Source: a virus. From it: a stretch of 26,174 nt of DNA. Of the stretch, positions 1 to 26,174 are shown one piece after another. The translations under genes and the position numbers were made by a program. Positions within the stretch are counted from its first letter, which is position 1; every line of letters begins with the position of its first letter. Below the pieces are notes generated by a model. It saw nothing but the letters and a program-made list of their open reading frames with translations. It was not told the origin of the DNA and made no database searches. Location: positions 1 through 26,174 of IMG/VR virus record IMGVR_UViG_3300003873_000091. One strand, 5' to 3'.

Positions 1-111
1 GGCGTTTACGCTAGAATCGTCCCCTCGTCAGAATTGACAAGTAGTACTGCCACGGTACTTAAAATAGGTACAGATTTATGTGTCGATATGTTCTTTAGTA
101 GGAAAAAATAA
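1..111 (+). CDS. 3' end of an unidentified protein (partial)
   Basis: Frame 1 is open from the first base and ends with TAA at 109-111, giving 36 C-terminal residues ending MFFSRKK. It begins outside the window. The stretch is Ser/Thr-rich and somewhat richer in G+C than its neighbours, which would suit the end of a virion or tail-associated protein, but nothing here identifies it. The stop codon touches the 5' arm of the hairpin at 110-133, the pattern seen at most gene ends in this window. Confidence 0.6.
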   Translation, partial: GVYARIVPSSELTSSTATVLKIGTDLCVDMFFSRKK

Positions 112-133
112 CTATAAGCTCACGCTTATAGTT
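110..133 (+). terminator. Hairpin terminator after the partial gene
   Basis: Perfect 10-bp stem AACTATAAGC / GCTTATAGTT with a 4-base TCAC loop. It overlaps the TAA stop and is followed by a loosely T-rich stretch (CATTTTATTT at 142-151). The U-tract is weak, so efficiency is uncertain. Confidence 0.6.
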
Positions 134-156
134 ATGAGTTCCATTTTATTTCAACC

Positions 157-182
157 ATATATAACTAATATGTAAATAAACA
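157..182 (+). promoter_or_regulatory. Phage promoter motif, copy 1
   Basis: Copy of the recurring element TATATAACTAATATG followed by TAAATAAACA, 42 bp upstream of the lipoprotein start. Promoter function is inferred from recurrence at the heads of plus-strand gene clusters. Confidence 0.7.
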
Positions 183-224
183 TGTTATCGGTACTAGAGA
201 CTGATAATATATAAGGAGTTTATT

Positions 225-497
225 ATGTATAAAAAACTATTTAACTACTCACTAGCTGTTATAGTGTGTACTACACTTGCAGGATGTGTAAGTCCAACAG
301 AGACTACAGAGTATCTTAGAAGTATCGGATATACTAGCATTGATATCACTGGCTTTAAACCTAACTCTTGTAAAGATAGAGAGGTTTATAGAACAGGTTT
401 TACGGCTAAAGATATAGCTGGTAAAATTGTCGAGGGTACAATCTGCTCAACACTAGTAGGCGAACCTAGACTGGAACTCAAAACAACAACTAACTAA
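225..497 (+). CDS. Small phage lipoprotein
   Basis: 90 residues starting at an ATG with AAGGAG 6 bases upstream. A short positive N-terminus (MYKK) and hydrophobic core lead to a lipobox LAGC with the lipidated Cys at residue 21, so the mature protein of about 70 residues should be membrane-anchored after signal peptidase II processing. The mature part is hydrophilic and has two further Cys (residues 49 and 74) that could form a disulfide. It stands alone between promoter copy 1 and a strong terminator, so it is an independently transcribed moron-like unit. Phage lipoproteins of this size include outer spanins and superinfection-exclusion proteins; the sequence does not decide between them, and no inner-spanin partner lies beside it. 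Confidence 0.8.
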   Translation: MYKKLFNYSLAVIVCTTLAGCVSPTETTEYLRSIGYTSIDITGFKPNSCKDREVYRTGFTAKDIAGKIVEGTICSTLVGEPRLELKTTTN

Positions 498-523
498 GAC
501 TCTTTAAAGAGTCTTAGTTAGTT
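488..523 (+). terminator. 36-nt perfect palindromic terminator
   Basis: Self-complementary over 36 nt (AACTAACTAAGACTCTTT followed by its exact reverse complement), with further pairing outside (CAAC at 484-487 with GTTG at 530-533), then a run of 11 T. The lipoprotein stop codon TAA (495-497) lies inside the 5' arm. Confidence 0.9.
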
Positions 524-539
524 AGGCAAGTTGTTTTTT

Positions 540-766
540 TTTTGTAACATAACAAAGTAGACTTTTAATCAGTTGGGAAATCTGATAATGCAAAATTGTA
601 AAAAAAAAAATAAAGGGGTTTGAACAAGTATTTAAACTTAAATATCTTTATTATGCTACTGAGGAATAATAACTTAGGAGGTTAATATATTCTCTCATAT
701 TAATAGTAACATATAACTAATATGTTAATTTGTTGAAATACAAAAACTAAAACACAAGGACCGTTC
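540..766 (+). other. Intergenic leader without a supported gene
   Basis: AT-rich stretch between the lipoprotein terminator and the next operon. It holds an 11-A run (600-610), a GGAGG-like sequence at 677-681 with no usable start codon after it, and promoter copy 2 at its end. No ORF with a credible start was found on either strand. Confidence 0.5.
710..731 (+). promoter_or_regulatory. Phage promoter motif, copy 2 (shorter)
   Basis: CATATAACTAATATG followed by TTAATTT. The upstream half through AATATG is conserved, but the TAAATAAACA half is degenerate. It lies 35 bp before the gene at 767 and drives the 767-4318 unit if functional. Confidence 0.55.
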
Positions 767-2236
767 ATGTATCTGTTAAATAACAAAAATAGAGGTATCG
801 TTAGCACTATCGTTAGTATTGCTAATAAAACAATCAAGAGCTTAGATAAGGAGTCAGATGATTTCAATTCTTCATATATTATCAATAATAACAACTTAGC
901 TTTCACGATATTAAATACAATGTATAAGAATAAACAGCTGGTATTATCTAAAAGAGATAATCTACAAACTGCACCTAGTCTGATAATCCCTACATTTAAT
1001 AGTGTCTTATCTTTGTTAGATTATAATTCTTTAACAGATAATATGTTAAAATTAGATATGAGTGTAGCTAGTAGTGATACTATAAATACAATTACTAAAA
1101 AACTTAATAACGAAGTATCAGCTTTTAAATATAATACTTTAAAAAGAGTGAAGAGATACGGTCATAAAGTTGATGCTTATATAAAAAGTGGTAGTTCTGA
1201 AATAAGTCTTAATGATATGTTTAAATTAAAAGTTATTAAAGTTTCTGATATGTACAATATGATGTTAGATAAAAATATTCTTGAGACATACCTAGTTAAT
1301 GATAAATCTCAGTATAGTTTTGACCTTTCGTCATTAAGTTTAAATAATGAATTAAAGGATATTGAGTTATCTATATTTAGAGAAGATGAATTAAAACACC
1401 TACCTGATACTGATTATGTTAATAGAACTTTTTCAATGTTTACAGGTATTACTAGTAATATTGGTATTCACAATTTCGTAGATAACTTAAAACTAGAAGA
1501 TATTAATGCTTTAATCTTTATAACATTAATGGTTAATGAACTATATACTAGTAGTCCTACTGAAGAGATTGCATTAGTTAAGAACCTATTAGTAAATAAA
1601 TTAACTTACTTATATGGTAATTATCAGAATAATCTTAAAAATAACAATCTAGTTATTAGTTATGTTAAGAATGCTGAAGATGATTATACTATAACAATGC
1701 TAGATGAGCTTTATAAAAGTTATATGGAAGATGATGGTAAGTTTAGAGCTATAACTGGGTTTGTTATTAAACATATGTATGATAATAAAATTGATCATAT
1801 AGATGCTAATATTAACACATTAGGTTTAGTTAGTAAAATACAAATTGAAAAAGAGAACTATATAAATGCTTCTAAAGCTTTTTTAAATTCTAGAATACTA
1901 GAGTCTAAGAATAGAGAGCATGGTAATATGGTTAACTATTATATATTTGCTTTAGATGTTGTTACTGATAATAAAACTGATTTTAGAAGAGAAGTTGAAG
2001 CTTTTGTTAAAACATTAAGTATAGGCGAATTGATAGACACTTCTGATACTGCTTTAAAAGTATTTAGAAAAGTAGTTATGAAAGGTACTAACTTTGATGC
2101 TTTTATGGAAGGATTTGAAGAAGCTGATATGATACTAAAAGATGCTGATGAGAAAACATTAGGTACCTATGCTGCTTATAAACTTATATTAAAGTACTTC
2201 TACATCCAGACAACATTAGTTATTGATAATAAGTAA
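767..2236 (+). CDS. Unknown phage protein, probably virion-associated (489 aa)
   Basis: Starts at an ATG with AAGGA at 756-760. The 489-residue product is rich in Asn, Asp, Lys, Ile and Leu, predicted mostly alpha-helical, without signal peptide, membrane segment or a motif I recognise. It heads a tight operon (5-9 bp gaps) that also encodes the prohead protease, so a role in the head or its assembly is a contextual inference only. It could equally be a non-structural protein carried in a late operon. Confidence 0.75.
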   Translation: MYLLNNKNRGIVSTIVSIANKTIKSLDKESDDFNSSYIINNNNLAFTILNTMYKNKQLVLSKRDNLQTAPSLIIPTFNSVLSLLDYNSLTDNMLKLDMSVASSDTINTITKKLNNEVSAFKYNTLKRVKRYGHKVDAYIKSGSSEISLNDMFKLKVIKVSDMYNMMLDKNILETYLVNDKSQYSFDLSSLSLNNELKDIELSIFREDELKHLPDTDYVNRTFSMFTGITSNIGIHNFVDNLKLEDINALIFITLMVNELYTSSPTEEIALVKNLLVNKLTYLYGNYQNNLKNNNLVISYVKNAEDDYTITMLDELYKSYMEDDGKFRAITGFVIKHMYDNKIDHIDANINTLGLVSKIQIEKENYINASKAFLNSRILESKNREHGNMVNYYIFALDVVTDNKTDFRREVEAFVKTLSIGELIDTSDTALKVFRKVVMKGTNFDAFMEGFEEADMILKDADEKTLGTYAAYKLILKYFYIQTTLVIDNK

Positions 2237-2241
2237 ACATC

Positions 2242-2970
2242 ATGACTATTGATATAACTAAATATAAAAGAGATAGAGATAAGATATTTAAATCTCTTTT
2301 ATTTAAAAAAGATACAGTTATAGCTAAAGAAGATTTATACATAATGTTTCCTAAGAAATATATAGACTTAGGGTTAGGTGTTATAGATAATACAGTTGAA
2401 GTTTATGGTGTTATTAGTATTAGTAATGATAAAGACAGTTATGCTATTTGGACAGTACCTGCTATAGTTACAGTTACACCATCTAGTATAGAAGTAGTCG
2501 ATATTAATGATGAGGACTATTATAGATTAACTGTTATGAAAAATGACCCTGTATTTGATACCTTAAGTGTTGTTGTTAAATCTGAGATGAGTTATGAGAC
2601 ATTTAATATGTTATTAGTAAAAGGTAATGTTCCTTGGTATGTTGGTTATGAAGACTTATTAACTATCTTTAAAATGTTACCTAAATATACTAGTGGGGAT
2701 ATGACTCCGTATATGACTATTATCAAAGTTATGATAGGTGTGTCTGCTAGAGATGGAGATAATCCTAACATACCGTTTAGGAAATCTCTTAAGAGTAAAG
2801 CTGATAGTTTAAATAAGAAAATATATTGGGCTGGATTAAATAATGTTTATTATACATTTAGTTCTACGGCTAGTAAAGTCTTTGGTTCATATATGAAAGC
2901 AGGTATGATATCTGCTATTATTAAACCTGAAAAACAAGCTACTAAATTAGAAAACATTATAAGAAGATAA
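2242..2970 (+). CDS. Unknown phage protein, operon with prohead protease (242 aa)
   Basis: The ATG lies 5 bases after the previous stop and has no clear ribosome-binding site of its own, so translation is probably coupled. The N-terminal half (about residues 25-125) alternates hydrophobic and charged residues and is probably beta-rich (IVTVTPSSIEVVDI). The C-terminal half is helical and basic, ending IIRR. I recognise no family. Its position directly before the protease suggests a late or structural role. Confidence 0.75.
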   Translation: MTIDITKYKRDRDKIFKSLLFKKDTVIAKEDLYIMFPKKYIDLGLGVIDNTVEVYGVISISNDKDSYAIWTVPAIVTVTPSSIEVVDINDEDYYRLTVMKNDPVFDTLSVVVKSEMSYETFNMLLVKGNVPWYVGYEDLLTIFKMLPKYTSGDMTPYMTIIKVMIGVSARDGDNPNIPFRKSLKSKADSLNKKIYWAGLNNVYYTFSSTASKVFGSYMKAGMISAIIKPEKQATKLENIIRR

Positions 2971-2979
2971 AGGAAAATT

Positions 2980-3726
2980 ATGAGCATAGTTCTAGATAGT
3001 AAAAAGAATGACCCTAAAAATGTGGGTAAGAAAAGTATCGTAAAAGATGAAAATGGTTATTATAAGATATTTCTAGGTAAACTTAACTCTTATAATAGTA
3101 GTGGTATCTTCTATAGAGTTATGGATATGAGAGAATTATTAACTGGTAATAATTCTACCATATCTAAACGAATAAAAGAAGGACTTGTTAAAGGTGAACA
3201 AGACCATCCTGATTTCAGAGGTATGGATCAGACAGAGTTAATAAATAGGATATTCCATATAGATATGGATAACTATTCACACCATATTAAAAGCATAGAG
3301 TTTATTAACACTAATAAATATGAGAAAGGTTGGGAAAAATATCCTATCCATGAAGTATGGGGTTGGGTTAAACCTTCTGGACCTAAGGGTAAATATTTAC
3401 AAGAGGATTTAGATAACCCTGATATGAATGTTGCTTTTAGTATTCGTTCAGCTGTTCATGAGGATAGAGTAGGTGCTATGGTTGTTAGAACTGTACTTGA
3501 TATCTCTACATGGGACTGGGTTCACGAGAACGGTGTTAAGAATGCTACTCAATGGTTTGGTGCTGGTTTAGAGAAATCTTCTTATGATGGTACTGGGACA
3601 CTTTGTTTAAATGGTAGTTGTGCTACTAAGTTAAGAGAAATGATACCTGGTAATGAGAGCAAAGATTATTTAAAAGATTTGGCAGATAAGTTAGATAAAC
3701 AAACTAATAAGGTTTTCAGATGGTGA
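2980..3726 (+). CDS. Prohead (head maturation) protease, T4 gp21-like
   Basis: 248 residues with AAAGGA upstream. The protein has the layout of caudoviral prohead serine proteases: an N-terminal strand region, then GEQDHPDF with the probable catalytic His76, matching the G-E-x-x-HP of that family, and after a beta region the segment VAFSIRS at 151-157, corresponding to the family's G-V-S-S-R-G loop, with Ser154 as likely nucleophile. Such proteases cleave scaffold and capsid precursors, and themselves, inside the prohead before packaging. The size fits the family (about 200-250). The third catalytic residue cannot be assigned by eye. The last 7 bases overlap the next gene. Confidence 0.8.
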   Translation: MSIVLDSKKNDPKNVGKKSIVKDENGYYKIFLGKLNSYNSSGIFYRVMDMRELLTGNNSTISKRIKEGLVKGEQDHPDFRGMDQTELINRIFHIDMDNYSHHIKSIEFINTNKYEKGWEKYPIHEVWGWVKPSGPKGKYLQEDLDNPDMNVAFSIRSAVHEDRVGAMVVRTVLDISTWDWVHENGVKNATQWFGAGLEKSSYDGTGTLCLNGSCATKLREMIPGNESKDYLKDLADKLDKQTNKVFRW

Positions 3727-4088
3727 GTACTATGAGCGAAATGACTGAAGAGAAATTTATTAGTAATGAAGAGTTATTAGAAAAGATAACTGAAGAGGAG
3801 ATAACTCTTACTGAAATAAAACCTGAAGATACTATGATAAATGTTATGAAGTATAGTGTTTTAGGTTATTTAATAGTAGTTGATTTACTAATTAAAGATA
3901 GTGTCATCACTGTAGAAAATGTAACCTATAACAAGATGACTGGTACTTACGAGGATATAACTGAAGTTAATAACTTAATCTTTTTAGACAATATTAAAGA
4001 AGTTATAGAATCGTTATATAAAGACCATATCTGTATCGATTTTAGTGATAGATTTAAAAGATATATTAGTAAACATAATATTATTTAA
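3720..4088 (+). CDS. Small acidic unknown protein (122 aa)
   Basis: The start at 3720 overlaps the end of the protease gene and has AAGG at 3709-3712 at good spacing; a second in-frame ATG at 3732 is possible. The first 40 residues are strongly acidic (EEKFISNEELLEKITEEE), followed by a hydrophobic stretch (MKYSVLGYLIVVDLLI, about residues 43-58) that looks like a buried helix more than a membrane anchor. An acidic small protein directly after a prohead protease could be a scaffold or inhibitor component, but that is only position-based. Confidence 0.7.
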   Translation: MVSTMSEMTEEKFISNEELLEKITEEEITLTEIKPEDTMINVMKYSVLGYLIVVDLLIKDSVITVENVTYNKMTGTYEDITEVNNLIFLDNIKEVIESLYKDHICIDFSDRFKRYISKHNII

Positions 4089-4138
4089 GATACTATATGT
4101 TGATAGTCATAGACTACATTAAAACATTAGGATAAAAT

Positions 4139-4318
4139 ATGAAAAAGATTACATTACTTTTAACTTTACTATTAGTCGCTACAGTTAGCTTTGGACAAGA
4201 AACAAAACAAAAAGAGAGTATTGTCTATTATAACACGTATATACAAAATAAACATAGTAATCCAGTTAGCTCGAATAGTTATATAGTACAAACTATAGAA
4301 AACTTAAAACATAAGTAA
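4139..4318 (+). CDS. Tiny secreted protein with Sec signal peptide (59 aa)
   Basis: The ATG at 4139 has AGGAT about 7 bases upstream and encodes 59 residues ending NLKHK. Residues 1-19 form a textbook Sec signal: MKK, a hydrophobic core of Leu/Thr/Val, and VSFG before a likely cut near residue 19. The mature peptide would be about 40 polar residues without Cys. There is no lipobox. The stop codon lies inside the downstream terminator hairpin, which supports a real gene. The function is unknown; an envelope-directed phage peptide is the most one can say. Confidence 0.7.
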   Translation: MKKITLLLTLLLVATVSFGQETKQKESIVYYNTYIQNKHSNPVSSNSYIVQTIENLKHK

Positions 4319-4340
4319 TACCTTTAAGGTATTACTTATG
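4310..4340 (+). terminator. 31-nt near-perfect palindromic terminator
   Basis: 15-bp stem CATAAGTAATACCTT / AAGGTATTACTTATG around a single central T (loop effectively TTTAA or similar), followed by AT-rich sequence with TTTTTT at 4359-4364. It contains the stop codon (4316-4318) of the small secreted protein in its 5' arm. Confidence 0.8.
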
Positions 4341-4367
4341 AATAATTGAGTTCTATTATTTTTTAGC

Positions 4368-4394
4368 TATATATTATTAATATGTAAATAAACA
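4368..4394 (+). promoter_or_regulatory. Phage promoter motif, copy 3
   Basis: TATATATTATTAATATG followed directly by TAAATAAACA, only 15 bp before the ATG at 4410, with AAGGAG in between. Transcription must start inside or at the edge of the motif for the ribosome-binding site to be on the mRNA. Confidence 0.75.
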
Positions 4395-4409
4395 ATAAAA
4401 GGAGTAATA

Positions 4410-5006
4410 ATGAAAGCTAATATAACCTATAGCGACAACCCTATGCGGGATTCTATGATTAGTAAATTCAATAGTTTTAGACCTGAATTTAGAGAGTCTA
4501 TTAATGAGAGTCATAATATGTTTATGCAGAACATGGGTAATGTAAATAATGTTTTCCAACAACAGTTTAACCAAGTTAATGATTTCTATAATAATAATAT
4601 TGAATTAAATAATGCTATTGAGAATCTAACTGATGTTGGTAAAATGAATGATGATTTACATATCTATCCAGTTGGTATAGATAACTATGAACATATCGGT
4701 ATAAATATGAGAAGATATATTATGGCTGAACCTGAGATTAATAGATTATATAAACTTAATAGGATAGAAGGGTTTGGTGGAGAGTTTATTAATAATAGTC
4801 CTGATGCACCTATTAGTGAAAATGGTGATTATTTATCAGCTACTTCAGGTATGTTAACATTTGATGAAGATGGTAATGGTGTTATAAAAACATATGTTAG
4901 TACAGAAGACGAAGTATTAACAACGGCTGAGAAGATTAATATTAGAGAGAGTTGGGATTTTGTTAAGATGATGATAAACAATGATGATGACATTACATCG
5001 TTATAA
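4410..5006 (+). CDS. Unknown phage protein (198 aa)
   Basis: First gene after promoter copy 3, with an AAGGAG ribosome-binding site. 198 residues: residues 1-75 are polar, helical and rich in Asn, Gln, Met and Phe (NNVFQQQFNQVNDFYNNN), a composition typical of coiled or flexible structural segments. The C-terminal part has an acidic loop (LTFDEDGNGVIKTY, about 150-163) that resembles but does not match an EF-hand, and an acidic tail. No membrane segment or recognised family. Confidence 0.75.
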   Translation: MKANITYSDNPMRDSMISKFNSFRPEFRESINESHNMFMQNMGNVNNVFQQQFNQVNDFYNNNIELNNAIENLTDVGKMNDDLHIYPVGIDNYEHIGINMRRYIMAEPEINRLYKLNRIEGFGGEFINNSPDAPISENGDYLSATSGMLTFDEDGNGVIKTYVSTEDEVLTTAEKINIRESWDFVKMMINNDDDITSL

Positions 5007-5016
5007 GGATATATAA

Positions 5017-5148
5017 ATGAATGTTTTAAAAAGTATTTGGGAAACAGTTTGTAGATTACTAGACTTTAACATACAGTCATGGTCTACATTAAGAATCAAA
5101 TATACTAAAGGTAAATCTTATGGTATGTTTTATAATAAGGATAAATGA
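5017..5148 (+). CDS. Small unknown protein (43 aa)
   Basis: The ATG at 5017 follows AAGGAT (5004-5009) at good spacing and opens 43 codons (MNVLKSIWETVCRLLDFN at the start) ending TGA at 5146-5148. That stop overlaps the next start by one base, an ATGA arrangement typical of translational coupling. The product is basic with an amphipathic N-terminal helix. Coupling and a ribosome-binding site support reality; no function is visible. Confidence 0.6.
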   Translation: MNVLKSIWETVCRLLDFNIQSWSTLRIKYTKGKSYGMFYNKDK

Positions 5149-5456
5149 TGGTTGATGAAAGTAAACTAGCTAAAGATTGCTTAGTATTTTTAACAGGAGA
5201 TGATAAGTTAATTGGATGTATTAGCGATACTAGGTTAATAGGCGGAGCGATGCTAACTTATACTATTATGTATTATGAAGAGTCGTTTAAGTTTATTACG
5301 ACTGTAGGCTTTTTAATAGATTGTAAAGATGGTGTTTTGACAGCTGAAGATCATGGCGAGGTTAAAAGACTTAATAAAGAAGACTTTAAAGAGTATGCTA
5401 TGAGACATAACTTTAAATATATGTTACCTGTAAATGAAACAATGGATATATGCTAA
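5148..5456 (+). CDS. Unknown small protein (102 aa)
   Basis: Start chosen at 5148 because AAGGA (5137-5141) is 6 bases away and the previous stop TGA overlaps its A; the ATG at 5145 is 3 bases from that site and less likely. The N-terminal half looks like a small beta domain (CLVFLTGDDKLIGCISDTRL, about residues 10-29), similar in feel to small SH3/Sm-like folds, followed by a helical tail. I do not recognise a family. It ends the 4410-5456 unit and converges on the terminase gene. Confidence 0.7.
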   Translation: MVDESKLAKDCLVFLTGDDKLIGCISDTRLIGGAMLTYTIMYYEESFKFITTVGFLIDCKDGVLTAEDHGEVKRLNKEDFKEYAMRHNFKYMLPVNETMDIC

Positions 5457-5473
5457 CTATGTTAGCATATATC
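5445..5473. terminator. Bidirectional hairpin between convergent genes
   Basis: 13-bp perfect stem GATATATGCTAAC / GTTAGCATATATC with loop TAT. The upstream plus-strand gene stops inside the 5' arm (TAA 5454-5456), and the minus-strand terminase gene stops 7 bases beyond the other arm, so one hairpin can serve both transcripts. Confidence 0.7.
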
Positions 5474-5479
5474 TTTATA

Positions 5480-6892
5480 TTAAAGTTGATTTCTATATCT
5501 TTTATTTTTCTGTATTTTACGATATAGTTTTATATCTTTTAGTAACGAGTCTATGTTAAGATTAGTTATTATAGACGTATCTATTTTAGCTTCTAACATC
5601 TTTATACTACCTAATATGATAGCACCTTGAGCTTCGTTCTTAGTACTACTAAGTTTCTTTATAAAACCATCTATCTTATCTCTTATAGCCATTTGTTTCT
5701 TTATTTTCTCTTTATCTGCTTTTGGATTATTTGCTAATAACTCATTATCAATAACAGCATTTAATTTATCATTATATGGTAATCCATATACTTCTGTATT
5801 TTTGGCATATTGTAAGAAGTAATATGCTAGTAACCAAGCTATAACAAGGTCATCGTGTTCGCCTGTATCGTGGTCTACTCTGTTACCAGCTATCTTTAAT
5901 CCTGATAACTGATTAATTAAAGTAGGGTCATATACAGCATTTGAAGTAAAGTTTAAACTAGCTCTAAAAACATTTCCATATAGCAAACCTCTAGATTGTT
6001 CTCCAGCACCTGCAGTAGCAAAACCAAAAGCTTTCTTATTCTTATCTAAGTTAGTCATAGAGGGTAACTTATTTATTAACTCATTATCGCTAACTCCGTT
6101 AGGTTTCATAGTACCATTTACTATGCGATTGAATATTCTTTTAAAAGGATTCATTTTCTTTAATAACATAATTCTAAACATATTATCTAAAATAGCCATA
6201 GCAGATGATTTTCTTTCAGGAATTAAAATAGACTTAGGAAACTCTTCTAATAACTCTACTAAAAAGTCTGCAAAGATTGATAAGTTAATTTCGTTATAGT
6301 TACCAGCTCCTATAACAGCCCCTGTGCGACTATCTCTTATAACTAGACCAATACCATCTGATTTACCACCAAGAGCATCTGAGGTATCTAAACCGATGAT
6401 TAAGAAGTGTTCTCTTGCAAGTTTTTGTAGTTGATATAATGGAACATAAAATTTAACTACAAAACCATATTTAGATATAAAAGGAGTATACTTATTTCTT
6501 TTACTATTAACAACAATATCTAATAATTCTTTAGGTATAGGATTGGTATCGTTACCATTAATCCATTTATTAAAGTAATCTGATTCAGCATTTTCACCTG
6601 AACTAAGTGCCGCTGCTAATCTTTCTCTTAGCCACGCATCCGTAAAACCTAGTTGTCTATGATTATACTCTAATAACATTACTTTAAACATCTTAGAATT
6701 CTTCTCTAAAATATTATCTAAAACATCTATATTTTTAGAATCAAAGAACTTCTCGTTCCATCTTAATGACTCGTTATAAACCTTGTACGCAAATCTACCA
6801 TCAGGAGAGTTTAACTTTCCAGGAGTTGTTGTGAACATAGTGTAATATGGCGCGTTAGCTAACTTAGCAGCTTCGCGTGCGGCCTTCTTATT
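5480..6892 (-). CDS. terL: Terminase large subunit, exon 2 (C-terminal part, nuclease domain)
   Basis: About 470 residues continuing the ATPase encoded at 8603-9355 after removal of the group I intron. It opens with a segment typical of terminase ATPase domains just after Walker B (KKAAREAAKLANAPYY, then FTTTPGK, the coupling motif). The RNase H-like nuclease follows: IIGLDTSDALGG with a metal-binding Asp, LIPERKSS with the conserved Glu, and HDDLVIAWLLAY with the closing Asp. Together these subunits cut concatemeric DNA and pump it into proheads. Upstream of the first codon the frame is closed by a TGA, and the TTG at 6893-6895 lacks a ribosome-binding site, so independent translation is unlikely. 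Joined to exon 1 the protein would be about 720 residues. Confidence 0.88.
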   Translation of the reverse strand, partial: NKKAAREAAKLANAPYYTMFTTTPGKLNSPDGRFAYKVYNESLRWNEKFFDSKNIDVLDNILEKNSKMFKVMLLEYNHRQLGFTDAWLRERLAAALSSGENAESDYFNKWINGNDTNPIPKELLDIVVNSKRNKYTPFISKYGFVVKFYVPLYQLQKLAREHFLIIGLDTSDALGGKSDGIGLVIRDSRTGAVIGAGNYNEINLSIFADFLVELLEEFPKSILIPERKSSAMAILDNMFRIMLLKKMNPFKRIFNRIVNGTMKPNGVSDNELINKLPSMTNLDKNKKAFGFATAGAGEQSRGLLYGNVFRASLNFTSNAVYDPTLINQLSGLKIAGNRVDHDTGEHDDLVIAWLLAYYFLQYAKNTEVYGLPYNDKLNAVIDNELLANNPKADKEKIKKQMAIRDKIDGFIKKLSSTKNEAQGAIILGSIKMLEAKIDTSIITNLNIDSLLKDIKLYRKIQKNKRYRNQL

Positions 6893-8612
6893 CAATCACA
6901 ATCGCTAATTGTAACCAGCACCATGACGTGCGTCTACTTCTTTCGTATAGGTTCTTCTAGAACCAAGTAGAATAGATCATATCATAATCTTGTCTAATAA
7001 TTCAATTTTAATTTCTTTACTAACAGAATTTAAGTGTCTAAGGGTAATGTTTTCTAATGGTATATTTTTTATATCTTCTATATTATAAAACTTACTTATA
7101 TGGTCCATAACATTGAATGTACTTAATATATACTTTATTTTATCTTTCTTAATATCTTTAAATATATATACTTTATTAGAGAAAGCTTTACCTGCTCTGG
7201 AGAGTAAAATCCTTTTAAGGGAATATTTTTTCCATGGCAAAATTGTCTCGCCATCTCTAATAAATTGTATATTATAACCAACGACTAACTTACTAGTATC
7301 ACTACCATCACGTCTCGGTACTATATCTATTCGTTTAATATTAATAAAATGTTTTTTCATTATAAAAAGCCTAATACTTTCCCTAGTCTTAAATGTACGA
7401 ACAAGTTCACCAGTATTAACCATATCTTTAACTAGATAGTATCCTCTACCTGTATTATATTGTCTTTTACGATAACTATGTCGCTCATCTTTTATACGTT
7501 TTTCCGATATACTAAACTTGTTAAAACATTCATCTATGTCAAGTTGCTTAGAAGATATTATGTAACCTAGATTTAATAAAAAATTCTCACTAAGTCTCTT
7601 AATACTCCTGATACCTGTATCATATGTTAAAGTACCTATACTTAAGTATTTCGTTATTTTATTTGTTAAACGATCATAGCAATAAATTTTACTCCCATGT
7701 AAAGAAGAGTTTAAATTATTTAGATATCTTTCCAAATCTAATATTGTTACAATATACCTATTAAGAATGGGGTATTTTTTAGAATATTTAACATAACCAA
7801 TAAAATGTTTTAAATCTATTTTTAATATTTTAGAAAATTGTTGTAATGATTGATATGTTGTAGTGGTATTAGTTTTAATGTCATAAGTCGTAATACTATT
7901 ATTTAGAGTCGATAAACCACTACTGTATGCGTGATTAGTGTTATCTTTAGCGGTACTCCATTCAAGGTTTACCGTTTTATTATTAGTCTTTACGCCGTCT
8001 ATATGATTAACTTGCGGTTTTTTATATGGGTTAGGTATAAAAGCGTTTGCTACAAGCCTATGTATAGATAGATTGTGTTTTTTATTACCTATTCTAATAG
8101 AAACACGCGAGTAACCATTTAAACTACGTAAAGGTTTTAAAATGTATTTTGTCTCTCTATTTATGACATCACCGTCACCACTGACAGCATATGTTTTATT
8201 CTGTTCTATTTCTTTAAATTGTTTTTTATTAAATATAAGCATTGTTTCTCCTGCAATATAATCGCCAGTGAAACTGCCTACATAAGATTAACTCCGTTTC
8301 GATTTAAGGGATTCGATACCCACCTGCTTAGGCCCTACACCTTACTAAAGGGTTGATCGTTGAACTCATACTCTCTTATTACTAAGATAACTTTCGTTAT
8401 TTAAGGTACTTCGCTGCGTCGGTTGTCCATTGTATATCTTTTAGTGTTTTTACCTTGCCACAAATTTCCATTACTGATTGTGGTGTTATAATATATTTCT
8501 ATTTATAAGTGGTAACTATAAGCTTTAGGAGTTTCCCGCAATTAGGAGTTGTTCACTATAGCCTCACGACTATAGCGGTCATTATTATACAAATTTCTTT
8601 GTATAACGTTTA
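6893..8612 (-). other. Group I intron (subgroup IA-like) interrupting terL
   Basis: Read on the minus strand, the core elements of phage T4 td-type introns appear in order. P2 is a 10-bp hairpin capped by a GUGA tetraloop (CGCTATAGTC-GTGA-GGCTATAGTG, about 8576-8553). The P element AATTGCGGGAAAC is near 8542-8530, and Q is AACCGACGCAGCGAAG near 8423-8408. R is TTCAACGATCA, followed by CCCTTTAGTAAGG and GTGTAGGG as P7.1/P7.2. S is ATGATATGATC near 6984-6974, and GATCA in R pairs with TGATC in S to make P7. P9-like hairpins follow. The HNH gene fills the loop between R and S. The 3' boundary is probably the G at 6893. The 5' boundary lies between 8612 and 8603: splicing after GTT (8612) gives TV-NKK, after TAT (8603) gives KRY-NKK; both are in frame. 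The exact U-G pair of P1 could not be fixed. Confidence 0.85.
6977..8242 (-). CDS. Intron-encoded HNH homing endonuclease (NUMOD4/HNH type)
   Basis: 421 residues with a strong ribosome-binding site AGGAG 6 bases before the ATG. The N-terminus has a NUMOD4-like segment (YAVSGDGDVINRETKYILKP, about residues 18-37). The HNH core of the HNH_3 type follows: HRLVANAFIPNP, then QVNHIDGVKTNN and LEWSTAKDNTNHAY (about 61-106). The C-terminal half has repeated short units that look like NUMOD1-type DNA-recognition modules (YDIKTNTTTTY and YDRLTNKITKYLSIG). Such enzymes cut intronless alleles and spread the intron by homing. It sits in the intron's P8-side loop, in the same direction as terL. Its TGA stop lies within the S element of the ribozyme core. 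The long C-terminal part (about 200-421) is only partly explained. Confidence 0.9.
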   Translation of the reverse strand: MLIFNKKQFKEIEQNKTYAVSGDGDVINRETKYILKPLRSLNGYSRVSIRIGNKKHNLSIHRLVANAFIPNPYKKPQVNHIDGVKTNNKTVNLEWSTAKDNTNHAYSSGLSTLNNSITTYDIKTNTTTTYQSLQQFSKILKIDLKHFIGYVKYSKKYPILNRYIVTILDLERYLNNLNSSLHGSKIYCYDRLTNKITKYLSIGTLTYDTGIRSIKRLSENFLLNLGYIISSKQLDIDECFNKFSISEKRIKDERHSYRKRQYNTGRGYYLVKDMVNTGELVRTFKTRESIRLFIMKKHFINIKRIDIVPRRDGSDTSKLVVGYNIQFIRDGETILPWKKYSLKRILLSRAGKAFSNKVYIFKDIKKDKIKYILSTFNVMDHISKFYNIEDIKNIPLENITLRHLNSVSKEIKIELLDKIMI

Positions 8613-9355
8613 ACAGTTGCTGATAATAATACTGGTAGTGATGTTTCTATGTTATAAATATAACCGAATTCATCTACCCTAGCAGTAGGTATTGTCTGAC
8701 CACGACCCATGTTATCGGCGGCTTTTTTATCTTTCTGACCAACATATATATTAAGTATATTACCAAAGGCTCTATTAGTAAGTTTCTCAGTATTTTTGAT
8801 ATCTTTCTTACCCACTACTTGTAAATAAAGTGGTAGTAGTTCTACTAAATCTCTGATAGCATTCGCAGTCCTTGCCCGAAGTTTGTCATCCTTAGTTAAT
8901 AGGAACAGGTCAGAGTTAGCCGCACCTATATTTAATGTATAAGCATCAAGAGCATTACCTATTAAAGATTTCCCAGTTTGACGAATCTGTATAAGGTATG
9001 TCGTTATATGATTAAATGCTAACCATAATGTTGAAATATTTGCACGATTAGCGGTTAATGGTAGCGGGGTATTACCAGCTGGAGGAGGTACTCTTAATAC
9101 TTCTCTAAAGAAATACCAAGGATTAACCTTACATTCCACGGCTATAGCTACTTTTTGATTAACTGTTAAGTTCTCATCATAAGGATCTACTCCCTGTAAA
9201 TCTGGGTTATGTAATGCTAAATGAAAAGTATTATTCTCAATACTCATCTTTCTTAATAGTCCTGCAAATCTTAAGAAACTAATATTCTTTGTTTTAATGT
9301 CTACTATGGCAGAGAAGTTCTCTGGCTTAGCCCAATCTTCTTTAAATAAAATCAT
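8603..9355 (-). CDS. terL: Terminase large subunit, exon 1 (N-terminal part, ATPase domain)
   Basis: About 248-251 residues starting at an ATG with AAAGGAAA upstream on the minus strand. It carries the packaging ATPase: IQIRQTGKS with the Walker A-like RQTGKS at 125-130, and Walker B VDEFGYIYN with Asp228-Glu229. The frame continues a few codons into the intron (to 8585) and stops, so an unspliced message gives a truncated ATPase without nuclease. Exon 2 resumes at 6892. No copy of the recurrent promoter motif precedes it; the divergent 9356-9458 region must contain a different promoter. Confidence 0.9.
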
Positions 9356-9416
9356 TCGTATTTCCTTTAATAATCAATATATTTTATATAGTGTTGAGTC
9401 CTAGGGTTTTTTAGAC

Positions 9417-9442
9417 ATATATTATTAATATGCAAATAAACA
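9417..9442 (+). promoter_or_regulatory. Phage promoter motif, copy 4
   Basis: ATATATTATTAATATG followed by CAAATAAACA (one change from the usual T), 16 bp before the ATG at 9459 with AAGGAG between. It heads the nucleotide-metabolism/GGDEF operon. Confidence 0.75.
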
Positions 9443-9458
9443 AAAATAAGGAGTTGTT

Positions 9459-9710
9459 ATGGTATTTATATACCTATATATAATGGTTAGTTTATTATTG
9501 GTCCCGTATTATTACGGACTGTTCGTTTCAGGTATTGATAGTAATAGTTATACAAACTATTTTCTAAATACATCTAAGGTCTTATCGCTTGTCCTAGATT
9601 ACTTGTTAATAGGATTATCGGTTACGTATGCTTTAGTATTAATGTGTTTATTTTATTTAATAGTAGCACCGATAGGTTTTATAATAGGAGTTTATAGTGA
9701 AAAATATTAA
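9459..9710 (+). CDS. Small membrane protein (83 aa)
   Basis: First gene of the 9459-12085 operon, with an AAGGAG ribosome-binding site. 83 residues with two hydrophobic stretches, about 2-24 (rich in Tyr, Leu and Val) and about 40-76, the second long enough for one long or two short membrane passes (LLIGLSVTYALVLMCLFYLI). No signal-peptidase site or known family. Its last 14 bases overlap the dCMP deaminase start, so the two are translationally coupled. Function unknown. Confidence 0.7.
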   Translation: MVFIYLYIMVSLLLVPYYYGLFVSGIDSNSYTNYFLNTSKVLSLVLDYLLIGLSVTYALVLMCLFYLIVAPIGFIIGVYSEKY

Positions 9711-10251
9711 GAGTGATAATATAGAAACATATTTTAAAATGATAGAGAGTTTAGCTACTCTTAGTAAATGTAAAAAGTTAAATGTTGGTAGCTTTATTAT
9801 AAAGAATAATAGTATAATTAGTTCTGGTGTTAACGGAACTGCTAATGGTTATGATAATAAATGTGAAAAATATGTCCATAAATGCATTAGATGTAAACAT
9901 GATAATGAGGTAACTACAACAGCTGGTAGTTATCATTATTACTGCGACTGTGGTGCTGAACATAGGTTTGATGAAATTGCTAACCATATTAAAACTATCT
10001 CTAATGATTTTGTTATACATTCCGAAGAGAATGCCATATTACATGCCGTTAGAAACCATATACCGTTAGATGGTACTAGTATTATAGTTAGCCATGCTCC
10101 TTGTATAAAGTGTAGTAAACTAATACATGGTGCAGGTATAACTGAAGTTATCTATAAAGATGAGTATAAAAATACCGCTGGTGTTGATATGTTAAGAGCT
10201 TTAAAGGTTAAAGTTACTAAATGGAAGAAAGAGAAAACTCTATTTAACTAA
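9697..10251 (+). CDS. dCMP deaminase with a Cys-rich insertion
   Basis: 184 residues. The start is GTG at 9697 with AGGAG 6 bases upstream. The cytidine/deoxycytidylate deaminase motifs are intact: HSEEN (His108, catalytic Glu110) and HAPCIKC (Cys136 and Cys139) bind the catalytic zinc. The enzyme converts dCMP to dUMP, the substrate of thymidylate synthase, and a ThyX gene follows 12 bp downstream. Between strand 1 and the HSEEN motif is an insertion (about 52-92) with CIRC (63-66) and YYCDCGAEH (Cys83, Cys85), resembling a zinc ribbon. Phage dCMP deaminases are often allosterically regulated by dCTP/dTTP and can carry an extra zinc; whether this insert does so is inference. Confidence 0.9.
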   Translation: MKNIKSDNIETYFKMIESLATLSKCKKLNVGSFIIKNNSIISSGVNGTANGYDNKCEKYVHKCIRCKHDNEVTTTAGSYHYYCDCGAEHRFDEIANHIKTISNDFVIHSEENAILHAVRNHIPLDGTSIIVSHAPCIKCSKLIHGAGITEVIYKDEYKNTAGVDMLRALKVKVTKWKKEKTLFN

Positions 10252-10263
10252 TAAGGAAATGAA

Positions 10264-11364
10264 ATGATAAATTTAGAAGATAAAAAAGAAGTACTGTATA
10301 CTGAGGGATTAGTTATTAATCCAGATGTTAAATTATTACACCATACACCGTTAAAAGTGGCTGATATCGCTATAGGTAATTGTTGGGATAAACAGAGAGG
10401 TGATGATGAGATTGACTTTGATAGAATGTATAAGGTTGCTAATAAATTCAAACATGCTAGTACTATAGAACATATTAACTATAACTTCTCTTTAAAGAAC
10501 ATAAGTCGTGCAGTTCTAATAGAATTATCGCGTCATCGTATAGCAAGCTATAGTGTTAAGTCTACCAGATATACACTTAAAGAGCTAAAGAACGAAAAAC
10601 CTTTTATAGAGGATGTACAGTATATAGATAATGAATTATTCATTAAACTTAATCCATCACAAGTATATCGTGCTGGTAAATATCTTATCTTCACAGGAGA
10701 TTTTGAAACAGATAAAGGTTCTATACTTGAACTAGAAGTATTGAGAAATACTATAGTTAAAAATGTCTCTAATGATAAGGCTAAGTATAACCTACCTGAA
10801 TCTTATAAGACTGAAATAGCATTTACTATAAATGCTAGAAGTCTACAAAACTTCTTAGATTTAAGAACTAATAAGGCTGCATTGTGGGAGATTAGAAAAC
10901 TAGCATATACTATTTTTGATAGTTTACCAGAGAGTCATAAATTTCTCTATACTAAACTACCTGATGAATGGTTTATTAATGCTAAAAAGAGATACTTTGT
11001 AAGAGACGAGTTGTTGTCTAGCGAGTGGATGAAAAAACATATAGATGTAATTTCTAAAGGTCATAATACTAGTAACAGTCATCTGGGCTGTTGGGTTAAT
11101 GATGACGAAGTTACTCTTAATGAATTTAAAGATTTGGTAGATGAGAAAGACTTTAGATTGAATACTTACAATTTAAACAAAACATGTACTGAGGGTGTTG
11201 CTAAGGATATTAGTTCTTTTATATTAGGAATTAATGACAAAACTAATACTCTACAATACACGGTTAAAGAATTCAATATTGAAAGAATAAGAGGTTTCCT
11301 AAATGTCTATAGAAAAACATACCCTAACGAAAACAGAGAAGAAACTAGTAGTAAACAGAGTTAG
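10264..11364 (+). CDS. thyX: FAD-dependent thymidylate synthase ThyX with C-terminal extension
   Basis: 366 residues with AAGGAAA upstream. The ThyX signature is RHRIASYSVKSTRY (90-103), matching RHRxxSxxxxSxRY, with Ser97 where many members have Asn. ASTIEH (65-70) and the later NARSLQNFLDLRT with WEIRKLAY form the flavin/dUMP-binding side. The enzyme makes dTMP from dUMP using methylene-tetrahydrofolate and FAD; with the upstream dCMP deaminase it forms a short dCMP-to-dTMP path. Typical ThyX proteins are 210-260 residues, so the last 110-130 residues (from about 240, containing GCWVNDDEVTLNEF) are an added domain I do not recognise. The 3' end overlaps the next gene by 62 bases. Confidence 0.92.
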   Translation: MINLEDKKEVLYTEGLVINPDVKLLHHTPLKVADIAIGNCWDKQRGDDEIDFDRMYKVANKFKHASTIEHINYNFSLKNISRAVLIELSRHRIASYSVKSTRYTLKELKNEKPFIEDVQYIDNELFIKLNPSQVYRAGKYLIFTGDFETDKGSILELEVLRNTIVKNVSNDKAKYNLPESYKTEIAFTINARSLQNFLDLRTNKAALWEIRKLAYTIFDSLPESHKFLYTKLPDEWFINAKKRYFVRDELLSSEWMKKHIDVISKGHNTSNSHLGCWVNDDEVTLNEFKDLVDEKDFRLNTYNLNKTCTEGVAKDISSFILGINDKTNTLQYTVKEFNIERIRGFLNVYRKTYPNENREETSSKQS

Positions 11365-11554
11365 AAAGTTTGTAGCATGTTTGTTATTCAACGATTTTAA
11401 AGTTACTAGTATATGCAGAGCTATTGGTACTACCCAAGGAACGTCTATTAAGAATAGAACGTTTGGGTACGGTCTAGCTATAAGAATTACAACCGCTTAT
11501 AGTAATCATTATAACAGATGGTTAAAGGAACATAGGTGTAACGGGAAAGTCTAA
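11303..11554 (+). CDS. Small basic protein, possible DNA-binding (83 aa)
   Basis: Starts inside the end of thyX (62-base overlap) at an ATG with AGAGG 8 bases before it. 83 residues, strongly basic (many Lys and Arg), with a helical middle (FKVTSICRAIGTTQGTSIKN, about residues 32-51) that has the look of a helix-turn-helix without matching a named family. The long overlap is unusual but the frame extends well past thyX and has a plausible ribosome-binding site. It may be a small regulator or nucleic-acid-binding protein; confidence in that role is low. Confidence 0.55.
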   Translation: MSIEKHTLTKTEKKLVVNRVRKFVACLLFNDFKVTSICRAIGTTQGTSIKNRTFGYGLAIRITTAYSNHYNRWLKEHRCNGKV

Positions 11555-11575
11555 CAAAATAACATAAGGTAAAAT

Positions 11576-12085
11576 ATGACTCTAATAAAATACTTACTTA
11601 AAAGTTTACATTGTAATAAACTTGTATTAAAACTCAACCATAGAATAATTCATCTAGAAAAAACTGTTAACTTATATCGTTATGATGAGTTAACAGGATT
11701 TAAACTTAGACACGATTATAATAAAGACATTACTAATAGTTGTGATAATTCTAATGAAACATACTTAACAATAATTGATATAAATAGATTACACCACATA
11801 AATGAAGAACACGGTTACTTAGCTGGTGATAGACATATAGCTACAATTAGTAAAGCTATAAAGAGAAAAATACCTGATGGTACTTTCTATAGGATAGGTG
11901 GCGATGAGTTTGCTGTGATACATCATAAACCATTATTCGCTTTACCAGTTAGGAACACTGTTCATTCCACAGTTTTATTATCTGAGTATTCTGACTATAG
12001 AGCTATAATGGATTTTGTCAAAGAAGATTTAAGTTGTAAGAAAGAGTTATGGTATAATGTTAAAGGTTTAGATAGAAGAGAATAA
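11576..12085 (+). CDS. GGDEF-domain protein (diguanylate-cyclase type)
   Basis: 169 residues with AAGG upstream. Motifs in order: YDELTGFKLR (36-45), the D-x-L-T-G-x-x-N-R entry motif; IIDINRLHHINEEHG and AGD (66-85), corresponding to D-x-D-x-F-K-x-x-N-D-x-x-G-H-x-x-G-D with metal-binding Asp68 and guanine-binding positions Asn76 and Asp85; and FYRIGGDEFAVI (104-115) with an intact GGDEF loop. There is no RxxD inhibition site before GGDEF. Diguanylate cyclases make c-di-GMP from two GTP as homodimers. Here residues 1-33 form a short helix that could dimerise, with no sensor domain. The second Asp of D-x-D is Asn70 and the Phe-Lys pair is Leu-His, so activity or substrate may differ. The C-terminal 50 residues depart from the family. 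Confidence 0.85.
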   Translation: MTLIKYLLKSLHCNKLVLKLNHRIIHLEKTVNLYRYDELTGFKLRHDYNKDITNSCDNSNETYLTIIDINRLHHINEEHGYLAGDRHIATISKAIKRKIPDGTFYRIGGDEFAVIHHKPLFALPVRNTVHSTVLLSEYSDYRAIMDFVKEDLSCKKELWYNVKGLDRRE

Positions 12086-12112
12086 CTATAAGTATCCTAG
12101 GATACTTATAGT
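12085..12112. terminator. 28-nt perfect palindrome between convergent genes
   Basis: ACTATAAGTATCCT followed by its exact reverse complement, then TATATCTTTATTTTTTT. It begins at the last base of the GGDEF stop codon, and the minus-strand gene stops at 12119, so it can act in both directions. Confidence 0.8.
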
Positions 12113-12118
12113 ATATCT

Positions 12119-13345
12119 TTATTTTTTTAGACTTCTTAGAAATATGTAGATAACATATGTTAATGTTAATGTTATTAAGTACCAATTTGTTTTTCTACCA
12201 GTACATACTTTAACCTTTTTACTTAAGATTTCCTTTATACGAACTATGTCGCTATCTTTTACTTTAGAACTAGCCCAATAATATCTAACGGCTATTAATG
12301 CTTTAGGTATAGTTTCTCTCTGCTCTATGTTTATATTATTTCGTCTAAGATAACTAAATGATAATATTAAAGATTCTCTAATGGTTTTATGTAATAAAGT
12401 CACATCTATAAACTTATCATCAGACATACATTTTAAAAACTTTAATATATCTTCTTTAGGTATATTAAGAAATGTTGATGCCACTATGTTAACAGTCTCA
12501 TCATCTATAAAGTCATTAGGTTGTTGTGATATACCTACAAGGGTATTAACATATAAGCCATCACCAACAGTCTTTTCGGATACTTGTTCTAGGTTATTCT
12601 CACCACCTACATAAGTAGAAGATTCTATTTGCACACTGTCATCATTTTCTTTTACTTTATAAAATACAGCAGTAACTTCTTTAACATTACCTCTAACTTT
12701 AGTTTGTATTCCTGATATAAAATCAATACTATCTTTAGTCGAGTAATCTCTTAAGTGTTTATTACCAGGTATCTTTCTATCTATACACATTTTATACCTA
12801 TAAAGAAATACTTCTTGCCAGTTATCTAATCTCTTAATAAGGAACTTATGAGATAACTTATTATATGTAGTTGTAGCTAAAACTTCTGGTACTTGATATG
12901 GAAAGAATTTACTATAAAGAGATGTAAACATTTTATATTGTGCTATAAGACAAACTTCTTTAACACCTTCCAATTGTTCATCTTTAGATAACTCTTTATT
13001 ATGTAAAAATCTATGTGCTGTATACATTAGAGTTTGATAAACAATATTGGAAGCTACTCTATATTTCTTTTCCATTAGATAAACATTAAATATATCCTCT
13101 TGCATTTTATCTAGATGTCTTAAGTTATATACATTCTCAAACAGTTTAGTATCGTCTAGACTAGAGAACCTAATAGCTTGTGTTCCTAATAAGTTACTAC
13201 CTAGGAAATCTATATAGTCATCAGATTTAGTGGACCATTCATATCTGAATGTTTTTAACCTCTTAATAAGATTTTTATCAAACTTTATATGTTCTAGTTG
13301 ATGTTGAAAGAATATCTTTATATTCTTATACTTACTTTTATTCAT
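12119..13345 (-). CDS. Unknown phage protein with C-terminal membrane segment (408 aa)
   Basis: Single minus-strand gene between two plus-strand operons, starting at an ATG with AGGGG about 7 bases upstream. 408 residues, basic and helical through about residue 215, then a more acidic middle (VKENDDSVQIESSTYVGGEN, about 232-251). A hydrophobic stretch near the end (WYLITLTLTYVIYIFL, about 388-403) is followed by RSLKK, consistent with a tail-anchored membrane protein. I recognise no family. No copy of the recurrent promoter motif precedes it, suggesting a different temporal class from the plus-strand units around it. Confidence 0.75.
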   Translation of the reverse strand: MNKSKYKNIKIFFQHQLEHIKFDKNLIKRLKTFRYEWSTKSDDYIDFLGSNLLGTQAIRFSSLDDTKLFENVYNLRHLDKMQEDIFNVYLMEKKYRVASNIVYQTLMYTAHRFLHNKELSKDEQLEGVKEVCLIAQYKMFTSLYSKFFPYQVPEVLATTTYNKLSHKFLIKRLDNWQEVFLYRYKMCIDRKIPGNKHLRDYSTKDSIDFISGIQTKVRGNVKEVTAVFYKVKENDDSVQIESSTYVGGENNLEQVSEKTVGDGLYVNTLVGISQQPNDFIDDETVNIVASTFLNIPKEDILKFLKCMSDDKFIDVTLLHKTIRESLILSFSYLRRNNINIEQRETIPKALIAVRYYWASSKVKDSDIVRIKEILSKKVKVCTGRKTNWYLITLTLTYVIYIFLRSLKK

Positions 13346-13416
13346 TGTTAACCCCTATCTTATATTTAATTCTACTGTCATTTTAACTGAAAATCAACTT
13401 ATTTAAAGGAAAATAA

Positions 13417-15249
13417 ATGAAAGAAATTATGAGACCTGACGGTGTATGGATTAATAGTGATGTTGTTGAGAAATCGTTTTTAGAAGACAATATCGTTATA
13501 GATAAAACTAATATGGAAATGAAAGAGTTTCTAGATAGACATTATAGTTCTTACTTACAACAAAATGTAATATCTAATAGATATAAAACTACTGAACATT
13601 TAACTAAGTATTATGATACTAAATTAGAGGATATATTAACTAAAGAATTTATAGAGGATAATATGCCCGAGGTTAAGATTAGTACTCCTATAATTTTAGA
13701 TGTTATAAAGAATAACAAGAAATTAATACATAGTCACGATGGTGACTGTGATGGGATAACTAGTGGTGCTATTGTTAGTAAGATGTTGAAAGGGTTATTC
13801 GATTATGATAACTTTGAAATATTCACTAGTAGTAGGAATGATGGTTATGGTGTTAATGATAAGGTTACTGAAGCTATATTAAAGTATAAAGATATAAGTT
13901 TAGTCATGACTAGTGACCATAGTAGTAGTGACAGGAAGAATCTTACTAGAATAAAAGAAGGGTTGAACTGTAAAGTAATAGCTACCGACCATCACCTTTT
14001 TGAAGAGAAGACTGCTCCTTTAAATATGGATGTTTTTGTAAATCCTCAGAGAGATACTTGTAGTAAAGACTTTAAAGATTTGAATGGAACACATGTTATA
14101 TATTATACCTTGCTACATGCTTTTCTTTCTAGCGATATTGAAGTTACTGAAGATAAGAAGAATTATTACTACTATCTTTTAATGTATGTTGGGTTAACTA
14201 TCATATCCGATTGTATGGATTTAAAGAACTATATAAATAGAAAGATAGTTATTAAGATGTTAACGATGATGAATAGTAAACATACTAAACATGATATGTT
14301 CTGGAAAGTTACTATTAATAGACTTCGTAATAGTAAAATATTTGATGAGTCTACTATAGGTTATAATGTTAGTCCTATAATAAATAGTTCTGGTAGATTA
14401 GGTATTCCTAGACTTGGTTATGAGTTAATGGTATCTGAAGATTTAGATACTACTATGAAACTTTATGACGATATTACTGAGGTTAATAAGACTAGAAAAG
14501 AGAGACAAGATGTTGCTGTTAAATCTGATAAGAACCTTAGTTATAATGATGGTAAAATCTATATAGGATTAATGGAAGGAAGTGAAGGGGTACAGGGTAT
14601 ACTTTCTAATACAGTTATGTTTAATGAGAATTATAAAGTAGCTATAATCTTTACTAGAACTAAGGTTAAGGATAAGTATATTTTACAAGGTAGTGGTAGG
14701 TCTCAAGATGAAAATTTACATCTTAAGAATATACTAGATAATATTAGTAAGAAACATGATATAATAATAACTCATGGAGGTCATCAGAAAGCTATAGGTA
14801 TAAAGATAAAAGATGATATGAAATTATTCTATAAGATACTTAAAGAAGAGATAGATAAAACTAATGTTAAGAAGATAGAGAATTTTAGAGTTAGTAGTCA
14901 TATCTATAGCGATAAGAAGCTTATACTAAACATATTCGATATGATAGATATAGGTCCGTTTGGTATAGGGTTTGAGAAGCCTAATTTTGTTAGTGACTTT
15001 TATATCGAGAGTTATAGAGTATTTAAAAGAAATAAGTATTTTGTAACATTGAAAGTTAAGTTAGATAAAACTAGTAGAAACAGTTTTACAGTATTTTATA
15101 ATGTTAAAGATAAGGACATAGAAGAATTTGATAAAGGTATTATGAACCATAAGTATATTAGATTAGTATATACTATAGGTCTTAATAGTTATAGGAACTT
15201 TAATAGTATACTATTAAACGGTATAGATATGAAATTCAAGAAGTACTAG
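13417..15249 (+). CDS. DHH-family phosphoesterase, RecJ-like nuclease
   Basis: 610 residues with AAAGGA upstream. RecJ/DHH motifs appear in order: HSHDGDCDGITS (105-116) as motif I (H-x-D-x-D-G); SDHSSSD (166-172) as motif II; TDHHLF (190-195), the DHH motif; IISDCMDL (262-269), the conserved Asp; INSSGRLG (322-329), like RecJ I-N-A-A-G-R; GSGRSQD (425-431); and THGGHQKAIG (452-461), the GGH of the DHHA1 substrate domain. These support a Mn/Mg-dependent 5'-3' single-strand exonuclease or a close relative, probably for phage recombination, repair or host DNA degradation. About 90 extra N-terminal residues precede motif I. It heads a three-gene operon, in divergent orientation to 12119-13345. 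Confidence 0.88.
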   Translation: MKEIMRPDGVWINSDVVEKSFLEDNIVIDKTNMEMKEFLDRHYSSYLQQNVISNRYKTTEHLTKYYDTKLEDILTKEFIEDNMPEVKISTPIILDVIKNNKKLIHSHDGDCDGITSGAIVSKMLKGLFDYDNFEIFTSSRNDGYGVNDKVTEAILKYKDISLVMTSDHSSSDRKNLTRIKEGLNCKVIATDHHLFEEKTAPLNMDVFVNPQRDTCSKDFKDLNGTHVIYYTLLHAFLSSDIEVTEDKKNYYYYLLMYVGLTIISDCMDLKNYINRKIVIKMLTMMNSKHTKHDMFWKVTINRLRNSKIFDESTIGYNVSPIINSSGRLGIPRLGYELMVSEDLDTTMKLYDDITEVNKTRKERQDVAVKSDKNLSYNDGKIYIGLMEGSEGVQGILSNTVMFNENYKVAIIFTRTKVKDKYILQGSGRSQDENLHLKNILDNISKKHDIIITHGGHQKAIGIKIKDDMKLFYKILKEEIDKTNVKKIENFRVSSHIYSDKKLILNIFDMIDIGPFGIGFEKPNFVSDFYIESYRVFKRNKYFVTLKVKLDKTSRNSFTVFYNVKDKDIEEFDKGIMNHKYIRLVYTIGLNSYRNFNSILLNGIDMKFKKY

Positions 15250-15280
15250 GATATTTTTTGATATATTAAAAGGAACTGAT

Positions 15281-17338
15281 ATGATAAGAGCTGGTTTAGA
15301 GAGTTTAATACACGAACAACTTAATGATTGGATTATACCTGAGTTGAATAATCTATATGTTAGTCTTGAGAAAGTCTTTGGACTATACTACGAGAAGAAA
15401 ACTATTAGTAGAAAAGATTATGAAAGAGATTTTGATAAGATTGTAAATGATTTTGAAAAGACTACTACTGAAAGGTTTGGATTTAGAGTTACCTTAAGGG
15501 CATCCACTACATTTGCTATCATGCCTATCTTTAATACTGATACATTAAAAGCTAGTGTATATAGTGTTAATAGCTTTAATAAAGATGTTAACCACAGTAT
15601 AAAACAACTTAAGACATTTAAGAAAGATTTAGTTAATGGTAATGATATAACTATAGATTTAGTTAAAGCTAAAGTATATGGTTTAAGTAAGGATACTTAC
15701 TTCCCATTATTTATACATAAACATATGATATATAGTAAAAAGTTTGACCTTACTAACTTCATTACTATTATGTTACATGAGATAGGACATGTCTTTACGC
15801 TGTTAGAGATGTTTACTAGTACTAATAAAGCTATAACTTCATTAGCTGATAACCTTATATTAAATAATGATATAGATGGTCTTATAAGTGATTTAAACAT
15901 AACGGCTGATAGAAACCTTAGCTCTAAAGATAAAGTTGTTAAAGTATACGATACTATTACTGGTGATTTAGGAAAAATACAATTAGCTAATGGTAGGGTT
16001 AGCGATAACACTGATATAGAGTTCGAGGCTGATAACTTTGTAGCTAAGTTTGGTTATGGTGGAGATTTGATTAAGACTCTTAATAAACTAGTTGGTGTTA
16101 ATGAGAATGAAAGAATAATAGTCATAATTTTTAGTCTATATTATTTAACTACAATGGCATTATTTAACTTAATACTAATTACATTTTCTATAAATCCTAT
16201 TAGTATATTCTTATTGCTAGGCATCTTTACTGTTATAGATATAGTGTCTAAGATTACTAGACTATCTAGTATTAGTGATAATAGGAACCCTTCTAATGGA
16301 GAGCATGGAGATTTTCTTACTAGATATAAGAGAAGTCGTAGTTCTATGATAGCTATGTTAAGGAACTATACTTTAGATAAGACTGAACTTAAAAGCTTGA
16401 TAAATCAGATAGATACTATAGATAAAGAAATAGCTAAGTTAGATAAGAGTTTATTTAATTCTTATTTTGGTTCTTTAATGCATGAGTCTTTAGGTGTTAA
16501 TTTAAACCTTAGAGATAAATTAGCTACACTAGTAGATAACACTATTAACAATGATTTACACTTAATGAGTGGTAAGTTTAAAGCTGGGTTAGAAGCTAAA
16601 GACTTTATGGATACTGTAGGTGTTGTTTATACAGAAGTTAAGTTTAGTGGTATGTATGATAATAGTAGATATTTTGCTAGTTTATTAAAGATTAAAAAGA
16701 ATACTGTTTTACTTAATAAAGTTTTAGCTAAGTATAATTACGAGGTAAGATATGTTAAGGATGAGAAAAGTTTAGGTGTAAAATCTAATGAAATCATTAC
16801 TATCGCATCAGGCATTAGTGGCTTTGCTATGGTGCCAAAAGTAGTTACTAAGGATACAGCGGTAGTGTCAGTTACATTAGAATCAGAAAAGGTTATATGG
16901 TTATTAGAAAACCCTTATATACATGTTTATAACATTGATGTAATTAAGGTTAATGATATTAAGTACATATATGTAATGGAGATGGAACATATTAGTATAT
17001 TAGGTATTACTAATAGGTCTGATAAAATCTTAACTAAAATATGGGATAAGCTTAATAAACACCATGAAGACTACGGTGAAAGTGATGCGAGTATATTATT
17101 AGATATTATATTAGATATAAAGTTACCTAAAGTACTACACGAACAGTTTGTTTTGTTAAAAAAGTTAGTTAACGACTTAGATATTACCCCTCAGCTAGAT
17201 TTACATGGTGGTAATATCGGTACTAATAACAGAGATGAACTAGTGCTATTAGACCCTATATTTAATCAGGTTAAAGTCGGACTTAAACAGAATAACTATG
17301 TGGAGTTGAATTTAACTAAACTTTCTGATAAGGAATAG
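15281..17338 (+). CDS. Metallopeptidase-membrane-kinase-like fusion protein
   Basis: 685 residues with AAAAGGA upstream. Three parts are visible. (1) A zinc metallopeptidase-like domain: IMLHEIGHVF with HExxH at 166-170, and EFEADNFVAKFG with Glu249 as probable third ligand, the E-A-D-x-x-A pattern of M48 peptidases. (2) Two hydrophobic segments, about 279-300 and 306-322, placing both ends on the same side of a membrane, then RNPSNGEHGDFLTRYKR, which recalls the M48 H-P-x-x-x-x-R region, and a helical linker. (3) A C-terminal region with the eukaryotic-like kinase/aminoglycoside-phosphotransferase catalytic pattern: VMEMEHI as hinge, LDLHGGNIG (639-647; Asp640, Asn645) and LVLLDPI (654-660; Asp658). 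A classic Lys in the N-lobe is not certain. Neither activity is proven. It could cleave and phosphorylate membrane-associated host targets, which is inference. Confidence 0.75.
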   Translation: MIRAGLESLIHEQLNDWIIPELNNLYVSLEKVFGLYYEKKTISRKDYERDFDKIVNDFEKTTTERFGFRVTLRASTTFAIMPIFNTDTLKASVYSVNSFNKDVNHSIKQLKTFKKDLVNGNDITIDLVKAKVYGLSKDTYFPLFIHKHMIYSKKFDLTNFITIMLHEIGHVFTLLEMFTSTNKAITSLADNLILNNDIDGLISDLNITADRNLSSKDKVVKVYDTITGDLGKIQLANGRVSDNTDIEFEADNFVAKFGYGGDLIKTLNKLVGVNENERIIVIIFSLYYLTTMALFNLILITFSINPISIFLLLGIFTVIDIVSKITRLSSISDNRNPSNGEHGDFLTRYKRSRSSMIAMLRNYTLDKTELKSLINQIDTIDKEIAKLDKSLFNSYFGSLMHESLGVNLNLRDKLATLVDNTINNDLHLMSGKFKAGLEAKDFMDTVGVVYTEVKFSGMYDNSRYFASLLKIKKNTVLLNKVLAKYNYEVRYVKDEKSLGVKSNEIITIASGISGFAMVPKVVTKDTAVVSVTLESEKVIWLLENPYIHVYNIDVIKVNDIKYIYVMEMEHISILGITNRSDKILTKIWDKLNKHHEDYGESDASILLDIILDIKLPKVLHEQFVLLKKLVNDLDITPQLDLHGGNIGTNNRDELVLLDPIFNQVKVGLKQNNYVELNLTKLSDKE

Positions 17339-17340
17339 CT

Positions 17341-17619
17341 ATGGAAAACGTTGACACTAACTTTGATTGGAATAGGTCTGTAAAATTTGGTAAAGAACTA
17401 GTTGATAAGCTTAATAAGGATTATAGAACACCTTATACATTTAAACTAGTGAAAGCTAAGTACGGTATATATCATAGTCTAGAGGTACATCTAAGTAAAG
17501 AAAACCTTTTCTTAGTAGCTAGCGAGGTTAAGATAATCTTTGGTAGCGGTACTAGGATAAAAACTTACTTTAGTACTATAGATAAAGTATATGAATTAAT
17601 AACTAACAAACTCACATAA
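17341..17619 (+). CDS. Unknown small protein (92 aa)
   Basis: Begins 2 bases after the stop of the fusion protein, with AAGGA inside the end of that gene, so it is coupled to it. 92 residues: a helical N-terminus (SVKFGKELVDKLNKDY) and a predicted alpha-beta layout resembling small adaptor domains. No motif is recognised. The linkage suggests a partner or regulator of the peptidase-kinase protein. Its stop codon lies inside the terminator hairpin. Confidence 0.7.
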   Translation: MENVDTNFDWNRSVKFGKELVDKLNKDYRTPYTFKLVKAKYGIYHSLEVHLSKENLFLVASEVKIIFGSGTRIKTYFSTIDKVYELITNKLT

Positions 17620-17637
17620 GATTAATTTCTTATGTGA
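17612..17637 (+). terminator. Terminator of the DHH operon
   Basis: 9-bp perfect stem TCACATAAG / CTTATGTGA with an 8-base loop ATTAATTT. The stop codon (17617-17619) is in the 5' arm. The T-tract is weak (CCAATTATTTT). Confidence 0.65.
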
Positions 17638-17655
17638 ATTCCAATTATTTTCACT

Positions 17656-17682
17656 TATATATAGTTAATATGTAAATAAACA
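17656..17682 (+). promoter_or_regulatory. Phage promoter motif, copy 5
   Basis: TATATATAGTTAATATG followed by TAAATAAACA, a full-length copy. It lies 67 bp before the 46-codon ORF, so unlike most copies it would give a real 5' leader, one filled with small hairpins. Confidence 0.75.
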
Positions 17683-17749
17683 TGTGCTACATAGCAATCG
17701 TACTTTAAGGTACAACCGTCTCATAACGGTAATCTCTAAAGGAGAAATT

Positions 17750-17890
17750 ATGAAAACTAAATTAACTAAAAAAGAGTCATTTGATTTAAAATATCAAATG
17801 ACAACTTTAAGAATATCTATCGCTAAATTAGCGATAGAAATGGATCACCTTACTTATCAAAAGTGGGGGTATCTAATTAGCTATAATTAG
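17750..17890 (+). CDS. Small unknown protein in a hairpin-rich transcript (46 aa)
   Basis: The ATG at 17750 has a strong AAAGGAG ribosome-binding site 6 bases upstream. 46 residues, beginning MKTKLTKKESFDLK and ending GYLISYN; basic N-terminus, then an amphipathic helix (TLRISIAKLAIEM, about 19-31). The frame has a longer N-terminal extension with no credible start, so this ATG is preferred. Three perfect inverted repeats run through the coding sequence, so codons may be constrained by RNA structure. No function can be assigned. Confidence 0.55.
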   Translation: MKTKLTKKESFDLKYQMTTLRISIAKLAIEMDHLTYQKWGYLISYN

Positions 17891-17896
17891 TTTAAT

Positions 17897-17919
17897 GAAT
17901 AAGGTTAAAATCCTTATTC
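17897..17919 (+). terminator. Terminator after the small hairpin-rich unit
   Basis: 8-bp perfect stem GAATAAGG / CCTTATTC with a 7-base loop, followed by TTATTTTTTT: a conventional intrinsic terminator. Confidence 0.85.
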
Positions 17920-18007
17920 TTATTTTTTTATTAAATTTTATTTAGTTACTTATTATATGAAAAAGTTATTAATTTCTTTTTGGTTAAATATGTGAGAGGT
18001 TTCATTT

Positions 18008-18253
18008 TGGGCTAACCAAGCACTGACTTGTACAGAAATGTATAGACGAGAGCTTTGAGCTGCAGAATAAACCCAGTGAATTTATTATTCGCGACTTTTT
18101 CACATTTCCCACTCGGTTTGCTACGTGCTTCTTAACGGGAGTGCGTGGTCGACTACGGGACCGAACCCAGGTTAGCTAGCTTGGAAAAAAGAAGTAGCAG
18201 TTGGCTTAAATACCCCTAGCTGGAGGCGAGAGTCGTGAGGTTCACTCACGACT
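18008..18253 (+). ncRNA. Candidate structured non-coding RNA in a GC-richer block
   Basis: About 245 bp with clearly higher G+C than its surroundings, no ORF, and many possible helices. GCTAACC (18011-18017) pairs at long range with GGTTAGC (18170-18176), with an overlapping alternative CCAAGC/GCTTGG (18016-18021/18179-18184). TTGTACA-GAAA-TGTATAG has a GNRA tetraloop (18028-18045). GGTTTG/CGAACC (18115-18120/18162-18167) encloses CTACGTGC/GTGCGTGG (18121-18128/18141-18148, with wobbles). CAGTTGG pairs with CTAGCTG further on. The block ends in a 9-bp hairpin AGTCGTGAG-GTTCA-CTCACGACT (18231-18253). I could not match it to tRNA, tmRNA, RNase P, 6S or a group I core. The strand is assumed from neighbouring genes; the helices exist on both. 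Confidence 0.55.
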
Positions 18254-18762
18254 AAAAAATATATTAAAGAGTATTAAAATAATTAAAGATATTATAATAA
18301 TAGAGATACTATAGTTACATATATAACACTATACACTATAGCTATATACTTAAGCTATAAGTACTAACCTATATAAGTCTTAAGAGTTTTGATTTTGACG
18401 ATATGTTTTTTTTTACATAACATAACACTTTTTTTTTTAGTATGTACTATATGCCTTATGGTGTATAGTATATATGTTGTTATGTTCTATAATACTTTTT
18501 ATAGTATGTACTACATGTTCTTATGTGTTATACATCTCTTATATACTTATTCTTTTATAAGTAACTATAGTTAGATGGGAAAATTATAATCTGTAATAAT
18601 AGTGTTAATGTGTTAGTAGTGTATACATATGATGTTTTTTATATATTATTGTATTTTAATAAGTTATATAGATTAGCTATATGAAGTTAATTGTTAAATG
18701 TGAATAATGATATAGGTTTATAAAGATATTGTCTTTAAAGTGATTTAAAACTCTTTTTAAGC
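18254..18762. other. Very AT-rich non-coding stretch with short repeats
   Basis: About 500 bp of nearly pure A+T with T-runs (18405-18414, 18429-18438) and short inverted repeats (ACTATAG, CTATAG, ACTTAAGCTATAAGT). Two copies of the palindrome-like TAGTATGTACTA (18438-18449 and 18502-18513) each continue into a similar ATG..TTATG tail, 64 bp apart. The only ORF, a 61-codon frame at 18389-18574, starts at TTG without a ribosome-binding site and is low-complexity. Possible origin, promoter or spacer; nothing decides. Confidence 0.5.
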
Positions 18763-18788
18763 ATATATAATTAATATGTAGATAAACA
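18763..18788 (+). promoter_or_regulatory. Phage promoter motif, copy 6
   Basis: ATATATAATTAATATG followed by TAGATAAACA (one change). It lies 89 bp before the first ATG of the next gene. Confidence 0.7.
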
Positions 18789-18877
18789 TGTTGTTGTAGA
18801 ATAGTTTTATTGTTAAGGATATTTTTAAAGGTGAAGTTAATATACTTGGATGTGAGGTTACTAGTTTTAGTTTAGAT

Positions 18878-19441
18878 ATGGATTTTAGTCATATATCTAT
18901 AGTAAATAGTAATGTTATAGATTATGTTATGGAGAAGAAACGTTTTGATAAGAAACTGGGTAGAAGAGATATACTTAATAAAGGTAAAGAGTTTGGTTTA
19001 GTTATAGGTAATGTTGATAAGTATAAAGTTGGTGATATTATAAAACCTTATTTAGAAGATAGTGTTAGAAAGGTTTTAGAAGGTGTTACTAGAGGGAATG
19101 TTAGGAAAGTTAGATGTAGTAGAAGTAAGAGTGAGGTTAGTTTACTAGACTTAGAAGAGTTCTTTATAGAGGATGATAATGGTCTTTATTACTGTGATGT
19201 TGATATAACTAGTGATATGTTAGATGAAGATAACACTATAGAGATAGTTACTAAAGATGTTAGTAAACATACTACAACTAGTGTTATGTATTTTAAAGTA
19301 TTGATATGTACATTTGACGATGATTTAAAATTAATTAAAACTGAAGTATATGGCGGCGATACTGATTATTTAAAACAATCTTGCTTTAACACATATATAG
19401 GTAGAGTTGAGGATGACAAGTTAGTATTAATAAAAGATTAA
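18878..19441 (+). CDS. Unknown phage protein with uncertain start (187 aa)
   Basis: The first in-frame ATG (18878) lacks a ribosome-binding site, and the frame is open and protein-like upstream to a TAG at 18798-18800 (it would read DIFKGEVNILGCEVTSFSLD before the Met). AAGGAT (18815-18820) and AAAGGTG (18828-18834) lie inside that extension, so translation may begin at a non-ATG codon such as ATA or ATT. The protein is rich in Asp, Lys and Val with short alternating hydrophobic strands, probably a beta-rich structural or binding domain; no family is recognised. It lies directly upstream of the tubulin but in a separate promoter unit. Confidence 0.7.
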   Translation: MDFSHISIVNSNVIDYVMEKKRFDKKLGRRDILNKGKEFGLVIGNVDKYKVGDIIKPYLEDSVRKVLEGVTRGNVRKVRCSRSKSEVSLLDLEEFFIEDDNGLYYCDVDITSDMLDEDNTIEIVTKDVSKHTTTSVMYFKVLICTFDDDLKLIKTEVYGGDTDYLKQSCFNTYIGRVEDDKLVLIKD

Positions 19442-19484
19442 GATTACTCTAAATAGTTTTAAATGAAACCTAACATATGACAAG

Positions 19485-19509
19485 TATATATTGTTAATAT
19501 GTAAACAAA
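19485..19509 (+). promoter_or_regulatory. Phage promoter motif, copy 7 (tubulin gene)
   Basis: TATATATTGTTAATATG followed by TAAACAAA, 19 bp before the start of the PhuZ-like gene, with AAAAGGA between. The downstream half is slightly divergent. Confidence 0.7.
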
Positions 19510-19528
19510 ATACAAAAGGAAACAAAAC

Positions 19529-20581
19529 ATGAAAGATAGAAATAAAGGACACTTAACAATTATAGGTCTTGGTGGTGCTGGGATTAAATCTGGTATAAAT
19601 GCTTATGAGACTATAGTTGATAATAAAGAGGCTTGTAGTGATATTGATATTAGACTTGTTGATACTACTGACAAAACTGTTATAGCATTTCCAGAGTATG
19701 TTGATAAGTTCTATAAAATAACTAGTAATAGAAGTTCTGGTGAAATAGATGGTTCTGGTGGGGAGAAAAGAAATCTTGAGGTTGTTAAAGATATAACTGA
19801 GAATATGAAAGATTATCTAGATAATGGTAAGTTCAAGAATAATAAGAATAATTATTATGTAATACTAGCATCTGTCTCAGGTGGTTCTGGTAGTACCGCA
19901 TCGGCTATACTACTAAGCCTTATGTTAAGTAAAGGTTATAATGTTATAGTTGTTGCTATAGGTGATACTAGTAGTTACCATAATCTTAAGAATACTTTTG
20001 GCGGACTAGCTAGCTTACAGAACATCGCTATCAAGACTAAGACTGCTGTAAGTGTTGTTTACTATAACAATACTGTTGATGGTAATACTAGTCTTGTTAA
20101 TGAGATAGATGTAAATAGTAAGATAAGTAAGATGTTAACTGTTATAAGTGTATTCATATCTGGTAAAGTTCTTAATATTGATAACCAAGATTATATCAAC
20201 TTCTTTAAACCAACTAACTATAAGACATTTACTGTTGATGCTGGTATATATGAATTAGTAGTATTTAAAGGTAATCTTGATGACCAGAATGCTTTAATAT
20301 CTAGAACTCTTCTGAAAGATGCTAAAGATGAATATAAGGTTGGTGTCGATTTAAGAAATAAGAAAGATGGTATTGCTACTAAAGAGATATGTGACTTAAT
20401 AGAAACATTCCCTTTACACTTAGTTATCAGAAAGAATGTGTTAACTGTAACTGCTAATGAACTCAATAAGAGACTAAAGGAATTGGATAGTTTAAACCAA
20501 TCTGATTATGTAGAATTTGAGGGTATTGACGATACTGTAACCGTGGACGATGATGACGATGATTTAGGGTTAATTTTATAA
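19529..20581 (+). CDS. phuZ: PhuZ-like phage tubulin (tubulin/FtsZ GTPase)
   Basis: 350 residues with AAAAGGA upstream. Tubulin/FtsZ features in order: IIGLGGAGIKSG (11-22), the T1 nucleotide loop; LVDTTDKTV (43-51), close to the F-D-T-C-D-K segment I recall from phage PhuZ; SGGSGSTAS (117-125), the T4 glycine-rich signature (G-G-G-T-G-S-G in tubulins); then IGDTSS and NTFGGLASLQNIA, and near 215-230 NIDNQDYINFF, a plausible T7 loop with the Asp residues that activate GTP hydrolysis in the next subunit. The C-terminus is an acidic tail (DDDDDD then LGLIL), as in PhuZ, where the tail drives filament assembly. PhuZ filaments position and rotate the phage nucleus and move capsids in jumbo phages. 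It is transcribed alone from its own promoter and terminator. Confidence 0.88.
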   Translation: MKDRNKGHLTIIGLGGAGIKSGINAYETIVDNKEACSDIDIRLVDTTDKTVIAFPEYVDKFYKITSNRSSGEIDGSGGEKRNLEVVKDITENMKDYLDNGKFKNNKNNYYVILASVSGGSGSTASAILLSLMLSKGYNVIVVAIGDTSSYHNLKNTFGGLASLQNIAIKTKTAVSVVYYNNTVDGNTSLVNEIDVNSKISKMLTVISVFISGKVLNIDNQDYINFFKPTNYKTFTVDAGIYELVVFKGNLDDQNALISRTLLKDAKDEYKVGVDLRNKKDGIATKEICDLIETFPLHLVIRKNVLTVTANELNKRLKELDSLNQSDYVEFEGIDDTVTVDDDDDDLGLIL

Positions 20582-20582
20582 T

Positions 20583-20610
20583 GTAATATAGGGAATATCC
20601 CCTATATTAC
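20583..20610 (+). terminator. Terminator of the PhuZ-like gene
   Basis: 11-bp perfect stem GTAATATAGGG / CCCTATATTAC with a 6-base loop, then TTATTTTTT. It starts 2 bases after the stop codon. Confidence 0.88.
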
Positions 20611-20623
20611 TTATTTTTTAGTC

Positions 20624-20640
20624 AGTTTAATTAATATGCA
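20624..20640 (+). promoter_or_regulatory. Phage promoter motif, copy 8 (short form)
   Basis: AGTTTAATTAATATGCA, with only the TAATTAATATG core present; the sequence then runs straight into GGAGGG and the ATG at 20652, 11 bp away. It suggests that the upstream half is the essential part of the element. Confidence 0.55.
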
Positions 20641-20651
20641 TGGAGGGATAT

Positions 20652-20948
20652 ATGGGATATAAACAGTATATTTTAGTAATGAAAATAGATAGTCTAGAAA
20701 GTAATGATGAGTTAAAATACTATATACTTAAAACTATTAATGATTTTGGGTTACCTATAACTATTGATAGTACTTATAATACTATTATTAACCTTAGTCT
20801 AATAAGTAACATTATAGATATTAATAATTTTGATAAAGAACTTTATTTATTAATATACGATATTTTTAATGATGATTATGATGATTTAACTTTAGTGGCT
20901 ATTGAAGTTTTAGTTAATAAGCTTGTAAGAATAAAATTTAGGAGATAA
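20652..20948 (+). CDS. Unknown small protein (98 aa)
   Basis: Start chosen at 20652 because GGAGGG (20642-20647) is at ideal spacing; an ATG at 20640 lies inside the promoter element and has no site. 98 residues: an alternating hydrophobic N-terminus (YILVMKIDSLES), then helical with many Ile, Asn and Asp, ending RIKFRR. First gene of a run of seven or more small unknown proteins of similar composition (20652-25195). No family recognised. Confidence 0.7.
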   Translation: MGYKQYILVMKIDSLESNDELKYYILKTINDFGLPITIDSTYNTIINLSLISNIIDINNFDKELYLLIYDIFNDDYDDLTLVAIEVLVNKLVRIKFRR

Positions 20949-20949
20949 G

Positions 20950-21744
20950 ATGAGTTATGAGAAAGGTAAGAAAATAGTGTCATCTTTGTATGTTGATACA
21001 TATTCTGTTAAGATTATATCAATCCCTGTTTTACTATTACATCGTATAAATGAGTTTGTAGATAATATTAAACATATTGTAAATGAACACTTCTACTATA
21101 AGAGTAACCCTACACCATTTTTACTATATGGTGCTGAGTTATATATAGGTTATAACAAGAATATTTATACTATAGAAGATTTAAAAGAGGTTATATTATA
21201 TGGTACTAATTTAAAATGTGATGTAAACGGTATAGAGTTTAGACTTACTAAACAAAACATAAATGATAATCTTAAATATATAAGTGTAGGGATAACTAAT
21301 AAGGTGTTATTAAACATGATACTTAGTTACATTAAGTCTGAGTATATGTTAAGTCATCATCCAGAGTCTGATATTGTAAATACTGATAAGTTCGGTATAA
21401 GTAATAACATACCTCTAGTAGAGACTACATTTAATAACTATGAATCTTTTAGTGATTTATTAACATACACTATAGGTCTAAGAGATGTTAATAGTAAACT
21501 AGTTATAGATGAAATCTATTATGAATTATTTACATACATAGTTTCTAATGTTACTAATAACTCTACTAGTAAAGACTTTAGTATAAAAGGTTATAATATA
21601 CTTATCACTGAGAGTACACCTCCATCAGGTGTTAGATTCTTAATGAATTCATATCTTAGTGATTGTGAAGAAAAGGTTTGTTGTGACACTGCTAATGATA
21701 TAGCACTTAAAGAAAAGATTGAAGAGAGGTGGGTTTATGACTAA
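20950..21744 (+). CDS. Unknown protein (264 aa)
   Basis: Begins one base after the previous stop, with AGGAG upstream. 264 residues with several predicted strands and helices, Tyr- and Asn-rich; the segment around 185-205 (LVIDEIYYELFTYIVSNVTN) is a strong hydrophobic helix but not a clear membrane span. Cys at 231, 236 and 237 lie near the C-terminus. No family recognised. The end overlaps the next gene by 8 bases. Confidence 0.7.
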   Translation: MSYEKGKKIVSSLYVDTYSVKIISIPVLLLHRINEFVDNIKHIVNEHFYYKSNPTPFLLYGAELYIGYNKNIYTIEDLKEVILYGTNLKCDVNGIEFRLTKQNINDNLKYISVGITNKVLLNMILSYIKSEYMLSHHPESDIVNTDKFGISNNIPLVETTFNNYESFSDLLTYTIGLRDVNSKLVIDEIYYELFTYIVSNVTNNSTSKDFSIKGYNILITESTPPSGVRFLMNSYLSDCEEKVCCDTANDIALKEKIEERWVYD

Positions 21745-22240
21745 TTATGGTTTAGCTGGGGTAACTAATAACGGTTTTCTGGTTAGAAACAATGTACCTA
21801 TAAAACAATTCATTAAGATAAAACTTAATAAACTAAGTACATTCTGTTTAATAAGTAAACTATTACCTACAGTAAATTGTTGTGATGATAGTATAACATA
21901 CATAGTTAACATAATAACAAGTGCTATAGGTAGGTACATGGTTACCTTAGGTGTAGAGGATTCTCTAAATATAATATCTGATGCCATAATATTAAGTGTT
22001 TATAACGATTTAGACGAACATAGAATACTTAATACCCTAGACATAGATTTACTGGAGAGTAATTTTTTAGAGGATATTATTAAGTTAATACTTAGTGAGT
22101 TTAATAAAGATGTTAAAGAGACTATAGGTAATGTTTCTATAGATGATATGTTTACATTAGAACATGAAGAGTATATCGAGTCTGATTATGTCTTCTTTAA
22201 ACTAGACGATAGTAATATAATAACCATTATAAAAATATAG
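21737..22240 (+). CDS. Unknown protein (167 aa)
   Basis: Start chosen at the ATG 21737, preceded by GAGAGGTGGG; an upstream in-frame TTG lacks a site. 167 residues, mostly helical and hydrophobic in blocks (SITYIVNIITSAIGRYMVTL), ending in an acidic then hydrophobic tail. It overlaps the preceding gene. Composition and helix pattern resemble the products at 22249, 23899 and 24491, so these may be distant relatives; no family recognised. Confidence 0.7.
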   Translation: MTNYGLAGVTNNGFLVRNNVPIKQFIKIKLNKLSTFCLISKLLPTVNCCDDSITYIVNIITSAIGRYMVTLGVEDSLNIISDAIILSVYNDLDEHRILNTLDIDLLESNFLEDIIKLILSEFNKDVKETIGNVSIDDMFTLEHEEYIESDYVFFKLDDSNIITIIKI

Positions 22241-22248
22241 GAGTATAT

Positions 22249-22578
22249 ATGATAATAACTAAAGTAATAAATGTTACACCGTTAAGTAAGACCATAGGTA
22301 AGATAGTACCTATGGATAACACTGCATTTTTTTTATTAGAGAATTTTAGAAGAAAGGGTATGGAAATCATTATAGATAAATTCTACAATATGGTTACTGA
22401 GAAGATAGCGTTAGTGGAACCTAATATAAACCATCTAATTAGTTTCTTAACTATACTGGATACTGTCTTAACTAGGAATACACCTGTGGTGTTACCTAAT
22501 CTTTTAGATATGAGAGTTAAGGAGTTGATGAAAGGTAGCAGAAGTCTTGAGGTTGTAGTTGAATATGAGTTCGAGTAA
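22249..22578 (+). CDS. Unknown small protein (109 aa)
   Basis: AGGAG ribosome-binding site, 8 bases after the previous stop. 109 residues, helical (AFFLLENFRRKGMEIIIDKF, then a long hydrophobic helix about 62-78) with an acidic end. There is an 8-T run in its coding region at 22326-22333. The next promoter motif begins 8 bases after its stop, so this closes the 20652 unit without a hairpin terminator. Confidence 0.68.
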   Translation: MIITKVINVTPLSKTIGKIVPMDNTAFFLLENFRRKGMEIIIDKFYNMVTEKIALVEPNINHLISFLTILDTVLTRNTPVVLPNLLDMRVKELMKGSRSLEVVVEYEFE

Positions 22579-22586
22579 AATATAGA

Positions 22587-22613
22587 TATATATTATTAAT
22601 ATGTAAATAAACA
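22587..22613 (+). promoter_or_regulatory. Phage promoter motif, copy 9
   Basis: TATATATTATTAATATG followed by TAAATAAACA, identical to copy 3 across the motif. It starts 8 bp after the preceding stop codon and 43 bp before the Tat-signal protein. Confidence 0.75.
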
Positions 22614-22656
22614 AACTATAAGACACTTGATGGCTTATAGTTATAAGGAGTTTATT

Positions 22657-23016
22657 ATGGATAGAAGAAGTTTTTTAAAAGGGTTATCGTTAACTCTAGG
22701 TACAGGATTAATAGGTGCTGAAATAATTAGTAATCCGAAAGAATTAAAAGAAATACCTTTAGATTCTACAGTGTTACAGCCTACTAGTCCTTTAACAGCA
22801 CAAGAGGTTTTAAGTTCTAAGCATTTACTTATTAAAGATTACGATGGTGATGTACTTAATCCGTATAATACCAGTAATAAATATTTGACACCAAACATGT
22901 TTCCTCACAGATATACCGATATGACATTACCTAACCCTTACAGTAAACCTGTAGTTGAAAAAAGAAAAAGGATACTATCTTATAAAAATCCTTTACTAGC
23001 ACCTTTTATAAAGTAA
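22657..23016 (+). CDS. Small protein with twin-arginine (Tat) type signal (119 aa)
   Basis: Start chosen at 22657, with AAGGAG 6-7 bases upstream; longer in-frame starts at 22627 and 22630 lack a site and would bury the signal. Residues 1-16 are MDRRSFLKGLSLTLGT: a twin-arginine motif RRSFLK with the following hydrophobic, Gly-containing stretch to about residue 24. This closely matches the S/T-R-R-x-F-L-K consensus for export of folded proteins, with Asp before the arginines. There is no obvious AxA cleavage site, so it may stay anchored. The mature part is Pro-, Asn- and Tyr-rich without recognised domains. The stop overlaps the next small ORF (TAATG). Confidence 0.75.
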   Translation: MDRRSFLKGLSLTLGTGLIGAEIISNPKELKEIPLDSTVLQPTSPLTAQEVLSSKHLLIKDYDGDVLNPYNTSNKYLTPNMFPHRYTDMTLPNPYSKPVVEKRKRILSYKNPLLAPFIK

Positions 23017-23165
23017 TGCGAAAGGTTATCAGAAGTTTACTTAATCATGATTTAACCCTTGAGTTTAATTACTCAGAGGGTATAATATATTGTCTAAAGT
23101 ATAATATTAAAAAAAAAATATCTAACGTGTTATGTTATTCTATAAGGAGAAATAGTGAGAACTGA
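23016..23165 (+). CDS. Possible small coupled protein (49 aa)
   Basis: The ATG at 23016 shares its A with the previous stop (TAATG), and the frame runs 49 codons to TGA at 23163-23165, overlapping the next GTG start by 11 bases. The product is basic with two Cys (residues 26 and 40), including a codon run over ten consecutive A (23099-23108) that could allow slippage. It fills what would otherwise be a 138-bp gap. No independent ribosome-binding site, so it would rely on coupling. Moderately supported only. Confidence 0.45.
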   Translation: MRKVIRSLLNHDLTLEFNYSEGIIYCLKYNIKKKISNVLCYSIRRNSEN

Positions 23166-23409
23166 TAATGATAAAAAAATAAAATTTATAAAGCCTAGCT
23201 TAACAGTTAGTTTTTTGTTAATGGACGAAGTCCCTAGTTTTAACAGTGATAAAACTACGGTTGAGAGGAGTTTTAAAACTACACTAGGTGTTATTAATGG
23301 TAGTAACCATACTGATATGTATATAGATTATAACGGCGATACTGCTTTACGAGGTAAGAATAAATCTAGTAAACCAAAACCTCTTTGGACTAAGTTAAAT
23401 AAAAAATAG
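23155..23409 (+). CDS. Unknown small protein, GTG start (84 aa)
   Basis: GTG at 23155 with AAGGAGA 4 bases upstream; no ATG is available nearby. 84 residues, basic, low in hydrophobic content apart from LTVSFLLMDEV near residues 16-26, ending in a Lys/Pro-rich tail. No family recognised. It lies inside the 22657-25195 run and is followed 17 bases later by the next gene. Confidence 0.65.
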   Translation: MRTDNDKKIKFIKPSLTVSFLLMDEVPSFNSDKTTVERSFKTTLGVINGSNHTDMYIDYNGDTALRGKNKSSKPKPLWTKLNKK

Positions 23410-23426
23410 ATAAAGGATGTACTATA

Positions 23427-23909
23427 ATGGATAATAAGATTTTAAGAGAAAAAGAAATAACCCTTTACTCAGGGTTATTTCTAATGTTCTTTGGTGTGGT
23501 TGGTTCTGAGAATAAAAGATTGATAAAACGAATAACTCGTAGTGTTAAAAGACTAACATCTACTAGTAGAAATGTTTATAAGAATGAAGACGAGTATGGT
23601 AAATGGTATTATTATGTATCTATCGCTAATGAAGCCATAATGAATGCTAGGGATATGACGACAGGTATAGGTGTGGTTCTGAAGATTAATCCAGCAGATG
23701 TATTAAAGGTATTATCTAAAACTTATCCTGATATATTAGATAATATTAATATAACAGAGAAAGATTTAAAACTGTTAAGTCTGTCCTATAAAGATTTAAA
23801 CTTGTCTTATACTACTGTTAGATTTATTAATAGATTTTTAAAAGCTATAGATAATATAAAGCTATATGAAAACCTAACTGACGATGAGTTAAAGCATTAT
23901 GTTAAATGA
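23427..23909 (+). CDS. Unknown protein (160 aa)
   Basis: AAAGGA upstream. 160 residues, basic N-terminal third (KRLIKRITRSVKRLTSTSR, about 29-47) then helical and more acidic. The basic stretch could bind nucleic acid, but no fold is evident. The last 11 bases overlap the next gene. Confidence 0.7.
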   Translation: MDNKILREKEITLYSGLFLMFFGVVGSENKRLIKRITRSVKRLTSTSRNVYKNEDEYGKWYYYVSIANEAIMNARDMTTGIGVVLKINPADVLKVLSKTYPDILDNINITEKDLKLLSLSYKDLNLSYTTVRFINRFLKAIDNIKLYENLTDDELKHYVK

Positions 23910-24480
23910 TCTTAAATTATTAACCTATAAACCAAAGATATTTAATGGATGTAAAATATATAGTCCTAACCTATATATATCATTGAGTACGTTAGATAAC
24001 TATGAGACATATAGTGTGGAGTTTAAGTTATCTAGACTCATTTTAGTAGTTAACGACACTGTAGCAAGTTTAACCAGTGAATTTAATATAACTAATGATA
24101 GAACTATTACTGCTATAAGAAATATATTACTAGAGAATTTTATTAGTAGCTTCATGTTCATAATACACGAACATGATGCTAGTTTAAATAATAGCGCTAT
24201 AAATAACTCGTTTAATGCTAGTTTTATTACCTTATATAAAGACTTAAATATCTTCATATCAGAGAAACCTCATAGGACTAGTTTAGGTAAGATAATACAT
24301 ACTGAGTATTTAAGCAAGATTTTTCCAGATATAGATAATATTAAAAATACAATGGATACATTATTAAAGCATTTTAATTTATCCCATAAACATATTATAG
24401 GCGGCTATATAAAGGAAAGATTGTTCAATAAGAATAATGGTGTTATGAGAATAACTGTTACAATAGTGTTCTTAATTTAA
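23899..24480 (+). CDS. Unknown protein (193 aa)
   Basis: The ATG at 23899 overlaps the preceding gene and has only a weak purine stretch upstream, consistent with coupling. 193 residues, helical with blocks such as NFISSFMFIIHEHD (about 76-89), ending in a hydrophobic MRITVTIVFLI. Similar in size, composition and helix spacing to its neighbours at 21737 and 24491. No family recognised. Confidence 0.68.
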   Translation: MLNDLKLLTYKPKIFNGCKIYSPNLYISLSTLDNYETYSVEFKLSRLILVVNDTVASLTSEFNITNDRTITAIRNILLENFISSFMFIIHEHDASLNNSAINNSFNASFITLYKDLNIFISEKPHRTSLGKIIHTEYLSKIFPDIDNIKNTMDTLLKHFNLSHKHIIGGYIKERLFNKNNGVMRITVTIVFLI

Positions 24481-24490
24481 AGGAAATGTT

Positions 24491-25195
24491 ATGTATATAG
24501 AAAATTTTAACTATGAGTTAAATGTTACATCTAAAAGACTTACTGAAAACATAGAGGAGCTATCTAAGTTAGATAGTAGTACTTTTAACACATTCGTAGT
24601 GACATTCAGAACTACTGAGATATATTCATTAATAACATCATCTGTTAATGAAGTCTTTACTAAACTATATAGTCTAATAACTAAAGACACCGATACTAGA
24701 GGTATTAATCTAAGTATGTTCGAGACTAATAAATTCATGAAACTCATTACTGAAATTTTAACAGAATGGATAGTGTTATTTATGATATGGATGATTGTCA
24801 CATATCCTCCAGACATAGATAGTTATGTTGCTGAGATAGGTGCTGATGATTCAGATGATATGGAGGAGTTTTATAATAGTCTTACTGAGGAAGAAATCTG
24901 GGAGATAAATCGTGTTATAGTGGCAGATTTAACTAGGAATTTTACAATTAAACCTTTCGCATTAGATGAAAATTCTAACGAGTATGAACAATTAGAAATA
25001 ACTATATTAGAAATATTTCATACGATTAGTTCTGAGTTTTACGATTATAAATTCCTTATACCTGTTATAGAAGTTATTAAATCTATGCATATTGATACTA
25101 GTAATACTTATGACATATTTCCTTTTAGAAGATCTATAACTAACAGTACTGTTACTAGTTCTGTAGAAAACATATTAATCGTTTATAACAAATAA
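24491..25195 (+). CDS. Unknown protein (234 aa)
   Basis: AAAGGAA upstream. 234 residues: helical first half with a strongly hydrophobic segment (ILTEWIVLFMIWMIVTYPP, about 92-110) that could span a membrane, followed by a very acidic loop (EIGADDSDDMEEFYNSLTEE, about 117-136), then a helical C-terminus. Last gene of the long 22657-25195 unit; its stop lies inside the terminator hairpin. Confidence 0.7.
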   Translation: MYIENFNYELNVTSKRLTENIEELSKLDSSTFNTFVVTFRTTEIYSLITSSVNEVFTKLYSLITKDTDTRGINLSMFETNKFMKLITEILTEWIVLFMIWMIVTYPPDIDSYVAEIGADDSDDMEEFYNSLTEEEIWEINRVIVADLTRNFTIKPFALDENSNEYEQLEITILEIFHTISSEFYDYKFLIPVIEVIKSMHIDTSNTYDIFPFRRSITNSTVTSSVENILIVYNK

Positions 25196-25219
25196 CTCAT
25201 AGTTAAGCTATGGGTTATT
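25191..25219 (+). terminator. Strong intrinsic terminator
   Basis: 12-bp stem AATAACTCATAG / CTATGGGTTATT (one G-U) with a 5-base loop, ending in a run of 10 T. The stop codon 25193-25195 is inside the 5' arm. Confidence 0.92.
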
Positions 25220-25280
25220 TTTTTTTTATAGACGATAAGTCGATTTAATTTGATAAATTAAAACAGATAAGGATAGGTTT

Positions 25281-25682
25281 ATGATAATAGAAAATGTATA
25301 TAACTTTAATACTATATCAGCAGTTTTGTTAGCTGGTACTTATAAAAATATGAAACTCGTAGCAGACATGGGTTTTAAACAAGCCGTTAAATATTCAGGA
25401 GTATACTCAGATGTTATCACTATTAGACAGCAACTAGTATTAGAAACAAATATAGTATTATTACCAGCTGAAACTGTTAGATACTATCTGTTTGAAGATA
25501 CTATAGGTAACGAGGTCTTACTAGCTTCTGATTGGATTACAGCTAGTAGTATAGTGGCTGTCTCTAGTGTTACTGGTGTCTTTAAAGTTAGTAACATCAC
25601 TACTACTGATATTAGTACCATAAACAATATGATTAGTGCCTTAGGTTATAAAAGCTTAGATACTACAATAATAAACACATAA
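25281..25682 (+). CDS. Unknown protein, probably structural (133 aa)
   Basis: AAGGATAGG upstream of the ATG. 133 residues with alternating Val/Ile/Thr/Ser strands (ASSIVAVSSVTGVFKVSNIT, about 88-107), i.e. beta-rich, without Cys and without signal peptide, a composition common in virion proteins. It is followed 10 bp later by a gene resembling phage virion proteins, so it likely belongs to a late structural unit. No copy of the recurrent promoter precedes it in the 25220-25280 gap. Confidence 0.7.
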   Translation: MIIENVYNFNTISAVLLAGTYKNMKLVADMGFKQAVKYSGVYSDVITIRQQLVLETNIVLLPAETVRYYLFEDTIGNEVLLASDWITASSIVAVSSVTGVFKVSNITTTDISTINNMISALGYKSLDTTIINT

Positions 25683-25692
25683 AGGATAAGGT

Positions 25693-26174
25693 TTGGCTAC
25701 AGATAAATTAATAAATATTATAAACTCTAATTTTAAATCTCCAGAATTAAGTTTTATGCAGACTGTAGATTATAGTAATGTCTTTAATGATGATGTACCA
25801 GTACTAGATGAAAATTGGGTATCTAATAGCTTTATGATAAAAGCTGAAGATTTAGATAAAGAATATCGTTATAACAGATTTAATACTTTAGTTAGTGAAA
25901 AGTTTACTGATACTTCTCTAGGAGGTAGTATCAGTATTAATGTTAGTCCGCAGTTTACTAGATATGCTGATATAAGAGTTAATGATATAAATAGCGGTAG
26001 AGAAAAAGTTACTGTTACTGGTGGTACTATGAGTGGTAATTATGGTACAGGTAGATATTACGGTGAGGCTATAGAGGATAATGCTACACATGTCTATTTT
26101 GAACTAGGTATTTTTAAAGCTAATAATATATTGTTTCATTTACTATCAGCTGTAGATTATAAAACAGCAGTTAT
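25693..26174 (+). CDS. Virion structural protein, N-terminal part (runs off the window)
   Basis: Open to the window end (160 codons). The start is a TTG at 25693, preceded by AAAGGATAAGG; no ATG is usable until codon 22. The segment DTSLGGSISINVSPQFTRYA (about 76-95), then TGRYYGEAIEDNATHVYFEL, resembles a pattern I recall from large structural proteins of jumbo phages (D-T-S-L-G-G-N-x-x-I-N, Q-F-T-R, R-Y-Y-S-E-A-I-D-D-N). I cannot name the family with certainty. The likely role is a component of the virion; the protein is probably much longer than shown. Confidence 0.7.
   Translation, partial: MATDKLINIINSNFKSPELSFMQTVDYSNVFNDDVPVLDENWVSNSFMIKAEDLDKEYRYNRFNTLVSEKFTDTSLGGSISINVSPQFTRYADIRVNDINSGREKVTVTGGTMSGNYGTGRYYGEAIEDNATHVYFELGIFKANNILFHLLSAVDYKTAV

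Follow-up and report, generated by a model that had tools for sequence, protein, structure and literature searches.

Our analysis of a 26,174-nucleotide viral DNA (IMG/VR record IMGVR_UViG_3300003873_000091, positions 1 to 26,174, hereafter the window) identified a single open reading frame in which a metallopeptidase of the phiKZ gp84 type is fused to a domain with a predicted kinase fold (15281..17338, plus strand; 685 aa, 78.1 kDa). Both halves are of known kinds, and it is their fusion that appears to be new. We propose that this protein is a polyprotein, packaged in the capsid and divided in head maturation into a membrane metallopeptidase and a kinase-fold domain like that of T7 gp0.7, a reading to which we give an even chance. 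Window coordinates below refer to the plus strand unless stated otherwise.

The fusion and its genomic context

The 685-codon frame at 15281-17338, to which the initial annotation had drawn attention, runs without interruption, and a purine-rich AAGGA lies a little upstream of its ATG. The same two-domain protein is present in four other IMG/VR contigs (L010, L011, L012 and L014), which share their gene order with the window, and the fused set consists of five sequences in the collections we searched, all from metagenomic fragments. The kinase-fold domain was missing from every isolate examined, a search with a C-terminal profile and a DNA pattern for DLHxxNWGxN found no members beyond these same contigs, and no free-standing copy of the domain was found elsewhere in the relatives or near unfused peptidases. 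Since nine divergent phage homologues agree without exception in 13 alignment columns, and since four further contigs carry the same two-domain protein, the fusion is real and its motifs are beyond chance. An assembly or frame artefact, or a chance occurrence of the motifs, has a negligible probability, with the artefact refuted by the finding of the same architecture and gene order in four independent contigs at 26-40% identity. One of these relatives has a longer form of the protein, a 1162-aa ORF (L012:7977-11465) with two complete peptidase units in tandem, each with its own HEIGH motif and ExxxD, followed by the kinase domain. In the literature we searched, we did not find a peptidase-kinase fusion, an S80-type motif at every module boundary, or this tandem form.

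The window is, by its gene content, a fragment of a phiKZ-type phage genome, since it encodes an S80 head protease, a PHROG 2926 virion protein and a terminase (both from the profile search), and a PhuZ-type phage tubulin (19529..20581; PHROG 4733, E 1.7e-38), the last located downstream of the fusion ORF in all five cases. The genes relevant to the Chimalliviridae within this 26 kb fragment are the PhuZ tubulin, the S80 protease and the gp84-type peptidase. Immediately upstream of the fusion ORF is a gene for a RecJ-like nuclease (13417..15249; PHROG 2484, E 5e-53), which bears out the initial assignment and is kept in this position in all four relatives. A 92-aa ORF (17341..17619) follows the fusion ORF and is lineage-specific, with no family match and no counterpart in the four relatives. 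Judged by the spacing between them (31 bp from the RecJ-like gene to the fusion ORF, and 2 bp from there to the 92-aa ORF), co-transcription of the three genes is plausible. Promoter-like sites in the window were no more frequent than in shuffles, and an Rfam search gave no match.

Several other features of these contigs were observed. On the minus strand of the window, the terminase large subunit (5480-9355) appears to be in two parts, 8585-9355 and 5480-6895, separated by an HNH/NUMOD homing-endonuclease gene (6977-8242), an interruption that suggests an intron. The RecJ homologue of L012 (L012:3829-7486) is likewise in two frames (118 + 502 aa) with an HNH-like ORF (4221-5513) inside, and this split suggests another intron or an intervening homing gene. 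Next to thyX lies a gene (11576-12085) for a phage protein of 169 aa that matches several PHROGs of unknown function and contains a GGDEF diguanylate-cyclase domain (Pfam E 5.4e-11) with its GGDEF motif intact. Over nearly 1 kb (17897-18870), beginning with a terminator-like stem-loop downstream of the peptidase-kinase operon, the only ORF is a poor one of 61 aa. Finally, a small protein (22627-23016) with MDRRSFLKGLSLTLG near its N-terminus, resembling a twin-arginine signal, was without a family match.

The N-terminal half belongs to a phiKZ-type head protein family

Residues 42-434 of the fusion protein match PHROG 2767 (E 8e-21), and tblastn searches found homologues of the peptidase half in phiKZ-type isolates; with RAY gp286 as the query, a homologue was present in 271 phage records, including phiKZ PHIKZ084, which its GenBank record describes as a 'structural head protein'. 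The locus of this gene in SPN3US is gp45, and an alignment of 45 members showed that the homology spans a 420-aa core. On these matches, the N-terminal half (residues 1-434) is a member of the core phiKZ-type head protein family (phiKZ gp84, SPN3US gp45, RAY gp286). The initial annotation, which had called for profile searches with each half, missed this known family, and with the N-terminal half placed in it, the likely site of action shifts to the virion and the set of ejected proteins.

The zinc site is conserved throughout this family. Residues H166, E167, G169, H170, E247, D251 and R348 are invariant in all 45 aligned members, most of which are only 16-25% identical to the window protein. 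The first four lie in the zinc-binding motif HEIGH at residues 166-170 (15776..15790), where an HExxH had been noted before, and E247 and D251 lie in the segment E247-F-E249-A-D251 (16019..16033), which contains the third zinc ligand and an ExxxD of the M48 type. The M48-like character of this motif, as initially described, is upheld, but the choice of Glu249 as the ligand is not: position 249 is Glu in just 4 of the 45 members and position 247 in 45 of 45, so that by conservation the third ligand is E247. When the family profile was aligned with human ZMPSTE24, an M48 peptidase, HEIGH paired with HELGH and E247..D251 paired with RRFEFQADAFA (ExxAD), the helix that we take to bear the third zinc ligand of ZMPSTE24.

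The relationship to M48 is a distant one. Pfam M48 was matched by 12 of the 45 members at E <=0.1, the best with an E of 0.0029, and the window protein did not match PF01435; the closest homologue tested singly reached 20.0 bits against a cut-off of 20.3, and no tested member attained the gathering score. With HExxH and ExxxD conserved and the Pfam score below its cut-off, the sequence evidence places an M48-type site in a protein that is nevertheless outside the curated M48 family. A Foldseek search with the full-length model gave, among the matches listed, only kinases as meaningful ones, and these came from the kinase half.

Phage records that include this conserved head protein (e.g., L003:7833-9095) label it 'virion structural' or 'beta-barrel assembly-enhancing protease', and its conserved zinc site speaks for a new annotation, M48-type head metallopeptidase. 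The gene that follows the peptidase in Vibrio phage sm033 encodes 664 aa (L006:9196-11190) and is possibly a fusion of the counterparts of phiKZ gp85 and gp86.

The two hydrophobic segments proposed initially were found at residues 279-297 (16115..16171) and 307-325 (16199..16255), and correspond to helices 273-301 and 306-334 in the model. From their sequence, these segments make a hairpin whose turn is short and uncharged and whose flanks carry a net positive charge.

A kinase fold is predicted for the C-terminal half

The C-terminal half (residues 439-685, 16595..17335; 28.2 kDa if released) contains DLHGGN at residues 640-645 (17198..17215), resembling a kinase-type catalytic loop (compare FDMHSGN of T7 gp0.7), and D658-P659 (17252..17257), a candidate metal-binding motif at the DFG position (compare ITDPV of T7 gp0.7). 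The pattern of Asp640, Asn645 and Asp658 is thus located where the initial annotation had placed it, and D640, H642, N645, D658 and P659, together with K537, W540, N544 and P545, do not vary among the five fusions.

An AlphaFold model of this domain, built from an alignment of five sequences only, had a pLDDT of 76 and a pTM of 0.78, with strands and helices in the order of a kinase (an N-lobe sheet with a C helix, then a hinge). Foldseek searches with this model returned many named phage protein kinases among the viral matches, the best match being to an unnamed protein (E 4.9e-7) and one to a named Klebsiella phage protein kinase having an E of 5.8e-6; the PDB matches listed were kinases or related phosphotransferases, weak at E 0.02 and with low TM-scores. 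The profile of T7 gp0.7 (PHROG 15752) matched four of the five fusions (L012, E 2e-7; L014, 2.3e-5; L011, 0.015; and weakly the window protein, 0.075), and a profile of the five members matched seven T7-type kinases (E 8.6e-6) over the DLHxGN..DP motif only. The C-terminal domain of the window protein, searched alone, had no significant match in any profile library, and direct searches of this half in Pfam, NCBIfam, PDB and phage records gave nothing credible. Of the two profile searches proposed initially, that with the N-terminal half thus led to a family and that with the C-terminal half of the window protein alone did not, whereas structure prediction followed by a fold search did return a kinase-like model with kinase matches. 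We predict, from the model, that residues 439-685 or thereabouts adopt a kinase fold. Profile matches in PDB to designed helical proteins were set aside as helical chance, and an origin of this domain as a fused copy of the small gp85-like gene downstream in isolates (about 150 aa) was rejected, there being no resemblance in sequence or motif.

Whether this fold would catalyze phosphate transfer is uncertain, since the lysine of strand beta-3 is missing in five of five fusions. In our alignment its position is occupied by Ser, Ser, Ser, Thr and Ile, in strands reading VVSVT, VVSLT, VVSIT, VVTVT and VIIIT, as against VIKVG in T7, and the lysine (K93) is invariant in T7-type kinases. With this replacement, the initial suggestion that the protein phosphorylates a target is not supported as it stands.

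Maturation motifs ahead of each module

A G-x-E motif precedes each module of the window protein. GLE at residues 5-7 (15293..15301) is a predicted N-terminal maturation site for the prohead protease and aligns with ASE-20 of SPN3US gp45, and GLE at residues 436-438 (16586..16594) is a predicted second site at the peptidase/kinase junction. The S80 head maturation protease encoded in the window (2980..3726; Peptidase_S80, E 1.2e-54; PHROG 3014, E 9e-59) itself contains GLE at residues 196-198 (3565..3573), with GIE in L069 and GLE in L070 at the same place; this is likely its autocleavage site, ahead of a C-terminal propeptide, and its position is close to that of the AQE-203 autocleavage site of SPN3US gp245.

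Previous work showed that cutting by the S80 protease follows AxE in SPN3US and a related SxE motif in phiKZ (PMC5694885), and mass spectrometry placed gp45 of SPN3US among the head proteins that this protease cuts, with ASE-20 as its site (PMC10052503, Table 2). The sequence at this site, AVASE/SIGFQ (the slash marks the cut), fits the motif of the family, [ASG]xE/[SATM]IxxQ, and an N-terminal [ASG]xE followed by a small residue and I, L or V is present in 39 of the 45 members, as against 14% of 70-residue control stretches. Residues 4-10 of the window protein read AGLE/SLI, and since GLE7 matches the family motif that contains ASE-20, the window protein is, by analogy, probably a head protein with a short N-terminal propeptide.

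At the second site, AGLE (residues 435-438) marks the exact point where the proteins of the isolates end and the kinase domain starts, and G436 and E438 are invariant in the five fusions while the adjacent residues vary. In the tandem protein of L012, VGLE/SI is located between the two peptidase units and GNE ahead of the kinase. The 7,438 aa of window proteins contain three GLE tripeptides, namely GLE7, GLE438 and the C-terminal site of the S80 protease; with about 1.9 expected by composition, it is not this count but the placement that is striking. We infer cleavage after E438, which stays a prediction because GxE is a short motif and window proteins for which no cleavage is expected contain further G[LIVFMN]E triplets. 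An internal restart upstream of the kinase, at M428, was rejected, as M428 is not kept in L010.

Discussion

Based on these findings, we propose that the peptidase of the phiKZ gp84 / SPN3US gp45 family gained a kinase-fold domain in a small clade of phiKZ-type phages. The fusion would be made as a polyprotein with a G-x-E maturation motif ahead of each module. The N-terminal motif would direct the protein into the prohead or accompany its entry, and cuts by the S80 head protease of the same phage, after E7 and after E438, would leave in the head a 49 kDa peptidase with its membrane hairpin and, released from it, a kinase-like protein of 28 kDa. Packaging in the capsid and N-terminal trimming have been shown for the orthologue SPN3US gp45, and by analogy we infer both for the window protein. 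The two products would then be ejected with the DNA at infection, by analogy with phiKZ gp86, a processed protein for which ejection is expected (PMC5694885) and whose gene is the second one downstream of gp84. Its hairpin and its zinc site point to a peptidase that would insert into the host inner membrane, or into a vesicle derived from it, and would cleave membrane proteins in the host envelope or early vesicle. It is possible that host proteins would be the targets of the kinase-like domain, at time zero; that the head protease divides the polyprotein and that a working kinase thereby enters the bacterium with the genome, ahead of phage gene expression, is in its entirety an unlikely combination.

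The initial annotation described a gluzincin half, a hairpin and a kinase-fold half in one ORF, and this architecture holds, while its zinc ligand, its phosphorylation of a target and its view that both domains stay joined on the same face of a membrane do not fare as well. If the fusion stayed in one piece, N-terminal trimming apart, it would be a membrane-anchored enzyme with both domains facing the cytosol. The hairpin, with its short uncharged turn and net positive flanks, would place both domains on the same side, the domains share one ORF in five of five members, and the full-length model has a continuous helix over residues 425-446, but the invariance of GxE, the type of motif cut by the head protease of this phage group, exactly at the domain junction suggests that the domains may be separated in the capsid, and L012 has GxE between its peptidase units as well; we therefore consider a one-piece enzyme somewhat doubtful. 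Combinable with either model of processing is a C-terminal domain that is a pseudokinase, with fold and metal-binding residues kept but no phosphate transfer, whose role would be to bind nucleotides, to dock proteins or to tag cargo for the capsid. This we hold to be a serious candidate, if short of an even chance: the Ser, Thr or Ile in place of the lysine that T7-type kinases keep as K93 favors it, whereas the invariance of D640, H642, N645, D658 and P659 among members down to 27% identity with the window argues for retained chemistry, and K537, likewise invariant and located where the predicted C helix begins, could substitute for the lysine. A zinc-site half that is a dead peptidase, retained as a structural scaffold of the head or membrane, would agree with the many records in which the family is annotated as virion structural, but is improbable given that zinc-binding and catalytic residues are all invariant (45/45) at the low identities of most members.

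In phages of the phiKZ type, genome and head proteins are injected jointly into a membrane vesicle by which the DNA is shielded, and the formation of this vesicle is named as an open question in a recent review (PMC12908238). Combining an intact M48-type zinc site with a hairpin, the conserved head protein of the 271 phage records, where the usual label is just 'virion structural', makes a good candidate for involvement in the vesicle, and one that can be tested by a single-residue change in a laboratory phage. With the fusion, a kinase-fold protein is connected with this route of packaging as well, which suggests a way for these phages to take on new effectors, namely to encode them after a maturation site. 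Our literature searches on phiKZ gp84 function, M48 peptidases in jumbo phages and phage virion kinases found nothing direct.

Comparison with known systems

The M48 peptidases (ZMPSTE24/Ste24, HtpX, BepA and OMA1) resemble the gp84/gp45 family in their HExxH + ExxAD zinc site and membrane association, with the helix of ZMPSTE24 aligned residue for residue; the gp84/gp45 family differs in its weak match to M48, in a hairpin that follows the third ligand and in being a phage head protein. The S80-processed head and ejection proteins of phiKZ and SPN3US (gp86, gp93, gp47 and gp53) are cut in the prohead C-terminal to [AS]xE, and no enzyme fusion of the peptidase-kinase kind is described among them in the literature we searched. 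The Ser/Thr kinase gp0.7 of T7 is of the same fold class as the C-terminal half (FDMHSGN...ITDP in T7, LDLHGGN...LLDP in the window), but keeps its beta-3 lysine and is encoded by a separate early gene, not joined to a head protein. Closest of all to the N-terminal half are the PHROG 2767 proteins phiKZ gp84, SPN3US gp45 and RAY gp286, which share its core, HExxH, ExxxD, R348, hairpin and N-terminal [ASG]xE; in the isolates these proteins end at about residue 434, and it is the kinase-fold domain and the second GxE that set the fusion apart from them.

Follow-up and report, generated by a model that had tools for sequence, protein, structure and literature searches.

A GC-rich block without open reading frames, located in an AT-rich phage fragment, raises the question of whether a structured RNA is encoded there and, if so, what kind of RNA it is and what it might do. 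The window, by which we mean the whole stretch of DNA analysed, is a 26-kb IMG/VR virus fragment (26,174 nt) with an overall GC content of 0.284. Among its genes are those for the tubulin PhuZ, for a RecJ-like exonuclease, for phrog_2921, and for a terminase large subunit (terL) that is split, together with phiKZ-type genes for virion proteins and a head maturation protease. This gene content assigns the window to an AT-rich phiKZ-like jumbo phage, for which the formation of a nucleus is presumed. This agrees with an earlier note on the locus, which had assigned it to an AT-rich jumbo phage. No close named relative of the window was found, and its protein matches in named phages were all below 60% identity. 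The RecJ-like exonuclease gene (13417-15249) precedes the phrog_2767 gene of unknown function (15281-17338, plus strand), which lies upstream of the block, and the PhuZ gene (19529-20581, plus strand) lies downstream of it.

Elsewhere in the window, the terL gene was found to be split on the minus strand (5480-9355) into two parts at 8585-9355 and 5480-6895. An HNH endonuclease gene (6977-8242) was located inside the gap (6896-8584), and a group I intron match below the gathering threshold was obtained at 8240-8601 (26.8 bits, E 2.9e-4). The arrangement resembles a group I intron within terL.

The GC-rich block and its predicted transcript

The earlier note had singled out a GC-rich block of about 245 bp without an ORF, and this observation held. 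The block (18008-18253) has a GC content of 0.476 against 0.284 for the whole window and is the GC maximum among all 246-bp stretches of the window. No ORF of at least 50 aa was detected within it, the closest ORFs being located at 17684-17890 and 18389-18574. The plus strand of positions 17990-18260 folded with an energy of -89.2 kcal/mol (z -3.73), and only 1 of 200 shuffled sequences folded equally well, whereas the fold of the minus strand was ordinary (z -0.41). The structure of the block is strand-specific and confined to the plus strand.

From this fold and the family alignment described below, a noncoding transcript of about 263 nt was predicted at 17992-18254 on the plus strand, with both ends inferred. 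In phiKZ, the late start site is the G of TATG (PMC4666361). A phiKZ-type late TATG motif, TTAAATATG, stands at 17984-17992 (plus strand), so the putative +1 position is G17992, and the RNA likely starts near it, slightly upstream of the block. The motif lacks the downstream AAATAAACA part; a fuller motif, similar to TTAATATG(T/C)AAATAAACA, is found ahead of several window genes. The predicted TATG promoters of the genes downstream of the RNA are located at 18771 and 19494.

Repeats similar to TATATATTATTAATATG(T/C)AAATAAACA were observed before plus-strand genes at 167, 4377, 9425, 17665, 18771, 19494, and 22596. Like the start of the RNA, their identity was inferred from sequence alone, and they likely resemble an extended late (TATG) promoter of the window phage. 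In the related phages considered below, the sequence ATATC(A/T)AAAT was observed on the 5' side of the RNA, a few tens of nucleotides before TGCG..CACT, in L356, L360, L510, L512, L173, and L126, with TATCTAAAT in G002. It resembles the late motif TATGTAAAT with C in place of G and may possibly be a start-site variant of the RNA genes. The AT-rich gap on the 3' side of the window RNA, before the gene at 18878, contains near-repeats at 18400-18530, such as AGTATGTACTA(T/C)ATG...TTATG.

Copies in related phages and their common architecture

When 50,697 phage records were searched with the block by blastn, only flank noise was returned. The same search against the records of related phages gave only chance words, and structure was therefore needed to find copies. 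The relatives themselves were retrieved by alignment of the terminase N-terminal domain (identity up to 69%), while single-protein scans with phrog_2767, PhuZ, and phrog_2921 yielded nothing. The GC islands located outside ORFs in the genomes of these relatives were read and compared, which revealed copies of the RNA in G002 (L126), G003 (L173), G004 (L128, 16440-16672), and G010 (L356), as well as two in G011 (L358 and L360). The pattern TGCGATCACT...CTAG...CGACC added two copies, G055 and G056. No further copies were obtained with the word patterns GAACAGTGGGGGAAA and GGGTGGGNGTGGGAGNATG, and an nhmmer profile built from three copies did not reach the window, its top non-self match being G003 (E 6). 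The clear copies, including that of the window, number nine in eight phages, all known from fragments of uncultured phages; the two copies of G011 (G011a and G011b) are diverged from each other within one genome.

A doubtful tenth candidate was noted in G004 (L128, 500-715), where a GC-rich structured block lies upstream of terL, in the same place as the copy of G002. It carries TGCGATACT and a hairpin with the loop UUAGCUGG, but in another helix, and could be a rearranged copy.

All clear copies share the same order of elements: CACU, the hairpin P2, G(A/U)C, a long hairpin P3, the hairpin P4, and a purine- or G-rich tail. In most of them the CACU element reads UGCGAUCACU, and the short linker to P2 often contains CUAG. 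P2 is followed by GACC or GUCC in the relatives and by GACG in the window. P4, whose stem is of the CC/GG type, is followed by (R)AA. Its loop is UUAGCURG in the branch that includes the window and CAACUA or CAGUUA in the other branch; the UUAGCURG motif was not common to the copies of G003, G004, G055, and G056.

The covariation of P3 and P4 was evaluated on an alignment of five copies from which the window was left out. In this alignment 95% of cells were paired, and 14 of the 21 pairs had changed on both sides. The covariation score of 0.795 exceeded that of the shuffled alignments (0.348; none of 500 as high) and fell to 0.07-0.18 when the alignment was slid. For P2, whose arms were cut by hand from eight sequences including the window, all cells were paired (100%), and each of the four pairs had changed on both sides. 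A covariance model, R1, was built from five copies without the window, G055, or G056, and it recovered the unseen copies of G055 (E 1.4e-12) and G056 (E 7e-4). Since compensatory changes preserve the fold across the relatives, we read the locus as a structured RNA, as the earlier note had proposed. That note had also named two outcomes that would refute it, namely a match to a known Rfam family and the absence of compensatory changes in homologous loci. Both were checked: no Rfam family matched, and the homologous jumbo-phage loci do show many compensatory changes. Thus, there is very little doubt that the RNA family is real and has a conserved fold in at least eight related phages, while its function remains unproven. 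The helix P1 and a small hairpin in the tail are possible elements of the family but remain uncertain.

The window copy and its parts

A referee may ask whether the window copy, which was left out of R1, belongs to this family. With default filters R1 missed it. With the filters off, the window block was third by score, with 8.4 bits and an E-value of 0.56 over the window; it is too divergent to be recognized by R1 alone. The match was the longest one, spanned the entire model, and sat exactly on P3, P4, and the tail. Taken by itself, the score of the window copy proves nothing, since a phiKZ stretch used as a control scored 9.8 bits in a match that left out most of the model. A regular-expression descriptor of P4 (CC/GG stem and UUAGCURG loop) matched at only four separate sites when 10.2 Mb of strand was scanned, namely G010, G011a, G011b, and the window, and at each of them CACU and a P2 with GAC behind it are also correctly placed. 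The P4/P2 descriptor was tuned after the window copy had been seen, which makes it less stringent as a test than a model built independently; it was therefore read together with synteny. The order RecJ, phrog_2767, RNA, PhuZ is identical in the window and in G004. The window copy also meets the family architecture, with P2 placed between CACU and G(A/U)C (18021-18048) and a long P3 between P2 and P4. On the P4 motif, the correctly placed P2, and the synteny, its membership in the family is very likely.

Within the window RNA, all elements of which lie on the plus strand, the conserved 5' element CACU(G) is located at 18021-18025, and its CACU is common to all clear copies. In some relatives CACU pairs with AGUG to form the tentative P1. 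In the window copy P1 was not established, and a structure with P1, P2, and P4 all forced was less stable than the best fold by about 16 kcal/mol. P2 (18029-18044; UGUACA-GAAA-UGUAUA) is a hairpin with a GAAA loop and pair probabilities of 0.93-1.0, and GACG (18045-18048) follows as the counterpart of the GACC/GUCC of the relatives. P3 (18116-18153, with a core at 18120-18149) is shorter than in the relatives; its pair probabilities were 0.94-1.0 across most of the core, and it covaries in the relatives. P4 (18167-18184; CCAGG-UUAGCUAG-CUUGG) matches the motif of three other copies, and its loop (18172-18179) is self-complementary. P4 is absent from the best fold of the window RNA (probability of about 0.15), and forcing P2 together with P4 costs 4 kcal/mol. 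The purine-rich tail (18185-18230), with UAAAUACC...UGGAGGCGAG, rests on sequence resemblance only, no base pairs being established, and is less G-rich than the tails of the relatives. The RNA ends in a 9-bp hairpin (18231-18253; AGUCGUGAG-GUUCA-CUCACGACU) that is followed by AAAAAA, without a U-tract terminator; comparable 3' hairpins were seen in G003 and G011a. Thus, both the GNRA-capped hairpin and the 9-bp 3' hairpin claimed in the earlier note held.

A further claim, that a long-range 7-bp pairing and an overlapping 6-bp alternative could form a switch, fared differently. The complements are present: GCUAACC (18011-18017) is complementary to GGUUAGC (18170-18176), and CCAAGC (18016-18021) to GCUUGG (18179-18184). 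They are not conserved, and neither is used in the best fold, the 7-mer pairing being missing from the minimum-energy structure of the window RNA. Of 1000 mononucleotide shuffles, 21 had a complement of this length to the P4 loop region, and in relatives with the same loop the longest 5' complement was 3-5 nt, which is at chance level. The 3' half of the proposed helix consists of the P4 loop and arm, which are part of a conserved hairpin, and the relatives that share this loop have no 5' partner for it; the riboswitch-like alternative is therefore not supported.

Possible roles and relation to known RNAs

The reading that we prefer, with moderate confidence, is that of a standalone structured noncoding RNA of a PhuZ-carrying jumbo-phage clade, probably late and acting in trans. 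The transcript, its ends, its timing, and its action in trans are all inferred, and there are no transcript data. According to this reading, the RNA would be transcribed late from its own putative TATG-type promoter and, instead of serving as an mRNA leader, would work in trans, either by itself as a folded RNA or in a complex with protein. More speculatively, the loop that P4 presents may bind protein or RNA. In the window branch the UUAGCURG loop is self-complementary at all eight positions when G-U pairs are allowed, and it could pair with itself to give a loop-loop dimer there. Since the loops of the other branch read CAACUA or CAGUUA, dimerization through this loop is ruled out as the general function. 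A bolder possibility, which we offer only tentatively, is a new class of trans-acting RNAs present at several loci of nucleus-forming jumbo phages, which might form defined RNA-protein or self-paired complexes required for replication or packaging in the phage nucleus.

Among the rival explanations, a cis-acting leader or riboswitch for the next gene (the 18878 gene or PhuZ) has in its favor that PhuZ lies downstream of the RNA in both the window and G004, that a same-strand gene is located a short way downstream in G010, and that the window copy contains mutually exclusive pairings. Against it, the next gene lies more than 600 nt away with its own predicted TATG promoter, the alternative pairing is not conserved, and the downstream gene is not constant across the copies; indeed, no neighboring gene of any kind is constant among them. 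Both G011 copies are placed between opposite-strand genes, so that the genes downstream of them are on the other strand. Because of this placement and of the separate motifs of the downstream window genes, the RNA is unlikely to be an mRNA leader throughout the family, and we give this explanation little weight. An origin role, for instance as a primer forming an R-loop through the G-rich 3' part, was considered since the neighbors lean towards replication genes: the copies of G010 and G011b are divergent from and adjoin a DNA polymerase gene, that of G056 adjoins a divergent DNA helicase gene, and the 3' part is G-rich in most copies. However, other copies adjoin a terminase gene (divergent, in G002) or PhuZ, an RNA polymerase beta subunit gene is nearby in G055, and G011 has two copies. 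No turning point of the cumulative GC skew coincides with the copies, and the G-rich tail of the window copy is weak. An origin RNA thus also appears improbable.

The remaining alternatives have still less support. Through Shine-Dalgarno-like tracts (GGAGG, GGGGGAG) the RNA could bind to 16S rRNA and thereby change the translation of host or phage; the tails of the copies do contain tracts of purines or of G (GGAGG, GGGGG), and an unrelated phiKZ ncRNA partly co-sediments with 30S (PMC8545117). Yet the tracts are variable (the window has GGAGG only), there are no ORFs, and the case rests on resemblance alone, which makes a ribosome-directed RNA very unlikely. A degenerate mobile RNA, either a group I intron remnant or a transposon guide RNA, would be in keeping with the several loci per clade and with the occurrence of group I introns in these phages. 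The block, however, gave no group I match at E up to 10, although the terminase intron was detected in the same window, and no conserved nuclease or transposase was found beside the copies; we regard this origin as highly improbable. Finally, the block might not encode an RNA at all and be a chance GC island or a DNA element, given that GC islands may have other origins and that the copies are few. The strand-specific fold, the covariation with G-U pairs, and the recovery of unseen copies by a structural model leave very little room for this explanation.

With the standalone RNA as the preferred reading, its relation to known families was considered. The window had no match in Rfam 15 at gathering thresholds, permissive Rfam searches with the block (E up to 10) and with the eight copies of the relatives yielded nothing beyond chance matches under the gathering threshold, and ARAGORN detected no tRNA or tmRNA. 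Thus, the statement of the earlier note that the block did not fit tRNA, tmRNA, RNase P, 6S, or a group I core held. With tmRNA, RNase P, and 6S RNA the only likeness is the size range, without a gathering-level match. The group I intron (RF00028) is a structured RNA of the same window, in the terminase gene, but nothing in 17880-18400 matched it even with E-values of up to 10 allowed. The nearest RNAs in kind, though not in sequence, are GOLLD, ROOL, and OLE, which are large ornate RNAs that form homo-oligomers with conserved RNA-RNA contacts (PMC12286853); like them, the present RNA is large and structured, with a conserved architecture. Unlike their oligomers, its dimerization is only possible, from a self-complementary loop in four copies. 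The ncRNAs found in phiKZ by Grad-seq, derived from the PHIKZ298 3' UTR and the p40 5' UTR (about 100 and 180 nt; PMC8545117), are likewise structured and belong to a phiKZ-type phage, but they are UTR-derived and two-stemmed. The p40 leader was examined as a homologue and rejected, as it gave only partial R1 matches and no common sequence was recognized by eye. Within the limits of Rfam 15 and the open-access literature searched, the family is new, while phage RNAs that are structured and stand alone are, as a general category, already known.

Few phage ncRNAs have been described (21 were counted in a 2021 paper; PMC8545117), and the RNAs of jumbo phages are scarcely explored. Antisense oligomers have been described as a tool for phage functional genomics (PMC12571901). 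With copies next to genes for DNA polymerase, helicase, terminase, and PhuZ, the family offers a handle on whether these phages employ structural RNAs in replication, packaging, or the phage nucleus, and the family model with its coordinates makes the RNA directly testable.

Two other GC-rich or structured blocks were observed in the course of the analysis. A structured block of another kind, about 120-130 nt long (AGTACTGCTC...GACGAAG.GGAGA.GTGGAA), occurs at three places in G017, near-identical in L371 (2930-3050) and L366 (1-130) and similar in L372 (1560-1700). Each lies directly before a ribosome-binding site and a start codon, and a repeated 5' leader RNA is possible; one copy compared with Rfam gave no gathering-level match. 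In L019, an AT-rich phage fragment, a purine-rich block with 68% GC (10771-11030) contains a long hairpin and is bordered by polypyrimidine flanks.
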